In this document: piece after piece, positions 1 through 64,000 of the stretch
Layout of the letters: each line of letters begins with the position of its first letter
Numbering within the stretch: the stretch's first letter is position 1
Assembly (NCBI RefSeq): GCF_000255295.1
Contig: NC_017030.1
Coordinates: 4,898,001-4,962,000, forward strand
Reading direction: 5' to 3'
Origin: Corallococcus coralloides DSM 2259
GTDB taxonomy: Bacteria > Myxococcota > Myxococcia > Myxococcales > Myxococcaceae
DNA: 64,000 bases
Translations under genes and position numbers: made by a program
Notes under the pieces: generated by a model
What the model was told of the DNA's origin: nothing
The model's database searches: none
The model's input: only the letters and a program-made list of their open reading frames with translations

Positions 1-1
1 C

Positions 2-3000
2 GACACCCGCGTGGACTTCCCGCGCGAGGCGTGCATCCAGTCGTTCATCCAGGCGCATGCCCGCGCCACGCCGGACGCCGTGGCGCTCGTCTACGAGGAC
101 ACGTCGCTCACGTTCGCGCAGCTGGACGCGAAGGCGAACCAGCTGGCGCACCACCTGCGCACCCTGGGCGTCGCGCCGGAAGTGCGCGTGGCGCTCTGCC
201 TGGACCGCTCGCTGGACCTGGTGGTCGGCATGCTGGGCGTGCTCAAGGCCGGCGGCGCGTTCGTGCCGCTCGACCCGGCGTACCCCATCGACCGGCTCGA
301 CTACATGCTGGAGGACAGCGGCGCCACGGTGCTCGTGACGCGCGGCGAGCCCATGCCGGGCCTGCACGCGGAGGATCGCGTCGGGCTGCACCTGGATGAC
401 GTCCGGGACGTTCTCAAGGCCATGCCCACCACGGCGCCGTCCGTGAACCTGACCTCCGCCAACCTGGCGTACGTCATCTACACGTCCGGCTCCACGGGCC
501 GTCCCAAGGGCACGCTGCTCCAGCACCAGGGTCTGGTGAACACGGCCATCCAGGCGGGCCGCGCGCACCGCTACGCGCCGGGCAGCCGCGTGCTGCAGTA
601 CGCGGCGTCCAGCTTCGACGCCAGCGTGTGCGAGGTGTTCGGCACGCTCGTCGCCGGGGCCACGCTGGTGCTCGCGCCGCGCGACCGGCTGCTGCCGGAC
701 GAGCCGCTGCGCACGCTGCTCCAGCAGCAGCGCATCACCGCTGTCACCCTGACGCCGTCGGTGCTCGCGCAGCTGGGCACGGAAGGGCTGGAGGGCCTGC
801 GCACCGTCATCTCCGCCGGTGAAGCGCTGAGCGTGGAGCTGGCTCGCAAGTGGGGCGAAGGGCGCTTGATGATCAACGCCTACGGCCCCACGGAGGCCAC
901 GGTCTGCGCGACCCTGACCGAGAACGGCGCGAACCCGGAGCGGCTCACCATCGGCAAGCCGTGGGCGAACGTGCAGGTGTACGTGCTGGATGACGCGCTC
1001 CGGCCCCAGCCGGCGGGCGTCCCGGGCGAGCTGTACGTGGCGGGCGTGGGCCTGGCGCGTGGCTACCAGGGCCGGCCGGACCTGACGGCGGAGCGGTTCA
1101 TCCCGAACCCGTTCAGCCAGGAGCCCGGCGCGCGGCTCTACCGCACCGGTGACCGCGTGCGGTGGACGTCCTCGGCCGAGCTCGAGTACCTGGGCCGCAT
1201 CGACTCGCAGGTGAAGGTGCGCGGCTTCCGCATCGAGCTGGGTGAGGTCGAGTCCGTGCTGCTGCACCACGCGGAGGTGCGTGAGGCGGCGGTGGTGGTG
1301 CGCGAGGACGCGCCGGGCGACAAGCGCCTGGTGGCGTACGTCGTGCCCCAGGCCGCGGGCACGCTGGACGCGGTGGAGCTGCGCCGCCACCTGAAGAGCG
1401 AGGTGCCGGAGTACATGGTGCCCTCCGCCTTCGTGGTGCTGGAGGCCCTGCCGCTGACGCCCGCGGGCAAGATCGACCGCAAGGCCCTGCCCGCGCCGAC
1501 GGGCGAGGTGTCGCGCACGCGCACCTTCGTGGCCCCGCGCACGCCGACGGAGGAGCTGCTGGCGGCCCTCTTCGCGCAGCTGTTGGGCGTGGAGCGCATG
1601 GGCGTGGAGGACCACTTCTTCGAGATGGGTGGCCACTCGCTCATGGCCACGCGGCTGGCGTCGCGCATCCGCGAGGCCTTCGACGTGGAGCTGCCGCTGC
1701 GGACGCTCTTCGAGGCGCCCACGGTGACGGACCTGGCCCGGCGCGTGGACGCGCTCGTGGCGCAGGGCAGGGGCGTGAAGGCGCCGCCGCTCGTGGCACT
1801 GCCGCGCGCGGAGCGGATGCCGCTGTCATTCGCCCAGCAGCGCCTGTGGTTCCTCAACCAGCTGGAGCCGGACAGCGCCTTCTACAACCTCCCGCTGCCG
1901 GTGCGGCTGGAGGGCACGCTGGACGTGTCCGCGCTGGAGCGCGCCTTCACGGAGCTGGTGCGCCGCCACGAATCGCTGCGCACCACGTTCCCCATGCGTG
2001 ACGGCCAGCCCGCGCAGGTCGTCCACCCGGCGGTGACGGTGTCGCTGCCGGTGGTGGACCTGTCCGGCCAGCCCGAGGACGTCCGCGAGGCGGAGGCCCA
2101 GCGTCGGGCCAACGAAGAGGCGCAGCGTCCGTTCCACCTGGCGAACGGCCCGCTGCTGCGCGTGAAGCTGCTCAAGCTGGAGGCCCAGCGGCACGTGCTG
2201 CTCGCGACGATGCACCACATCGTCTCCGACGGCTGGTCCATGGGCGTGCTGGTTCGGGAGATGGCGGCCCTCTACGAGGCCTACGCCTCCGGCCGCGCGC
2301 CGTCCCTGCCGGAGCTGCCGGTGCAGTACGCGGACTACGCGGGCTGGCAGCGCGGCTGGCTGCAGGGCGACGTGCTGGCCCAGCAGATGGCGTACTGGAA
2401 GCAGCAGCTGACTGGCGCGCCCGCCGCGCTGGAGCTGCCCACGGACCGCCCGCGTCCGGCGGTGCAGACGTACCGGGGCGCCAGCGTGAACCTGCGCGTG
2501 GGCAAGCCGGTGACGGACACGCTGAAGGCCCTGGCGCTCAAGGAGGGCGCCACGCCCTTCATGGTGCTGCTGGCCGCGTGGCAGGTGCTGCTCGCGCGTT
2601 ACTCCGGTCAGGACGACGTGAGCGTGGGCACGCCCATCGCGGGCCGTGGCCGCACGGAGACGGAAGGCCTCATCGGCTTCTTCGTCAACACGCTGGTGCT
2701 GCGCACGAAGCTGGAAGGCAATCCGTCCTTCCGCGCGCTGCTGGCCCAGGTGAAGGAGACGACGCTGGGCGCGTACGCGCACCAGGAGGTGCCCTTCGAG
2801 AAGCTGGTGGAGGAGCTGGCGCCCACGCGTGACACCAGCCGCACGCCGCTGTTCCAGGTGCTGCTGTCGTTCCAGAACGCGCCGGTGCCGGAGCTGGAGG
2901 TCAAGGGCCTCACGCTGCGCGCCGTGCCGCTGGAGCACCGCACCGCGCAGTTCGACCTGAACATGACCCTGTCGGAGGTGGACGGCGAGCTGCGCGGAGC

Positions 3001-6000
3001 CATGGAGTACAACTCCGACCTGTTCGACGCCGGCACCGCCGAGCGGATGCTGGAGCACCTCCGCGTCCTGCTGGAGGGCGTGGCGTCCCAGCCGGACGTG
3101 CCCGTGCAGCGCCTGCCGCTGCTCACCGAGGGCGAGCGGACGCAGCTGCTCACGACGTGGAACGACACGCGGGCCGACTTCCCGCGCGACGCCTGCATCC
3201 ACCAGCGCTTCGAAGCGCAGGTGGCCCGCACCCCGGATGCCATCGCCGCGACCTTCGAGGGTGAGACGCTCACGTACCGGCAGCTGGACGCGAAGGCGAA
3301 CCAGCTGGCGCACCACCTGCGCCGGCTGGGCGTGGGGCCCGAGGTGAAGGTCGCCCTGTGCCTGGAGCGCTCGCTGGAGATGGTCATCGCCGTGATGGGC
3401 GTGCTCAAGGCCGGTGGCGCGTACGTGCCGCTCGACCCGAAGTACCCGCTGGATCGCCTGTCCTTCATGCTGGAGGACACGCAGGTGCCGGTGGTGCTGA
3501 CGCAGGACTCGCTGGCGGACGAGCTGCCCGTCACCACCCAGCAGCTGATCAGCCTGGATGGCGACTGGAAGCGGAGCATCTCCCGCGAGCGCGAGGACGC
3601 GCCCGTGACGGCGGTGACGGCCGGTAACCTAGCCTACGTCATCTACACGTCCGGCTCCACGGGTAGGCCCAAGGGCGTGGCCATCGAACACCGCGGCGTG
3701 TCCAACTACCTGACGTGGTGCTTGTCCGCGTACGGGCTGGAGACGGGCGCGGGCGCGCCGGTGCACTCGTCGCTCGCGTTCGACCTGACCGTCACCAGCA
3801 TGCTGGCCCCGCTGGTCGCGGGCCGGGGCGTGGTGATGGTGTCCGAGACGCGGGGCGTGGAAGGCCTGGCGGACGTGCTGCGTGAGGGCACGGGCTTCAG
3901 CCTGGTGAAGCTGACGCCCAGCCACCTGCGGCTGTTGTCCGACCTGCTGGGCGCGGACGCGGCGGCGGGGCGCACGGGCGCCTTCGTCATCGGAGGCGAG
4001 GCGCTCTTCTCGGAAGAGCTGGCGTTCTGGCGCAAGCACGCGCCGGCCACGCGGCTCATCAACGAGTACGGCCCCACGGAGACGGTGGTGGGCTGCTCGG
4101 TGCACGTCGTGGCTCCGGAGGATTCCGGCTCCGGCGCGGTGCGCATCGGCAAGCCGCTGCCCAACACGCGGATGTACGTGCTGGATGCGCAGCTGCAGCC
4201 CGTGCCGGTGGGCGTGCCGGGTGAGCTGTACATCGGCGGCGTGCAGGTGGGCCGCGGCTACCTGGGCCGCCCGGAGCTCACCGCGGAGAAGTTCATCCCG
4301 GATGCGTTCAGCACCGACGCTGGCGCGCGGCTCTACCGCTCCGGCGACCTGGCCCGTTGGCGCGCCGACGGCACGCTGGAGTACATGGGCCGCGTCGATC
4401 ACCAGGTGAAGGTGCGCGGCTACCGCATCGAGCTGGGGGAGATCGAATCCGCCCTCATGGGTGCCTACGGTGTCCGCGAGTCCGTCGTCGTCGTCCGCGA
4501 GGACGTGGCCGGCGACAAGCGGCTGGTGGCCTACGTCGCAGGTGACGTGGAGTCCCTGGACCGCAAGGGCCTGCGCGAGCACCTGGAGCGCACGCTGCCG
4601 GAGTACATGGTGCCGTCCGCCTTCGTGGTGATGGAGGCGCTGCCGGTGACCTCCAACGGCAAGGTGGACCGCAAGGCGCTGCCCGTCCCCAGCGACGAGC
4701 GCGCGCAGGACGACGCGTTCATCGCGCCGCGCACCCCCACGGAGCAGCTGCTCGCCGGAGCGTGGAGCGAGCTGCTCAACGTGGACCGCGTGGGCTCGAC
4801 GGACGACTTCTTCGAACTGGGCGGGCACTCGCTGCTGGCCACGCAGGTGCTGTCGCGCGTCCGGAGCATCTTCCGGATCGACCTGCAGCTGCGGGACGTC
4901 TTCAACGCGCCCACGGTGCAGAAGCTGTCCGTCCTCATCGACCAGGCACTCCAGGCCGGTGCGGGCACCCAGGCGCCCGCCATCGTGCCGCTGCCGCGCG
5001 AAGGACGCCTGCCGCTGTCCTTCGCCCAGCAGCGCCTGTGGTTCCTGCACCAGCTGGATGCGTCCAGCCCGGCCTACAACGTGCCCATGGTCCTTCGCCT
5101 GAAGGGCTCGCTGGACGTGATGGCGCTGGAGCAGAGCTTCACGGAGCTGGTGCGCCGGCACGAATCGCTGCGCACGTCGTTCCACCTGGACAACGGCCAG
5201 GCCACGCAGGTCATCCACCCGGCGGTGTCGCTGCCGCTCCCGGTGGTGGACCTCTCCGACATCCCGGAGCCGGAGCGCCATGACGAGGCCCGCCGGCTCG
5301 CGGACGAGGAGGCGGTGCACCCGTTCCAGCTGGCCACCGGTCCGCTGCTGCGCGTGAAGCTGCTCAAGCTGGACGAGGAGGAGCACATCCTCCTGCTCGT
5401 CATGCACCACATCGTCTCCGACGGTTGGTCCATGGGCGTGCTCGTGCGCGAGATGGCCGCGTCCTACGAGGCCTTCTCCAACGGCGGCACGCCGTCCCTG
5501 CCGGAGCTGCCGGTGCAGTACGCGGACTACGCGGGCTGGCAGCGCGGCTGGCTCCAGGGCGACGTGCTGGAGAAGCAGATTGGCTACTGGAAGCAGCAGC
5601 TGACCGGCGCGCCCTCCGCGCTGGAGCTGCCCACGGACCGTCCGCGTCCGGCGGTGCAGACGTCGCACGGCTCCAGCGTCCCGGTGAAGGTCAGCCGGGA
5701 GCTGACGGAGACCCTCAGGGCCCTGGCGCTCAAGGAGGGCACCACGCCCTTCATGGTCCTGCTGGCCGCGTGGCAGACGCTGCTGTCCCGCTACTCCGGA
5801 CAGGATGACATCAGCGTGGGCACGCCCATCGCGGGCCGCCAGCGCGCGGAGACGGAGGGCCTCATCGGCTTCTTCGTGAACACGCTGGTGCTGCGCACGA
5901 AGCTGGACGGCGACCCCACGTTCCGCGAGCTCCTGGGCCGCGTGCGGGAGACGACGCTGGGCGCGTACGCGCACCAGGAAGTGCCGTTCGAGAAGCTGGT

Positions 6001-9000
6001 GGAGGAGCTGGCGCCCACGCGCGACACCAGCCGCACGCCGCTGTTCCAGGTGTCCATGACGCTGCAGAACGCGCCGGAAGGGTCGTTCAACCTGACCGAC
6101 CTCGTCCTGGAAGGCGTGGAGGTGGAGCACCGCACCGCGAAGTTCGACCTGTCGCTGGGCCTCACGGAGACGGCGAACGGCATCGAGGGCGGGCTCGAGT
6201 TCAACACCGACCTGTTCGACGCGAGCACCGCCGAGCGGCTCGCCCGTCACCTGGGCGTGTTGCTGGCGGGCATCGGGGCCAACCCCGACGCGCGGCTGCA
6301 CCAGCTGCCGCTGCTCACGGAGGAGGACCGCGCGCAGGTGGTGACGGACTGGAACACGTCCTTCCGCTTCCCGGTGGACGCGTGCCTGCACACGCTGTTC
6401 GAGCGTCAGGCGGCGCGCACCCCGGACGCCGTCGCGGTCACCTACGCCGAACAGCGCCTCACGTACCGCGAGCTGGACACGCGGGCGAACCAGCTGGCGC
6501 ACCACCTGCGCACGCTGGGCGTGGGGCCGGAGGTCCTGGTGGGCCTCGCGGTGGAGCGCTCGCTGGAGCTGATGGTGGGCCTGCTGGCCATCCTCAAGGC
6601 CGGCGGCGCGTACCTGCCCATGGATCCGGCGTACCCGCGGGAGCGCCTGGAGTTCATGGTGGAGGACGCCCGCGTGCCGGTGGTGCTCACGCAGCAGCAC
6701 CTGCTGGACGTGGTGCCTTCGGGCGCGGCGAAGCGCCTGTGCCTGGACTCGGATGCCGCCGCGTGGGCCTCCGCGCCTGGCACCACGCCGGACAGCGGCG
6801 TGGCGCCGCATCACCTGGCGTACGTCATCTACACGTCCGGCTCCACGGGCCGTCCCAAGGGCGCGCAGATTGAGCACGCGCAGGTGGTGCGTCTCTTCGA
6901 CGGCACGAAGCACTGGTTCAACTTCGGCGCGAAGGACGTGTGGACGCTGTTCCACTCGTACGCCTTCGACTTCTCCGTCTGGGAGATGTGGGGCGCGCTC
7001 CTGTACGGCGGCAAGCTGGTGGTGGTGCCGTACGAGGTCAGCCGCACGCCCGCGGACTTCCACGCGCTGCTCAAGCGCGAGGGCGTCACGGTGCTCAACC
7101 AGACGCCGTCCGCGTTCCGTCAGCTCATCCAGCACGAGGAGCGCACGGGCGACCACGAGGGCCTGTCCCTGCGCACGGTCGTGTTCGGCGGCGAGGCGCT
7201 GGAGTTCGGCAGCCTGAGGCCGTGGTACGCGCGCCACGCGGACAACGCGCCGGTGCTCGTCAACATGTACGGCATCACCGAGACGACCGTTCACGTGACC
7301 TACCGCGCACTCAAGGCGGCGGACGCGGAGGGCGGGCGCGGCAGCGAAGTGGGTGTCGCGATCCCGGACCTCCAGGTGTACGTGCTGGATGCGCACGGAC
7401 AGCCGGTGCCTCCGGGCGTCACGGGTGAGATGTACGTGGGCGGCGAGGGCCTGAGCCGCGGCTACCTGGGCCGGCCGGAGCTGACCGCGCAGCGCTTCAT
7501 CCCGGATCCGTTCAGCACGCGGCCCGGGGCGCGGCTCTACCGCTCCGGTGACCTGGCGCGGTGGCGTCCCGACGGCACGCTGGAGTACCTGGGCCGTGCG
7601 GACTTCCAGGTGAAGGTGCGCGGCTTCCGCATCGAGCTGGGCGAAATCGAGGCGGGCCTGCTCTCGCACCCGAGCGTGCGCGAGGCCGTGGTGCTGGTGC
7701 GCGAGGACGTGCCGGGCGACAAGCGCCTGGTGGCGTACCTGGTGGGAGCGCCGGGGCAGAGCGTGGCGGGCGTTCCGGAGCTGCGCGAGCAGCTGCGGCG
7801 CACGCTGCCGGAGTACATGGTGCCGTCCGCCTTCATGGTGATGGACTCGCTGCCGCTCACGTCCAACGGCAAGGTGGACCGCCGCGCGCTGCCCGCTCCG
7901 GACACGACGCGCGCGGAAGGCTCCACGCTGGTGGTGGCGCGCACGCCGCTTCAGCTGCAGCTGGTCCGCGTCTGGGAGGAGACGCTGGGGATGTCGCCCA
8001 TTGGCATCCGCGACGACTTCTTCGACCTGGGCGGCCACTCCATGCTGGCGGTGCAGCTCATGGGCCGCATCCAGCAGCTCACCGGCAAGAACCTGCCCCT
8101 GGCGTCGCTGTTCCAGGCGTCGACGGTGGAGCAGCTGGCCGCGCTGCTGGAGGCCGGGTCGCGCGCCTGGTCGCCGCTGGTGGCGCTGAAGCCGGAGGGC
8201 ACCAAGCCTCCGCTCTTCGCCATCCACCCGGCGGGCGGCGGCGTCCTCTGCTACGTGGACCTGGCGCGCGAGCTGGACGCGGATCAGCCGTGCTACGGCC
8301 TGCAGGCCCGGGGCACCGAGGGCGAGGAGCCCCTGGGCACCGTGGCGGAGATGGCCGCGCTGTACCTGTCGGCCGTGCGCGAGGTGCAGCCGCACGGGCC
8401 CTACCACCTGGCGGGCTGGTCGCTGGGCGGCATCATCGCCTTCGAGATGGCGCGGCAGCTGCGCGCCGTGGGCGAAGAGGTGGCGCTCCTGGCGAGCATC
8501 GACGCGTACACCGTGCAGCACATGGTGCCGGACAAGACGCCGGAGCAGGTCCTGGAGGACATGCTCACGTCCGAGCTCACCATGATGCTGGCGGCCACCA
8601 CCGGCCGCGACCCGCTGGAGCTGCGCGAGCGCATCAGCCAGATGACGCAGGCGGAGCGCGTGAACTACTTCTACGAAGTGGGCAGCCAGGGTGACACGCA
8701 GATCGCCGACGTGGGCGTGGAGCGCGTGCGCAACCTGTACCGGGTGTTCGAGTCCACCTCGCGCGCCTTCACGCAGTACGACGCGAAGCCGCTCGACGGG
8801 AAGCTCGTGCTGCTGCGCGCCAGCCAGCGTCCGGACACGCGTGAGCACACCGGCTGGGAGGGCCTCGTCACCGGCGGCGTGGAGGTCGTGGACATGCCGG
8901 GCACGCACATGACGATGATGCGCAAGCCGCTGATCACCAACGTGGCGCGGGAGCTCCAGTCCCGCATCGTCACGCACACGACGCCGGTGGACGACCTGAA

Positions 9001-9016
9001 GAAGAAGATCGGGTAG
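2..9016 (+). CDS. Non-ribosomal peptide synthetase, C-terminal three modules plus thioesterase (5' end outside the window)
   Basis: The reading frame is already open at the left edge: the first codons read DTR-V-D-F-P-R, matching the linker before the second module (NDTRADFPRD at about 3169-3189). The GTG at 11 is therefore not a real start. Counting from that codon, the domains are A1 (about 8-500), T1 (Ser543 in GGHSL), C1 (HHIVSDG from His735), A2 (TSGSTG from 1213), T2 (Ser1607), C2 (HHIVSDG from 1799), A3 (TSGSTG from 2275), T3 (Ser2677) and a type I thioesterase with Ser2804 in GWSLGG, Asp2831 and His2966. Aligning by eye to the GrsA pocket I read D-A-C-T-I-A-A-V-C (Phe/Tyr-like), D-L-T-K-V-G-E-V-G (Asn-like) and D-F-W-N-V-G-M-V-H (Thr-like). 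No epimerisation or methylation domain is visible, so the last three residues should be L. The upstream modules and the product are not visible. Cytoplasmic megaenzyme. Confidence 0.97.
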   Translation, partial: DTRVDFPREACIQSFIQAHARATPDAVALVYEDTSLTFAQLDAKANQLAHHLRTLGVAPEVRVALCLDRSLDLVVGMLGVLKAGGAFVPLDPAYPIDRLDYMLEDSGATVLVTRGEPMPGLHAEDRVGLHLDDVRDVLKAMPTTAPSVNLTSANLAYVIYTSGSTGRPKGTLLQHQGLVNTAIQAGRAHRYAPGSRVLQYAASSFDASVCEVFGTLVAGATLVLAPRDRLLPDEPLRTLLQQQRITAVTLTPSVLAQLGTEGLEGLRTVISAGEALSVELARKWGEGRLMINAYGPTEATVCATLTENGANPERLTIGKPWANVQVYVLDDALRPQPAGVPGELYVAGVGLARGYQGRPDLTAERFIPNPFSQEPGARLYRTGDRVRWTSSAELEYLGRIDSQVKVRGFRIELGEVESVLLHHAEVREAAVVVREDAPGDKRLVAYVVPQAAGTLDAVELRRHLKSEVPEYMVPSAFVVLEALPLTPAGKIDRKALPAPTGEVSRTRTFVAPRTPTEELLAALFAQLLGVERMGVEDHFFEMGGHSLMATRLASRIREAFDVELPLRTLFEAPTVTDLARRVDALVAQGRGVKAPPLVALPRAERMPLSFAQQRLWFLNQLEPDSAFYNLPLPVRLEGTLDVSALERAFTELVRRHESLRTTFPMRDGQPAQVVHPAVTVSLPVVDLSGQPEDVREAEAQRRANEEAQRPFHLANGPLLRVKLLKLEAQRHVLLATMHHIVSDGWSMGVLVREMAALYEAYASGRAPSLPELPVQYADYAGWQRGWLQGDVLAQQMAYWKQQLTGAPAALELPTDRPRPAVQTYRGASVNLRVGKPVTDTLKALALKEGATPFMVLLAAWQVLLARYSGQDDVSVGTPIAGRGRTETEGLIGFFVNTLVLRTKLEGNPSFRALLAQVKETTLGAYAHQEVPFEKLVEELAPTRDTSRTPLFQVLLSFQNAPVPELEVKGLTLRAVPLEHRTAQFDLNMTLSEVDGELRGAMEYNSDLFDAGTAERMLEHLRVLLEGVASQPDVPVQRLPLLTEGERTQLLTTWNDTRADFPRDACIHQRFEAQVARTPDAIAATFEGETLTYRQLDAKANQLAHHLRRLGVGPEVKVALCLERSLEMVIAVMGVLKAGGAYVPLDPKYPLDRLSFMLEDTQVPVVLTQDSLADELPVTTQQLISLDGDWKRSISREREDAPVTAVTAGNLAYVIYTSGSTGRPKGVAIEHRGVSNYLTWCLSAYGLETGAGAPVHSSLAFDLTVTSMLAPLVAGRGVVMVSETRGVEGLADVLREGTGFSLVKLTPSHLRLLSDLLGADAAAGRTGAFVIGGEALFSEELAFWRKHAPATRLINEYGPTETVVGCSVHVVAPEDSGSGAVRIGKPLPNTRMYVLDAQLQPVPVGVPGELYIGGVQVGRGYLGRPELTAEKFIPDAFSTDAGARLYRSGDLARWRADGTLEYMGRVDHQVKVRGYRIELGEIESALMGAYGVRESVVVVREDVAGDKRLVAYVAGDVESLDRKGLREHLERTLPEYMVPSAFVVMEALPVTSNGKVDRKALPVPSDERAQDDAFIAPRTPTEQLLAGAWSELLNVDRVGSTDDFFELGGHSLLATQVLSRVRSIFRIDLQLRDVFNAPTVQKLSVLIDQALQAGAGTQAPAIVPLPREGRLPLSFAQQRLWFLHQLDASSPAYNVPMVLRLKGSLDVMALEQSFTELVRRHESLRTSFHLDNGQATQVIHPAVSLPLPVVDLSDIPEPERHDEARRLADEEAVHPFQLATGPLLRVKLLKLDEEEHILLLVMHHIVSDGWSMGVLVREMAASYEAFSNGGTPSLPELPVQYADYAGWQRGWLQGDVLEKQIGYWKQQLTGAPSALELPTDRPRPAVQTSHGSSVPVKVSRELTETLRALALKEGTTPFMVLLAAWQTLLSRYSGQDDISVGTPIAGRQRAETEGLIGFFVNTLVLRTKLDGDPTFRELLGRVRETTLGAYAHQEVPFEKLVEELAPTRDTSRTPLFQVSMTLQNAPEGSFNLTDLVLEGVEVEHRTAKFDLSLGLTETANGIEGGLEFNTDLFDASTAERLARHLGVLLAGIGANPDARLHQLPLLTEEDRAQVVTDWNTSFRFPVDACLHTLFERQAARTPDAVAVTYAEQRLTYRELDTRANQLAHHLRTLGVGPEVLVGLAVERSLELMVGLLAILKAGGAYLPMDPAYPRERLEFMVEDARVPVVLTQQHLLDVVPSGAAKRLCLDSDAAAWASAPGTTPDSGVAPHHLAYVIYTSGSTGRPKGAQIEHAQVVRLFDGTKHWFNFGAKDVWTLFHSYAFDFSVWEMWGALLYGGKLVVVPYEVSRTPADFHALLKREGVTVLNQTPSAFRQLIQHEERTGDHEGLSLRTVVFGGEALEFGSLRPWYARHADNAPVLVNMYGITETTVHVTYRALKAADAEGGRGSEVGVAIPDLQVYVLDAHGQPVPPGVTGEMYVGGEGLSRGYLGRPELTAQRFIPDPFSTRPGARLYRSGDLARWRPDGTLEYLGRADFQVKVRGFRIELGEIEAGLLSHPSVREAVVLVREDVPGDKRLVAYLVGAPGQSVAGVPELREQLRRTLPEYMVPSAFMVMDSLPLTSNGKVDRRALPAPDTTRAEGSTLVVARTPLQLQLVRVWEETLGMSPIGIRDDFFDLGGHSMLAVQLMGRIQQLTGKNLPLASLFQASTVEQLAALLEAGSRAWSPLVALKPEGTKPPLFAIHPAGGGVLCYVDLARELDADQPCYGLQARGTEGEEPLGTVAEMAALYLSAVREVQPHGPYHLAGWSLGGIIAFEMARQLRAVGEEVALLASIDAYTVQHMVPDKTPEQVLEDMLTSELTMMLAATTGRDPLELRERISQMTQAERVNYFYEVGSQGDTQIADVGVERVRNLYRVFESTSRAFTQYDAKPLDGKLVLLRASQRPDTREHTGWEGLVTGGVEVVDMPGTHMTMMRKPLITNVARELQSRIVTHTTPVDDLKKKIG
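2301..2378 (+). repeat. Near-identical C-domain segment, copy 1 (NRPS internal repeat)
   Basis: This 78-base stretch inside C1 matches 5493-5570 in C2 with one difference that I can find (CTGCAG against CTCCAG). Silent positions are also conserved, which points to recent gene conversion or module duplication rather than protein-level constraint. Confidence 0.9.
5493..5570 (+). repeat. Near-identical C-domain segment, copy 2 (NRPS internal repeat)
   Basis: Partner of 2301-2378, lying at the same place in the second condensation domain of the synthetase. Confidence 0.9.
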
Positions 9017-9037
9017 CGGCGGGGCAGGGGAGCGGGC

Positions 9038-9739
9038 GTGGCGCGGGCTTCGGGGGTATCCTCGGGGCCCGTGCTCCTGCCCGTCCTCACCGGTGTGTGG
9101 TTGTCGCTGTCCGGTGCGCTCGGCACGGAGCTGCGGCGGGACGGCTACAGCTTCCGGCCTCCGGACACGTTCCGGATGGCGCGCTGGGAGCGCTACACCG
9201 GCTCCCAGGTGGGCGCGGTGTCGGAGGACGGCGTGCGCACGCGCGGCCTGTCCGCGGCGCTGGCGGATGGGGAGGGCCCGGACGCGGCCACGTTCCTCAT
9301 CGCCGTGGTGGACGGGGACTTCTCCGCCAGTCCTTCCGAGCGCGACTCCTTCTCCACCGCCGTGGTCCAGCACTTCCAACGGGAGCTGGGCGTGGCGCTG
9401 ACGCCGGAGCGCGTGGACCGCGTGGGCGGGCCGGTGCCCCGGGTGGAGGTGCTGGGGACGCTGCGTGAAGCAGGGCAGGTGCGCACGGTGCTGGTGACGG
9501 GGCTGGCCTCCGAGGGCCGCCACGCCGTGGTGACGGTCAGCGCGCCCGCCGCCCGCTGGGACGCCCTGGCCCCCGGGGTGCGCGCCTCGCTGGAGACCTT
9601 CCGCATGGAGGCTCCAGTGGCGGGCGTCGTCTCCCGGAGGCTCGCGGGGGCGCTGGCGGGCACCCTGGCCGGGGCCCTGCTGGTGTCGTATGCGGCCTGG
9701 CGCCGCCGCCGGCAGGGAGAGGGGCCAGCCACTTCGTAG
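9038..9739 (+). CDS. Hypothetical membrane-anchored protein, 233 aa
   Basis: I do not recognise the family. The GTG start has an AGGGGAG ribosome site about five bases upstream. The N-terminus carries a hydrophobic stretch (PVLLPVLTGVWLSLSGAL), probably an export signal. The middle is a soluble domain starting near RRDGYSFRPPDTF. The C-terminus has one hydrophobic helix (LAGALAGTLAGALLVSYAAW) followed by an arginine cluster, so the main domain is probably outside the cytoplasmic membrane with a C-terminal anchor. It begins 21 bases after the NRPS stop, but nothing in it suggests a biosynthetic role. A GTG at 9071 is an alternative start that would begin inside the signal. Confidence 0.75.
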   Translation: MARASGVSSGPVLLPVLTGVWLSLSGALGTELRRDGYSFRPPDTFRMARWERYTGSQVGAVSEDGVRTRGLSAALADGEGPDAATFLIAVVDGDFSASPSERDSFSTAVVQHFQRELGVALTPERVDRVGGPVPRVEVLGTLREAGQVRTVLVTGLASEGRHAVVTVSAPAARWDALAPGVRASLETFRMEAPVAGVVSRRLAGALAGTLAGALLVSYAAWRRRRQGEGPATS

Positions 9740-9806
9740 TGCCGCCTGACAGGAGGGCCAAGGCGTCCCCCGGTGGGGCTCGCGGTGGGATACGGTGCCA
9801 CCGCCC

Positions 9807-11156
9807 ATGTTCTCCCTTCTCCTTGTCGCCGTGCTCGCGCAGGAGCCCGTGGCTCCTCCGGAGCCTTCGGCGCCCCCAGCCCCGCCGGTGGTCCTCCCGG
9901 CGCCGGACGCTGGCGTCTCGGACGCGGTGGTGCCGCCCCTGCCGGTGGCCTCGCTGCCTCCGGCCACGCACGAGCTGTTCCGCCGCATCCAGGGCCGCGT
10001 CTCGCAGGTGCGCATCATCGAGCGCCGCTCCGGGACGAAGTCCTCCATCGGCTCCGCGTTCTTCGTGAGCGCGAAGGGCCACGCCCTCACGAACTACCAC
10101 GTCGTCTCCGACCTGGTGCTCCACCCGGAGGACTACACGGCGGAGCTGGACCGCGGCGACGCGACGGTGCCGGTGCGCCTGCTCGCGGTGGACGTGGCGA
10201 GCGACCTGGCCGTCATCCAGGTGGACGCCCCCATCAGCGACTACTTCAAGCTGGAGGAGCATGAACCGCCGCAGGGCACGCGCCTGTTCGCCATGGGCAA
10301 CCCGCGCGACCTGGGCACCACCATCGTGGAGGGTACCTACAACGGCCTGGTGCGCGACGCCCTCTACGAGCGCGTGCACTTCACCGGCGCCATCAACCCC
10401 GGCATGAGCGGCGGGCCCACGCTCAGCGGCGAAGGCGGCGTCGTGGGCGTCAACGTGGCCACGATGGGCAACCAGGTGGGCTTCCTGGTGCCGGTGTCCC
10501 GCGCGCGGGCGCTGCTCGACCGGGCGCTGGAGCAGGGCGCTCCACCGGAGCCGGCCGCGCTGATGACGTCCGTGAAGGATCAGCTGCTGGCCAACCAGCA
10601 GCGCATCACCGACCGGCTGATGGCCACGGACCTGCCGAAGCAGTCGCTGGGCGGGTACCGCGTCCCCGGCCGCTGGAGCCCCTTCCTCAAGTGCTGGGGC
10701 GACACGCCGCATGATCCGGAGACGCCCTACACGGTGACGAGCTACCAGTGCTCCTCCGAGGAGGACATCTTCCTGTCCTCAAGCCACCGCACGGGCGTGG
10801 TGGCCTACCTGCACCAGCACGTCGAAAGCGAGAAGCTGGGCGCCATGCGCTTCTCCGCGCTCTACAGCACGCTCTTCTCGCAGGACCCGGACGCGGTGGC
10901 CGCCACGCGCGAGGACGTCACCAACTTCCGCTGCAAGTCGGAGTTCGTGGACGTGAACGGCCTCACGGTGCGCGCCGCCATCTGCCTGCGCGCCTACCGC
11001 CGCTTCCCGGGCCTCTACGACCTGGTGCTGCGCGCGGCCACGCTGAACGCCTCCACGCACGGCGTGGACACCAGCCTCACGCTGGGCGGCTTCTCCGCGG
11101 AGAACGCTCGCAAGCTGGCGCGCCGCTACCTGGAGGGTCTGTCGTGGGTGAAGTGA
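9807..11156 (+). CDS. Secreted trypsin-like (HtrA-type S1) serine protease
   Basis: Predicted exported serine protease of 449 aa. Starting at the ATG at 9807 gives a clean short signal peptide (MFSLLLVAVLAQ) and a Pro/Ala-rich spacer; a GTG at 9795 in the same frame is less likely. The chymotrypsin-fold triad is readable as His98 (TNYHVV), Asp133 (ASDLAV) and Ser201 (PGMSGGP), all in the usual HtrA/DegP contexts. No PDZ domain is obvious; the C-terminal 200 residues are of unknown type and contain several cysteines. The stop overlaps the start of the FHA gene by 13 bases, so the two are probably translationally coupled and may act together at the envelope. The substrate is unknown. Confidence 0.88.
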   Translation: MFSLLLVAVLAQEPVAPPEPSAPPAPPVVLPAPDAGVSDAVVPPLPVASLPPATHELFRRIQGRVSQVRIIERRSGTKSSIGSAFFVSAKGHALTNYHVVSDLVLHPEDYTAELDRGDATVPVRLLAVDVASDLAVIQVDAPISDYFKLEEHEPPQGTRLFAMGNPRDLGTTIVEGTYNGLVRDALYERVHFTGAINPGMSGGPTLSGEGGVVGVNVATMGNQVGFLVPVSRARALLDRALEQGAPPEPAALMTSVKDQLLANQQRITDRLMATDLPKQSLGGYRVPGRWSPFLKCWGDTPHDPETPYTVTSYQCSSEEDIFLSSSHRTGVVAYLHQHVESEKLGAMRFSALYSTLFSQDPDAVAATREDVTNFRCKSEFVDVNGLTVRAAICLRAYRRFPGLYDLVLRAATLNASTHGVDTSLTLGGFSAENARKLARRYLEGLSWVK

Positions 11157-12112
11157 TCTTCCTGGAGGTGCTGGAAGGGGACGCCGTCCAGTCCCGCCAC
11201 CGGCTGGACACGCTGCCGGTGACGGTGGGGCGCGGCTACGCCAACGACATCATCCTGGACGACCCGAAGGTCTCCGCCGAACACCTGCGCCTGGAGCGGC
11301 GCGAGGACGGCGCGGTGGTGCTGCATGATGTGGGCAGCGTCAACGGCACCTTCAGCGTGGAGCCGTGGGCGGCGCTGAAGGAGCTGGTCATCACCCCGGA
11401 CGCGCGGGTGTCCGTGGGGGACACGGTGCTGCGCTTCCGGCCCCGCTCCTTCGTGGTGGAGGACACCGTCGTCAACGAGGCGCCCGAAGCGCCCAGCGAG
11501 CGCCTGATCGAGCGCCCCCGGGCCTTCGCGCTGGCGCTGCAGGCGCTGGTCGTGACGTCCTTCATCTCCGAGCGGGTGACCCAGTTCGGGAAGACGGACT
11601 GGGGCGACCTGCTGATGTCCGCCGTGGTGCCCCTGGGGCTGGCGCTCCTGTGGGCCGGGGGCTGGTCGCTGGCGAGCCGCATCGCGCGCAAGCGCTTCCA
11701 CTTCCGCGTGCACGCCACCATCGCCGCCCTGGTGCTGCTGGGCTTCGCGCTCCTGCCGCCCCTGTTCGCGCTCGTGAGCTTCAGCTTCTCGCTGGGCTCG
11801 TGGCTGGGCTTCGTGCGCACGCTGGCCGTGTTGGGACTGGTGGGGTGGGGGCTCTACTGGCACCTGCGCTACGTGACGCGCTGGAGCGGCAAGCGGGTGG
11901 TCCGCGGGCTCGTCATCGCGTCGGTGGGCGTGCTGGTCCTCACGAACGCGTCGGAGATGCTGGGCAACGAGCCCTTCAGCGAGGAGCTGGAGTTCCCCCG
12001 CTCGCTCCTGCCGCCGGTGCTGCGCCTGGCCCCGGCGCACTCCATGGACTCGTTCTTCGAGGACGTGAATCCGCTGGAGAAGAAGGTGGACGCGCTCGTG
12101 AAGGAGCGCTGA
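11144..12112 (+). CDS. FHA-domain polytopic membrane protein
   Basis: 322 aa from a GTG at 11144, chosen because GGAGG lies seven bases upstream and because translation from there begins directly with the FHA fold. FHA hallmarks are present in residues 1-95: GR at 29-30, Ser44-x-x-His47 and Asn67-Gly68, the set used to bind phosphothreonine peptides. About five hydrophobic segments follow between residues 125 and 270, then a soluble tail. FHA proteins usually read Ser/Thr kinase signals, and myxobacteria have many such kinases, but no kinase is encoded nearby. The 13-base overlap with the protease gene suggests one operon and possibly a membrane-bound partner for the secreted protease. Confidence 0.88.
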   Translation: MGEVIFLEVLEGDAVQSRHRLDTLPVTVGRGYANDIILDDPKVSAEHLRLERREDGAVVLHDVGSVNGTFSVEPWAALKELVITPDARVSVGDTVLRFRPRSFVVEDTVVNEAPEAPSERLIERPRAFALALQALVVTSFISERVTQFGKTDWGDLLMSAVVPLGLALLWAGGWSLASRIARKRFHFRVHATIAALVLLGFALLPPLFALVSFSFSLGSWLGFVRTLAVLGLVGWGLYWHLRYVTRWSGKRVVRGLVIASVGVLVLTNASEMLGNEPFSEELEFPRSLLPPVLRLAPAHSMDSFFEDVNPLEKKVDALVKER

Positions 12113-12136
12113 AGACGCGTCCACCCCTGGCACCGC

Positions 12137-13117
12137 CTACAGGCCGCGCACTGCGTGCGGCTTGTAGGGGGCCTCCAGCGCCTTCACCTCTTCCGGCGTC
12201 AGCTTGAGGCTCACGGCCTTCACCGCGTCCTCCAGGTGCTCGGGCTTCGTCGCGCCGATGATGGGCGCGGTGACGACGGGCTTGGACAACAGCCACGCCA
12301 GGGCCACCTGCGCGGGCGGGGCCTTGCGCGCTTCCGCCACCTGCTTCACCGCCTCCACCACGTCCCAGTCCCCGGGCTGGTTGTAGAGGATGGGCGACAG
12401 CGTGTCGGAGCCCGCGCGCGTCGTGGCCTCCTTGTCGTCCAGCGACTTGCGCGACCCCGCGAGCAGCCCTCGCGCCAGCGGCGACCACGGGATGACGCCC
12501 ACGCCCTCCGCCTCGCAGAGGGGCAGCATCTCCCGCTCCTCCTCGCGGTAGACGAGGTTGTAGTGGTTCTGCATGGACACGAAGCGCGCCCAGCCGTTGC
12601 GCTCGGACACGCTGAGCGCGCGCATGAACTGCCACGCGTACGCGGAGCTCGCGCCCAGGTAGCGCACCTTGCCCTGACGCACGAGCTGATCCAACGAGGA
12701 CAGCGTCTCCTCGATGGGCGTGTTCGGGTCCATCCGGTGGATTTGATAGAGGTCGATGGTCTCCACGCCCAGCCGCTTGAGGCTCGCCTCGCACGCCTGG
12801 GTGATGGCCTTGCGCGACAGGCCGCGCTCGTTCTGGCCGCTGCCCGTGGGGAAGTAGACCTTCGTGGCGAGCACCACCTCGTCCAGCTTCGCGTATTTGC
12901 GCAGCGCGCGGCCCGTCACCTCCTCACTGACCCCGTCCGAGTACATGTTCGCGGTGTCGAAGAAGGTGACGCCCAGCTCCACCGCGCGGCGGAAGAAGGG
13001 CTGCGCCGCCTCTTCGTCCAGCACCCACGGGCGCCACTTCGGGGTGCCGTAGCTCATGCAGCCCAGGCAGATGCGGGAGACCCGCAGGCCCGTGTGTCCC
13101 AGGTTCGCGTACTTCAT
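12137..13117 (-). CDS. Aldo/keto reductase
   Basis: 326 aa NADPH-dependent oxidoreductase with the AKR catalytic tetrad: Asp54 and Tyr59 (FFDTANMYSDG), Lys86 (LATKVYFP) and His127 (LYQIHRMD). The start ATG at 13117 has a strong AAGGAG site just upstream. Family members reduce aldehydes and ketones in the cytoplasm; the sequence closest in style is the YhdN/Gfo-unrelated AKR11-12 type general reductases, with no specific substrate readable. It is transcribed divergently from the P450 gene, with only about 55 bases between the starts, so the two may share control. Confidence 0.93.
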   Translation of the reverse strand: MKYANLGHTGLRVSRICLGCMSYGTPKWRPWVLDEEAAQPFFRRAVELGVTFFDTANMYSDGVSEEVTGRALRKYAKLDEVVLATKVYFPTGSGQNERGLSRKAITQACEASLKRLGVETIDLYQIHRMDPNTPIEETLSSLDQLVRQGKVRYLGASSAYAWQFMRALSVSERNGWARFVSMQNHYNLVYREEEREMLPLCEAEGVGVIPWSPLARGLLAGSRKSLDDKEATTRAGSDTLSPILYNQPGDWDVVEAVKQVAEARKAPPAQVALAWLLSKPVVTAPIIGATKPEHLEDAVKAVSLKLTPEEVKALEAPYKPHAVRGL

Positions 13118-13172
13118 GGTCCGCTCCTTGGCGTGTGTTGCCAGCTCCGTTCGCTGCTTGCGTATGCCCAGC

Positions 13173-14369
13173 ATGAGCGAGCGCTTCAACCTCCTGTCGC
13201 CGGAAGTGAAGGCCAACCCCTATCCCACCTACGCCCGCATGCGCCGCGAAGCCCCCGTGTGTCAGGTGGAGCCCGGTGGCATGTGGGCCGTGTCGCGCCA
13301 TGAAGACGTGCTGCGCGTCCTCAAGGACCCCCAGCGCTTCTCCTCGCAGGGCTTCCGCGTGGCCACCAACCCGCCCTGGCTGGGCGGCAATCCCTTCTCC
13401 GAGTCCATGCTCACCATGGACCCGCCCCAGCACGGCCGCCTGCGGGTGCTGGTGCAGAAGGCGTTCGGCGCGGGCGCCATGGCCCGGCTGGAGCCCCGCG
13501 TGCGCGACCTCTGCCGGCAGGCGGTGGCGGAGCTGCCCCGCGGCGTGCCGGTGGACCTGATGCCGCCGTACGCGCTGCGCATCCCGGCCGCCGTCATCAG
13601 CGAGCTGCTGGGCCTGGACCCAGCGCGCGCCACGCGCCTGAAGCAGTGGGCGGACCTCATCACCGGCGGCGTCACCACCGTCCGGCCGGAAGAAGAGGAC
13701 CGCAAGCAGAGGGCCCGCGACGCGGTGGCGGAGCTGCGCCAGTACTTCGGCGAGGTGCTGGACGCCCGCGCCCACGCGCCCGGCACGGACCTGGTCAGCG
13801 AGCTGCAACAGGCCCGCGTGGACGGCGAGGCCCTGTCGAAGGACGAGCTCATCGCCTTCATGGCGCTGCTGCTGGTGGGCGGCATCGAGACGGTGGTGCA
13901 CCTGTTGGGCGCATCGCTCGTCGTGCTGAGGGAGCACCCGGAGATCTGGGCCCAGCTGCGCTCGGACCGCTCGCGCATCCCCGCCTTCATCGACGAGGTG
14001 CTGCGCTACGAGCCGCCCGCCCAGGCCGCGCCGCGCCTCACCACGGAGGCGGTGGAGCTGGGCGGGGTGAGCCTGCCCAAGGGCGCCCCGGTGCTGGTGC
14101 TCCTGGGCTCCGCCGCGCACGACGAGGCGCACTTCCCGGACGGCGACCGCTTCAACCTGTCCCGCCCTGGTCCGCAGAACCTGCCCTTCGGCCACGGCGT
14201 CCACTTCTGCCTGGGCGCGCAGCTGGCGCGTATGGAGGGCCGGCTGGCCCTGGAGGCCATGCTGGACGCCTTCCGCCACCTGCAGGCCGGCCCGGAGCCC
14301 ATGACGTGGCACCGCACGCTGGTGGTGCGCGGGCCCGCCACGCTGCCGCTCGTCCTGCACCCGCACTGA
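13173..14369 (+). CDS. Cytochrome P450 (bacterial class I type)
   Basis: 398 aa haem monooxygenase. The haem-binding loop FGHGVHFCLGAQ contains the cysteine ligand Cys346; the K-helix motif is Glu275-x-x-Arg278 (EVLRYEPP); the I-helix oxygen-activation motif is VGGIET around residue 235-240. No redox partner is encoded beside it. The N-terminus from ATG 13173 (MSERFNLLSPEV) matches soluble bacterial P450s; an in-frame ATG at 13164 is an alternative, and neither has a strong ribosome site. The substrate is unknown. It could be a tailoring enzyme for the nearby NRPS product, but the intervening genes do not look like a biosynthetic cluster. Confidence 0.93.
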   Translation: MSERFNLLSPEVKANPYPTYARMRREAPVCQVEPGGMWAVSRHEDVLRVLKDPQRFSSQGFRVATNPPWLGGNPFSESMLTMDPPQHGRLRVLVQKAFGAGAMARLEPRVRDLCRQAVAELPRGVPVDLMPPYALRIPAAVISELLGLDPARATRLKQWADLITGGVTTVRPEEEDRKQRARDAVAELRQYFGEVLDARAHAPGTDLVSELQQARVDGEALSKDELIAFMALLLVGGIETVVHLLGASLVVLREHPEIWAQLRSDRSRIPAFIDEVLRYEPPAQAAPRLTTEAVELGGVSLPKGAPVLVLLGSAAHDEAHFPDGDRFNLSRPGPQNLPFGHGVHFCLGAQLARMEGRLALEAMLDAFRHLQAGPEPMTWHRTLVVRGPATLPLVLHPH

Positions 14370-14405
14370 TGCGAAGGCAGGGCAGGGCGGCCCCGCAAAG
14401 ACAAC

Positions 14406-14435
14406 GGGCAGGTCCCCGATGAAGGGAACCTGCCC
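14406..14435. terminator. Hairpin between convergent P450 and lon genes
   Basis: GGGCAGGT pairs with ACCTGCCC and is extended by CCC/GGG around a short loop with one bulged A. It lies between two convergent stops and could serve both; there is no good U-tract on the plus strand. Confidence 0.65.
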
Positions 14436-14460
14436 GCGTCACTGCTTCACGTCTGGGACC

Positions 14461-16920
14461 TTACGCCCGGACTTCCGCCGGGGGCGTGTCCGTGGTGGTC
14501 GCCGGGATCGCGGCGCCCTCCTTGAACGGAGACGTCTCCAGCGCGGCGCTGAGGACCTCGTCCATCTTCGTGGCGAAGATGAACTCCAGCTCGTTCTTCG
14601 CCTGATCCGGCACGTCGATCAGGTCCTTGCGGCAACGCTCCGGCAGGATGACGCGCTTGATGCCCGCGCGGTGCGCCGCCAGGACCTTCTCCTTGATGCC
14701 GCCCACCGGCAGCACCAGGCCACGCAGCGTGGCCTCGCCCGTCATCGCCGTGTCGTGCCGCACCCGGATGCCCGTCAGCAGGCTGGTGAGCGCCGTCAGG
14801 ATGGTGACGCCGGCCGAAGGACCATCCTTGGGGATGGAGCCCGCGGGGAAGTGCAGGTGGATGTCCGTCTTCTCCAGGAAGTTCGGGTTGATGCCGAGCG
14901 ACTCCGCCTTGCTGCGCAGGTAGCTCAGGGCCGCCGTGGCGGACTCCTTCATCACGTCGCCCAGCTGGCCGGTGAGCGTCATGCCGCCCTTGCCCGCCAT
15001 CTTGGTCGCTTCGATGAAGAGCAGGTCGCCGCCCGCCGCGGTCCACGCGAGGCCCGTCGCCACACCGGGAACCTCCGTGCGCTCCGCGACCTCCGAGTAG
15101 AACGTCTCGGGCCCGAGGATCTCCTTCACGCGCTCGGCGTTGATGGTCTGCTTCTCCGTCTTGCCGCCGGCCACTTCCACCGCCACCGCGCGGCAGATGT
15201 CCGCGATGCGGCGCTCCAGGTTACGCACGCCGGCCTCACGCGTGTACGACGTCGTGAGGATGAGCAGCGCGTCGTCCTGGACCTCGATGTGGTCCCCGTT
15301 GAGGCCGTGCTCCTTGAGCTGCTTCGGCACGAGGTGGATGCGGGCGATGGCCTGCTTCTCCTCGAACGTGTAGCCCGTCAGCTCGATGATCTCCATGCGG
15401 TCCCGGAGCGGCCCGGGGATGGGATCCAGCTGGTTCGCCGTGGCGACGAACATGACCTTCGACAGGTCGAACGCCACGTCCAGGTAGTGGTCGCTGAACG
15501 TGCTGTTCTGCTCCGGGTCCAGCACCTCCAGCAGCGCCGCGCTCGGGTCGCCGCGGAAGTCCGCGCCCAGCTTGTCGATTTCGTCCAGCATCATGACCGG
15601 GTTCTTCGTCCCGGCCTTCTTCATGCTCTGGATGAAGCGGCCCGGCAGCGCGCCCACGTACGTGCGGCGGTGGCCACGGATCTCCGCCTCGTCACGCACG
15701 CCGCCCAAGCTGAGGCGCACGAACTTGCGGCCGGTGGCCTTGGCCACGCTCTGGCCCAGCGACGTCTTGCCGACGCCCGGGGGACCGACGAGGCACAGGA
15801 TGGGCCCGCGCATGTCGTTCTTCAGCTTGCGGACGGCCAGGTACTCCAGGATGCGCTTCTTCACCTTCTTGATGCCGAAGTGATCCTTGTCCAGCTGCTG
15901 GCGCGCGTTCTCGATGTCGAGGTTGTCCTCGGACACCTTCGACCACGGCAGGTCCGCGATCCAGTCCAGGTAGGTGCGCGCGACGGTGTACTCGCTGGAG
16001 GCCGCCGGGATCGTCTTCAGGCGGTTGAGCTCCTTCTGGGCGACCTTCTCCACCTCGGGGGGCAGGGCGGCCTTCTTCAGGCGCTCCTGCAGCTCGTCGA
16101 GCTCCTCCTCCTCCTCGCCCATCTCGCCGAGCTCTTCCTTGATCGCCTTGAGCTGCTGGCGCAGGTAGTACTCGCGCTGGGTCTTCGACATCTCGCCCTT
16201 CACGGCGGAGTCGATCTTGTTGGAGAGCTTGAGGATCTCGCGCTTGCGGTTGAGCAGCTCCAGGACGAGCTTCATGCGCGCCTTGAGGTCGACCGTCTCC
16301 AGCACGGCCTGCTTCTCCTCGATGGGCACGTCCACGTTGGCGGCGATGAGGTCCGCCAGGTGGCCCGGATGCGTGATGCTCTCCACCAGCTCCGTGGCGG
16401 CGGCCGGCAGCTCGGGCATCAGCTCGATGACCTCGCGCGCCAGCTTCTTCAGGTTGATGCCCAGGGCCTCCACTTCGACGTTCTCGCTGGAGGTCTTGTC
16501 CTCCACCGCGTCGACGCGGGCCTTGAGGTAGGGCGCTTCCTGGACCAGCTCCATCACGCGGAAGCGCGCGAGGCCCTGGACCACGAGCGAGTAGTTGTCC
16601 TCGCCCATCTTCAGAAGCTTCACGATGCGGGCGACGGTGCCCATCGTGTACAGGTCGGACGCGCCCGGATCCTCTTCCTCGGCGCGGCGCTGCGTCACGA
16701 CGCCGATGACCTGGTCGTCACGGACGGCGTCCTTGATCAGCGCAATCGTCTTCTGGCGGCCGACGGCCAGGGGCAGCACACCGCCGGGGAAGAAGACACT
16801 GTTGCGCAGCGGCAGGATGGGCAGCACCTGCGGAATGTCTTCCTTGTTGATGAGCCCCGGAGGGGCCATCGCGGTGGGCATGGCGCTGGCCGCGGTGCCC
16901 TTCTTCTTCTCGTCAGACAT
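14461..16920 (-). CDS. lon: ATP-dependent Lon protease
   Basis: 819 aa cytoplasmic AAA+ protease that degrades misfolded and regulatory proteins. The order is N-terminal LON substrate-binding domain (from ILPLRNSVFFPG), coiled region, AAA+ module with Walker A GPPGVGKTS and Walker B VMMLDEIDK, and a C-terminal protease domain with the Ser702 (PKDGPSAG) and Lys745 (KEKVLAAH) dyad, 43 residues apart as in E. coli Lon. Start at ATG 16920 (MSDEKKKG). Myxococcus xanthus has two Lons, LonV (vegetative, essential) and LonD/BsgA (developmental). The opening MSDEKKKG and the overall sequence agree with what I remember of LonV, so this is probably the lonV ortholog; I could not check it. The 270 bases upstream hold its promoter region, in which I could not place a convincing promoter. 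Confidence 0.98.
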   Translation of the reverse strand: MSDEKKKGTAASAMPTAMAPPGLINKEDIPQVLPILPLRNSVFFPGGVLPLAVGRQKTIALIKDAVRDDQVIGVVTQRRAEEEDPGASDLYTMGTVARIVKLLKMGEDNYSLVVQGLARFRVMELVQEAPYLKARVDAVEDKTSSENVEVEALGINLKKLAREVIELMPELPAAATELVESITHPGHLADLIAANVDVPIEEKQAVLETVDLKARMKLVLELLNRKREILKLSNKIDSAVKGEMSKTQREYYLRQQLKAIKEELGEMGEEEEELDELQERLKKAALPPEVEKVAQKELNRLKTIPAASSEYTVARTYLDWIADLPWSKVSEDNLDIENARQQLDKDHFGIKKVKKRILEYLAVRKLKNDMRGPILCLVGPPGVGKTSLGQSVAKATGRKFVRLSLGGVRDEAEIRGHRRTYVGALPGRFIQSMKKAGTKNPVMMLDEIDKLGADFRGDPSAALLEVLDPEQNSTFSDHYLDVAFDLSKVMFVATANQLDPIPGPLRDRMEIIELTGYTFEEKQAIARIHLVPKQLKEHGLNGDHIEVQDDALLILTTSYTREAGVRNLERRIADICRAVAVEVAGGKTEKQTINAERVKEILGPETFYSEVAERTEVPGVATGLAWTAAGGDLLFIEATKMAGKGGMTLTGQLGDVMKESATAALSYLRSKAESLGINPNFLEKTDIHLHFPAGSIPKDGPSAGVTILTALTSLLTGIRVRHDTAMTGEATLRGLVLPVGGIKEKVLAAHRAGIKRVILPERCRKDLIDVPDQAKNELEFIFATKMDEVLSAALETSPFKEGAAIPATTTDTPPAEVRA

Positions 16921-17190
16921 AGGAGTTCGGCCTCTTCCTTGCTTGAACCCGGTCAGCAAGCGGCCGGGCCGGTGAACCATCCGGTTGTTTTCTGCGGCGG
17001 ATGAACCAACGTAACAACCAAACGGGACATGGCAAACGCGATGTGCGTTATTTCCGTGCCTCGTCTTCTGTACGACGCTCCTCTATGTAACGGCCCAGAA
17101 GTCTCGCGTCCGGCGAAGGGGTGGGGCATGCTCGCCCCCTCTCACGCCTGATGCGGTGCGCGAGCGCGCGTCCCCGCACTGGAGGACGAT

Positions 17191-18408
17191 GTGAAGCTCC
17201 ACACCTGCGCCCACCTGATGTCGCTGTCCGCGCTCCTGGCGCTCGGATGCCACTCCCCCGTGGATGACGACGGATCCACGGTCCCGGACGCCTGCGAGGC
17301 GACCCCTCCGATAGTGGCTCCCCAGAAGACGGACATCCTCTTCGTCATCGACAACTCCGGATCCATGAGCGAGGAGCAGCAGGGAATCGCGACGGAGCTG
17401 CCTGCCTTCCTGGCCGCGCTGAAGGAGGGCAACGGTGTGTCCCAGGACTTCCGCGTGGGGGTCATCACCACCTCCGTGTACCAGCGCCAGCTCTTCCCGG
17501 ACGGGGCGGACGTCATCCGCAACTTTCCGGATCAGGAGGGCCGGCTGCAGCCGGTGAGGGACGAGGCGAACCAGCCCACCGCCGAGCGCTTCATCGAGGG
17601 TTCGGATCCGCTGCTGCTGCCCAAGTTCCAGCGGCTGGTGGACCAGGGAACCTCAGGCAGCGGTCAGGAGGCGCCCTTCGAGGCGGTGCGGCTGGCGGTC
17701 GCCTCCCCCCTGGCCACCCAGCCCCTGGCGGAAGGGGGCAACGGGGGCTTCCTGCGGGACGACTCCCGCCTGCTGGTGGTGGTGGTGTCCGACGAGGAGG
17801 ACTGCAGCTCCCAGCAGCGGCCGCCCCCGGTGGCGCTGGGCGTGGACCGGGCCGTGGACGCGTGCACGGCGCAGGGGGACAAGCTGACCCCGGTGTCGGA
17901 GTACTACCAGGCCTTCCAGAGCCTGCGTGACAGCCAGGGTGCGTCGCGCGAGGTGCTGTGGGCGACCATCGGGCCGGTGGCGGTGACGGACAAGCGCGCG
18001 GAGCTGATCGTGGACACGACGGGCGGCACGACCAACGTGCGCAACGTCGACTGCCCGACGTCCTACGGGCCCGGCTACCGGCAGAGCGACATGGCGAAGG
18101 CGTTCGACGCGACCCGGGCGAACCTGGATTCCATCTGCAAGACGAGCTACCAGCAGACGCTGCTGGACATCGCGGATCTGGCCACGGTGGCGCAGAGCGT
18201 GTCCGTGGTGAACCTGCCGGATCCGCGGCTCGCGGTGGTGTACGTCACGCGCGCGGACGGCTCCGTGCAGACGTGCACGGCGGCCAACGGCGACTTCCGC
18301 TACGAGCCCCCCAGCGGCGACCGCTCCGCGCGCATCTTCTTCCTGGGCCCGTGCCTGCGGCGCGTGGGTGACACGAAGGTGGAGGTGAAGGTGCTGTGCG
18401 CGGGATAG
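17191..18408 (+). CDS. VWA-domain surface lipoprotein
   Basis: 405 aa. The GTG start is five bases after GGAGG. A lipoprotein signal ends with the lipobox LALGC. A von Willebrand factor A domain starts at about residue 46 with the metal-ion site Asp54-x-Ser56-x-Ser58 (DNSGSMS) and continues past RLLVVVVSDEEDC. Such proteins bind ligands through a divalent cation and are common on myxobacterial surfaces. Several cysteines in the second half probably form disulfides. A strong terminator follows, so it is probably transcribed alone. Confidence 0.88.
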   Translation: MKLHTCAHLMSLSALLALGCHSPVDDDGSTVPDACEATPPIVAPQKTDILFVIDNSGSMSEEQQGIATELPAFLAALKEGNGVSQDFRVGVITTSVYQRQLFPDGADVIRNFPDQEGRLQPVRDEANQPTAERFIEGSDPLLLPKFQRLVDQGTSGSGQEAPFEAVRLAVASPLATQPLAEGGNGGFLRDDSRLLVVVVSDEEDCSSQQRPPPVALGVDRAVDACTAQGDKLTPVSEYYQAFQSLRDSQGASREVLWATIGPVAVTDKRAELIVDTTGGTTNVRNVDCPTSYGPGYRQSDMAKAFDATRANLDSICKTSYQQTLLDIADLATVAQSVSVVNLPDPRLAVVYVTRADGSVQTCTAANGDFRYEPPSGDRSARIFFLGPCLRRVGDTKVEVKVLCAG

Positions 18409-18439
18409 CCCGGAGCTGATCCGCCAGGCCTCACCCGAA

Positions 18440-18469
18440 GGGCCCCGCGAAGGACGCGGGGCCCTTTTT
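18440..18469 (+). terminator. Rho-independent terminator after the VWA lipoprotein
   Basis: A perfect 10-bp stem GGGCCCCGCG/CGCGGGGCCC with a 5-base loop is followed by TTTTT. This is the clearest intrinsic terminator in the window. Confidence 0.92.
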
Positions 18470-18578
18470 CGTGGCTCCGCACGTGACCTGTCATGTCCGG
18501 TGCCAAAAAAATGATGCGCGCGGATCCGCCCCTTCCCGTCGAGCGGAGCACCCGACTTGACAGGTCCGGTGCACCCGG

Positions 18579-18600
18579 AATGACGCCTGTTCGGGTGTCA
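18579..18600 (+). promoter_or_regulatory. Possible damage-response operator upstream of imuA
   Basis: TGACGCCTGTTCGGGTGTCA (18581-18600) is an imperfect palindrome about 56 bases before the imuA start. Its centre matches the right half of the published Myxococcus LexA consensus CTRHAMRYBYGTTCAGS; over 18579-18595 I count 12 of 17 positions. A TTGACA lies at 18557 and a GATACT at 18611. The site is weak and the assignment is inference. Confidence 0.35.
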
Positions 18601-18655
18601 GACGGCCTCGGATACTGGCCCCATGCGCGCGCGGTGCGCGAGGCAAGGAGGCCCC

Positions 18656-19510
18656 ATGGGCGCGGCGATCGAACGGTCGGGGTTGGCGGTGGTGGAGGAG
18701 CTGCGCGAACGGATCCGCCAGTTGCAGGCGGCGCCCCGTCGCGCGCTGTCGGTGCTGCGCACGGGCGTGGACGCGGTGGACGCGCTGCTGCCTCAAGGGG
18801 GCCTGCCGCTGGGGCACTCCGTGGAGCTGTGCGGCGAGGCGGCGTCGGGGCGCACCAGCCTGGCGCTGCGCGCGGTGGCGTCCGCGCACCGGGAGCTGCG
18901 CCTGTGCGCGTGGGTGGATGGTCCGAAGGAGCTCTATCCGCCCGCGGCGGCGGCGCTGGGCGTGGACCTGGAGCGGCTGCTCGTCGTGCGGCCCCAGGCC
19001 TTCGCGCAGCGGGTGTGGGCCGCCGTGCAGCTGGCGCGCAGCGGTGCCTTCACTGCGGTGGTGGTGGACCTGACGCTCGGCGTGGGCGCCCCGGGGCGGC
19101 CGGAGCGGCTGGCCCTGACGGAGGCGCGCAAGCTCGCGGACGCGGCGGCGCGGGGCGGGACGCTGGTGCTGCTCTTGACGTCGCCGGAGGCGCCCGCGGA
19201 CGGGCTCGCGCGGCTGCGGCTGGAGGCCCGGGGCGTCCAGGGCTGGTCCGTGGAGCTGGAGCGCAGCCGGGGCGGGAGCGTGGGGACTCGTGTCGTGAGC
19301 CCCTGGCGGGAGCTCTACCCGGAGGTGGGGCTGGATGCCGGCGCGCGGTTCCTGGACGCGGACGTGGAGACGCCAGAGGACGCGGGGCCGGGCTTCTACC
19401 GGGACCCGTCTGATCGCGTGCGCAACGGCATGGGCATCCTGGGCCAGCGCCCCGGCCGGGACGCGCCCATGCCTTCGCTGGGGGGCGCGCTGTCCCCGGA
19501 TGGCCGCTGA
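18656..19510 (+). CDS. imuA: ImuA-type RecA-like mutagenesis protein
   Basis: 284 aa, RecA/SulA-like accessory factor of the ImuA-ImuB-DnaE2 translesion mutasome. The ATG at 18656 has an excellent AAGGAGG site six bases upstream. The P-loop equivalent is GEAASGRTS, where the invariant Walker lysine is replaced by arginine, a change common in ImuA proteins. The hydrophobic strand LLVVRPQ and VVVDL follow as in RecA folds. The imuB start lies 18 bases after the stop, so the pair forms an operon. Its role in other bacteria is to support damage-induced mutagenesis; dnaE2 lies 15.8 kb downstream here. Confidence 0.9.
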   Translation: MGAAIERSGLAVVEELRERIRQLQAAPRRALSVLRTGVDAVDALLPQGGLPLGHSVELCGEAASGRTSLALRAVASAHRELRLCAWVDGPKELYPPAAAALGVDLERLLVVRPQAFAQRVWAAVQLARSGAFTAVVVDLTLGVGAPGRPERLALTEARKLADAAARGGTLVLLLTSPEAPADGLARLRLEARGVQGWSVELERSRGGSVGTRVVSPWRELYPEVGLDAGARFLDADVETPEDAGPGFYRDPSDRVRNGMGILGQRPGRDAPMPSLGGALSPDGR

Positions 19511-19528
19511 TCAGGAAGAGGGTGGGCC

Positions 19529-21073
19529 ATGCGGAGGGGCTACCTGCACATCACGCGCTTCCCGGTGCAGCGCAAGGTCATTGAGTCGCCCGCGCTCGCG
19601 GGCCAGCCGCTGGTGCTGGTGGAGGAGGTGCGCGGCCAGCGCCGGGTGGCCTTCGCCTCCACGCGCGCGCTGAAGGCCGGCGTGCGGCCGGGGATGACGC
19701 TGACGGCGGCCACCGCGCTGGAGCCCGAGCTGCGGAACTTCCCGTACCGGCTGAAGGACGAGGCCCAGGCGCTGACCGCGCTGGGGGAGTCGCTGCTCGG
19801 CCTGTGTCCTGGCTTCCAGCGCGACGCGCCGGACGGGCTGTGGTTCGACGCGAGCGCGGCGCACCTGGTGGGGGGCGAACAGGAGCTGGGCGCGCGCGTG
19901 CTGGAGATCTGTGGCGAGCAGGGCTACCGGGCGCACGTGACGGTGGCGTCGGAGGCGTTCACCTCGCGGGTGCTGGCGCGGCATGGCTCCCGGCGGGTGG
20001 AGGTGGTACCGGAGGGGCAGGGCGTCCGGGCGTTGGCGCCGCTGCCGCTGAGCGCGCTGGAGGACGCGGCGGCGAAGGCCTTCTCCGTCCTGGGATTGTC
20101 CACGTTGGGCCAGGTGGCGGCGCTGCCGGCCGGAGCGGTGACGGCGCGAGGAGGCGCGGCCGCGGCCCGGGCCCATGCGCGGTGCCGGGGCGTGGACGAC
20201 ACGCCCTTCACGCCGGAGCCACTGGAGGAGGCGCTGGAGGACCGGGTGGTGCTGGACGCGCCCGCGGACACCTTCGAACCCGTGCAGTTCGCGCTCAAGA
20301 CGCTGCTCGACCGGCTGGGCGCGCGGCTGTCCGGGCGGCAGCGGGCGGCGGTGCGGCTCACCTTCGTGCTGCGCCTGGACCCCACCGGCGAGGCCCAGGT
20401 GCCGCTCCTGCTGGCGCGGCCCACGGCGCGAGCGAAGCTGCTGTTGGACCTGGCGCGGCACCGGCTGGGGGAATTGCGGCTGGAGCGGCCGGTGGCGGAG
20501 GTCGCCGTGCGGGTGGACGCGCACGACGAGGACCTGGGCCAGCAGCTGGCGCTGGGGGACGCGCCGGAGGGGGACGCGGCCCTGGAGGGCGTGCTGTCAC
20601 GGCTGGCGACGACGCTGGGCGAGGAGGCGCTGTTCGCCGCGTCCCTGCAGGCGGTGCACCGGCCGGAGTCCGCGCATACGCCCCGGGCCTTCCATCCCCC
20701 GGAGACGCGGCGCGGCCTGCTGTCCCCGTCCGGCCTGCTGGCTCCAGCGCCGGAGGGCGAGAGGCCCGGGGCTCCCATCACCGTCTGGCGCGAGACGGGG
20801 GCCGCCCGGGAGCGGCCGTCGCGGCTCCTGGCCCAGCCGGCCCGGCTGGACGCGGAGGTGACGGCGTCCGGGGAGATGCTGGCGGCGCGGCTCGCGGGAC
20901 GGCGGCACCGGGTGACGGGGATGGCCGGGCCGGAGCGCCTGGGTGGTGAATGGTGGACGGACACCCCGTACCAGCGGGACTACTACCGCGTGCACTTCGA
21001 GGGGCTGGGGCCCGCCTGGGTGTACCGGGACGGGCGGGACGGGGACTTCTACCTGCAGGGGTTGTTCGATTGA
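19529..21073 (+). CDS. imuB: ImuB, catalytically inactive Y-family polymerase homolog
   Basis: 514 aa. The N-terminal half has the Y-family palm and fingers pattern, but the metal-binding residues are missing: the usual HIDMDAFF motif reads HITRFPV, and the SIDEAYLD motif reads WFDASAAHL, so the Asp and Glu carboxylates needed for catalysis are not conserved. This is the known condition of ImuB, which acts as a scaffold linking DnaE2 to the beta clamp. A helix-hairpin-helix type region is expected around residues 170-215. It follows imuA closely on the same strand. There is no dnaE2 directly behind; the next gene is an unrelated lipoprotein. Confidence 0.92.
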   Translation: MRRGYLHITRFPVQRKVIESPALAGQPLVLVEEVRGQRRVAFASTRALKAGVRPGMTLTAATALEPELRNFPYRLKDEAQALTALGESLLGLCPGFQRDAPDGLWFDASAAHLVGGEQELGARVLEICGEQGYRAHVTVASEAFTSRVLARHGSRRVEVVPEGQGVRALAPLPLSALEDAAAKAFSVLGLSTLGQVAALPAGAVTARGGAAAARAHARCRGVDDTPFTPEPLEEALEDRVVLDAPADTFEPVQFALKTLLDRLGARLSGRQRAAVRLTFVLRLDPTGEAQVPLLLARPTARAKLLLDLARHRLGELRLERPVAEVAVRVDAHDEDLGQQLALGDAPEGDAALEGVLSRLATTLGEEALFAASLQAVHRPESAHTPRAFHPPETRRGLLSPSGLLAPAPEGERPGAPITVWRETGAARERPSRLLAQPARLDAEVTASGEMLAARLAGRRHRVTGMAGPERLGGEWWTDTPYQRDYYRVHFEGLGPAWVYRDGRDGDFYLQGLFD

Positions 21074-21131
21074 GGGGCGGGCGGGTGCGGTCGGGGTGGA
21101 GGCCCCGCCGCTTGTGGCCTAGCGTGACGGC

Positions 21132-21665
21132 ATGCGCCCCGCACGACTCCTCCCGCTGCTCCTCGTGTCCCTCGTTCTTTCGGCCTGCGCCGCCCGGCAG
21201 GTGCGCCCGGAGGGAGCCATTCGCAAGGTGGTGGTGGTGTCGGGCTCGCGCGTGGACGTGCTGCCCACGGGCTCGTTCCGCCAGGACATCATCGGGGAAA
21301 GCAACCCGCGCACGGTGCTTGCCCGCCAGGCGGAATCGGAGCTCCTCTCGCGCGGCTTCGAGGTCGTGGCCACGCGCCAGTCCCAGGCCCCGGTGCCGCT
21401 CACGGACGAGGTGGCGTCCTTCATCCAGCAGAACAAGGCCGAGGCCGCGGTGGTGGTCATCCTGGACTGGCTGGACGTGTCCGGCGCGGCGGTGCTGAAC
21501 CGGGTGGACGTGGTGCTGCGGCTGGGCATGGTGGACCCCAACGGCCAGGTGCTCTGGACGGACACGTTTCGTTCGCAGCCCATCGTGAGCGCCTACCAGT
21601 CCGCCACGGACTGGAACTCGTTCCTGCGCCGGGCCGTCATCGACGCGATGCCGGCGGTGCCGTGA
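21132..21665 (+). CDS. Hypothetical lipoprotein, 177 aa
   Basis: The N-terminus is a lipoprotein signal with lipobox VLSAC. The remaining 155 residues look like a soluble alpha/beta domain (for example VVVVSGSRVDVLPTG and AAVVVILDWLDVSG) similar in style to small outer-membrane-associated lipoproteins that handle a paralogous TolB-like fold, but I do not recognise the family with confidence. The stop is 34 bases before the epimerase start, so the two may be co-transcribed. Confidence 0.75.
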   Translation: MRPARLLPLLLVSLVLSACAARQVRPEGAIRKVVVVSGSRVDVLPTGSFRQDIIGESNPRTVLARQAESELLSRGFEVVATRQSQAPVPLTDEVASFIQQNKAEAAVVVILDWLDVSGAAVLNRVDVVLRLGMVDPNGQVLWTDTFRSQPIVSAYQSATDWNSFLRRAVIDAMPAVP

Positions 21666-21699
21666 TGGCCGTCCTCCTTTCGCGCGTGACGAGGGGGGC

Positions 21700-22674
21700 A
21701 TGCGGGTCCTGGTGACGGGCGCGGCGGGCTTCATCGGTGCCCACGTCTGCGAGCGGCTGCTCTCCCGGGGTGACACGGTGGTGGGCCTGGACGCGCTGGA
21801 CGCGGCCCCTGGGGACGTGGCGCTGCGGCGCTCGCGCCTCCAGCGGCTGTCCGGGGCGCGCGGCTTCACCTTCCTCGCAGGAGACATCACGGACGCGGCC
21901 CGGCTGGGCGAGGCGTTCTCGGCCGCGCGTCCGGAGGGCGTGGTGCACCTGGCCGCGCGGGTGGGCGTGCGGGCCCCGGACGCGGAGGCTCCGGCGTACG
22001 CGGACACCAACGTGACGGGCTTCGTGCGCGTGCTGGAGGCCTGTCGCGAGGCGCGCGTCCAGCACCTCGTGTATGCGTCCTCCAGCTCCGTGTACGGCGC
22101 GGCCACGCCCGCTCCGTTCCGCGAGGACGCGCCCGTGGATCAGCCGCTCAACCTCTACGGCGCCACCAAGCGCGCCAACGAGCTGATGGCGCACGCGTAC
22201 AGCCACCTGCACCGGCTGCCCACGAGCGGCCTGCGCTTCTTCACGGTGTACGGGCCGTGGGGACGCCCGGACATGGCGCCGCTGCTGTTCCTGCGCGCGC
22301 TGGCGAAGGGTGAGCCCCTGCGGCTGCACGGCGATGGGCGCATGCGGCGCGACTTCACCTTCGTGGACGACGTGGCGGAGGCCGTGCTGCGCGTGCTGGA
22401 CCGGCCGCCGTCGGGGAGCCCGCCGCACCGGCTGCTCAACGTGGGCCATGGCGAGCCGGTGGCGCTGGGGGACTTCGTGGGCCTCCTGGAGCGGCACTGG
22501 GGCACGAAGGCCCGCGTGACGTCCGTGCCCTCGGCGCCCGCGGAGATGGTCTCCACGTGGGCGGACACCTCGCGGCTGGAGGCGGTGACGGGCTTCCGGC
22601 CGCGCGTGTCCGTGGACGCGGGCGTGGCCCGGCTGGTGGCGTGGTACCGGGAGTGGAGCGCGACCTCCCGCTGA
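21700..22674 (+). CDS. NAD-dependent nucleotide-sugar epimerase (extended SDR)
   Basis: 324 aa. The N-terminal Rossmann motif GAAGFIG (residues 7-13), the SSSSVYG strand and the catalytic Tyr153-x3-Lys157 (YGATKRANE) define an extended short-chain dehydrogenase. The patterns HLAARVGVR, RFFTVYGPWGRPDMAP and RDFTFVDDV are those of UDP-glucuronate 4-epimerases of the CapI/GAE type, so it probably interconverts UDP-sugar epimers for surface polysaccharide. No glycosyltransferase is encoded nearby. The start has a GAGGGGGG ribosome site. dTDP-glucose dehydratase activity is less likely. Confidence 0.88.
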   Translation: MRVLVTGAAGFIGAHVCERLLSRGDTVVGLDALDAAPGDVALRRSRLQRLSGARGFTFLAGDITDAARLGEAFSAARPEGVVHLAARVGVRAPDAEAPAYADTNVTGFVRVLEACREARVQHLVYASSSSVYGAATPAPFREDAPVDQPLNLYGATKRANELMAHAYSHLHRLPTSGLRFFTVYGPWGRPDMAPLLFLRALAKGEPLRLHGDGRMRRDFTFVDDVAEAVLRVLDRPPSGSPPHRLLNVGHGEPVALGDFVGLLERHWGTKARVTSVPSAPAEMVSTWADTSRLEAVTGFRPRVSVDAGVARLVAWYREWSATSR

Positions 22675-22692
22675 GGCCTGCGTGAAACGGCG

Positions 22693-22736
22693 GCGGGCGC
22701 CGCCCGGGGCTCGTGAAGACCCCGGCCGACGCCCGC
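22693..22736. terminator. Two-part hairpin between epimerase and CARDB gene A
   Basis: An outer stem GCGGGCG/CGCCCGC and an inner stem CCGGGG/CCCCGG enclose TCGTGAAGA. It sits between convergent genes. Seventeen bases of it (TCGTGAAGACCCCGGCC at 22711) recur exactly after CARDB gene B. Confidence 0.75.
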
Positions 22737-22761
22737 GCGTCCTACGTGCCGCGGAGTGTGG

Positions 22762-25700
22762 CTACGGCAGCACCGCGAGGAAGTTCTCGACGAAGGCGTT
22801 GTTGTCCTCGCGCAGCTCCGTCACCGACCGCCACGGGTCCACCAGCGCGCCCAGGTAGAACAGCCCGGAGCTCTGGTAGCCGGGCAGCGTGTACGCGGAG
22901 GTGATGTGCTGGCGCGTCGCGCACTGCCCCGCGGCCAGCTCACCCACTTCCAGCTGGCCCAGGGGCACCTGGATGGAGGAGTCCGGCATCTCGTTCGAAA
23001 ACGCCAGGGTGGGCTGGGTGGAGAGGAGGAGCTCCACCTGGCTGTTCCACCCCGAGGGAGCGGTGCCCTGGTTGCAGACCGTCACGGTGGTGGTGAACAT
23101 CTCGCCCCAACGCACGGCGAACGGCGCGGTGACTTCCGTGACGACCAGGTCCGGCGCGTTCCCCACGCCGATGCGGCCCCGCACGAAGGCGTTGTTGTCC
23201 GTGCGCAGCTCATCGTGGGGCGACCAGGTGCGCACGATGGCTCCCACGAAGAGGGGCGCTTCCGGATCCGTGGAGGGCGGATTGGCGTGGAAGGAGCCTT
23301 CCCGCGTGATGCACGCGTTCTCCGGCAGGGGCGGAATGTCCGCCGTTCCCGCAGGGGACACGCCGGAGCCCGGCTCAAAGAAACCTCCGGGGAAGTTCAG
23401 CTCCGGCGGGGTGGACTCCGTGGAGAGGAAGAACTCCACCATCTGGCCGTAGGAGGGCTGCGTGCCCTGGTTGCAGACGGTGATGGAGACCTGCGCCTGT
23501 CCATAGTGCTCGATGTTCGCCGGCCCACCCATCGCGGTGATGACGAGGTCCGGAGCGGACCCCACGCCGACGCGCGGCCCGACGAAGGTGTTGTTGTCCT
23601 TGCGCACTTCCTGGACGTTCCAGTGCCGGTCCACCATGGCCCCCACGTAGTAGGTCCGCGGCTCCGGCCCCGTGCTCCCGTAGAAGTTTCCGGGCACCGG
23701 CGTGGTGATGCAGGTGCGCGCTCCCAACTGGTTGAGGTAGACCTCGCCCAGGAGGTCCCCGGGAGGCGGCGGAGGCTCGTACTGCGCCGGCAGGGACAGC
23801 TCGGGATGGGTCAGCAGGTGCAGCGTCACCTGCTGGCCGTACGAGGCCTGGGAGCCCTGGTTGCAGACGGTGACCGTGGTGGTGAAGGAAAGGCCCTCCT
23901 GGATGCTGGCGGGCGGCGTCACCGCGGTGATGACCAGGTCGGGCCCCGACCCCACGCCAATGCGCCCTCGCGAGAAGACGTTGTTGTCCTCGCGCAGCTC
24001 CGCCCGGTTCTGGAACGGATCCACGGCGGCGCTCAGGTACACGGGCTGCTCCGGCGAGGTCCCATAGGGCTGGTCGGCGGACACCATCCCCATGGAGCTC
24101 ACGCACTGCCCGGCCTGGAGCGGCGCGACGTTCAGGAACCCCGCGACGGTCTGGTTCGGGTTGGGGAACGGCGACGGCTGGCCCGGCCGAGGCAGGGTCC
24201 AGGTCTGCTCCGTGGACACGACGAGCGCCACCTCGGTGGAGCTGGAGGGATCGGTTCCCACGTTGCAGACGCGCACGGTGGCGGCGAACGGCTCCCACGG
24301 CGCGACGGTGGCGGGGGCCTCCAGCGCGGTGACCACCAGGTCTGGCCCGTCGCCCACGCTCAGGGGACCCGCAACGCGGGTGTTGTTGTCCCAGCGCATC
24401 TCCTGCGTCATCGCGCCCGGATTGACGACGGCCCCCAGGTACAGCGGACGGAACGGAATCGCGTTGGGCGGCGAGTCCGCGGGTCCGGAGATCTGCCGCG
24501 TGGTGCAGGCGCCCGCGCCCAGCGACGACAGGGGCGCGTCACCCACGAACCTCTGGCTGGCCCCCGTCGGCATGGATGGGAAGGGCAGGGGATTCGGCGC
24601 CGGCAGGGTGTCCTCCGCGCTCACGTAGACCGCCACGTGCGAGGAGCTGTTCAGCGGCGCCGTGCCCACGTTGCAGACCTTCACGGTGCTGGTGAAGGTG
24701 TGCCCGGGCCGCACGCTGGCGGGCCCCTGGAGCTCGGTGATGACGAGGTCCGGCCCGTAGCCCAGGCCCATGATGCCCGCGGCGAAGCCGTTGTTGTCCA
24801 CGCGCGGCTCGACCCCCGGCAGGTCCACGACCGCGCTCAGGTTCAGGGGCCGCTCGAACGGCCAGGGCATCGCGTCCACCGGACGCTCGGCGTGGAACGT
24901 GGAGCGTTGGGTCGTGCACTGCCCGGGCTCCAGCGTTCCGTAGGGCTGGGCGCGGCCCAGGAAGGCGTAGGCCCGCGTGGGCTCCGCGAACACGGGCGGA
25001 GCCGGATACGGCTGCGACACGGGAGGCGTCGTCTCCGTGGAGAGGAACAGCGACACCCCGAAGGAGGACGCGGAGGCGTTGCCCTGGTTGCAGACCGTGT
25101 AGGTCGCGGTGAAGGGCTGGCCTTCATCGAGGTTCGCGGGGGCCTTCACGTCGGTGACGACGAGGTCCGCTTCCGGCCCCGTGCCCACCAGCCCCTGGGT
25201 GAACGTGTTGTTGTCCTCGTTCAGCTCCTGGATGCCGTGGAACGCGTCGACGGCCGCGCCCAGGTACAGGGGCTGACCCGGCTGCGCCTCCCAGGGCAGG
25301 TTTCGGTGCGCATACACCGTCACCGTCCGGCATTGACCGGCGGAGAGGAAGGACACGTCCGTCGCGCCCACCTGGGCCTGATTCGGCGTGGGGAAGGGCC
25401 CGGACTGCGGCGAGAGCACCACCGCGTCCTCCGTGGAGAGGTACAGCTCCAGGTAGGCGTAGCCCGTCATGTCGCCCGTGCCCACGTTGCAGACCTGCGC
25501 CTCGACGGGGAACGAAGAGTACTCCGGGAGGTTGGCGGGCCCCTTCAGCGACCGGACCACCAGGTCGGGGCCATAGCCCACGCCCACGGTGCCCTTCGTG
25601 AAGGTGTTGTTGTCATCCCGCAGCTCCTGGACGGACTGCATCCCGTCCACGCGCGCGCCCAGGTACAGCGGCGACCCGGGCTGGTAGGCGAAGGGCAGGT

Positions 25701-26895
25701 GCGAGCTCCCGAACACCGGCAGCGTGATGCACCGGCCGGCATCCAGCCCCGGCGCCTGCGCCTGGCCGACGAAGGCCTCCGTCTGGGAGCCGGGATCCTG
25801 CACGGCGGCCAGCGAGGCCTCCGTGGACAGCAGCACGTCCACGCGCACATCCGAGGCCTGGTCCGTGCCCACGTTGCACACCTTCACGGAGCCAGAGAAC
25901 GGCTGCCCCGGATCGATGTTGGCGGGCCCCGTCACGTCGGTGACCACCAGGTCGGCCTGGAACCCCAGGGCAATCCGACCCGCGACGCGCGTGTTGTTGT
26001 CCTCGCGCAGCTCGGTGCGCTGCTGCTCCGGGTCGATGATGGCGCCCACGTACAGCGGCTGCTCGGGCTGGGTGGCCGCCGGGGGGACATGGGCGAACGC
26101 CTGCGTCCGGACCGTGTGGCATTGGCCCGCCTTCAGCGGCGGCGCGATGAGGGAGCCCACCTGCTCCTGGGTATCCGTCGGCGTGCCCGGAGTGGGGAGG
26201 CTCAGGGTGTCCACCGTGGAGATGTAGACCTTCACCTCGGAGGAGGAGGCGGCATCCGTGCCCACGTTGCAGACGCGCACGTCGGCCAGGAAGGGCGTTC
26301 CCGGCTGGACGCTCGCGGGCGTGCTCACTTCGGAGACCACGAGGTCCTGCTCGTAGCCCATGCCCATCAGGCCGCGGACGAAGCCGTTGTTCGTCTCATC
26401 CAGCTCCTGCACCTGCTGCCAGGTGTCGATGCTGGCGCCCAGGTAGAAGGCGCCGGGAATCACTCCGTCCATGGGAGGCAGCGCGTAGGCGTTCACGGTG
26501 CGCGTGACGCACTGGTGGGCCTCCAGCGGACCCACGCCCACCTCGCCCACGGTGATCTGCTGGGTCGGGGGTGGACCATTGGGGTCGGGCACCTGCTGGG
26601 TGGGGGTCGTGGACAGGTACAGCTGCAGGAACGTGTCGCCGCTGCCCTGGGGATACGCGGCCGCGGAGCCCTGGTTGCAGACCTTCACGGTGGCGGTGAA
26701 GGCAGACCCGTCGCGAACGCTGTCGGGGGCGCGAAGCTCGGTGATGACCAGGTCCGAGCCATGGTCCAGTGAATGGGTTTGACCGCGGGCGGCCTTCGTT
26801 TCGGACGAAGCGCCTTCACTTCCGCAGCCGGTCATGACGAGCGTGCCAGCGACGAGCAGACACGCGTGTCTCCATGACGGCGAGAGCCGTTGCAT
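22762..26895 (-). CDS. Giant CARDB-repeat lipoprotein A (10 repeats)
   Basis: 1377 aa, surface lipoprotein. Starting at ATG 26895 (AAGGAGAACAC just upstream) gives a signal with lipobox VMTGC. The rest is ten tandem repeats of about 130 residues, each opening with (P)DLVVTE, carrying VCNxG and a later QCxT/GQC cysteine, and closing with ELREDNNTFV, the pattern of CARDB (cell-adhesion related, bacterial) beta-sandwich domains. The two conserved cysteines per repeat suggest one disulfide in each domain. The repeat period in DNA is about 390-415 bases. The protein is probably an elongated adhesin or matrix protein on the outer membrane. It is a paralog of the adjacent gene at 27105-30809, and a terminator follows its stop. 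Confidence 0.92.
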   Translation of the reverse strand: MQRLSPSWRHACLLVAGTLVMTGCGSEGASSETKAARGQTHSLDHGSDLVITELRAPDSVRDGSAFTATVKVCNQGSAAAYPQGSGDTFLQLYLSTTPTQQVPDPNGPPPTQQITVGEVGVGPLEAHQCVTRTVNAYALPPMDGVIPGAFYLGASIDTWQQVQELDETNNGFVRGLMGMGYEQDLVVSEVSTPASVQPGTPFLADVRVCNVGTDAASSSEVKVYISTVDTLSLPTPGTPTDTQEQVGSLIAPPLKAGQCHTVRTQAFAHVPPAATQPEQPLYVGAIIDPEQQRTELREDNNTRVAGRIALGFQADLVVTDVTGPANIDPGQPFSGSVKVCNVGTDQASDVRVDVLLSTEASLAAVQDPGSQTEAFVGQAQAPGLDAGRCITLPVFGSSHLPFAYQPGSPLYLGARVDGMQSVQELRDDNNTFTKGTVGVGYGPDLVVRSLKGPANLPEYSSFPVEAQVCNVGTGDMTGYAYLELYLSTEDAVVLSPQSGPFPTPNQAQVGATDVSFLSAGQCRTVTVYAHRNLPWEAQPGQPLYLGAAVDAFHGIQELNEDNNTFTQGLVGTGPEADLVVTDVKAPANLDEGQPFTATYTVCNQGNASASSFGVSLFLSTETTPPVSQPYPAPPVFAEPTRAYAFLGRAQPYGTLEPGQCTTQRSTFHAERPVDAMPWPFERPLNLSAVVDLPGVEPRVDNNGFAAGIMGLGYGPDLVITELQGPASVRPGHTFTSTVKVCNVGTAPLNSSSHVAVYVSAEDTLPAPNPLPFPSMPTGASQRFVGDAPLSSLGAGACTTRQISGPADSPPNAIPFRPLYLGAVVNPGAMTQEMRWDNNTRVAGPLSVGDGPDLVVTALEAPATVAPWEPFAATVRVCNVGTDPSSSTEVALVVSTEQTWTLPRPGQPSPFPNPNQTVAGFLNVAPLQAGQCVSSMGMVSADQPYGTSPEQPVYLSAAVDPFQNRAELREDNNVFSRGRIGVGSGPDLVITAVTPPASIQEGLSFTTTVTVCNQGSQASYGQQVTLHLLTHPELSLPAQYEPPPPPGDLLGEVYLNQLGARTCITTPVPGNFYGSTGPEPRTYYVGAMVDRHWNVQEVRKDNNTFVGPRVGVGSAPDLVITAMGGPANIEHYGQAQVSITVCNQGTQPSYGQMVEFFLSTESTPPELNFPGGFFEPGSGVSPAGTADIPPLPENACITREGSFHANPPSTDPEAPLFVGAIVRTWSPHDELRTDNNAFVRGRIGVGNAPDLVVTEVTAPFAVRWGEMFTTTVTVCNQGTAPSGWNSQVELLLSTQPTLAFSNEMPDSSIQVPLGQLEVGELAAGQCATRQHITSAYTLPGYQSSGLFYLGALVDPWRSVTELREDNNAFVENFLAVLP

Positions 26896-27008
26896 GTGTT
26901 CTCCTTGGGGGTGTGTGAAATACATGAGGCGCCAGCCGGGCCGGGTCCGACGCCGCGAGGACACTAAAGGGATGCCCTGACATACGAAAAGCCACTGCGC
27001 TTCAAACC
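26896..27008 (-). promoter_or_regulatory. Upstream region of CARDB gene A, homologous to that of gene B
   Basis: Blocks such as GGTTTGAA, the GGCTT core and the GTCC-CGCG-CGT stretch recur in the same order before gene B (30810-30932). The leader was therefore duplicated together with the gene, and it probably contains the promoter; I cannot place the -10 and -35. Confidence 0.5.
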
Positions 27009-27045
27009 TGGCGTGTCGGAAGCGTGGCCTGGAAAGGCAGACACC

Positions 27046-27070
27046 GGCCGGGTTCGTGAAGACCCCGGCC
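27046..27070 (-). terminator. Terminator-like hairpin after CARDB gene B
   Basis: GGCCGGG pairs with CCCGGCC around TTCGTGAAGA. It shares 17 exact bases (27054-27070) with the hairpin behind gene A. Confidence 0.7.
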
Positions 27071-27104
27071 AGCGCCTGCGTGTCTCACTTGCCGTGAAGT
27101 GCGT

Positions 27105-30100
27105 TTACGGCGTGTTGCTCACCACGAGGGGGCCGCGCACGAAGCCGTTGTTGTCCTTGCGCAGCTCGGGGTCGTACAGCTTCGCGGAGGCCCCCAGGTA
27201 GAGGGCCGCGCCCGGCTGGGCCGCCTGCGGCGGGACGGCGTTGACGAAGCCCTCCACCGAGACGCACTCACCGGCGTCCAGATGAGGCACCTGCACCGAG
27301 CCCAGTCGCGCCAGGGTGGGAGACTCGACGGGCTCCCCCTGGACGGCGGACGCCGGCAGCGTGGCCACCGTGGAGAGCAGCAGGTCCACCGCGTGGGGAG
27401 GCGCGGGCGTCGTGCCCTGGTTGCAGACGGTGACGGGCACCTGCATCAGCGCCCACGGCTGGACCTGGTCCGGCCCACCCATGGCGGTGATGACGACGTC
27501 CGGGGCGAACCCCACGCCGATGCGCGGACCGACGAACGTGTTGTTGTCCTCACGCACCTCCGGCACCTGCTGCATGCGATCCACGCTGGCGCCCAGGAAG
27601 AACGTCTGCGTGCCCGGGAACCCGAATCCAGGGGCGAACGCGCTCACCGTCGACGTGACGCAGGCGCGCGCCGCCACGGGCGGAAGGGTGGCCTCCCCCA
27701 TGAACTCCTCGGGCGGGACGGGCGCGTTCGGGGACGGCTGCGGCAGCGAGGGCTTCGTCAGCAGGTGCAGGGTCACGCGGGGGCCGGACACGGCCTGGGC
27801 GCCCAGGTTGCAGACGGTGACGCCCAGGTCGACCGGACCGGGCAGCGTGTTGATGGGGCCCGTCAGCGACGTGATGATCAGGTCCGGCCCGGTGCCCACG
27901 CCCATCCGCCGCCCCGGGGACACGTTGTTGTCCCGGCGCAGCTCCAGCTGGCCCTGGAACGGATCCACGACGGCGCTCAGGTACAGCGGCGCGTCCACGG
28001 GCGCATTCCACGGCCGGTCCGCGTGCAGCGTCACCGGCACGTCCTGGCACTGGCCGGCGGGGATCGACGGAGCGTTCGTCATGCCCGCCATGGACTGGCT
28101 CAGCGAGGGGAACGGTGTGCCCGGCGCGGGCATCGTCACGTTCGCCTCCGTGGACACCACGAACATCAGCGGGACGATGCTCGAGCCCTCCGTGCCCTCG
28201 TTGCAGAGGCGCGCGGTGGCGGTGAACGGCTCCATCGGCGCGACGGTGTCCGGGAACGTCAGCCCGGTGACCACCAGATCCGGCGCCTCGCCCACGCCCA
28301 TCAGGCCCGCGACGAACGTGTTGTTGTCCTCGCGCAGCTCCGTCAGGGTCGCCCCCGGGTCGACGACGGCGCCCAGGTACAGCGGCCGCAGCGGCGTGGC
28401 CTGCGCCGGCAGTGTCGCCGGTCCGGTGAGGCTCTGCGTGACGCAGGCCCCTTCACCCAGCGACGGCACGCCCACCGTACCCACGAGCGCCACGGTGGCG
28501 TCGAGCGACGGCTGCGCCATGGGCGCCGGCAGGGTGGTGCCCGTGCCCAGGTAGACGGCCACCTGCGACGTTCCGGGCGACGGCTGCGTGCCCACGTTGC
28601 AGACGCGCACGCTGCTGGTGAACGGCGCGTGGGGCCGCGCGCTGGCGGGACCCTGGAGCTCGGTGACGACGAGGTCCGGCCCGTTGCCCACGCCCACGGG
28701 ACCCACGGCGAAGCCGTTGTTGTCCGTGCGCTGATCCGACGGGCCCTCCACCACCGCGCTCAGGTTCAGCGTGGAGGACAGGGGCAGGGCCCCCAGCTCC
28801 ATGGGGCGCAGGGCATGGAACGTCCCGCTCTGCGTGGTGCACTGGCCCGGCGTCAGCGCCGTGTTGATGGCGGACCGGCCCTGGAACATGTACCCGGGGA
28901 CGGGACGCATGAGATCCGCGGGGTCCACCGCGGGCAGCGCCGCGTCCGCGGAGAGGTACAGCGCCACCCCGGTGGAGGACGAGGGGCTGAGGCCCACGTT
29001 GCAGACCGTGTAGCTCGCCGTGAAGGGCTGGCCGTCGCGCAGGTTCGCGGGCGCCTTCACGTCCGTGATGACGAGGTCCGCGTCGAAGCCCAAACCCACC
29101 CGGCCCTGGGTGAGGACGTTGTTGTCCTCCCGCAGCTCCGTCTGGGTCCGGTTGAAGTCGATGACCGCGCCCAGGGACAGGGGCTGGCGCGGCCGGGCGT
29201 CCTGGGGCTGGTGGGCCATGGCGTCCACCGTCAGCGTCTTGCACTGGCCCGCGGGCAGGGCCTGCACGTCCGCGCTCCCCACGGGGACCTGGGTCCGCGA
29301 GTCGAACGGCTCGGGGGGCGCCGGGAAGACCACCGCGTCTTGCGTGGAGAGGGCCAGCCGCAGCCGGGCGGGGCTGCCCAGGTCCGCGGTGCCCACGTTG
29401 CAGACCGTCGCCTCGACGGGGAAGTGCGTCCCCGGCGCGACGTTGGCCGCCGCCTTCAGCGACCGGACCACCAGGTCCGGGCCGTTGCCGAACCCCACCA
29501 GTCCCTTCACGAAGGTGTTGTTGTTGTCCACCCGCAGCTCGGGGACGAAGCGCGGCTCCTCCACGCGCGCGCCCAGGTACAGCGGCGTGTTCGGCTGCCA
29601 GGAGGTGGGCGCGATCCCGTAGCCCTGCGCGGACAGCGTGACGCACCGTCCGGCGTCGAGCCCCCCTGCATCGAAGTACGCGGCGGTGAGGGCGGTCGCC
29701 GGGTCGGGGGTGTGCCCCGTCGGCGGCAGCGAGGGCAGCGTGGACAGGAGCACGTCCGCGCGCACCTCCGGCGCCCGGTCGAAGCCCACGTTGCACACCG
29801 TCACGGACAAAGGACCCATGGGGCCCTCCTGGAAGGTGGCGGGGCCCGTCACGTCGGTGACCACCAGGTCGGGTCCGTGACCCACGCCCATCCGTCCCGC
29901 GACGCGCGTGTTGTTGTCCTCGCGCAGCTCCGGGGTGGACACGGAAGGGTCCACGATGGCGCCCACGTACAGCGGCTGCGTGGGCGAGAGGGCGTCGGGA
30001 GGAAGCTGCGCGGACGCCTGGGTGCGGACCAGCACGCAGCGGCCCGCGTCGAGCGTCGGCACCAGCGCCTGGCCCACGCGCGCCTGGGTGGGCGGGATGG

Positions 30101-30809
30101 GGCCGGAGGCTGGCGCGTCCAGGGTGGCCTGCGTGGAGATGACGACCGCCGCCTCCGTCGGAGACGAGGGGACCGTCCCCGTGTTGCAGACGCGCACGTC
30201 CGCGAGGAAGGACGCGCCGGGCCGCACGTCGGGCGGCGTCTTCACCTCGGTGACCACGAGGTCCGGCGCTTGTCCCACGCCCATCAGGCCGCGGACGAAG
30301 CCGTTGTTCGTCTCATCCACCTCCGTCACGGACTGCCACGTGTCGATGCGGGCGCCCAGGTAGAAGGCGCCGGGGAGCGCTCCTGCCATGGGGGGGATCG
30401 CATGGGCGTTCACGGTGTGCGTGACGCACTGCTGGGGGGGCACCATCCCCACGTCCAGCTCGGCCACCGTCATCTGCTCAGGCGAGGGTGGTGCGCCAGG
30501 CGATGGCGCCTGTTGCGTGGGCGTGGTGGACAGGTACACCTGCAGCAGGTTGGGTCCCTGCTGGGGATACGCAGGCTGGGTGCCCGTGTTGCAGACCTTC
30601 GCGGTGACGGTGAAGGACTCTCCCGGGCGGGCGGCGTCGGGCGCGCGCAGCTCGGTGATGAGCAGATCCGCGCCCTGCTGAAGGGCGGAACCCTGACTGT
30701 GGATGACAGCGGCGCCGGACGACGCGCCTTCACTTCCGCAGCCGGTAACGACGAGCGTGCCTGCGACGAGCAGACACGCGTGCCTCCATGTCGGCATGAG
30801 CCGTGACAT
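27105..30809 (-). CDS. Giant CARDB-repeat lipoprotein B (9 repeats)
   Basis: 1234 aa, surface lipoprotein paralogous to its downstream neighbour. Start at ATG 30809 with AGGAG upstream; lipobox VVTGC followed by CGSEGASS, the same mature N-terminus as in protein A. It has nine CARDB-like repeats of about 130 residues with the same DLVVTE...VCN...QC...LREDNN pattern. Repeats 1-9 align in order with repeats 1-9 of protein A. The C-terminus stops at VSNTP, exactly where protein A continues with VGNAP into its tenth repeat. Probably an adhesin-like fibre; ligand unknown. Gene, leader and terminator all appear duplicated with gene A. Confidence 0.92.
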   Translation of the reverse strand: MSRLMPTWRHACLLVAGTLVVTGCGSEGASSGAAVIHSQGSALQQGADLLITELRAPDAARPGESFTVTAKVCNTGTQPAYPQQGPNLLQVYLSTTPTQQAPSPGAPPSPEQMTVAELDVGMVPPQQCVTHTVNAHAIPPMAGALPGAFYLGARIDTWQSVTEVDETNNGFVRGLMGVGQAPDLVVTEVKTPPDVRPGASFLADVRVCNTGTVPSSPTEAAVVISTQATLDAPASGPIPPTQARVGQALVPTLDAGRCVLVRTQASAQLPPDALSPTQPLYVGAIVDPSVSTPELREDNNTRVAGRMGVGHGPDLVVTDVTGPATFQEGPMGPLSVTVCNVGFDRAPEVRADVLLSTLPSLPPTGHTPDPATALTAAYFDAGGLDAGRCVTLSAQGYGIAPTSWQPNTPLYLGARVEEPRFVPELRVDNNNTFVKGLVGFGNGPDLVVRSLKAAANVAPGTHFPVEATVCNVGTADLGSPARLRLALSTQDAVVFPAPPEPFDSRTQVPVGSADVQALPAGQCKTLTVDAMAHQPQDARPRQPLSLGAVIDFNRTQTELREDNNVLTQGRVGLGFDADLVITDVKAPANLRDGQPFTASYTVCNVGLSPSSSTGVALYLSADAALPAVDPADLMRPVPGYMFQGRSAINTALTPGQCTTQSGTFHALRPMELGALPLSSTLNLSAVVEGPSDQRTDNNGFAVGPVGVGNGPDLVVTELQGPASARPHAPFTSSVRVCNVGTQPSPGTSQVAVYLGTGTTLPAPMAQPSLDATVALVGTVGVPSLGEGACVTQSLTGPATLPAQATPLRPLYLGAVVDPGATLTELREDNNTFVAGLMGVGEAPDLVVTGLTFPDTVAPMEPFTATARLCNEGTEGSSIVPLMFVVSTEANVTMPAPGTPFPSLSQSMAGMTNAPSIPAGQCQDVPVTLHADRPWNAPVDAPLYLSAVVDPFQGQLELRRDNNVSPGRRMGVGTGPDLIITSLTGPINTLPGPVDLGVTVCNLGAQAVSGPRVTLHLLTKPSLPQPSPNAPVPPEEFMGEATLPPVAARACVTSTVSAFAPGFGFPGTQTFFLGASVDRMQQVPEVREDNNTFVGPRIGVGFAPDVVITAMGGPDQVQPWALMQVPVTVCNQGTTPAPPHAVDLLLSTVATLPASAVQGEPVESPTLARLGSVQVPHLDAGECVSVEGFVNAVPPQAAQPGAALYLGASAKLYDPELRKDNNGFVRGPLVVSNTP

Positions 30810-30932
30810 GTGCTTCTCCTGATGGATGTGAGGATTCAACGTCCCTCGTGCGCTGGCCGCCGGGCCCGGTTCAACGTCGCGGGGACATCCAAAGGACTCC
30901 CTCAACGGCGCGAAGCCGATGAAATTCAAACC
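30810..30932 (-). promoter_or_regulatory. Upstream region of CARDB gene B, homologous to that of gene A
   Basis: Homologous to 26896-27008 in block order and spacing (GGTTTGAA at about 116 bases before the start here and about 106 in gene A). It probably carries the promoter. Confidence 0.5.
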
Positions 30933-30962
30933 ATTCACGAAGATTCTCGCCGGAAAAGACAA

Positions 30963-30998
30963 TCGCCGGCCGGAGGCGTGGAGGCCCCCGGTCGGCGA
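30963..30998 (-). terminator. Terminator after the ABC-F gene
   Basis: TCGCCGGCCGG pairs with CCGGTCGGCGA (11 bp, one G-T pair) around a 14-base loop. On the minus strand it is followed by ATTGTCTTTT. Confidence 0.75.
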
Positions 30999-31091
30999 AT
31001 TCCATCTCAAGCGATAGGAAATCCCTCTCGAAGAAATCCCTCTACCGCGCCTGGCCGATGGGCGTGGCCGTCTTCCAGCCAGAGCCTGTCT

Positions 31092-32597
31092 TCACTCCAC
31101 CTCCACACGACCGTTCGCCACGAGCCACCGCGTGCGGGTGCAGGAGCGGGCGAAGGGCGCGTCGTGGGTGACGAGCAGCAGCGCGCCCGGGTAGTCGTGC
31201 AGCGCCGCCTCCAGCCGTTCGATGGACGGCAGGTCCAGGTGGTTGGTGGGCTCGTCCAGCACCAGGGCCCAGGCGTGCTGGCCCAGGCCTCGCGCGATGG
31301 CCAGCTTGCGCGCCTCGCCGGGCGACGGCTGTTCGGACGCGAGCAGCCGGTGCGGATCCACCCCCAGCGCGGCCACCAGGGACATCACCCGGCCGCGCTC
31401 CTCCGGGGGCAGCGCTCGCACCGCGTCGAGCAGGGCGCGCGTCTCCTCCGCGCCCAGGTCCTGGGGCAGGTACAGGAGCTTCTCGCGAGGCACGCGCGAC
31501 TGCTCCAGCAGGGCCTTCAGGAGCGTCGTCTTGCCGGCGCCGTTGGGCCCCTCGATGCGGATGCGCGCCTCGCGATCCACGTCCAGGCGCGTGGGGCCCA
31601 GCACCTCCACGTCGCCGGCCTTCAGGCCCGGTGTGTCGAAGGTGAAGAGCCACGGGTTGGGCGAGCGCACGTAGTCCACGAACACGGAGCGGCCCACCGT
31701 CTTGTCCACGGTGAAGGTGCCCACCGCGGCCTCGGCGCGCTCCAATTCGCGGCGCTTCACGGTGACCTGGTGGCCCAGGCGGGACTCGGCCCAGCTCGCC
31801 AGCGTGGAAGGGCCCAGGCCGCGCGCGTCGCTGTCGTACTTGTTGCGCATCCGCCGCGACGTGCTGCGCGACAGGGTGGCGCCCTGGTGCTCGCGCCGGG
31901 CGTTGTCCAACAGCTGCGCGGCCCGGTCCCGCTCCGCCTTGGACTGCTGGTGGGAGGCGATCTCCGCCTCGCGCTCCGCCTCCCAGTGGCCCTTCGCGGC
32001 GGAGTAGGCGCCCGGGTACAGGTGCGCCTCGCCGCCGTGCACGCGCAGCGTGGCCTGGGTGAGCGTCTCCAGCAGCTCGCGGTCATGGGACACGACGACG
32101 CCCACGCCCCGGAAGCGGCGCAGCGCGGCCACCAGCCACGCTCTCGCCTCCGCGTCCAGGTGGTTGGTGGGTTCATCCAGCAGCAGCACGTCCGGCTCGC
32201 GGGCGAGCGCCGCGCCCACCTGCCAGCGCTTGCGCTCTCCCGGAGACAGCGTGGGCCAGCGCTCCAGCGCGGTGACGTCCAGGCCCAGCTGCCCCTGGAG
32301 CCTGCGCGCCAGCGCGTCCCAGGCGTCCGCGAAGGCGGTGATGTCGGGCGTGAGCTCCTCCACGCCCTGCGGACACAGACACACGAGTGGCGAGTCCGGC
32401 TCGAACTGGAGCTGCCCGGACGTGGGCTTCAGCTCCCCGGACAACAGGCGCAGCAGGGTGGACTTGCCGGCGCCGTTGGGGCCGACGAGGCCCGTCCAGC
32501 CGGAGGCGAGGTGGAACTCCACGTCGGTGAGGACGGGGATGGCATCGGTGAACGAAAAGCAGACGCGGTGCGCGCGCACGGAGGAGGACGAGGGCAT
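31092..32597 (-). CDS. ABC-F family ATPase (duplicated ABC domains, no membrane part)
   Basis: 501 aa with two ABC cassettes. The first has Walker A GPNGAGKST (Lys45), signature LSPGERKRWQ and Walker B LLLDEPTNHLD; the second has GPNGAGKTT, signature PSPGEARKLA and LVLDEPTNHLD. The linker between them is charged, as in ABC-F proteins, which bind the ribosomal E site and act in translation control or antibiotic protection. No transmembrane segments are present. It lacks the arm and C-terminal extensions of EttA/Uup length variants as far as I can judge. It may protect against an antibiotic, but nothing nearby identifies one. ATG 32597 is preceded by AGGAG at a long spacing. Confidence 0.9.
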   Translation of the reverse strand: MPSSSSVRAHRVCFSFTDAIPVLTDVEFHLASGWTGLVGPNGAGKSTLLRLLSGELKPTSGQLQFEPDSPLVCLCPQGVEELTPDITAFADAWDALARRLQGQLGLDVTALERWPTLSPGERKRWQVGAALAREPDVLLLDEPTNHLDAEARAWLVAALRRFRGVGVVVSHDRELLETLTQATLRVHGGEAHLYPGAYSAAKGHWEAEREAEIASHQQSKAERDRAAQLLDNARREHQGATLSRSTSRRMRNKYDSDARGLGPSTLASWAESRLGHQVTVKRRELERAEAAVGTFTVDKTVGRSVFVDYVRSPNPWLFTFDTPGLKAGDVEVLGPTRLDVDREARIRIEGPNGAGKTTLLKALLEQSRVPREKLLYLPQDLGAEETRALLDAVRALPPEERGRVMSLVAALGVDPHRLLASEQPSPGEARKLAIARGLGQHAWALVLDEPTNHLDLPSIERLEAALHDYPGALLLVTHDAPFARSCTRTRWLVANGRVEVE

Positions 32598-32829
32598 GTT
32601 GAAGCGACTCCTGAAACCGGAAGCCAGCGCACACGTCCGTCAGGACGCGCGGCGGCGGGGTACAGCTGGGGACCGGGGTTTCAGGCGAACAGCTTCAAGG
32701 GTCTGCGAACCTCGTTCAGGGGAAGACCTCTGACATCTCCCCACGTGGACAGCCGACAGCCGGTGCTTCTCAGGTGCAGCATGCGGCACGGCCCGGGCGG
32801 ATGACAAGGCCGGGCGGATGCCGTGACAC

Positions 32830-32857
32830 GGGCACCGACGGGGAAACGTCGGTGCCC
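32830..32857 (-). terminator. Hairpin after the SPFH gene
   Basis: Perfect 11-bp stem GGGCACCGACG/CGTCGGTGCCC with a 6-base loop, 17 bases past the stop. No U-tract. Confidence 0.7.
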
Positions 32858-32874
32858 TGACAACGATTCCCGCG

Positions 32875-33960
32875 CTACTCGTCCGACGGCGGCTGCACCC
32901 GGCGCGTGGCCGGGAGGGTGGCGCTGGCGGCCGCGTTGCGGGCCAGGGCCTGGGCGCTCAGCGCGGCGGCCGACGGAGCGGGCGCGCGCAGCTGGGGCTG
33001 GGGCGCGGCGGCCGGGGCGTCGTCCTTGGCGAACACCTCCTTCAGCGTGGCGATGGAGCCCAGCGCGGCGGTGGCCTCGTAGGGGACGAACATCTTGTTG
33101 TCGCCCTTGCCCAGCTCCTGGAGCGTCTCCAGGTAGCGCAGCGCGAGCACCTCCGGCGTGGCCCGGCCGGTGTGGATGGCCTCGAAGGTGAGGCGGGTGG
33201 CCTCGGCCTTGCCCTCGGCCTCCAGCATCACGGCGCGCTTGTGGCCCTCCGCGCGGGCGATCTCCGCGTCGCGCTCGGCCTCCGCGCGCAGGATGCGGGA
33301 GATCTTCTCGCCTTCGGCCTGGAGGATGGCGGCGGCCTTGTCACCCTCGGCCTTGGTGACCTCCGCGCGGCGCTCGCGCTCGGCGGTCATCTGCTTGGCC
33401 ATGGCGGACTTGATGGCCTGGGGCGGTTCAATCTCGCGCAGCTCCACGCGCGTCACCTTCACGCCCCACTTCTCCGTGGCCTCGTCCAGCACCATGCGCA
33501 GCTTGGTGTTGACCGTCTCGCGGCTGGTCAGCGTCTGATCCAACGTGAGGCCGCCCATGACGTTGCGCAGGTTCGTCATGGTGAGCTGCTCGATGGCGAG
33601 CGCCAGGTTCTCCACCTGGTAGAGCGCCCGGCCGGGATCGACGATCTGGTAGTAGATGACCGAGCCCACCTCCATGTTGACGTTGTCATGGGTGATGACC
33701 TGGACGGTCTCGAAGCCCATGACCTGCTCGCGCAGATCCACCAGGGTGTTGCGCGTGAAGCGGTTGCCGGCGCGCATCTCCATGGCGCGCGGGCTGTCCA
33801 TGAAGGGGATGAGGATGTTGAGGCCGCTGGAGGCCACGCGGTGGAACTTCCCCAGCCGCTCCACGACCATCACCTTGGCCTGGGGAACGATGCGCACACC
33901 GGTGACGATCCCGAACACGACGGCGGCGGCCGCGACGAGCAGAACAATGGTCAGTCCCAT
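32875..33960 (-). CDS. SPFH/stomatin-prohibitin family membrane protein
   Basis: 361 aa. An N-terminal transmembrane helix (GLTIVLLVAAAAVVFGIV) is followed by an SPFH domain (VPQAKVMVVERLGKF through ATEKWGVKVTRVELREI) and a long Glu/Ala coiled coil (about 190-270). This is the QmcA/slipin type, which forms membrane microdomain scaffolds. The start overlaps the stop of the NfeD gene by 10 bases and has AAGGAG upstream, giving the SPFH-NfeD pair found in many bacteria, where the two proteins form one complex. The C-terminal Ala/Pro-rich tail is variable. Confidence 0.93.
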   Translation of the reverse strand: MGLTIVLLVAAAAVVFGIVTGVRIVPQAKVMVVERLGKFHRVASSGLNILIPFMDSPRAMEMRAGNRFTRNTLVDLREQVMGFETVQVITHDNVNMEVGSVIYYQIVDPGRALYQVENLALAIEQLTMTNLRNVMGGLTLDQTLTSRETVNTKLRMVLDEATEKWGVKVTRVELREIEPPQAIKSAMAKQMTAERERRAEVTKAEGDKAAAILQAEGEKISRILRAEAERDAEIARAEGHKRAVMLEAEGKAEATRLTFEAIHTGRATPEVLALRYLETLQELGKGDNKMFVPYEATAALGSIATLKEVFAKDDAPAAAPQPQLRAPAPSAAALSAQALARNAAASATLPATRRVQPPSDE

Positions 33961-34448
33961 CCTGCGTTCTCCTTCTTCTGCCGCGCTGGTTGCAGCGCGA
34001 CTTCGTGGGACGCCGACGGGCGTCGCACCCACAACTTGAGGCCTTCGATCTGCTCCACGGTGACGCGCTCGCCCTCGGGCAGGGGCCCGGACAGGGAGCG
34101 CGCCATCCACAGCTCTCCGTTGATGCGCACGGTGCCCCCGTGCCCGTCCGCCAGCGCCTCCGTCACCACGGCCTCCTGGCCCAGCATCGCCTCCACGCCC
34201 GTCTTCAAGTGCACGGCGTCCCGCATGAAAACGTTCTTGAAGATGGTGCGGGACGCGCCGAAGAGGACGGCGGACACCAGGGTGAAGACGAAGAGCTGGC
34301 TGTTGAGGCCCAGGCCCGCCCCGGCCATCAGGGAGGCCATCAGCGCCCCCACGGCGAGCCAGAGCGTCACGAAGCCGGAGAGCTTGATCTCCAGCGCGCC
34401 CAGGACGATGGCGGCGATCAGCCAGAGCTGCCAGGCGGTGGTGTCCAT
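33951..34448 (-). CDS. NfeD-like membrane protein (short form)
   Basis: 165 aa from ATG 34448 (MDTTAWQLW). Three hydrophobic helices (WLIAAIVLGALEI, LWLAVGALMASLMAG, LFVFTLVSAVLFG) precede a C-terminal OB-fold-like domain (MLGQEAVVTEAL to GLKLWVRR). It has no N-terminal serine protease domain, so it is the short NfeD1b class. It overlaps the SPFH gene, its partner in the operon. NfeD proteins are thought to assist SPFH oligomers in membrane quality control. Confidence 0.88.
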   Translation of the reverse strand: MDTTAWQLWLIAAIVLGALEIKLSGFVTLWLAVGALMASLMAGAGLGLNSQLFVFTLVSAVLFGASRTIFKNVFMRDAVHLKTGVEAMLGQEAVVTEALADGHGGTVRINGELWMARSLSGPLPEGERVTVEQIEGLKLWVRRPSASHEVALQPARQKKENAGWD

Positions 34449-34574
34449 GGGGTCCTTGTTTGGCAGCGGCTTTGGCCCCCTGTCAAACCGGGCAGCCAGG
34501 CATCCGGAATCAATCAAAACGGAGGGTGGGTTCCGGGCAAGGACCTAAGGGGGTCCAAGCCGGGGGAAAAGCAG

Positions 34575-35420
34575 ATGCCATACCTGTCCATCCGTGGTGC
34601 ACGACTGTACTACGAGGACACAGGGGGAAGCGGGGAGCCGGTGCTTTTCAGCCACGGGCTGCTCTGGGACTCCCGTCTGTTCCACCGGCAGGTGGAGGCC
34701 CTGCGGGGCCACTACCGCTGCATCGTGTACGACCACCGGGGCCAGGGGCTGAGCGAGCCCCCGCCTGGCGACTCGGTCATCGACCTGCGCACCGTTTACG
34801 AGGACGCGGTGGCCGTCATCCAGGCGTTGGGGCTGGCGCCGTGTCACTTCGTGGGCCAGTCCATGGGCGGCTTCGTGGGCCTGAGGCTGGCCGCGAGGCA
34901 CCCGGAGCTCCTGCGCTCGCTGGCGCTGCTGGACTCTTCCGCCGCGGCGGAGCTGCCGCTGACGCTGGCGCGCTATCGGGTGCTGACGACGCTCACGCAC
35001 TGGCTGGGCCTGAGGCCGGTGGTGGACCGGATCATGTCGCTCTACTTCGGGCGCACGTTCATGCGGGACCCGGAGCGGGCCGCGGAGCGGGCGTTGTTGC
35101 GCCGGCAGCTGGTGGCGAACCCGCGCGCGGTGTGGCGCGCGATGCAGGGCGTCATCCACCGCCGCAGCGTGGAGGGGGAGCTGCACCGCATCCAGACGCC
35201 AACGCTGGTGCTGGTGGGGGACGAGGACGCGGTGACGGTGCCGGAGGTGGCGGAGCGGCTGCACCAGCGCATCCGGGGCGCGCGGCTCAGGCGGCTGAGC
35301 TGCGGCGGGCACATGTGCATCCTGGAGCAACCCCAGGCGGTCAACGTCGCGCTGGGAGACTTCCTGGAGGAGGTGGAGCGCACCTCGCTCCAGGAAGAGG
35401 TGCTGGCGGCGGTGAACTAG
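34575..35420 (+). CDS. Alpha/beta-hydrolase
   Basis: 281 aa. Nucleophile Ser96 in VGQSMGG, acid near Asp216-Asp218 (VGDEDAV) and His246 (CGGHMC) form the triad; the oxyanion HGLLWD motif is at 27-32. Similar enzymes hydrolyse esters, lactones or haloalkanes, and no narrower call is possible. No signal peptide, so it acts in the cytoplasm. The stop overlaps, tail to tail by four bases, the stop of the first small cysteine-rich protein gene. The ribosome site (GGGGGAAAAGC) is weak. Confidence 0.9.
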   Translation: MPYLSIRGARLYYEDTGGSGEPVLFSHGLLWDSRLFHRQVEALRGHYRCIVYDHRGQGLSEPPPGDSVIDLRTVYEDAVAVIQALGLAPCHFVGQSMGGFVGLRLAARHPELLRSLALLDSSAAAELPLTLARYRVLTTLTHWLGLRPVVDRIMSLYFGRTFMRDPERAAERALLRRQLVANPRAVWRAMQGVIHRRSVEGELHRIQTPTLVLVGDEDAVTVPEVAERLHQRIRGARLRRLSCGGHMCILEQPQAVNVALGDFLEEVERTSLQEEVLAAVN

Positions 35421-35689
35421 CCCCGGGCCTCGGGCTCGCGGCAGACAGCCTCCGACGCCTCGTCGGTGTCCGCGGGCTGCACGGAGGCCTGCGGCTCGGA
35501 CGGGGCGACCGACGGGATGCAGATGCCGTACTCGCCACACGTGATGATGTGGCCGGCATCCAGACAGGCCTCGGTGCACCGCACCCGCTCACAGTAGTCG
35601 TTGGTGCAATCCGGCGGCCGGGCGCTGGCGGTCAACGGTGCGAGGAGGAGGGCAGGAACCAGGAGCAGGGAGCGGCGGAGCAGCGTCAT
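35417..35689 (-). CDS. Small secreted seven-cysteine protein 1
   Basis: 90 aa: signal peptide (MTLLRRSLLLVPALLLAPLTASA) then a mature part with seven cysteines spaced C-x4-C-x4-C-x3-C-x8-C-x5-C and a last one in AVCREP. A CGEYGIC loop and a SEPQAS/QPA linker recur in the two next genes. I recognise no family. The start ATG 35689 has GAGGTG upstream. Six cysteines could make three disulfides; the seventh, near the C-terminus, would be free to form a dimer (inference). The gene faces the alpha/beta-hydrolase gene and overlaps its stop by three to four bases. Confidence 0.8.
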   Translation of the reverse strand: MTLLRRSLLLVPALLLAPLTASARPPDCTNDYCERVRCTEACLDAGHIITCGEYGICIPSVAPSEPQASVQPADTDEASEAVCREPEARG

Positions 35690-35942
35690 GAGGCACCTCG
35701 GGGTGGAGTGGCACCACTGCGGCTGAAGGCTGTCGACGAGACGAAGACAGCCCGGCGCATGCTCGCCCGGAACCCGATGACGGATCAAACCCCTGTTCCT
35801 GAAGTCGGTGAGGACACCGATCCAGGAACAGGGACCTCAACGGCTCTCAGCCCTGGGCTTGATCAGCGGGAGTGCGGCAGACAGCTTCCGCGTCGTCGGC
35901 CTGGGCGGGCGCGGGCTGCACGGAGGACTGCGGCTCGGACGG
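35681..35942. repeat. Direct repeat copy 1 (454-bp period) in the cysteine-rich gene array
   Basis: The start of gene 1, its leader, the terminator of gene 2 and the 3' end of gene 2 are repeated at 36135-36398. Long exact blocks are shared, for example from TGGCACCACTGCGGCTGAAG through the CGACGAGACGAAGACAGCCC stretch. Confidence 0.9.
35791..35833 (-). terminator. Terminator of cysteine-rich gene 2
   Basis: CCCTGTTCCTG pairs perfectly with CAGGAACAGGG, with an inner CGGT/ACCG. The copy after gene 3 keeps the pairing although the sequence differs. Confidence 0.85.
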
Positions 35943-36143
35943 CTGCGCCACCAGGCCGTCGCAGAGGCCTGCCTCTCCACACGTGATGAAGGTTCTGTCG
36001 AAGTCCCAGCACACGGTGTCGCACGTCGTCTGGGAGGTGCACTTGTAGTCACAGTACGGAGGATAGGGAGCCGCAGCGCTGGCGGACAACGGCGCGAGGA
36101 GCAGGGCGGGGACCAGGAGCAGGGAGCGGGGAAGCAGCGTCAT
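35847..36143 (-). CDS. Small secreted seven-cysteine protein 2
   Basis: 98 aa. The signal peptide (MTLLPRSLLLVPALLLAPLSASA) is almost that of protein 1, while the C-terminal third (AQADDAEAVCRTPADQAQG) is that of protein 3. The cysteine pattern is C-x3-C-x5-C-x3-C-x9-C-x5-C plus the late AVCR. This mosaic suggests unequal crossing-over or gene conversion among the three genes. It shares the leader block with gene 1 and is followed by its own hairpin at 35791-35833. Function unknown; exported to the periplasm or outside. Confidence 0.8.
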   Translation of the reverse strand: MTLLPRSLLLVPALLLAPLSASAAAPYPPYCDYKCTSQTTCDTVCWDFDRTFITCGEAGLCDGLVAQPSEPQSSVQPAPAQADDAEAVCRTPADQAQG

Positions 36144-36398
36144 GAGGCACCTCGGGAATGAGTGGCACCACTGCGGCTGAAGGCTGTCGACGAGACGAAG
36201 ACAGCCCGGCGCATGCTCGCCTGGAACCCAATGACAGATCAAACCCTGCTCCTGGAGTCGGTGAGGACACCGATCCAGGAGCAGGGACCGCAACGCCTAT
36301 CAGCCCTGGGCCTGGTCGGCGGGGGTCCGGCAGACGGCTTCCGCGTCGTCAGCCTGGGCGGGCGCGGGCTGCTGCGCGGACGCCTGCGGCTCGGACGG
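36135..36398. repeat. Direct repeat copy 2 in the cysteine-rich gene array
   Basis: Partner of 35681-35942, covering the start and leader of gene 2, the terminator of gene 3 and the 3' end of gene 3. Confidence 0.9.
36244..36286 (-). terminator. Terminator of cysteine-rich gene 3
   Basis: CCCTGCTCCTGG pairs perfectly with CCAGGAGCAGGG, with the inner CGGT/ACCG retained. Compared with 35791-35833, one T-A pair has become C-G on both arms, a compensatory change. Confidence 0.85.
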
Positions 36399-36584
36399 GG
36401 CGATCATGAGGTCGCTGCAGATGCCGTAAGCGCCGCACGTGGTGGTCCGGCCATTGTAACAGAGCAGGCTGCAGGAGCTGGTGGGCTGGCACTGCTCGGC
36501 ACAGTCCGGGGGGATGGCGCTTGCGGTCAGCGGGAAGAGGAAGGAACCAACGGCGCCGACGAGAAGGGTCTTGATGAGTTTCAT
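36300..36584 (-). CDS. Small secreted seven-cysteine protein 3
   Basis: 94 aa, the most upstream of the three. The signal peptide (MKLIKTLLVGAVGSFLFPLTASA) differs from the other two, but the mature part has the same seven-cysteine plan (C-x3-C-x5-C-x3-C-x7-C-x5-C and AVCR) and the same tail as protein 2. An AGGAG ribosome site precedes ATG 36584. Because its leader is unlike that of genes 1 and 2, it may be separately regulated. It is divergent from dnaE2, with 286 bases between. Confidence 0.8.
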   Translation of the reverse strand: MKLIKTLLVGAVGSFLFPLTASAIPPDCAEQCQPTSSCSLLCYNGRTTTCGAYGICSDLMIAPSEPQASAQQPAPAQADDAEAVCRTPADQAQG

Positions 36585-36815
36585 GGTGGAACTCCTGGCT
36601 GCATGGGTTGAACGGCGTCCGGCAGGAATTCATACGAAAACCAACAGCCGTTCTGGTTGTGGTTGGGCGCAAAAACAGTCCAAGAACGGAAATGATGGAA
36701 ATATGCGCCATTGCCGAAGGCAATGACGCGGCGCCCTTCTGATGACAGCTCAAGGCCGGGATGGGGGCCTGTCTTCACTCCGCGCATCTGGAACAACCCA
36801 TGAAGTCGCCCTCTT

Positions 36816-36832
36816 GCTGAACGCAGATCCAA
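36816..36832 (+). promoter_or_regulatory. LexA-like box, distal, upstream of dnaE2
   Basis: GCTGAACGCAGATCCAA matches the reverse complement of CTRHAMRYBYGTTCAGS (Myxococcus LexA consensus as I recall it) at about 13 of 17 positions, with the CTGAAC half-site intact. Confidence 0.4.
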
Positions 36833-36839
36833 TCTAGCG

Positions 36840-36856
36840 CCTGAACGCCCGCTCAG
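36840..36856 (+). promoter_or_regulatory. LexA-like box, proximal, upstream of dnaE2
   Basis: CCTGAACGCCCGCTCAG matches the same consensus at 15 of 17 positions and ends 14 bases before the dnaE2 start. It is spaced 24 bases from the distal box, so LexA dimers could sit side by side and block the start region. Confidence 0.6.
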
Positions 36857-36870
36857 TATCTTGATCAGGC

Positions 36871-39800
36871 GTGAGCTACGCCGAGCTGGTCTGCCGGTCC
36901 CACTTCTCCTTCCTGCACGGCGCCTCCCATCCGGAGGAGCTGGTGGCCACCGCGGCCCGGCTGGGGCTGTCCGCGCTGGCGCTGACGGATCGGGACGGGC
37001 TCTACGGCGTGGTGAAGGCGCACCTGGCGGCGAAGGAGCACGGCGTGAAGCTGCTCCTGGGCGCGGAGCTGACGCTGGAGGACGGCCCGCCGGTGGTGGT
37101 GTACGCGCGGGACGCCACCGGGTACTCGAACCTGTGCCGGCTGGTGTCCCACGGCCGGATGACGCACCCCAAGGGGGAGGCGGGCGTGCCCTGGCGCAAG
37201 GTGGCGGAGCACGCGTCGGGGCTGCTCGCGCTGCTCCCGGCGCCCGCGTCGCTGGAGGCGGTGGCCCCGCTGGCGGAGGCGTTTCCCGGCGGCTTCCACG
37301 TGGGCCTGAGCCGCTCGCTGTCCGCAGGGGACGCGGCCCGGGAGGCGCGAGCGGAAGCGCTGGCCCGCGCGCTGGGCGCGCCGCTGGTGGTCCACAACGA
37401 CGTGCACACGCACCACCGCGACCGGCAGGTGCTCCAGGACGTGCTCACGGCCATCCGGCACGGGGTGACGGTGGATCAGGCGGGCACGCGGCTGTTCCCG
37501 AACGCGGAGCGGACGCTGAAGTCCCCCGGGGACATGGCCCGGCTGTTCGCGGACCGGCCGGAGGCGCTGGCGCGCACGGTGGAGCTGGCGTCGCGGTGCG
37601 AGGCGTCCCTGGACGCGCTGCACTACCGCTTCCCGGAGGAGGACCTGCCGCAAGGCCGCACGGCGGACGAACACCTGCGAGCGCTCACGGAGGCGGGCCT
37701 GCGCACGCGCTATCCCGGGGGCGTGCCGCCCGCGGTGACGAAGCAGATCGACCACGAGCTGAGGCTCATCGCGGCGCTGGACTTCGCGGGGTACTTCCTG
37801 TCGCTGTGGGACATCGTGATGTTCGCGCGGGGGCGGGGCATCCTGTGCCAGGGACGGGGCAGCGCGGCGAACTCGGCGGTCTGCTACGCGCTGGGCATCA
37901 CGGCCATTGATCCGGTGCGGATGGGGCTCTTGTTCGAGCGCTTCCTCAGCATGGAGCGCAAGGAGCCGCCGGACATCGACGTGGACTTCGAGCACGAGCG
38001 GCGCGAGGAGGTGCTCCAGTACGTCTACGAGAAGCACGGCCGCCGGCACGCGGGAATGGTGTGCGAGGTCATCTGCTACCGGGGGCGGCTCGCGCTGCGC
38101 GAGGCGGGCAAGGCGCTGGGGCTGTCGTTGGATCAGGTGGACCGGCTGTCGCGGGTCGCGTCGTCGCACGGCTTCCAGGTGACGCCGGACGTGCTTCAAG
38201 AAGCGGGGCTGTCACCGACGGACGGGCGGGTGCTGCGGACGCTGTCGGTGGCGAAGGAGCTGGAGGGCGTGCCCCGGCACCTGTCCATCCACGTGGGCGG
38301 CTTCGTGATGACGCGCGAGCCGCTGGTGGACCTGGTGCCGGTGGAGAACGCGGCGATGCCGGGCCGCACGGTCATCCAGTGGGAGAAGGATGACATCAAC
38401 GCGGTGGGCCTCTTGAAGGTGGACCTGCTGGCGCTGGGCATGTTGACGGCGCTGTCGCGCTGCTTCGCCCTGATCCACAAGCACTACGGCCGCGAGCTGT
38501 CCCTGGCCACGGTGCCGCCGGAGGACCCGAAGGTCTACGACATGCTGTGCAACGCGGACACGGTGGGCGTGTTCCAGATTGAGAGCCGCGCGCAGATGAA
38601 CATGCTGCCGCGGCTGCAGCCCCGGGAGTTCTACGACCTGGTGGTGCAGATCGCCCTCATCCGGCCGGGGCCCATCGTGGGCAACATGGTGCACCCGTAC
38701 CTGCGAAGGCGGCACGGCCAGGAGCCGGTGACGTACCCCAGCGACGAGGTGCGCGGCATCCTCCAGAAGACGCTGGGCGTGCCGCTCTTCCAGGAGCAGG
38801 CGATGCGGCTCGCGATGGTGGCGGCGGGCTTCAGCGCGGGAGAGGCGGACGGCCTGCGGCGGGCGTTGAGCCACAAGCAGGCGGAGGCGCGCATCCTCCC
38901 GTACCGGGGCCGCTTCGTGGAGGGCTGCGAGGCGAAGGGCTACACGCGAAAGCAGGCGGAGGAGTGGTTCGACCACTTCCGGGGGTTCGCGCACTACGGG
39001 TTCCCGGAGAGCCACTCCGCGAGCTTCGCGTTGATTGCCTATGCGTCCAGCTGGCTGAAGTGCCACTACCCGGCGGCCTTCACGGCGGCGCTGCTCAATT
39101 CCCAGCCCATGGGGTTCTACGCGCCGCACACGCTGGTGGCGGACGTGCAGCGGCACGGCGTGGAGGTGCGGCCTGTGGACGTGCGCCGCTCGAGCTGGGA
39201 CTGCACGTTGGAGGATGGGGCGGTGCGGCTGGGGTTGAGGATGGTGCGGGGGCTGGGCGAGTCCTCGGGCCGGGCGGTGGAGACCGCGAGGCGGGGGGAC
39301 TACACGAGCGTGGGAGACCTAGCACGGCGGGCGCGCATTCCCCGGCATGAACTGACGCGGCTGGCGTTGTCAGGGGCGCTGGCGTCGCTGTGCGGGGCGC
39401 GGAGGCAGGCGCTGTGGGAGATCCAGGCGCTGGGGCCGCTGGACTCGGACGACCTGTTCTTCGGCATGCCCATGGATGGTACGGCGGTGCAATTGCCGCC
39501 CATGGGCGTCCAGGAGCGGGTGGTGGCGGATTACGACACGGTGGGGCTGTCGCTGGAGAAGCACCCGCTGGAGCTGCTCCGGCCCACGTTGAAGCGGATG
39601 GGGGCGGTGACGGCGGAGGGACTGAAGCGGGTGTCGGCGGGGCGGCCGGTGAAGGTGGGCGGGATGATGATCTGCCGGCAGATGCCGCCCACGGCGAAGG
39701 GGATCTGCTTCATCTCGCTGGAGGACGAGACGGGGATCGCCAACCTGGTGGTGCCCTCGGAGGTGTATGCGCGCTGCAGGCAGGAGATCCACGGCGCGCT

Positions 39801-39885
39801 GTTCCTCGTGGGGGAGGGGATGCTGGAGCGCTCGGGGAAGGTGACGAACGTGAAGACGCGCAGCGTGGTGTCCGTGCGGCAGTGA
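36871..39885 (+). CDS. dnaE2: Error-prone DNA polymerase DnaE2
   Basis: 1004 aa C-family polymerase. The order is an N-terminal PHP domain (CRSHFSFLHGASHPEELV), palm with the catalytic carboxylates in PPDIDVDFEHE, fingers and thumb, and a C-terminal OB-fold region. The length and lack of a long C-terminal tail fit DnaE2 rather than the replicative DnaE1 (about 1160-1200 aa). The start is GTG 36871, before which two LexA-like boxes lie. DnaE2 acts with ImuA and ImuB in damage-induced mutagenesis. In most genomes the three genes are together; here imuA-imuB lies 15.8 kb upstream. Confidence 0.96.
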   Translation: MSYAELVCRSHFSFLHGASHPEELVATAARLGLSALALTDRDGLYGVVKAHLAAKEHGVKLLLGAELTLEDGPPVVVYARDATGYSNLCRLVSHGRMTHPKGEAGVPWRKVAEHASGLLALLPAPASLEAVAPLAEAFPGGFHVGLSRSLSAGDAAREARAEALARALGAPLVVHNDVHTHHRDRQVLQDVLTAIRHGVTVDQAGTRLFPNAERTLKSPGDMARLFADRPEALARTVELASRCEASLDALHYRFPEEDLPQGRTADEHLRALTEAGLRTRYPGGVPPAVTKQIDHELRLIAALDFAGYFLSLWDIVMFARGRGILCQGRGSAANSAVCYALGITAIDPVRMGLLFERFLSMERKEPPDIDVDFEHERREEVLQYVYEKHGRRHAGMVCEVICYRGRLALREAGKALGLSLDQVDRLSRVASSHGFQVTPDVLQEAGLSPTDGRVLRTLSVAKELEGVPRHLSIHVGGFVMTREPLVDLVPVENAAMPGRTVIQWEKDDINAVGLLKVDLLALGMLTALSRCFALIHKHYGRELSLATVPPEDPKVYDMLCNADTVGVFQIESRAQMNMLPRLQPREFYDLVVQIALIRPGPIVGNMVHPYLRRRHGQEPVTYPSDEVRGILQKTLGVPLFQEQAMRLAMVAAGFSAGEADGLRRALSHKQAEARILPYRGRFVEGCEAKGYTRKQAEEWFDHFRGFAHYGFPESHSASFALIAYASSWLKCHYPAAFTAALLNSQPMGFYAPHTLVADVQRHGVEVRPVDVRRSSWDCTLEDGAVRLGLRMVRGLGESSGRAVETARRGDYTSVGDLARRARIPRHELTRLALSGALASLCGARRQALWEIQALGPLDSDDLFFGMPMDGTAVQLPPMGVQERVVADYDTVGLSLEKHPLELLRPTLKRMGAVTAEGLKRVSAGRPVKVGGMMICRQMPPTAKGICFISLEDETGIANLVVPSEVYARCRQEIHGALFLVGEGMLERSGKVTNVKTRSVVSVRQ
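39867..39885 (+). repeat. dnaE2 3' end, copy 1 of a short flanking repeat
   Basis: GGTGTCCGTGCGGCAGTGA covers the last codons and stop of dnaE2. It recurs with one mismatch at 40447-40465, beyond the lipoprotein gene. Confidence 0.55.
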
Positions 39886-39890
39886 CGTCC

Positions 39891-40400
39891 TCACTCCGCG
39901 TCAGGCTGCTCCATGGGCCGGGACACCCGGAGCGTCGTGGTGGCGGGAGGCGTTGGATGCCTCGGATTGAGCGTGACGGTCAGATCGAGGCAGTCAGCCT
40001 CCTGAGCGCCTCTGCGGCGGTAATTGAACAGGGGAAAGGCGACATCCGCCTCCAACCAGGTTCCGGGCTCCAGCGTCATGAGCTCTTCTGGAACCCTTCG
40101 AGGAGGAACCCCAAATATCTCGATCGACACCGGGGAGGGTGAGTCGCAGTCATGGACCTCGGTCACCTGCAGGACCTGGTTCTCGACGAGTCGTCGGTCC
40201 ACGGTGATGGCTCCTTCTTCGGCGCCCACCAGGATGCGCCCGGAGAAGGTTGAACCGTCGTAGTGCGGAGACTGGAACTTGATGATCGCACGAGGGGCGG
40301 AGGCGGTTGGGGATGGCGGCTGAGGAGGGACGGCACGGCACCCGGGCCCCAGAATCAGCAGCGTCGCGAAGACCATCCGACCGGAGTGGAGCATCTGCAC
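39891..40400 (-). CDS. Hypothetical lipoprotein, 169 aa
   Basis: The GTG at 40400 is preferred because AAGGAG lies seven bases upstream; the ATG at 40394 is the alternative. The signal ends at ILGPGC. The rest has no family I recognise: a Pro-rich spacer, then a compact beta-rich domain (IIKFQSPHYDGSTFSGRI to DLTVTLNPRH) with one more cysteine pair. It faces dnaE2, with five bases between the two stops. The region from the dnaE2 tail to just past this gene is flanked by a 19-base direct repeat. Confidence 0.72.
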   Translation of the reverse strand: MQMLHSGRMVFATLLILGPGCRAVPPQPPSPTASAPRAIIKFQSPHYDGSTFSGRILVGAEEGAITVDRRLVENQVLQVTEVHDCDSPSPVSIEIFGVPPRRVPEELMTLEPGTWLEADVAFPLFNYRRRGAQEADCLDLTVTLNPRHPTPPATTTLRVSRPMEQPDAE

Positions 40401-40446
40401 GTGAGCTCTCCTTCGTTGCTGGGGACGCCATCCCTGGAGCAAACGG

Positions 40447-40465
40447 GGTGTCCCTGCGGCAGTGA
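40447..40465 (+). repeat. dnaE2 3' end-like sequence, copy 2
   Basis: GGTGTCCCTGCGGCAGTGA matches 39867-39885 at 18 of 19 positions. It lies outside any gene, upstream of the lipoprotein start. Confidence 0.55.
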
Positions 40466-40624
40466 GACGTAGGAACACCGCGCTACATCTGCACGTCTGT
40501 TCCCGTGATCCATTGGTGAGGGGGCGGGAGGACCCACGGGGGCATGGAACAACCCGTATTGCTAGCGATATAGGTTGCTTCTGTCTGGAGTGTAGTAGCG
40601 TGGATCAGAACGGGAGGGTACTCA

Positions 40625-41380
40625 GTGCGCAACAGTCTTCGGTGGTTGGGGTCGCTGCTCGATCGCGTGGGCCTGTCTGAAGTGGTGGAGGAGGCGAGCG
40701 ATTGGGTGCGGTACTACGCGCAGGGCAAGCCGCCTGTGAGCGAGCCCGCGCCGACCCGCGTCTCCCGTCCGGTGCACTCCGAGGCTCCGCGCGCGTCCGT
40801 GCATGAGGTGATTCAGTCCCTGCGCAACGCGATTCCGGAGCGCCAGGTGGACGCGACGGTGGTGGAGGTCCCCTTCGAGGGCCGCATGGAGCTGGCGCCC
40901 GCCGCCCGCCGCAAGACGGCGCCCAAGGCGAAGAAGGCCGCGAGCAAGAAGAGCGCGGCGAAGAAGGCTCCCGCCGCGAAGAAGGCGGCGCCCGCGAAGA
41001 AGAAGAGCGCGGCGAAGAAGGCCCCCGCCGCGAAGAAGGCGGCCACGTCCGGCGCCGCGAGCGAGGACGCGGTGTCGGTGCTGGAGACCGCGCTGCGCGG
41101 CCACGCGCGCCAGAAGGACCTGGTCTCCGCGGGCAAGGAGAAGGACCAGCTCCTGCGCTCGCTGATCCCGCTCTACCTGGCCAAGTCGCTGGACGTGGAG
41201 GTGACGTCCGGAACGACGTCGCGCTTCTGGAGCGGGCTGGGCGTGACGTACGCCGCGCCGAACGCGGCCAAGGCGCTGCGCCTGCACGCCGGCTACGCCC
41301 AGGACACCAAGAAGGGCAAGGCCATCACCGCCAAGGGCATCCGTTACGTGGAAGACGCCCTCGCGCAGGCCGCGAAGTAG
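40625..41380 (+). CDS. Lys/Ala-rich histone-H1-like protein, 251 aa
   Basis: Start GTG 40625 after GGGAGGG. The first 90 residues are a short alpha-helical domain. Residues about 96-138 are a KKAPAAKKAA type repeat very rich in lysine, as in histone H1 C-terminal tails and bacterial H1-like proteins, which bind DNA without sequence preference. The last 100 residues (from about 145) form another domain that I do not recognise, ending YVEDALAQAAK. Unusually, the basic tract is internal rather than terminal. It probably binds the nucleoid. Other proteins with such tracts exist in myxobacteria, but I cannot assign this one to a named member. Confidence 0.82.
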   Translation: MRNSLRWLGSLLDRVGLSEVVEEASDWVRYYAQGKPPVSEPAPTRVSRPVHSEAPRASVHEVIQSLRNAIPERQVDATVVEVPFEGRMELAPAARRKTAPKAKKAASKKSAAKKAPAAKKAAPAKKKSAAKKAPAAKKAATSGAASEDAVSVLETALRGHARQKDLVSAGKEKDQLLRSLIPLYLAKSLDVEVTSGTTSRFWSGLGVTYAAPNAAKALRLHAGYAQDTKKGKAITAKGIRYVEDALAQAAK

Positions 41381-41395
41381 CTCCTGCCGGACCTG

Positions 41396-42193
41396 ATGCC
41401 GCGTCTTCCTTCATCCAGACGCGGCACGACTCAAATCGCTCTCGGCGTCTTTGTCTGGACGTTGTTCTCCTGCTCGGGAACGAAACGCTATTATCTGAGT
41501 GAGGAGCTACGCAGGAGGGAGGACAACTCCTTTCTCTCCATTGCTCCAGGACCATGGCCAGATGTGCCCTCGGTCATCGAGGACGTGGCGCACGTTCCCG
41601 ATGACCTGGTTCTGAGCACCTTGTCCTCGCTCATGGGGCTTCCGGGGGCAGCGGATGCCTGTGACGCGTCGACGGGTCGTCCGCGGGCGGATGCCACCGA
41701 GTACTGCGTCGCGCTCTATCGAACGCCCAGGGACTGGCGCGTCTCCTGGCCCGTGCGCAGTGCATCAGGCGCATCGAAAACCTGTTGGCCGCCGTTCGGT
41801 GGCGTGGATGACGCGGACTTTGGCGATGACCTGCCTGTCTTCGGCTACGCGCACAACCATCCGTGCGGCACAGGGGCAAGCAGCCAGGATCTTGAGAGCT
41901 GGCCTCGATTGAAGGCGGGAGAGGAAGGCTGGGTGCTGGTCGCGTATGCCGCCACCCCCAGTGGTCGCCTTGCCCGTGACTCTCGTGGAGAGCCCATTCC
42001 CGCGTGGGGGTGGCTTGCCACCGGGCCTCGGAGCGCGCCGCGTTTCTACAAGTGGAACCAGTCTGGGGCGGTGTTCCGCTGGACGGGCCGCGAAACAGGA
42101 TGGACCTTCCAGGCGACGTGCCATCCTGCTTCTTCCAACATTCTCCGTCGCAGTGGAGTGATGCCGAAATGTACTCCCGACCTGATCTGGTAG
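41396..42193 (+). CDS. Lipoprotein with JAMM/RadC-like HNHP motif
   Basis: 265 aa. A long basic N-region and hydrophobic stretch lead to a lipobox-like LFSC (Cys26). The middle has PVFGYAHNHPCGTGASSQD: His153-x-His155-Pro then Ser and Asp165, the metal-binding pattern of JAMM/MPN+ metallopeptidases and RadC proteins, with one residue fewer between His and Asp. The rest is rich in Trp and Cys, as in secreted proteins. This suggests a zinc-dependent hydrolase at the cell surface, but the upstream catalytic Glu could not be placed. It begins 15 bases after the histone-like gene. The ribosome site is poor, so the exact start is uncertain. Confidence 0.7.
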   Translation: MPRLPSSRRGTTQIALGVFVWTLFSCSGTKRYYLSEELRRREDNSFLSIAPGPWPDVPSVIEDVAHVPDDLVLSTLSSLMGLPGAADACDASTGRPRADATEYCVALYRTPRDWRVSWPVRSASGASKTCWPPFGGVDDADFGDDLPVFGYAHNHPCGTGASSQDLESWPRLKAGEEGWVLVAYAATPSGRLARDSRGEPIPAWGWLATGPRSAPRFYKWNQSGAVFRWTGRETGWTFQATCHPASSNILRRSGVMPKCTPDLIW

Positions 42194-42236
42194 CGGCCCG
42201 GGTACGGCTCCCCATCTCATCCGGAGCGCTCCCGTG

Positions 42237-42689
42237 ATGCTTCGTTCCATGCTGGTGGTGTTGGCCGCACTGCTCGCGGATGCGGGAACACCTTCGCCAG
42301 CTCAGAAGGGACTCAAGCCGGATGCGGGGAGCCCTGCGCTGCCTCGTCCCGTCGCTGCATTGGACGCAGGGACGTCCTCCTTTGAGTGGCCGGAGGACGT
42401 GGATCCCATGGCGACGCTGGATGGACCTGCCATCCTGGCGTCCCATGCGGCCCTTCAGGATGTCGTGAGCCGTTTTCCCAAGGCGCGCCGGAATGAATGC
42501 ATCTTCACGGCGCGAGCCCTGGAGGTCGTCGTCGGCAAGGGGAAGGGCGTCTACATCGTCCGGGTGAACCGGCGTGTCGACCACTGCGAGGGAATCGGAC
42601 CTGGTGGCAACTTCGAGCTCGACTGGTTCGAACTCTATGCCGTCTCGCCCGAGGGCCGGATCATCGAGCGTTATCAGTACGCGCCTTGA
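42237..42689 (+). CDS. Hypothetical secreted protein, 150 aa
   Basis: Start ATG 42237, or the GTG directly before it at 42234. A signal peptide (MLRSMLVVLAALLADAG) precedes a Pro/Lys-rich linker and a small C-terminal domain with two cysteines, where YIVRVNRRVDHCEG and FELDWFELYAV look like beta strands. I recognise no family. It lies 43 bases after the HNHP lipoprotein on the same strand and ends at a shared bidirectional terminator, so the two may be co-expressed. Confidence 0.72.
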   Translation: MLRSMLVVLAALLADAGTPSPAQKGLKPDAGSPALPRPVAALDAGTSSFEWPEDVDPMATLDGPAILASHAALQDVVSRFPKARRNECIFTARALEVVVGKGKGVYIVRVNRRVDHCEGIGPGGNFELDWFELYAVSPEGRIIERYQYAP

Positions 42690-42696
42690 AAAGGAC

Positions 42697-42734
42697 CACG
42701 GGCGCTCCCGGGACGAACCCCGGGAGCGCCCGTG
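42697..42734. terminator. Strong bidirectional terminator
   Basis: A perfect 16-bp stem (CACGGGCGCTCCCGGG at 42697 with its complement at 42719-42734) encloses a 6-base loop between two convergent genes. Confidence 0.88.
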
Positions 42735-42752
42735 TTGTGTGACGTCAGGGCT

Positions 42753-44927
42753 TCAGTACGCGAAGCACTGCACCCCCGCGTCGTCCGGGAACGCCGGGGA
42801 GGGGATGGACGCGGGATCCGCGCAGTAGCCCGCGTGGTAGGCGACGTTGCAGACCGTGCCGCCGTCGGTCTCCGTGCCGCTCCCCGAGAAGGTGTTGGGA
42901 TAGGAGCCCCACACCGGACAGCCATAGTCACTGCAGTACGTGTGGATGCCGTTGTAGCAGGAGCCCAGCGTGGACTGATGTCCGGGCGACCCGGAGATGT
43001 CGATGGCGTGGTGGAACTTGCGCAGCTGGTTTCCGTAGATCCAGCTGTTGATGGTGTTGGACGTCACCACGCCAATGTCTCCCCCAGCCGGGGCACCCTG
43101 GGAGTCGAAGATGTTGAACCCCACGAAGCCCCAGTTGACCCGGTACAGCGTCATGCCCAGCTCGTTCTTGTAGAAGCGGTTGTCCCGGACGTAGAGGTGG
43201 TCGATGAAGCCGCGCAGCGGATCCGTCTGGGCGAAGTAGGACTGCGCCGCGTCGAACATGTGCTGCCGCAGGTCCAGCACGTGCTGGAAGCTCTGGAGCT
43301 CCGCGGGGTGGTAGCCCACCAGCCGCTGGAAGGTGCAGTCATCCGCGTGGGCGTACTGGCTGCCGTCCGTCAGGAAGCCCAGCTTGAAGCCCGACACGAA
43401 GTTCTCCGTGTAGGTCGTGGACTGCGAATAGGGCAGGTGCCCGTCGGTGCTCATCCCGAAGAAGTTCTCCGCCGCGGTGGGCTTGCGGACCGCGACGTTC
43501 TTGAAGACGTCCGTGTGCCCGCCCACCACGTTGATCGCCACCTTCACGTCGCAGATGGAGTTGTGGTGGACCTGCGAGCGCGCGTTGGGATTGCCCAGGA
43601 ACTCGTACGGATGGACCGCGCAGTAGCTCGGCGTGCCCCACTCCGTCGTCGGCGCCACGCTCACGCAGTAGGCATCCTCGGGCCGCGGGCTTCCGTCCTC
43701 CAGATCGTCATCGTCGCCTGCGTCGCCTCCATCGAAGACGTCCGGCGCGGGGCATCCCCCGTCGACGACCTCGGGAAGCGGGGTGGTGCCATCGGCGTTG
43801 CAGATCTTCGGACGGCAGTACTGCGCATGCTTGCTGAAGAGCATGTTCTTCCTGAAGGCGCCCTCAGGGCATCCCCCATCCGTCTGTGTCGGGCCCAGGG
43901 TGAGCTTCACTCCAGGCACCGTCTGGCATTGAGGATCCTCCTTGATGTAGACGGTGTTGAAGCCAAACGAGATGGCTCCGCCCACATGGGCGATCTTCAA
44001 GTGGTGCAGGTTGATGGGTGCGCCCGTCGTGTTATTCGACTGCTGAACACGCACCCCCACGGTCACCAACCGGTGGCCGCTGAGGAAGTCCGTGGGCAGT
44101 GTCGCCGCCGTGGGCTCGTGTCCATCCAGGTCGAGGATGGAGTTGAGGGTGTGGCCCCGGGAAGGGCAGTCCTGGGCCCGGCTGTATCCGACCCGCGTCG
44201 TGCCCGACAGGGTGAGGTACGAAACGCTGACGTTCGCCAGCTGTTGGGCCGCGGGAAGGGTGGGGTCGTCATCCACCAGGACCAGGGCCTCGAGCGTCAC
44301 GGCGCTCGGGACGTTGATGACGGTGGGGGCCGTGTCGTACTGCTGCGAGCCCTCCAGGTGGATGCCACTGGGGACATGGAGGCCCACGCCGTAGTTAAGG
44401 GGGCCACTGATGGGATAGTTCGGGGCCGGGATCTTGGTCTGATCCGTGATGGTGATGACGCCCGGATCGAGCACGACCTTCGGGTAGCCATTCTGCTTCG
44501 CCCAGTCGATGGCCTTCTGATACCAGATGCTCCGGGGCCCCGTCGTGGAGACCACCGTGTTGTCATTGGCGCAGAGGATGCTCGAGTCACCCCGGCAGGT
44601 CAGTCCCATCTGGCCGGGAGCGCAGAACGAATTCTGGTACCACCCATTGGTGTCGTAGACGCGGGCGCACATCACGCCGGGCAGGGTGTTCGGGTCGATG
44701 GACACCCCGGCATCAAAGGGGGGCCCCGCGTCGCCAGGGTAGCCCGGCTGATTGGGAATCTCCGGCTCCTCCATGGCGACCACGACGCGGCTGTCCGAGC
44801 CGCCATCGGACGCGGAATCGGGTTGGGACAGGCACCCGGACGCAAGAATCAAGGGAAGGGTGAAAGACAGCGCCTTCCCCATGGACTGGCGGAAGGCAAC
44901 GAGAGAAGCAGGCAAGGCCATTGGCAT
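42753..44927 (-). CDS. Large beta-helix-like surface lipoprotein
   Basis: 724 aa. The ATG at 44927 is chosen because a GAGG lies six bases upstream; an ATG at 44939 in the same frame is possible. The signal ends at ILASGC. The sequence from about residue 130 has right-handed parallel beta-helix features: repeated short strands rich in Asn and Gly (NSICDVKVAINVVGGH, LYVRDNRFYKNELG, GDIGVVTSNTINSW), as in pectate-lyase-like proteins and NosD-type domains. No catalytic site is recognisable. Many cysteines suggest disulfides. It starts 40 bases after the PhyH gene and may be in the same minus-strand operon as that dioxygenase and the acyl-CoA dehydrogenase. Confidence 0.8.
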   Translation of the reverse strand: MPMALPASLVAFRQSMGKALSFTLPLILASGCLSQPDSASDGGSDSRVVVAMEEPEIPNQPGYPGDAGPPFDAGVSIDPNTLPGVMCARVYDTNGWYQNSFCAPGQMGLTCRGDSSILCANDNTVVSTTGPRSIWYQKAIDWAKQNGYPKVVLDPGVITITDQTKIPAPNYPISGPLNYGVGLHVPSGIHLEGSQQYDTAPTVINVPSAVTLEALVLVDDDPTLPAAQQLANVSVSYLTLSGTTRVGYSRAQDCPSRGHTLNSILDLDGHEPTAATLPTDFLSGHRLVTVGVRVQQSNNTTGAPINLHHLKIAHVGGAISFGFNTVYIKEDPQCQTVPGVKLTLGPTQTDGGCPEGAFRKNMLFSKHAQYCRPKICNADGTTPLPEVVDGGCPAPDVFDGGDAGDDDDLEDGSPRPEDAYCVSVAPTTEWGTPSYCAVHPYEFLGNPNARSQVHHNSICDVKVAINVVGGHTDVFKNVAVRKPTAAENFFGMSTDGHLPYSQSTTYTENFVSGFKLGFLTDGSQYAHADDCTFQRLVGYHPAELQSFQHVLDLRQHMFDAAQSYFAQTDPLRGFIDHLYVRDNRFYKNELGMTLYRVNWGFVGFNIFDSQGAPAGGDIGVVTSNTINSWIYGNQLRKFHHAIDISGSPGHQSTLGSCYNGIHTYCSDYGCPVWGSYPNTFSGSGTETDGGTVCNVAYHAGYCADPASIPSPAFPDDAGVQCFAY

Positions 44928-44967
44928 CGCCGGCCTCATATTTCAAACATCTATCAAAAGATAGACG

Positions 44968-45714
44968 TCAGCCCGCCAGCTCCGAGCGCGAACCCGGAAT
45001 GGCCGGGTTGTCCGTCCGCCGGTACGTCGCCACCACGGAGTACTTCGTCTCCGCCGTATGGTTCCGGCTCGCCGCGTGGAACAGCCGCGCGTGGAAGAGC
45101 AGCACGTCCCCAGGGGACAGCCGCACGTATTGTGCGCTTTCGATGAGCGCCGCGTTCTCCGGCAGGTCCGGCCGCAGGAACAGCTTCGCGTCGTAGCGCT
45201 CCGGCGCGAACTGCATCCGGTGCGTACCGGGCAGCACCTTCAAACCGCCGTTCTCCGGCGTCTCCGTGCCCAATGCCAACCAGGTGGAGATGAGCTCCGG
45301 CCGCGTGAAGGCCCAATACCTCACGTCCTGGTGCCACCCCGTGTCCGACGAGAAACGCGGCTGCTTCGTCATCACGCAGTTGTGGTGCGCCCGCGCCTGC
45401 ACCACCGGCCCGTCCAGCAGCTGCCCCAGCGCCTCCTGCATCCGCGCGTCGTCGAACCACGCCGCGAACAGGGGCGAGCGCCCATGCGCCTTCAACAACC
45501 GCCGCACCGTCCGGCCGCCCTCGGCGTCGATGCTTGCCGGCGAACCCGGATAGGCCACGTGGGCCTCGTACTCCACCGGCCCGTCTCCGGAGGCCAACTG
45601 CTCCAGGATGACGGCCCGCATCCGCTCACACGTCCCGCCGTCCACGAAGGACGGCAGGACGAGATACCCATCGGTGGCGAAGCGCTGGCACTGCTCGGGG
45701 CTCAGGACGGACAT
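44968..45714 (-). CDS. PhyH (phytanoyl-CoA dioxygenase) family oxygenase 1
   Basis: 248 aa Fe(II)/2-oxoglutarate-dependent enzyme. The iron triad is readable as His128-x-Asp130 (GWHQD) and His213 (LFHAAS), with Arg217 probably contacting 2-oxoglutarate. The family hydroxylates diverse lipids and metabolites. It lies 51 bases after the AidB-like acyl-CoA dehydrogenase gene on the same strand, so a role in lipid or fatty-acyl modification is plausible, though the substrate is unknown. Confidence 0.88.
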   Translation of the reverse strand: MSVLSPEQCQRFATDGYLVLPSFVDGGTCERMRAVILEQLASGDGPVEYEAHVAYPGSPASIDAEGGRTVRRLLKAHGRSPLFAAWFDDARMQEALGQLLDGPVVQARAHHNCVMTKQPRFSSDTGWHQDVRYWAFTRPELISTWLALGTETPENGGLKVLPGTHRMQFAPERYDAKLFLRPDLPENAALIESAQYVRLSPGDVLLFHARLFHAASRNHTAETKYSVVATYRRTDNPAIPGSRSELAG

Positions 45715-45765
45715 GGCGCCCGCTTCTTAACGAGGGCGCCCGCCGCATGCACCTGTCGCGATGCC

Positions 45766-47427
45766 TCAGCCCAGGAGCCGCGAATCATCCAGGTCGATTT
45801 CATCCTGGATGAGGTCCACGCCGTTCTGCCGGAACCGCCGCGCCGCCGCCCGGCTGCGCGGGCCGTGCCCGTGCTCCAGGCACCACTGCGCGTGCTCGCT
45901 GAGCAGCGCCAGCTCCAGCGTGCGCCCCAGCGTCAGGGAGAAGCGCCGCGCCCCGGCCTCCATCGTGGTGGGGTTCGCCATCGCGCCGGACACCCAGGCC
46001 CGCGCGTGCTCCAGCGCGTCGTGCGCCGTCTTCACGCACGGCCGCAGGCCCGCGTCCGTCACCTTCGACAGCCGGCCCTCCACCTCGTGGAAGAACGCCT
46101 CCAGCGTGCCTTCCTTCGCCAGCGCGCGCAGCGAGTCCAACGACAGCACGTTCGTCGTGCCCTCCCAGATGGACAGCACCTGCGCGTCCGCCTGGATGCG
46201 CGGCAGGCCCGTGTCCTCCACGTAGCCCGCGCCGCCGAAGGACTCCGTCACCTCCGACGTGATGTGCACCACCTGCCGGCCCGTGGTCAGCTTCGCCAAC
46301 GGCGTCACCAGCCGTTGTAGCAGCAGCTCCTGCTCCGTCGCCGTGCGCGTCTCCAGCTTGCCCAGCAGCTCCACCCCGCGGAACGCCAGCAGGAAGCCCG
46401 CCTGGAACTCCGCCTCCAGCCCCGCCAGCGTGTCCATGTGCAGCGGCTTCTCCGACAGCGGCGCGCCGAACTGCACCCGGCGCTTCGCGTAGTCGTGCGC
46501 CAGCGCCATCGCGCGGCGCATGCTCCACGTGGCGCCCATCGCGTTCCAGGTGCGCGTCACGTTCAGCATCATCGCCATGTTGCGGATGCCGTCCGTCAGC
46601 CCCGCCACCGGCACCGCCAGCGTCCCGTCCAGCGTCAGCTCCGCCGTGGGCACCTTGCGCGTCCCCAGCTTGTCCTTCAGCCGGTTGATCTGGATGCCAT
46701 TGAGCCGGCCCTGCGCGTCCCGCGTCTCCACGAAGAAGAGCGCCAGCCCCTTGCCGCCGGGGCCATTGCCCGTGGGCCGCGCCAGCGTCAGCGCCATCTG
46801 CGCCGTCGTCGCGGACGTGAACCACTTCGTGCCGTACAGGCGCCAGCCCTCGGGGGACTGCCGCGCCTCCGTCAGCGTCAGCCCCACGTCCGAGCCGCCC
46901 GTGCGCTCCGTCATCCACTGGCCGGACGTCCAGAACGTCGCCGGATCCCGCGACGTCAGGTGGGGCAGGGCGTGGTCGATGAGTGCCTGGTTGCCCAGCG
47001 ACAGCAGCGACCGCGCCGCGCCATCCGTCATCGCCAGCGGGCACGAGTAGACGTCCAACGACGGCTGCACCAGGTAGTTCAACGCGAACTGGTGCACGCG
47101 GCTGAGCGCGCCGTTCTTCTGCTCGTAGGCCACCGCGACCAGGCCCTTCCTCGCGGTCAGCGCCTCCGCCTCCTTCCACAGCGGAGTCACCTCGATGTGG
47201 TCGATGCGCTGACCCCACGGGCTCCACTGCGTGAGCACGGGCTCGTTCAGCCGGTCGCGCTGCTGGAACTCGTAGAAGTACTTGCCTCCCAGCTCCCCCA
47301 GCTCGCGGAAGTCATCCTGGAGCGAGCGGAACATTTCCTCGGGAAGGGTGCGGGCGAGGTAGCTCTGGAAGAACGCGTCGTCGTCGTACTGGTTGCCTAG
47401 ACCGGGGGGCGCCTGGAAGAAGCTCAT
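45766..47427 (-). CDS. AidB-like acyl-CoA dehydrogenase
   Basis: 553 aa flavoprotein. The motifs MTERTGGSDVG, INRLKDKLGTRKV, GGAGYVEDTGLPRI and VLSIWEGTTNVL match the AidB branch of the acyl-CoA dehydrogenase family; the Glu in SIWEGT is the usual catalytic-base position. AidB proteins of E. coli bind DNA and belong to the adaptive response to alkylation, whereas many homologs oxidise acyl-CoAs, so the function here is open. It is the first of a minus-strand set leading to PhyH and the beta-helix lipoprotein. The start ATG 47427 lies 67 bases from the divergent ATPase gene. There is no evidence for an Ada-type regulator. Confidence 0.9.
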   Translation of the reverse strand: MSFFQAPPGLGNQYDDDAFFQSYLARTLPEEMFRSLQDDFRELGELGGKYFYEFQQRDRLNEPVLTQWSPWGQRIDHIEVTPLWKEAEALTARKGLVAVAYEQKNGALSRVHQFALNYLVQPSLDVYSCPLAMTDGAARSLLSLGNQALIDHALPHLTSRDPATFWTSGQWMTERTGGSDVGLTLTEARQSPEGWRLYGTKWFTSATTAQMALTLARPTGNGPGGKGLALFFVETRDAQGRLNGIQINRLKDKLGTRKVPTAELTLDGTLAVPVAGLTDGIRNMAMMLNVTRTWNAMGATWSMRRAMALAHDYAKRRVQFGAPLSEKPLHMDTLAGLEAEFQAGFLLAFRGVELLGKLETRTATEQELLLQRLVTPLAKLTTGRQVVHITSEVTESFGGAGYVEDTGLPRIQADAQVLSIWEGTTNVLSLDSLRALAKEGTLEAFFHEVEGRLSKVTDAGLRPCVKTAHDALEHARAWVSGAMANPTTMEAGARRFSLTLGRTLELALLSEHAQWCLEHGHGPRSRAAARRFRQNGVDLIQDEIDLDDSRLLG

Positions 47428-47494
47428 GGCCCGAAGTTAACACCGCTGACACGACGGTGGGGTACAGTGACCTCCCCCTCCCGCCGGAGCTGTG

Positions 47495-49369
47495 ATGACC
47501 GACTTCTTCCGCAGGCCCCCACCTGGCCCAGGTCCGTCTTCCCCCGACGCCGAGCAGGACGACAATCGCAGCATCACCCCGCTGGAGACGCCCGCCGCGC
47601 CGGCGAACCCCGTCCTGTCCGCGCCGCCCCGTCCGCGCACGCCCACCACCGCCGGCATGCCCCTGGGCGGAGAGCAGCGGACGGAGCCCACCCGCTCCAG
47701 GGCGGCGCAGCCCGCGCCCCTGCCGTCCGTCATCTTCGACCCGATGCCTCGCCCCCGCGTGCCGCCCGCGCAGTCCGCGGGCGTGGCCCCGCCGGGAGCA
47801 CCGCCGCCCTTCACCGAGGAGATGCTCGACGTGCAGACCGAGCGGCGCACCGCGCCCCCCGGCCCGCCGCCTCCGCCCGCGCAGGAGCCTGAGCGTCGCG
47901 CGGCCCCCGGCATGGATCGCCGGGGTCCCCCGGAAGCGGACCGCCGTGGCGCGCCGCCAGGAGGACCAGGGCCCGACCGTCGCGGATCAGCGTCGGCACC
48001 GCCGCAGAACTACGTGGGTCCGGAGCGGCGCGGCTTCCGGCGCGGTGAGGCGGCGGATGCGCCGGTGACGAACCGCTTCTGGCCCGCGCAGCCGAAGACG
48101 CTCCAGGAGGCCGGCCTCAACGCGACGTTCGTGGAGGAACTGGTCCTCAAGGCCATCTTCTTCGCGGGCGAGATGCGCGGCATGGACGTGGCCACGCGCC
48201 TGCAACTGCCCACCGCGCTGGTGGACGAGGTCATCGAGGGCCTGCGCCGCCAGAAGTACATCGACATCCGTGGCGGTGGCGGATCCGGCGTGGGCCGTTC
48301 CACGATGATCTACCAGCTCACGACCTTCGTGACGGACGTGCTGCGGCAGATCCTGGACCGCAACCGCTACAACGGTCCCGCGCCCGTGCCGTTCAACGAA
48401 TGGGTCGCCGCGGTGAAGCAGCAGACCGTGCGCGGCAACCGCATCACCCGCCATCGCATGCAGGACAAGTTCGGCGACCTGATCATCCGCGACTACATCT
48501 TCGACGGCATCGGTCCGGCGATGAACTCCGGGCGCGCCATCTTCTTCTATGGCCCCCCGGGCAACGGCAAGACGGCCATCTGCCAGGGCATGGTCAACTG
48601 CTACGAGGGGGACATCTTCGTCCCGCACGCGCTGCTCATCGACGACTTCGTGGTGAAGATGTTCGACGCGAACATCCACCGCGCAGTGGAGGACGAGCCC
48701 GGCATGCCCTCGTATGACCGCCGCTGGGTGCGCTGCCGCCGGCCGCTCGTGGTGGTGGGCGGTGAGCTCACGCTGGAGATGCTCGACCTCGTCTACACGC
48801 CGGAGGTGAAGTACTACGAGGCGCCGTTCCAGATGAAGGCGTCCAACGGGATGCTCCTCATCGACGACTTCGGCCGTCAGAAGGTGTCCCCCAAGGACCT
48901 GCTCAACCGGTGGATCGTCCCGCTGGAGAGCGACGTGGACATCCTCACGCTCCACACCGGCAAGAAGATCCAGGTGCCCTTCGACGTGTTCGCCGCGTTC
49001 TCCACCAACCTGGACCCCAGCGCCCTGGTGGATGACGCCTTCCTGCGCCGCGTCCGCTACAAGCTGGAGGTGCAGCGCCCGGACGAAGAGCAGTTCCACG
49101 AGATCTTCCAGGTGATGTGCAAGAAGCGCGGCGTGCCCTACGACGCGCGCGCCGTGGACTACCTCATCGACGAGCACTACCGCCCGAACCACCGGCCCTT
49201 CGCCGCGTGCCAGCCTCGCGACCTGTTGGATCAGGTCATCGACATGGCGAACTACCAGGGCCAGCCGCCGCGCCTGGATCCCGCGCTGCTGGACGCCGCC
49301 GTGCGCAGCTACTTCGTGCGCTTCGACAAGCCGGCGGGCTCCACGCCCACCGCCGCGTCCGCTGGCTGA
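47495..49369 (+). CDS. P-loop ATPase with Pro/Arg-rich N-terminal arm
   Basis: 624 aa from ATG 47495 (CGGAG five bases before); a GTG at 47492 is an alternative. The first 180 residues are disordered, Pro-rich with repeats DRRG and a GPERRG motif. The ATPase domain follows: Walker A GPPGNGKTA (Lys359) and Walker B LLIDDFG. The lengthy insert YEGDIFVPHALLIDDFV precedes a sensor region. I cannot assign it to a named subfamily; it resembles AAA proteins found beside motility and type VI-like loci in myxobacteria only in general form. Its last 61 bases overlap the convergent WbqC gene. Cytoplasmic. Confidence 0.82.
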   Translation: MTDFFRRPPPGPGPSSPDAEQDDNRSITPLETPAAPANPVLSAPPRPRTPTTAGMPLGGEQRTEPTRSRAAQPAPLPSVIFDPMPRPRVPPAQSAGVAPPGAPPPFTEEMLDVQTERRTAPPGPPPPPAQEPERRAAPGMDRRGPPEADRRGAPPGGPGPDRRGSASAPPQNYVGPERRGFRRGEAADAPVTNRFWPAQPKTLQEAGLNATFVEELVLKAIFFAGEMRGMDVATRLQLPTALVDEVIEGLRRQKYIDIRGGGGSGVGRSTMIYQLTTFVTDVLRQILDRNRYNGPAPVPFNEWVAAVKQQTVRGNRITRHRMQDKFGDLIIRDYIFDGIGPAMNSGRAIFFYGPPGNGKTAICQGMVNCYEGDIFVPHALLIDDFVVKMFDANIHRAVEDEPGMPSYDRRWVRCRRPLVVVGGELTLEMLDLVYTPEVKYYEAPFQMKASNGMLLIDDFGRQKVSPKDLLNRWIVPLESDVDILTLHTGKKIQVPFDVFAAFSTNLDPSALVDDAFLRRVRYKLEVQRPDEEQFHEIFQVMCKKRGVPYDARAVDYLIDEHYRPNHRPFAACQPRDLLDQVIDMANYQGQPPRLDPALLDAAVRSYFVRFDKPAGSTPTAASAG

Positions 49370-50157
49370 AGTGGCTGGGGGCCGTCCCCCGCGAACGGCC
49401 CCCACGGCGACGGCTGGAGCCACGTGCGTACCGTCTCCACAGGCACGTTGGCCAGCACGTCCACGATGGACAGCCCCGTCACGAAGCGCCCCTCGCGCCC
49501 CTGCGCGTAGTCGGGGTGGCGGAAGCGCTGCCACAAGAGGCGCACGTCCACGGCGCGGAAGCGCTCCGGCTTCAGGTACACCGTGGAGCCCGTCCCCGAG
49601 TAGTACGTGTGCGCGCCCGTCTGGAGGCAGTACTCCACCAGCCGCTGCGTCTTGTCCTCGCCCCGGCGCTCCAGCGTGGAGGAGAGCACCAGGTTCGGCT
49701 CCAAGCCCAGCGGTCCATGGAACAGCGCCATGCTGGACAGGAGCACGCGCAACAGCGACCCCGGGCCAGACTCGCGCGCGGCGGCGTCGTAGAAGGGCTC
49801 CACGAGCGGCAGCACCTGCGAGCGGAAGTGGGGCCTGCCTCCGTAGAGCGTCACCAGCGCCTGCAGGTGTTTGCGCGCCCAGGGCTGGCTCGAGTCCACC
49901 GCCAGGTCGCGGATCCGCGTGTCGCGGTGCGGATCCTCCAGCGGGATGGACAGCCACTGGAAGCCCGGTTCGGACGGGGGCGGCGTGGGCACGCCGTAGG
50001 GCAGGGCGACGCGCGTGCGGCGCTGCCAACCGCGCCGGAGCCACTGCACGTCGTCCAGCACCACCAGCGTACCGGCGCGGGCCACCTGCTCGTAGAAGTC
50101 CACCCACGGCAGGTAGTGGGGCTGCTCGGCGACGAGGACTCCAGGGTGTCCGGACAC
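49309..50157 (-). CDS. WbqC-like family protein
   Basis: 282 aa. The family signature QPHYLPWVDFYEQVARAG with the following VVLDDVQW is clear near the N-terminus (from about residue 10). WbqC-like proteins occur in O-antigen and polysaccharide loci, and their biochemistry is poorly known. A GTG at 50157 gives the N-terminus VSGHPGVLVAEQ; no ATG is available. It begins 20 bases after the stop of the second PhyH gene, so the two form a small minus-strand operon. The 3' end overlaps the ATPase gene tail to tail by 61 bases. Confidence 0.83.
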   Translation of the reverse strand: MSGHPGVLVAEQPHYLPWVDFYEQVARAGTLVVLDDVQWLRRGWQRRTRVALPYGVPTPPPSEPGFQWLSIPLEDPHRDTRIRDLAVDSSQPWARKHLQALVTLYGGRPHFRSQVLPLVEPFYDAAARESGPGSLLRVLLSSMALFHGPLGLEPNLVLSSTLERRGEDKTQRLVEYCLQTGAHTYYSGTGSTVYLKPERFRAVDVRLLWQRFRHPDYAQGREGRFVTGLSIVDVLANVPVETVRTWLQPSPWGPFAGDGPQPLQPADAAVGVEPAGLSKRTK

Positions 50158-50177
50158 GCCCTGGATGATAGGGCCTT

Positions 50178-50987
50178 TCAGGCGCCGCGCACCGGGTGAC
50201 GGAACATCGGAGGGAACACGCGCGGGGCCTTCTTCTTGCGCACGCAGGTGGTGTCCGCGCTCATGTAGCAGGCGGAGAACGCGCGCCGCCGCTGCCCGGG
50301 CCTGCCACGCCCGGAGCGGTGCCAGACGTGGTTGTGCACGAGCAGCGCCTCTCCGGCCCGCACCGGCAGGGGCACCACGTGAGCCTCCGCGTCCGCCGCC
50401 TCCACGCGGTCCGGGGGAATCACGCCACCCAGCGCCGTCACCAGGCCCGCGCGGTGACTGCCGGGGATCACCTCCAGACAGCCGCCGCCCTCCGGCGCGT
50501 CGTCCAGCGCGGTCCAGATTTGCAGGTCCGGCTCGCGCGTGAGGCCCCACAGCTTTCCGCCGTCCTGGTGGAAGGGCAGGTTGCTGCCGCCCGCCGGGCC
50601 CTTGTGGAAGAGGATGGCGCGGTACAGGACGATGTCGCCGGGGATGCGCGCGCGGGCGATCCGTTCGAACAGCGGGTTCTCCATCCACGCGAGGAAGCGC
50701 GGATCCTTCTCCAACTTCTCCAGCTTGCGGTAGTCGAGGGACGGGCCCTGCCAGCCCAGCCCCAGGGGCGCGTCCTCGTAGCGGCCGGTGGTGGCGTCGG
50801 GTTGGAAGAACATCCCCGGATACACCACGCGGCCGAGCATCAGGTCGTCCGCCCGCTCGCGCAGCGCCTCCACGCCCGCGTCGTCCAGCACACGGCCCAG
50901 GCGCGCGAAGCCTTGCGCCTCGTAGTGGGCGAGCACGGCCGCCACGTCCAACCCTTCCGCCTCCACGCTGAGCATCGCGCGCACCAT
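50178..50987 (-). CDS. PhyH family oxygenase 2
   Basis: 269 aa. Iron ligands His140-x-Asp142 (PFHQDGG) and His223 (VWHRSG) make it a 2-oxoglutarate-dependent dioxygenase like the one at 44968-45714, but the sequences are not close. Start ATG 50987 (MVRAML) or 50975 (MLSVEAEG); neither has a strong ribosome site. It is upstream of the WbqC-like gene and divergent from the second hydrolase. Substrate unknown; a role in modifying a glycan or lipid is possible. Confidence 0.87.
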   Translation of the reverse strand: MVRAMLSVEAEGLDVAAVLAHYEAQGFARLGRVLDDAGVEALRERADDLMLGRVVYPGMFFQPDATTGRYEDAPLGLGWQGPSLDYRKLEKLEKDPRFLAWMENPLFERIARARIPGDIVLYRAILFHKGPAGGSNLPFHQDGGKLWGLTREPDLQIWTALDDAPEGGGCLEVIPGSHRAGLVTALGGVIPPDRVEAADAEAHVVPLPVRAGEALLVHNHVWHRSGRGRPGQRRRAFSACYMSADTTCVRKKKAPRVFPPMFRHPVRGA

Positions 50988-51103
50988 TGCCTGGAGGCCC
51001 GGGCGCGTCCAGCCCGGCCTTTTGCGGACGGGGCAGGGTGCCCTCGGGGGGACGGGCTGTCGGCCCTTGCACCCGCGCCTGCCCGGCCGCATGGTGGGCG
51101 GGG

Positions 51104-52066
51104 ATGCCCTACCGTCGCGCCACGCACCTCGTCTCCGCCCCGGATGGCACCCGGGTGGCGGTCCACACCCACAGTTCGGGCATGCCGGAGGAGGGCCGCG
51201 ACGCAGCGCTCGCGGACCGCCCCACGGTGCTGCTGACCAACGGCATCGGCACGTCGGAGAACTTCTGGCGCCACATCGTCGCCGACCTGGAGCAGGACCA
51301 CCGCGTGGTGCACTGGGACTACCGCGGCCACGGCATGAGCGAGGAGTCGCGCGACAACGACTACCGCGTCCAGGTGCACGTGGACGACCTGGAGCGCGTC
51401 ACCGAGGCGGCCATGGCGCGTGGCGACGGCCGGCCTCCGCACCACATCGCCTTCTCCATGGGCGTGCGCATCCTGCTGGAGCTGTACCGCCGCCGGCCGG
51501 AGCTGGTGCCGTCCATGACGCTCATCGCGGGGACGCCGGGCGTGCCGGGCTCGGCGGATCCGCGCTGGGGGCCCCGCGTCGCCTTGTCCGCCGCGAAGGG
51601 GATGCTGGCCGCCGGAACGCCCTGGGTGCCGGTGGTGGCGCCCGCGGTGAAGGCCTTCCTCGCGACCCCGCTGGCGGATCCGCTGGCGAGGGCCGTGGGC
51701 GCGCTGCGGCCCCGGGCTCCGCGCGAGGACATCGCCGAGTTCCTGGACGCGCTCTACCACATGAGCGCGCAGGCCTACTGGCGCACGCTGCGAGGCCTCA
51801 CGGAGGGCCACGCCTGGGACGTCCTCCCGTCCATCCGCGTGCCCGTGCTGATCATCGCCGCGAGCAATGACGTCCTCGTGCCCCTGTCGGAAGTGCAGCG
51901 GCTGCACCGCGCGCTGCCCCAGGCCCACTGGCTCCAGGTGGATGACGCCGGCCACGCGGGCCTCCTGGAGGCCGGGACGGAGATCGCCCAGTCCGTTCGG
52001 GGCTTCCTGGATGCCCATGGATTGGGGGATTCAGCCTCCCCGCAAACCCCCGGAACCCCTGGCTGA
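51104..52066 (+). CDS. Alpha/beta-hydrolase with altered nucleophile elbow
   Basis: 320 aa. The expected G-x-S-x-G reads A-F-S-M-G around Ser118, with the first glycine replaced; the acid in AASNDVLV and His in DAGHAGL are in the usual order. The oxyanion region LTNGIGTSENFW is typical. No signal. The ATG at 51104 follows GGGCGGGG. Function unknown; serine, thioester or lactone hydrolysis is possible. It is divergent from the PhyH gene. Confidence 0.85.
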   Translation: MPYRRATHLVSAPDGTRVAVHTHSSGMPEEGRDAALADRPTVLLTNGIGTSENFWRHIVADLEQDHRVVHWDYRGHGMSEESRDNDYRVQVHVDDLERVTEAAMARGDGRPPHHIAFSMGVRILLELYRRRPELVPSMTLIAGTPGVPGSADPRWGPRVALSAAKGMLAAGTPWVPVVAPAVKAFLATPLADPLARAVGALRPRAPREDIAEFLDALYHMSAQAYWRTLRGLTEGHAWDVLPSIRVPVLIIAASNDVLVPLSEVQRLHRALPQAHWLQVDDAGHAGLLEAGTEIAQSVRGFLDAHGLGDSASPQTPGTPG

Positions 52067-52226
52067 AACCGGGCCGGCCCGGACGACCCACCCGCACTGT
52101 CAGGTCTTGAGAAACCGGTGACCCGGAAGGTTCCATGGCCGTGAGCCAGAAGTCACCGGGAGGGGTTTGCGTCGGCCTGTAATTTTGTGGTTTGTGAGGA
52201 GGCTCAGTACTCAACACGGAGTCTTC

Positions 52227-54017
52227 ATGTCCTGGTCTTCCCGGCACCTGCTGGTCCCATTGTCAGCGGTGCTGTTGGTGTTGTCGGCGTGCGGTGGTGA
52301 TGACGACAAGAACCCTGTCTGCGGCAACGGCATCATCGAGAGTGGCGAGGCGTGCGACGACGGCAACCGCGTCGAAGGCGACCGCTGCAACAACAGCTGT
52401 CAGGTGACGACGCCCACGACCGACGCGGGCACCAACACGGACGCGGGCACGGACGCCGGCACGGAGACGGACGCCGGCACCGAGACGGACGCCGGCACCG
52501 AGACGGACGCCGGCACCGAGACCGATGCGGGCACGGAGACCGACGCGGGCACCATCGACGCGGGCACCGAGACGGACGCCGGCACGGAGACCGACGCGGG
52601 CACGGTGACGGACGCCGGCACCGAGACCGACGCGGGCACTGAGACGGATGCCGGCACGGAGACCGACGCGGGCACCGAGACGGACGCCGGCACGGAGACC
52701 GATGCGGGCACCGAGACGGACGCCGGCACGGAGACGGACGGCGGCGCCATCGATGCGGGCCCGGCTCCGGATGCGGGCACGGACGCGGGCACGGAGACGG
52801 ATGCGGGCACCGACGCGGGCACCACGGCGACGCTGAGCGCCCTGGAGCCGGCCGCGGTCTTCGCGCGTTCGGGCACCACGGGTGAGACGATTCCGGAGTC
52901 GCTGGCGGTGACGCTGAGCGCCGAGGCCACCACGGACGTCGTGGTCCAGGTCGCCTCGTCCAGTCCCTCGGTGGTCGTGGCCAACAACGGCCAGGTGACA
53001 GTGCCTGCGGGCTCGCGCACCGCGGCGGTCATCGTGACGGCGGACGACGCAGCGGGCTCCGCCAAGGCGACGCTGACGGCCACGCTGGGTGGCGATTCGC
53101 GCACCGCCACGGTGCGCGTGCTGGGGGCGACCGAAGCGGCCGCGCTGGCGTACCTGTCGCCGGAGACGGTGTCGCTGTCCTCCGGTCAGACGGCCAACGT
53201 CACCGTGACGCTGGACATCCCGGCCGCGGCGGCCACGGTCGTGGAGCTGTCCACGACGGGCAACGTGGGCACCGTGCCGGCCACCGTGACGGTGCCGGCC
53301 AACGAGATCTCCGCGAAGTTCACCTTCACCGCCGGCGCGTCCGGTTCGACGGGCACCATCGTGGCCACGCTCAACGGCCAGTCCGTGTCCGCCCAGGCGA
53401 AGGTCACCGCCGCCCCCACGACGAACCACGTCGTGATCAGCGAGTTCGCGATTGCCGGCACCGGTGGCGCGGGTGATGAGTTCATCGAGCTCTACAACCC
53501 GACGAACGAGAGCGTGCCCCTCGCCGGCTGGAAGCTCCAGTACAAGGGTCCGACCGCCGGGGCCTACAACAATGCCGCCTTCACGTTCCCCGCTGGGGCG
53601 AGCATCGCGGCGCACGGCTTCTACCTGGTGACGGGAGGCTCCTACTCCGGTGGCAGCACCGTCCCGTTTGACGCCTCCGCTGGAACCACCATCCCGCTGG
53701 GCGCGGCGGGGGGCCACATCCGCCTGGGCAAGGCTGGCATCACCACCGCGAAGGTGGACGCCCTCGCGGTGGACACGGTGGGCTACGGCTCCACTGCTGA
53801 CGCCGCGGAAGGCAACAGCCCTGTCACGGGGACCGTCGCGACCAACGGAAGCTACGAGCGCAAGGCCAACGCCGGCTCGTCCGCCGCGACCATGGAGGGC
53901 ACCGGCGCGGACGCGACGAAGGGCAACAGCTACGACACGGACGTGAACAGCGCGAACTTCATCATCCGCACCACGCGCGGCCCGCAGAACAAGTCGAGCG
54001 CCCTGGAAGTCCCTTGA
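52227..54017 (+). CDS. LTD-domain surface lipoprotein with DAGTET linker
   Basis: 596 aa from ATG 52227 (GGAG upstream). Lipobox VLSAC (Cys22). Residues about 31-59 form a cysteine-rich unit (CGNGIIESGEACDDGN...GDRC..SC) of the kind repeated in myxobacterial secreted proteins. A linker of 23 DAG units, mostly DAGTET, spans about 66-200. Two Ig-like stretches follow (about 205-405), then a lamin-tail domain (ISEFAIAGTGGAGDEFIELYNP onward, from about 412). LTD domains are found on secreted nucleases and surface proteins. The linker likely holds the domains away from the outer membrane. A terminator follows. Confidence 0.86.
   Translation: MSWSSRHLLVPLSAVLLVLSACGGDDDKNPVCGNGIIESGEACDDGNRVEGDRCNNSCQVTTPTTDAGTNTDAGTDAGTETDAGTETDAGTETDAGTETDAGTETDAGTIDAGTETDAGTETDAGTVTDAGTETDAGTETDAGTETDAGTETDAGTETDAGTETDAGTETDGGAIDAGPAPDAGTDAGTETDAGTDAGTTATLSALEPAAVFARSGTTGETIPESLAVTLSAEATTDVVVQVASSSPSVVVANNGQVTVPAGSRTAAVIVTADDAAGSAKATLTATLGGDSRTATVRVLGATEAAALAYLSPETVSLSSGQTANVTVTLDIPAAAATVVELSTTGNVGTVPATVTVPANEISAKFTFTAGASGSTGTIVATLNGQSVSAQAKVTAAPTTNHVVISEFAIAGTGGAGDEFIELYNPTNESVPLAGWKLQYKGPTAGAYNNAAFTFPAGASIAAHGFYLVTGGSYSGGSTVPFDASAGTTIPLGAAGGHIRLGKAGITTAKVDALAVDTVGYGSTADAAEGNSPVTGTVATNGSYERKANAGSSAATMEGTGADATKGNSYDTDVNSANFIIRTTRGPQNKSSALEVP
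52422..52826 (+). repeat. 18-base tandem repeat coding DAGTET
   Basis: About 23 copies of a degenerate 18-base unit (GACGCCGGCACCGAGACG type), with a few units shortened or altered. Prone to slippage and recombination; a shorter version occurs at 58861-58992. Confidence 0.93.
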
Positions 54018-54035
54018 CGCACTGAGCAGTGACCG

Positions 54036-54067
54036 GCCCCCACCGTCCGTCCAGGAACGGTGGGGGC
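54036..54067 (+). terminator. Terminator after the LTD lipoprotein
   Basis: Perfect 11-bp stem GCCCCCACCGT/ACGGTGGGGGC with a 10-base loop, 19 bases past the stop. Confidence 0.82.
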
Positions 54068-54103
54068 TGGAAATACCCGCGCGCTTTCGCCATAAGCGGG
54101 GGC

Positions 54104-54889
54104 GTGCGAGTCGTCTCCTGGAACGTCAACGGTCTGCGCTCCATCCACCGCAAGGGCTTCCTCCCGTGGCTGTCCAAGGCCCGGGCGGACATCGTGGGGC
54201 TGCAGGAGGTGCGCGCCCGCGTGGAGCAGCTCCCCGCGGAGGTCCGCGCCCCCCGCCGTTGGAAGACCCACTTCGTGGCCGCGGAGCGCCCCGGCTACAG
54301 CGGCGTGGGCCTCTTCAGCCGCCACGAACCGGACGACCTCACCACCACCCTGGACGCGCCGGAGATGGACGCGGAGGGCCGCCTCCAGTTCGCCCGCTTC
54401 GGCAAGCTCACCGTCGTCAACGGCTACTTCCCCAACGGCAACGGGAAGGACCGGGACCTCTCCCGCATCCCCTTCAAGCTGGACTTCTACCGCCGCCTCT
54501 TCGCGCGCCTGGAGAAGCCGCTGCGCGACAACCAGCGCGTGCTGGTGATGGGGGACTTCAACACCGCCCACCAGGACATCGACCTGGCGCGCCCGCGCGA
54601 GAACCGCGAGACGAGCGGCTTCCGCCCGGAGGAGCGTGCGGAGTTCGACCGGTGGATCCGCGCGGGCTGGGTGGACACCTTCCGCCACTTCAACGCCGCG
54701 GGCGGCCACTACTCCTGGTGGAGCCAGCGCGCCGGCGTGCGCGAGAAGAACATCGGCTGGCGCATCGACTACGTGCTCGCCACTCCCGCGGCGCTCGCCT
54801 TCGTGAAGAAGGCCTCCGTGCACCCGGACGTCCACGGGTCGGATCACTGCCCGGTAAGCGTGGACCTGGACCCCGCGGTCCTCGCCTGA
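54104..54889 (+). CDS. xth: Exodeoxyribonuclease III (AP endonuclease, ExoIII family)
   Basis: 261 aa, DNA repair nuclease that cuts at abasic sites and removes 3' blocks. The motifs SWNVNGLR, VGLQEVR, MGDFNTAH, RIDYVL and GSDHCPV place the active-site Asn, Glu, Asp and His in order. The GTG at 54104 is preceded by GGGGG. The gene is followed after 28 bases by the acyltransferase gene, so the two may be co-transcribed. Cytoplasmic. Confidence 0.95.
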   Translation: MRVVSWNVNGLRSIHRKGFLPWLSKARADIVGLQEVRARVEQLPAEVRAPRRWKTHFVAAERPGYSGVGLFSRHEPDDLTTTLDAPEMDAEGRLQFARFGKLTVVNGYFPNGNGKDRDLSRIPFKLDFYRRLFARLEKPLRDNQRVLVMGDFNTAHQDIDLARPRENRETSGFRPEERAEFDRWIRAGWVDTFRHFNAAGGHYSWWSQRAGVREKNIGWRIDYVLATPAALAFVKKASVHPDVHGSDHCPVSVDLDPAVLA

Positions 54890-54917
54890 AACCCCTCATG
54901 CCCAAGGGATACCCCTC

Positions 54918-55697
54918 ATGAACGCACTGCTCTCCATCTGGACCTGGCTCGAGGTGGCCCTCGTCGCCCTGGTGGGCTTCTTCGTCCAGCTCTTCCTGCT
55001 CCTCATCACGTTCCTGTTCGACAAGCGCCGCTACGTGGTGGGCCGCTGCTTCCGCGTGGTGGGGGTCACCGCCGCGAAGCTCACGCCCTTCTGGCGCTTC
55101 GGCGTGCACGGGAACGTGCCGGACCGCGTGGCGCCCAACACCGTGGTGGTGAGCAACCACGAATCCAACGCGGACTGCTTCCTCATCTCCTTCCTGCCGT
55201 GGGAGATGAAGTGGCTGGGCAAGCGGAGCCTCTTCAAGGTGCCCGTGGTGGGCTGGATGATGAGCATCGCGGGGGACGTCCCGGTGGAGCGCGGCGACCG
55301 CGACTCGGCCACCGGCGCCATGGCGCGCTGCAAGCAGTGGCTGGACAAGGGGATGCCGGTGATGATCTTCCCGGAGGGGACGCGCTCCAAGACGGACGAA
55401 CTGCTGCCCTTCAAGGACGGCGCCTTCCGGCTCGCCATCGAGAACCAGGCGGACGTGTTGCCCCTGGCCGTGAGCGGCACGCGGCTCGCGCTGCCCAAGC
55501 ACTCGTGGCGCTTCGCCACGTCGCGCGGACTGGTGACGGTGGGCACGCCCATCTCCACCAAGGGGATGACGCTGGATGACGTGGAGTCGCTCAAGAACCA
55601 GGCGCGCGCCCAGATTGAAGCCCTGCGCGCGTCGCTCAAGCCGCTGACGGGGGGCGCGGCTCCCGTCCCGGCGACGGACGCCAACGCCGCCCGCTGA
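54918..55697 (+). CDS. plsC: 1-acyl-sn-glycerol-3-phosphate acyltransferase (PlsC type)
   Basis: 259 aa. A hydrophobic N-terminal helix (ALVALVGFFVQLFLLLITFLF) anchors it in the inner membrane. The acyltransferase motifs are His81-x4-Asp86 (NHESNAD) and FPEGTRSK (Glu153). It transfers an acyl chain to lysophosphatidate in phospholipid synthesis. Two copies of CCCCTCATG (54894 and 54910) precede it, the second ending in the start codon; the local duplication could have created a second start. A terminator-like hairpin follows. Confidence 0.92.
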   Translation: MNALLSIWTWLEVALVALVGFFVQLFLLLITFLFDKRRYVVGRCFRVVGVTAAKLTPFWRFGVHGNVPDRVAPNTVVVSNHESNADCFLISFLPWEMKWLGKRSLFKVPVVGWMMSIAGDVPVERGDRDSATGAMARCKQWLDKGMPVMIFPEGTRSKTDELLPFKDGAFRLAIENQADVLPLAVSGTRLALPKHSWRFATSRGLVTVGTPISTKGMTLDDVESLKNQARAQIEALRASLKPLTGGAAPVPATDANAAR

Positions 55698-55711
55698 GCG
55701 GCCGGCGGGCC

Positions 55712-55746
55712 GGGGCCTGCGTGTTCGTCCAGGAACGCACGCCCCC
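55712..55746 (+). terminator. Terminator-like hairpin after plsC
   Basis: GGGGCCTGCGTGTTC pairs imperfectly with GAACGCACGCCCC, one bulge, short loop. Confidence 0.6.
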
Positions 55747-55846
55747 AGATTGTTGAGCCTTCACGCGGGGTCTGGACTATGGAGTCCACCCGGGGCCGCT
55801 CCTCGGGCTCCGGCTTGGCGCGTGGCGCCCGGGAAGGAAGCGTGTG

Positions 55847-57415
55847 ATGACGCTGGGCGGTGCACGTGAAGAGCAGCGGGTGTCCACGGGCATTCCCGGC
55901 CTGGATACCGTGCTGTGCGGCGGCCTGCGCAAGGGCCGCATGTACATGGTCCTGGGCCTGCCGGGCGCGGGCAAGACCATCCTCGCCAACCAGATCTGCT
56001 TCCATCAGGCGGCGCAGGGCCACCGGGTCCTCTACCTCACGCTCCTGGCCGAGTCGCACACGGAGCTGGTGAGCAATCTCCAGACGCTGTCGTTCTTCGA
56101 CCCGGCCTGCGTGCCGGGGAAGATCAGCTACCTGAGCGCCTTCACCATCCTGGAGCAGGGCGGGTTGGACGCGCTCGCGGAGCTGGTGCGCAAGGAGATC
56201 AAGGCGCACAAGGCCTCGCTGCTGGTGCTGGACGGGCTGCTGGCGGCGGAGGAGCTGGCGCCGTCGCGGCAGGCGCTCAAGAAGTTCATCCACGGCCTCC
56301 AGGTCGTGACGGGCCTCATCGGCTGCACCACGGTGGTGCTCACCACCGGGGGGGACAAGGGCCTGCGCGCGGAGCACACCATGGTGGATGGCCTGCTGCT
56401 GCTCCAGCAGAAGACCTTCGGGGTGCGCACCCTGCGCGAGCTGAGCGTGCGCAAGTTCCGCGGCAGCGCATACAAGCTGGGGCAGCACGGCTTTGAAATC
56501 ACCGCGGACGGGCTCACCGTCTATCCCCGCCTGGAGTCCATGGTGGACGGCAACCTGGTGCCCGGCGCGGGGAGGCGCGAGCGCGACGCCTTCGGCGTGG
56601 CCGGCCTGGACTCGATGCTCAAGGGCGGCGTGCCCGCGGGCTCCACCACCATCCTCTTGGGGCCGCCGGGCAGCGGCAAGACGCTGCTGGGCCTGAGCTT
56701 CCTGGCGGAGGGTGCCCGCCAGGGGGAGCGCGGCCACTACTTCGCCTTCTACGACGCGCCGGAGCGGATGCTCGCGCAGGCGGCGGGCGTGGGCCTGCAC
56801 CTGCAACCCCTGATGGAGCGCGGGGACCTGGAGGTGAGCTTCCGGCCGCCCACGGAGAACATCCTCGACAAGCTGGGGATGGAACTGTTGACCCTCGTCC
56901 GCAGCGGCCGGGTGCGTCGCATCTTCCTGGACGGCTACGAAGCGCTCCGCCGCGCCTCCACCCGCAATACGCGGGTGGCGCGCTTCCTGGCGGCGCTCGT
57001 CAACGAGTGCCGGGTGCGCGAGGTGACGCTCCTCTACACCGCGGAGGCCACCTCCGCCTTCGGGCCGGAGGTGCGGTTCCCGCTCAAGGGCATCTCCATG
57101 GTGGCGGAGAACATCCTGTTCCTGCGCATGGTGGAGCTGCACTCCGGGCTGCGCCGTTTCATCGCGGCGCTCAAGGTGCGCAACAGCGCCTACGATCCCG
57201 CCCTGCGCGAGCTGGAGATCACGGACAAGGGACTCAAGGTCGGTCAGCCCTTCGCGGAAGGGCAGATGTTGATGACGGGGCTCGCGCGCACGCGGACTCC
57301 GGAGCCGACGCCCTTGCCGAAGCCGCGCCGCAAGCCGCGAGCGGGCACCGGGTCCTCCGCCAGGGCGACCCCGCAGAAGCCGCGCCGCACCGTCCGCAAG
57401 CGCCGAGGCACGTGA
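55847..57415 (+). CDS. KaiC-like double-domain ATPase
   Basis: 522 aa with two RecA/KaiC modules. The first P-loop is GLPGAGKT (Lys43), the second GPPGSGKT (Lys278), each followed by a KaiC-like core (for example YLTLLAESHTEL and FYDAPERML). The basic C-terminal tail (PRRKPRAGTG and RRTVRKRRG) is unlike cyanobacterial KaiC. Such proteins outside cyanobacteria may act in signalling with receiver domains. The stop at 57415 lies two bases before the response regulator start, so the pair is translationally linked. The start is the ATG at 55847 with GGAAGGA upstream. No kaiA or kaiB gene is present. Confidence 0.9.
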   Translation: MTLGGAREEQRVSTGIPGLDTVLCGGLRKGRMYMVLGLPGAGKTILANQICFHQAAQGHRVLYLTLLAESHTELVSNLQTLSFFDPACVPGKISYLSAFTILEQGGLDALAELVRKEIKAHKASLLVLDGLLAAEELAPSRQALKKFIHGLQVVTGLIGCTTVVLTTGGDKGLRAEHTMVDGLLLLQQKTFGVRTLRELSVRKFRGSAYKLGQHGFEITADGLTVYPRLESMVDGNLVPGAGRRERDAFGVAGLDSMLKGGVPAGSTTILLGPPGSGKTLLGLSFLAEGARQGERGHYFAFYDAPERMLAQAAGVGLHLQPLMERGDLEVSFRPPTENILDKLGMELLTLVRSGRVRRIFLDGYEALRRASTRNTRVARFLAALVNECRVREVTLLYTAEATSAFGPEVRFPLKGISMVAENILFLRMVELHSGLRRFIAALKVRNSAYDPALRELEITDKGLKVGQPFAEGQMLMTGLARTRTPEPTPLPKPRRKPRAGTGSSARATPQKPRRTVRKRRGT

Positions 57416-57417
57416 CC

Positions 57418-57786
57418 ATGGGGCCTGTCCTCATCGTCGACGACGAGTTCGGCATCGTGGAGGCGGTCCGGGACCTCCTGTCCGACGAAGGCTATCGCAC
57501 GGCCACCGCGCTCAACGGCCGCGATGCCCTGGAGCGGATGCGCCAGGAGCGTCCGTCGATGATTTTGCTCGACTACATGATGCCGGTGCTCAACGGGCCC
57601 GGGGTGCTGGAGTCCATGCAGAAGGACCCGGCCCTGCGCGACGTCCCGGTGGTGATGATGAGCGCCAGCCCGCCGGACTTCTGGCAGCACCTGCCGTGCG
57701 CGGGCTTCCTGCCCAAGCCCTTCGACATCGAGCAATTGCTCGACGTCGTCCGGCGCATGATCGGTCCGCCGCCGCTGACGCACTGA
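57418..57786 (+). CDS. Single-domain response regulator
   Basis: 122 aa receiver with Asp8 and Asp9 (IVDDE), phosphoacceptor Asp52 (LLDYMMP), Ser82 and Lys100 (PKPFD). No output domain. Directly follows the KaiC-like gene, which it may regulate. No histidine kinase is adjacent. GAGG lies nine bases before the ATG. Confidence 0.93.
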   Translation: MGPVLIVDDEFGIVEAVRDLLSDEGYRTATALNGRDALERMRQERPSMILLDYMMPVLNGPGVLESMQKDPALRDVPVVMMSASPPDFWQHLPCAGFLPKPFDIEQLLDVVRRMIGPPPLTH

Positions 57787-57839
57787 AAGCCTGACAGGGA
57801 TTGAGGGCAGTCACTGTCCATGATTGTGACGGGCGAAAC

Positions 57840-58318
57840 GTGAAGCCTTCGTTTCTCTTCGTTCTTGTGGCGGCCGCTTCGGTCCTGTGGGCTTGCCCGT
57901 GGCTTCCCGGCACGAAGCGTGCTCCATCGGTGGAACACGTGGCACGCCTCACGTCGGCAGTGACTGAGCCATGCGTCAATGAGGGATTGCATCGGCTCCA
58001 ACTGCGAAGCACCGGCAAGTTGGACAGGCAGATGCTGGTAATGGTGGAATGCTGGTAATGGTGGAAGGTGAAGGGCCATCAATGGCCCATCGGGGATCCA
58101 CGACGATTGAGCAGGACAGGGTTCTCAAGCGGATCCCCTTCATGCTGGTCGTCGCAACGACACTGCCACTTGGTGCAAGTGAGACGGATTACCAGCAGGC
58201 GGAAGAGTGGACTGGATCAATACTTCAGAGCGTTCTCGATGCGTGCAAAGCATCAGGGCCTGTGACGTGCGCGCGTTGCCAGCATGATGCGTGCGGCGTG
58301 CCGTGCACTCCTCGCTGA
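57840..58318 (+). pseudogene. Lipoprotein gene broken by a 17-bp tandem duplication
   Basis: The frame from GTG 57840 reads a lipoprotein signal (VKPSFLFVLVAAASVLWAC) and runs to RQMLVMVE, then ends CW-stop at 58058. A second copy of 17 bases (ATGCTGGTAATGGTGGA at 58032 and again at 58049) shifts the frame. Removing one copy joins it to the frame that continues VEGEGPSMAHRG to a stop at 58318, giving about 153 aa with cysteines near the C-terminus. The lesion is recent, because the two copies are identical. It could be a reversible slip rather than a dead gene. Family unknown. Confidence 0.75.
58032..58065 (+). repeat. 17-bp perfect tandem duplication
   Basis: Two exact adjacent copies of ATGCTGGTAATGGTGGA. 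Seventeen is not a multiple of three, so it changes the reading frame of the lipoprotein gene. Confidence 0.97.
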
Positions 58319-58338
58319 TCATGTCTGCGTAGGCGCGA

Positions 58339-58367
58339 CCCTGGAGCCGTGAACAGCGGCTCCAGGG
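58339..58367 (+). terminator. Hairpin after the broken lipoprotein gene
   Basis: Perfect 11-bp stem CCCTGGAGCCG/CGGCTCCAGGG with a 7-base loop. Confidence 0.78.
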
Positions 58368-58385
58368 GCTCCCTGCCTTGAGGTC

Positions 58386-58416
58386 GGACCCCGCGCATCC
58401 TGGCGCGGTGGGGTCC
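58386..58416. other. Second hairpin in the 406-base intergenic region (58319-58724)
   Basis: GGACCCC pairs with GGGGTCC, with an inner GCGC/GCGC. Beyond the two hairpins, I see no gene in 58319-58724. The last stretch is AT-richer and should hold the promoter of the lipoprotein at 58725. Confidence 0.5.
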
Positions 58417-58724
58417 CCCGGAGCCAAGCACGGCGCACTGCATCAACGGATTGACCGCACGGAGCGTGTTCTCGGCTGCTTGCAAATGGGTAAAGGGGGC
58501 TGGTATTTCTTCGTCAATCGAACGAACTCGCATGTTCGCGGTGGGCGGGGACGCGGGGCGGCTCCAGGTGGCAGGGGCCCCGGCGGCGGGAGACAGCGGT
58601 TTCTCCTCTGGCGTGTGGCAGTCGGGGTGACGCATTGCAGCATGCGGGCGGCGGATTCCAGCAGGTTTCAATTTCTTCGCCGTAAGAACGAAGTCATCCC
58701 AGCAAGACAACCCGGAGGGGATTC

Positions 58725-59495
58725 ATGCTTCGCACCAAGCGTTTCGCGTGGATGTTGGCGGCCGTTGGAGTTTTCGCGACGGCGGGGCTCGTTGGCGCCT
58801 GTGACCCTGAGGACGAGCCCACGCCTGGCACCCAGAACGACGGCGGCACCACCAAGCCGGACTCGGGCACCAACACGGACGCCGGGACGAACACCGACGC
58901 GGGGACGAACACCGACGCGGGCACGGAGACGGACGCCGGCACCAACACCGACGCGGGCACGGAGACGGACGCCGGAGTGGACGCGGGCACCCAGACGACG
59001 CTGCCCCTGGCGGTGGACGGCACCTGGGAGACCAGCGGCTACATGGGTGACGGCGAGGTGGCGGGCCAGGTCGTCGATGAGCCCGTCTGCACCACGCCCC
59101 GTCCGGGCTCCGGGCTGGGGACGTGCCACAAGTTCACCTACACCAAGGGTGGCGTGGGTTGGGCGGGCGTCTTCTGGCAGTACCCGAGGGACAACTGGGG
59201 CAAGACCAACACGCCGGGCTTCCTGGTGCCGGACGGCGCGAAGGCGGTGACCTTCTACGCGTGGAGCGACAAGGGCGGAGAGGCCGTCGACTTCTTCGTG
59301 GGCTACGGCCCTGACTCCCAGGACGGCTTCGAGAAGAAGCTCAGCCCCCAGGCGGTCCTGACCACCACGCCCGTCAAGTACACGCTCGATATCAGCAAGA
59401 TCCGCTACGCCGACGTGGCGGCGGGCTTCGGCTGGTCCGCAGGAGGCCGCGACGAGCCGTTCGTGTTCTACATCGACGACATCCAGTGGCAGTGA
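58725..59495 (+). CDS. DAGTET-linker surface lipoprotein upstream of the beta-glucan genes
   Basis: 256 aa. GGAGGGG precedes ATG 58725. The signal ends at LVGAC. A DAGTNT/DAGTET linker (about residues 45-90) leads to a domain of about 160 residues rich in Trp and Gly (WAGVFWQYPRDNWG, VTFYAWSDKGGEAVDFFVG, FVFYIDDIQW), of the kind seen in carbohydrate-binding and galactose-binding-like folds. It lies directly upstream of a ROK regulator and GH16 gene, so surface binding of beta-glucan is a reasonable guess, not shown. Confidence 0.82.
   Translation: MLRTKRFAWMLAAVGVFATAGLVGACDPEDEPTPGTQNDGGTTKPDSGTNTDAGTNTDAGTNTDAGTETDAGTNTDAGTETDAGVDAGTQTTLPLAVDGTWETSGYMGDGEVAGQVVDEPVCTTPRPGSGLGTCHKFTYTKGGVGWAGVFWQYPRDNWGKTNTPGFLVPDGAKAVTFYAWSDKGGEAVDFFVGYGPDSQDGFEKKLSPQAVLTTTPVKYTLDISKIRYADVAAGFGWSAGGRDEPFVFYIDDIQWQ
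58861..58992 (+). repeat. 18-base tandem repeat coding DAGTNT/DAGTET, short version
   Basis: About seven units related to the array at 52422-52826. Confidence 0.88.
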
Positions 59496-59542
59496 TCCAC
59501 TTCTGAGCGCCCGGTGCGCCAAACCAGGAACGTGAGCGGACG

Positions 59543-60765
59543 ATGAAAGCGGGAACGGCGGTGTTGACGGTCGATGCGGCGGGCATGCGTGCGCAGAACA
59601 GCGGCCTGCTGCTGAACATGATCTGGCGCGAGCGTCAGATCTCCCGGGCGGAGATCGCCCGGCGCACGGAACTCAGTCCGTCGACCGTCTCCGCCATCGT
59701 CGCGGACCTGGAGCAGGCGGGCCTGGTGCGCAGCATCGGCGCCGGGGTCTCCCGCGGGGGCCGCCGTCCCACCCTCATCGGCTTCTGCGATGAGGCGTTC
59801 AGCCTGGTGGGCGTCGAACTGGGCGCCTCCCATGTCACCGTCGTCCTCACGGACCTCCGCGGCCGCGTGCGCACGCAGAGCAAGGCGAGCCACGCGGTGC
59901 GCGGCGATCCGGAAGGGTCGCTGCAGAAGGCGAAGGAGCTGGTCCTGGAGTGCCTGGACGCCGAGCGCGTCCCGCGCCGCTCCGTCGTCGGCATGGGGGT
60001 GGCCGTGCCCAGCCCCGTGCACCCGGCGGCCCCCGGCAAGATGTCCCCCCTCATCCTCCCCGCGTGGAAGCACGTGGACGTGAAGGAGTGGTTCGAGACC
60101 ACCTTCGACATGCCGGTGTTCGTGGACAACGACGCGAACCTCGGCGCGCTGTCGGAGTGCTTCTGGGGCGCGGGCGCCAACGGCGAGGACCTCACGTACA
60201 TCAAGCTGGCCACCGGTATCGGCGCCGGTCACATCATCCACGGCGACGTGTACCGGGGCGCCGGCGGAACGGCCGGTGAAATCGGCCACATCCCGGTGGA
60301 CTCCAACGGGCCGCTCTGCGTCTGCGGCCTCAGGGGCTGCCTCGTCACCCTCATCGGCTCCACGGCGCTCACCGAGCGCGCGCGCGAGCTCATGGGCACG
60401 CGCGGCCGCAAGGGCCCCACCGTGCGCGACCTGGTGGAGGGCGCCCGCACGGGCGACGCCGCCGCGAAGCAGATCATCGACGGCATGGGCGCCTATCTGG
60501 GCATCGCCGTGGGCGGCCTGCTCAACCTGCTGAACCCCGCCATCGTCGTGCTGGGCGGGGAGATCTCCTCCGTGGGCGAGATGCTGCTCGACCCCTTGCG
60601 CGCGTCCGTGCGGCAGCGCGCCCTGTCTGTCTCCATGGCGGAGACGCGCATCGTCACGTCGACGCTGGGCGAGCGGGCCATCGCCGTGGGCGCGGCCACC
60701 CTGGTGCTCCAGGCGGCGCTGCGCGACCGCTCCCTCTTTCCCACGCAGAACGTCGGGAGAAGTGC

Positions 60766-60769
<4 letters not shown>
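59543..60769 (+). CDS. ROK-family transcriptional regulator
   Basis: 408 aa. The winged helix-turn-helix is at about 20-80 (SRAEIARRTELSPSTVSAIVADL). The sugar-kinase-like ROK domain follows, with ATGIGAGHIIHG, GEIGHIPVD and the zinc motif CVCGLRGCL; the residue after GCL is Val where most ROK proteins have Glu. ROK repressors bind a sugar and release DNA. It overlaps the GH16 gene by four bases (ATGA), so it probably controls this operon by autoregulation. Confidence 0.93.
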
Positions 60770-61622
<853 letters not shown>

Positions 61623-61626
<4 letters not shown>

Positions 61627-63266
61627 GGTTCGCCCGCGCGCTCCTCCCGCTGGCGCTGCTGGTGGCGTGCTCGTCCGAGCCGCGCCCCCGGCCGCCGGGC
61701 GTGCTCTTCGTCTCCGTGGAGCAGCAGAGCGCGTGGGTGCGCAACTTCAACCCGCTGTTCGCGGGCGCCGGTGCGCGCTGGCCCACCCGGGCGGGCGTGT
61801 ACGAGTGCATGGAGATCTTCAGCTCCGCGCAGGGCAGGTGGGTGCCCTGGCTCGCCACCGGCCACACATGGTCGGAGGACCAGCTCACGCTGCGCTTCAA
61901 CGTGCGCGACGGCGTCCGCTGGTCCGACGGCAAGCCCTTCACCGCGGACGACGTCGTCTTCACCTTCGGCCTGCTCAAGCAGCACCCGGCGCTGGATGCG
62001 GGCGGCGTGTGGCGCTTCCTCACGGACGTGAAGGCGGAAGCCCAGGGCACCGTCGCCTTCAGCTTCTCGCGCGTGTACCTGCCGGGCTTCAGCGACCTGG
62101 CGCATCAGATCATCGTGCCCCAGCACGTCTGGAAGGACGTCGCGGACCCGGTGACGTTCACCAACCCGGAGCCGGTGGCCACCGGGCCCTTCACCCAGGT
62201 GACGCTGTTCCGCAACCAGGTCTACGAGCTGGGCAGGAACCCGCACTACTGGCAGCCCGGCAAGCCCGCGGTGTCCGCGCTGCGCTTCCTCGCGTTCCCC
62301 ACCAACGACCAGGCCAACATGGCGCTCGTGGAGGGGGAGGTGGACTGGGCGGGCAACTTCGTGCCGGCCGTGGACCGCACCTTCGTGTCGCGAAATCCCG
62401 CGCACCACGCGCGCTGGTTCCCGCTCTACGGCAGCACCGTCTTCCTCTATCCCAACACCACGCGCCCGCCGCTGGATGACGTGCGCGTGCGCAAGGCGCT
62501 GAGCATGGCGCTGGACCGCGACCGGCTGGTGGAGGTGGCCATGTATGGCTACACCCGCCCCGCGGACGCCACCGCCCTCAACGACGCGTACACCGGCTGG
62601 AAGGACGCGGAGGTCGCGAAGGATGCGTGGACGCACTACGACCTGGACGCGGCGAACAAGCTCCTGGACGAGGCGGGCCTCACGCGCGGCGCGGACGGGA
62701 TGCGGCGCCTGAAGGACGGGCAGCCCTTCGCGTTGGACCTGGAAGTCGTGAGCGGGTGGTCGGACTGGGTGCGGGCGGGGCAGGTGGTGGGCCGCGACCT
62801 GCGCAAGCTGGGCATCGGCGTGACGCTCAAGACGTACGAGTTCGGCACGTGGTTCACGCGCCTGCAGAAGGGCGAGTTCCAGCTGGCCATCTCCTGGTCG
62901 CTGGACGGCCCCACGCCGTACAACTTCTACAAGTGGCTGTTGTCGCCGCGCACGGTGCGGCCGGTGGGCGAGGTGGCCGCGGCCAACTGGCACCGCATGG
63001 GCGATGCGCAGGCGGATGAGCTGCTCATGCGCTTCGAGCGCGCCGGCACGCCGGAGGAGCAGCACGCGCTGATGTCCCAGGTGCAGCAGCGCTTCTCCGC
63101 CACCGCGCCCGCGATTCCCCTGTTCCCCAACCCGTCCTGGGGCGAGTCCAACTCCTCGCGCTTCACGGGCTTCCCCACCGAGCAGAACCCCTACGCGCGG
63201 CTCGCGCCGCACGCGGAGCCCGACAGCCTGCTGGTGCTGACGCAGCTGTCCCCGAGGGAGCGCTGA
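61623..63266 (+). CDS. Family-5 solute-binding lipoprotein (Opp/Dpp type)
   Basis: 547 aa. The GTG at 61623 overlaps the GH16 stop by four bases. Lipobox LLVAC (Cys16). The SBP_bac_5 pattern is visible: RDGVRWSDGKPFTADDVVFTF, HYWQPGKPAVSALRF, VRKALSMALDRDRLV. Family members deliver peptides or oligosaccharides to an ABC permease; in Thermotoga, close relatives bind beta-gluco-oligosaccharides. Here it should bind the products of the GH16 enzyme. Confidence 0.93.
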
Positions 63267-63268
63267 CC

Positions 63269-64000
63269 ATGGGCCGCTACATCCTCCGGCGACTGGGCTT
63301 CTACCTCATCGCCGCGTGGGCCTCGCTCACGCTCAACTTCGTGATTCCGCGCCTGGCCCCCGGCGACCCGGCCGCGGCCATGTTCGCGCGCTTCGAGGGC
63401 AAGGTCGCGCCGGAGGCCATGGGCGCGCTGAGGGCCGCCTTCGGCTTCACGGACGCGCCGCTCCACGCCCAGTACTTCACCTACCTGAAGCACCTGGTGC
63501 AGGGCGACCTGGGCATGTCCTACGCCTACTTCCCCGCGCGCGTGTCGGAGGTCATCGGCACGGGCCTGATGTGGACGGTGGGGCTGGCCGGCGTGGCGGT
63601 CATCATCAGCTTCGTGGTGGGGTCCTTCCTGGGAGTGCTCGCCGCGTGGAACCGGGGCGGGTGGTTGGACTCGGGGCTGGCTCCGGCGCTCGCGTTCCTG
63701 GGGGCCTTCCCGTACTTCTGGCTGGCCATGCTGGCGCTGTACCTCTTCGGCTTCGTGCTGGGGTGGTTCCCACTGCGCCACGCGTACGGGCACGACATGG
63801 AGCCGGGGCTGTCGTTCGCGTTCGCCGCGGACGTGGCCCGCCACGCGGTGCTGCCCGCGTCCTCCATCGTGGTGGCCACGCTGGGCGGGTGGATGCTGGG
63901 CATGCGCAACACGATGGTGGCCACGCTGGGCACGGACTCCATCCGCCTGGCGCACGCGCGCGGCTTGCCGCCCCGGCAGGTGATGCTGCGCTACGCCGCG
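63269..64000 (+). CDS. Opp/Dpp-type ABC permease, first subunit (3' end outside the window)
   Basis: Partial, 244 codons, starting two bases after the binding-protein stop with GAGGGAG upstream. The opening MGRYILRRLGFYLIAAWAS and the following IPRLAPGDPA are typical of DppB/OppB permeases. Several transmembrane helices follow (VGLAGVAVIISFVVGSFLGV, FWLAMLALYLFGFVLGW). The EAA loop ARGLPPRQVMLRYA lies at the window edge. Inner-membrane subunit of the oligosaccharide importer; the second permease and ATPases are expected to the right. Confidence 0.92.
   Translation, partial: MGRYILRRLGFYLIAAWASLTLNFVIPRLAPGDPAAAMFARFEGKVAPEAMGALRAAFGFTDAPLHAQYFTYLKHLVQGDLGMSYAYFPARVSEVIGTGLMWTVGLAGVAVIISFVVGSFLGVLAAWNRGGWLDSGLAPALAFLGAFPYFWLAMLALYLFGFVLGWFPLRHAYGHDMEPGLSFAFAADVARHAVLPASSIVVATLGGWMLGMRNTMVATLGTDSIRLAHARGLPPRQVMLRYAA

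What the first reader, a model, noticed from the sequence alone, without database searches (positions are those of the whole stretch)
35417..36584. Three tandem secreted seven-cysteine proteins of unknown family
Three adjacent small genes share a seven-cysteine plan (C-x3-4-C-x4-5-C-x3-C-x7-9-C-x5-C and a late AVCR), a CGxxGxC loop and a SEPQ/QPA linker. Odd cysteine number suggests three disulfides plus a free one for dimerising. I know of no such named family. They could be toxins, bacteriocin-like or structural miniproteins. This is the best candidate in the window for an undescribed system, but no function is shown.
Basis: partly seen in the sequence, partly recalled or inferred. Interest (0 to 1): 0.6.

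Follow-up and report, generated by a model that had tools for sequence, protein, structure and literature searches.

The report
Uncatalogued exported six-cysteine module genes
Three neighbouring genes in a predatory soil bacterium make small exported proteins whose knotted six-cysteine head is a building block with no clear match in the protein-family catalogues searched, and it is sometimes fused into larger proteins, so it is more likely an extracellular binding or structural part than a toxin.

Summary
Three minus-strand genes (35417-35689, 35847-36143, 36300-36584) encode 90, 98 and 94 aa proteins with the stated cysteine plan. They belong to a multi-copy family: 11 places in this genome (one frameshifted), 16 of 16 genomes of the genus, 55 of 96 of the taxonomic family. 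No significant Pfam, NCBIfam or PDB match and no Foldseek match was found. In 121 members the pattern is a ~30-residue head of six cysteines (eight in 19, the extra two coming as a pair) plus an acidic, probably disordered tail with one lone cysteine (112 of 121). All 121 mature parts, as trimmed, carry net negative charge, unlike cationic antimicrobial peptides. The same head occurs in predicted lipoproteins before a thrombospondin-3 stretch, and about six times in a 4,916-codon EGF-containing frame of another myxobacterial family: an uncatalogued extracytoplasmic disulfide module, used the way EGF domains are. At one locus a head was replaced between largely conserved flanks. Best reading: exported binding or structural miniproteins with a cysteine for cross-linking; inferred, not shown. 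Toxin or inhibitor roles remain possible. Interest 0.48.

The parts
36300..36584 (-). Gene 3: 94 aa, signal peptide + 6-Cys head + acidic tail with lone Cys
35847..36143 (-). Gene 2: 98 aa, same plan
35417..35689 (-). Gene 1: 90 aa, same plan; its 3' end overlaps the 3' end of the convergent alpha/beta-hydrolase gene
36417..36503 (-). Six-cysteine head of gene 3
   Evidence: core profile A4 match
35961..36053 (-). Six-cysteine head of gene 2
   Evidence: core profile A4 match
35519..35608 (-). Six-cysteine head of gene 1
   Evidence: core profile A4 match (profile positions 3-30) extended to the first Cys
36244..36286 (-). Long hairpin after gene 3, one bulged base (76 nt folded: MFE -43 kcal/mol, z -5.8); the terminator scan found none, so function open
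35790..35834 (-). Matching hairpin after gene 2 (z -5.1), stem kept with changes on both sides
35622..35792 (.). Copy, 92% identical, of 36076-36246: signal-peptide end and upstream region of genes 1 and 2

Best explanation
The three genes encode exported miniproteins built on a ~30-residue disulfide module not present in the catalogues searched (typically C-x3-4-C-x3-6-C-x3-C-x7-11-C-x4-15-C, often TTCGxxGxC). After Sec export the head closes as three internal disulfides, four in the eight-cysteine subtype. The acidic low-complexity tail stays flexible, and its single cysteine near the C-terminus can join two heads or anchor the protein to a partner. The head acts outside the cytoplasm as a binding or structural module, in the way EGF-type modules do, and the family gives one cell a set of different heads. 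Shown: gene reality, homology, Cys plan, net negative charge, export-type signal sequence (by pattern), phyletic range within the genomes searched, reuse of the head in multidomain proteins (by profile), head replacement at one locus. Inferred: disulfide pairing, cross-linking by the tail Cys, periplasmic or extracellular place, binding or structural role.
For: Family and signal peptides. The two extra Cys (after C2 and after C6) occur together: 19 members have both, 101 neither, 1 has one only (the script gave 17/101/3, and L066 and L067, mis-trimmed, were moved by eye), which supports a fourth head disulfide. The tail Cys can be lost on its own in six related members, and no acidic lone-Cys tail follows the head in the fusion proteins. 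Predicted lipoproteins: found by the head profile at E 1.4e-6 to 1.4e-3 (five ORFs); three of the five tested further: 20.7-28.5 bits with two profiles, against maxima of 14.7-20.6 in 1000 shuffles that keep every Cys, 0 of 1000 reaching in all six tests. TSP_3 beside the head: Pfam E 1.2e-5 in L169, over the gathering score, and 5.3e-5 in L170, below it. Six repeats of 7 bits or more in a 4,916-codon frame with EGF domains: best 23.1 bits against a maximum of 16.7 in 1000 Cys-keeping shuffles and 11.1 in 2000 full shuffles; the EGF region of the same protein scores -4.2; profile-profile probability 94.9, E 4e-8. AlphaFold2: head residues 1-30 at block-mean pLDDT 90-93, the rest 40-65.
Against: No function, localisation or expression data were found. 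The leaders suit a periplasmic protein equally well. Multidomain use shows where the module may be, not what it does. The fusion proteins are in other genera and the giant frame in one genome only; the shuffles test each protein on its own, not the search that chose it, so convergent Cys spacing is not fully excluded. Two other hits of the head profile that I fetched (G052, G130) look like compositional chance, and a third (G179) was not fetched. L130 keeps the tail Cys but lacks the first head Cys, which would fit a head-tail disulfide.
Confidence: 0.42

Rival explanations
1. Secreted toxin or bacteriocin-like peptides used in predation or competition: a constant leader and tail carry a variable disulfide head that hits prey targets.
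For: Small, exported, Cys-rich, lineage-restricted, multi-copy; at one locus the head differs strongly while signal peptide and upstream DNA stayed 86-99% identical, an arrangement recalled from animal venom gene families; dN is higher in the head than in the signal peptide in all three ortholog sets.
Against: All 121 mature parts net negative as trimmed; no recurring neighbour that could be immunity or export at 7 of 8 dispersed copies (by eye); head dN/dS 0.43-0.74 in the sets of orthologues or close copies; heads in lipoprotein-like ORFs and an EGF giant; 19 members scanned: no PADLOC match, two weak single PHROGs ones, one a 'tail protein' at E 0.025.
Confidence: 0.2
2. Secreted inhibitors of proteases or other hydrolases, protecting the producer from its own or its prey's enzymes; head loops vary with the target.
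For: Small disulfide heads with variable inter-cysteine loops are a common inhibitor design (general knowledge); myxobacteria secrete many hydrolases (recalled).
Against: No match to an inhibitor family among the Pfam and PDB hits listed; in alignments A1 and A2 little besides Cys is invariant, so no fixed reactive residue is seen.
Confidence: 0.13
3. Periplasmic redox or metal-handling proteins: the Cys act chemically, and the lone tail Cys is the reactive thiol.
For: Odd, conserved Cys number; acidic tail could hold cations; signal peptide compatible with periplasm.
Against: No C-x2-C in the usual head spacing; even head Cys number and paired gain of extra Cys point to structural disulfides; the tail Cys is absent in six members.
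Confidence: 0.1
4. Developmental, spore-coat or extracellular-matrix proteins of fruiting myxobacteria, cross-linked by the tail Cys (a special case of the preferred reading).
For: Among 195 genomes of the phylum the stand-alone family was found in one taxonomic family only, 55 of 96 genomes; acidic, cross-linkable miniproteins suit a matrix.
Against: No expression data found; no match in 41 of 96 genomes of the family at the cut-off used.
Confidence: 0.12

Closest known systems
EGF-like domain (PF00008) and similar small extracellular disulfide modules
   Same: Six-cysteine, ~30-40 residue module; occurs alone, in tandem and fused to other domains; the giant frame in L167 carries both.
   Different: Cysteine order and spacing differ; 0 of 87 members match PF00008 at E 0.1; the module profile scores -4.2 bits on the EGF region.
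CS-alpha-beta peptides (scorpion alpha-toxins, defensins)
   Same: Part of the spacing (C-x5-C-x3-C); weak profile matches to scorpion toxin chains (E 0.051 at best).
   Different: The match fades with the larger profile (2.3) and is absent with the head-only profile; no C-x-C at the end of the six-Cys head; the model has only short helices of four residues and two short strands; proteins are net negative.
NF041328 MXAN_6577-like cysteine-rich protein
   Same: Another small Cys-rich myxobacterial family; one of 87 members scores E 0.051.
   Different: The genome's own member over the cut-off lies elsewhere (170.4 bits at 8987490); the window proteins do not match.
Venom-type gene families (conotoxins), recalled, by way of working only
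   Same: Conserved signal peptide and upstream flank around a different head with a fixed Cys frame at one locus.
   Different: Head dN/dS is below 1 in every set examined, and synonymous divergence is raised in the head too (0.80 against 0.17), which points to replacement rather than focal positive selection.

Membership tests
EGF-like domain (PF00008) | Match to the family profile | tested here: not met
   0 of 87 members at E 0.1
EGF-like domain (PF00008) | EGF disulfide pairing 1-3, 2-4, 5-6 (recalled) | not testable with these tools
   no coordinates or mass spectrometry
CS-alpha-beta defensin/scorpion toxin | Significant sequence or fold match to solved members | tested here: not met
   E 0.051 at best with A1, 2.3 with A2, none with A4; Foldseek none, on a weak model
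CS-alpha-beta defensin/scorpion toxin | Helix carrying C-x3-C plus late C-x-C strand (recalled) | tested here: not met
   Cys spacings of 121 members show no C-x-C at the end of the head
Cationic antimicrobial peptide / class II-type bacteriocin | Net positive mature peptide | tested here: not met
   121 of 121 net negative or zero as trimmed, three of them cut at the C-end
Cationic antimicrobial peptide / class II-type bacteriocin | Linked immunity or export gene | tested here: inconclusive
   no recurring neighbour by eye at 7 of 8 dispersed copies, no profile scan of neighbours; the tandem is flanked by hydrolase and dnaE2 genes
NF041328 | Score over curated cut-off | tested here: not met
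   no match for the three window proteins up to E 10
New family proposed here (six-Cys head + tail Cys) | Signal peptide, six-Cys head, acidic tail with lone Cys, in the three window proteins | tested here: met

The most novel reading that the evidence does not exclude
The head is an undescribed extracellular domain of Myxococcota, and its stand-alone members form a repertoire of interchangeable binding heads on a constant carrier (signal peptide, acidic tail, cross-linking Cys), diversified by duplication and head exchange for recognition of kin or prey.
Probability: 0.15. Interest if true: 0.75.

Novelty: new variant of a known kind. Interest (0 to 1): 0.48.

Why it matters
The module occurs in 55 of 96 searched genomes of a predatory, multicellular bacterial family, up to 11 times per genome, and appears in predicted lipoproteins and an EGF-bearing giant frame, yet none of the 87 members scanned has a significant entry in the Pfam or NCBIfam copies searched. 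Naming it would give these small proteins a family and a handle on myxobacterial cell-surface and matrix biology. The head replacement at one locus is a concrete, testable case of diversification.

Tried and rejected
Rejected: (1) chance or antisense ORFs: homology across the genus and dN/dS below 1. (2) Cationic antimicrobial peptide: net negative. (3) Scorpion/defensin fold: weak matches faded as the profile improved. (4) Focal positive selection in the head: pN and pS are both raised in the replaced head. (5) Phage or plasmid cargo: no tblastn match of gene 3 at E 0.01. (6) A recurring neighbour: none seen by eye at 7 of 8 dispersed copies. (7) Known RNA element: no Rfam match at gathering scores; besides itself, the 158-bp stretch between genes 2 and 3 has one near-full copy in the genome, the tandem one, and short or weak pieces.

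Led nowhere: Foldseek and VIA-align (0 matches); single-sequence AlphaFold of gene 2 (pLDDT 54); literature searches (listings and starts of abstracts only; PMC6306037 searched for six terms, 0 occurrences). The library holds open-licence papers only, so absence there is weak. Hairpins after other members: my script could not handle bulges and missed the two window hairpins, so I do not use its counts.

Weak matches not followed: Pfam, best E 0.01 (DUF7394), 0.014 (DUF5837), 0.024 (Crisp), each for one of 87 members, and YLATT at E 0.1 for gene 3, all single.

Rows dropped and limits: from 124 extracted ORFs I dropped 3 (one truncated, two pieces of a frameshifted copy) to reach 121. L010, L012_1558 and L131 were cut at the C-end because the frame runs on, which leaves basic residues of L131 out of its charge. 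The pI calculator has a floor of 4.05 (recalled), so the median of 4.05 means 'at or below'. Of 121, 110 remained after an 85% filter, and I gave 87 of those 110 to A2. A1 (19) and A4 (41) were hand-picked; A4 includes five modules of the giant frame, so its G171 hits are not independent (A2 and A4f do not include them). Members found later are not in the counts. The genome search scored only part of its candidates in most genomes and cut its match lists, so copy numbers and absences are bounds. In one search the script gave 109 of 121 with exactly one tail Cys; I raised this to 112 by inspecting L066, L067 and L130. Head Cys numbers follow my cutting rule and were checked by eye.

Full report
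What is there. On the minus strand of the window lie three tandem genes at 36300-36584, 35847-36143 and 35417-35689, coding for 94, 98 and 90 aa. Each has a signal peptide ending in an AXA-type site, a head of six cysteines within about 30 residues, and a tail rich in S, E, P, Q, A and D with one cysteine near the end. The genes sit between a convergent alpha/beta-hydrolase gene and a divergent dnaE2 gene. One or both of these neighbours lie beside the tandem-type loci in the genus, and one of them beside members in four genomes of one other genus, g19.

The family. Gene 3 alone finds its two neighbours and further copies in the genome. A 19-sequence profile gives 11 places in this genome, three in the tandem and eight dispersed (the 11 are all listed), matches in 16 of 16 genomes of the genus and in 55 of 96 of the family, over 7 of 26 genera; the phylum-wide run gives the same 55 of 195 genomes. 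With the mature-part profile A2 it is 53 of 195, one of them (G171) outside the family. No significant match in Pfam, NCBIfam or PADLOC; some weak single ones, told under Tried and rejected; PHROGs two weak single ones, E 0.025 and 0.043. tblastn of gene 3 finds nothing in the phage and plasmid collections.

Cysteine anatomy. I extracted 121 distinct members: 92 with 7 Cys in the mature part, 17 with 9, 2 with 10 (mis-trimmed, really 9), 7 with 6 and 3 with 12. The 9-Cys members have one extra Cys separated from C2 by one residue and one separated from C6 by two or three. The two extra Cys go together (19 both, 101 neither, 1 partial after moving L066 and L067 by eye), as a fourth disulfide would. 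The tail Cys is present in 112 of 121 (script 109, corrected by eye). It is missing in six related members whose head is intact, and in three 12-Cys members whose tail is replaced by a six-Cys segment. Counting the last, distant Cys as tail, the head number is even in 120 of 121; the exception, L130, lacks C1. This supports a self-contained head plus one solitary Cys, but it is an inference, and L130 leaves room for a head-tail bond.

Physical properties. All 121 mature parts, as trimmed, are net negative, median charge -9.3, pI at most 5.32. AlphaFold2 with the 87-row alignment gives block-mean pLDDT 90-93 for residues 1-30, with two short strands and two four-residue helices, and 40-65 after that; the whole model has mean pLDDT 69.8 and pTM 0.42. 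Foldseek finds no solved relative; for so small a model this does not show a new fold.

The head is a module. Two profile searches of 195 genomes found it outside the stand-alone form. The best repeat scores 23.1 bits, against at most 16.7 in 1000 shuffles that keep every cysteine in place and 11.1 in 2000 full shuffles; six repeats reach 7 bits against at most 3; the EGF region of the same protein scores -4.2. The profile-profile comparison gives probability 94.9. In two other genera of the family, four ORFs (L169, L170, L171, L173) with a lipobox by eye carry the head directly before a thrombospondin type 3 stretch (Pfam run on two of the four: E 1.2e-5, over the gathering score, and 5.3e-5, below it), and one (L172) carries two heads. 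For three of these five, scores of 20.7-28.5 bits compare with at most 14.7-20.6 in Cys-keeping shuffles, 0 of 1000 in each of six tests. Of ten places fetched with these, two (G052, G130) look like chance and three more are ordinary family members; a hit in G179 was not fetched.

How the family evolves. Orthologous heads are 77-94% alike for gene 1, 69-79% for gene 2 and 62-75% for gene 3 at DNA level. Heads within one genome are 52-62% alike in five genomes of this tandem type, 58-70% in G011 and 76% in G056. So gene 1 and gene 2 heads are clearly distinct inherited types; for gene 3 the ranges nearly touch. dN/dS of the head is 0.60, 0.74 and 0.63 for the three sets, against 0.29, 0.36 and 0.42 for the signal peptide. 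In this genome the upstream regions of genes 1 and 2 are 92% identical while their heads are 57% identical, so flanks have been copied or homogenised around distinct heads. At another locus three species keep upstream DNA at 86-90% and signal peptides at 94-99%, but their heads are 52-57% alike (58-63% by pairwise alignment) and their tails 75-83%; downstream DNA is kept between two of the three (93%) but not in G008 (46-49%). Pooled synonymous divergence is 0.80 in the head against 0.17 in the signal peptide. The G005 head is 90-92% identical to that of a gene at a different locus in G001 and G002, whose upstream DNA is only 56% alike. That is the signature of head replacement by recombination, direction not determined. 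It is one clear case, not a general hypervariability. One dispersed copy in this genome is frameshifted.

Interpretation. An export-type leader, net negative charge, lack of a recurring neighbour, purifying selection and reuse beside TSP_3 and EGF domains make an extracytoplasmic binding or structural module the most likely reading (0.42). A toxin (0.20), an inhibitor (0.13), a matrix or spore-coat protein (0.12) and a redox or metal protein (0.10) are the rivals. The finding is a family not present in the catalogues searched, of a known kind (small disulfide module), hence 'new variant of a known kind'. Eight literature searches listed no description; the library is limited to open-licence papers.

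Noticed in passing
G000:C1:4275955-4276170 (L073): A paralogue is frameshifted just after the signal peptide; it lies beside a gene that reads by eye like signal peptidase I (not checked by profile).
   Followed up: partly
L054, L094, L103: A 12-cysteine variant (head plus a six-Cys segment in place of the acidic tail) lies divergently beside an ordinary member in three genomes.
   Followed up: no
L167:5109-19856: A 4,916-codon open frame in a 4.6 Mb myxobacterial genome combines the six-Cys module, EGF domains, TPR and a vitellogenin-like N-terminal region.
   Followed up: partly
window 36244-36286 and 35790-35834: Long hairpins after genes 3 and 2, with paired changes between the copies; no terminator found by the scan; function unknown.
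   Followed up: partly
L012/L079 (G013): The alpha/beta-hydrolase gene beside the tandem appears broken: tblastn matches only residues 38-137 in two pieces in different frames.
   Followed up: no
family members: 43 of 121 members end in -ES (30 -AES, 10 -VES) and 26 of 121 in -RG/-QG, a surprisingly kept C-terminus for a probably disordered tail.
   Followed up: no
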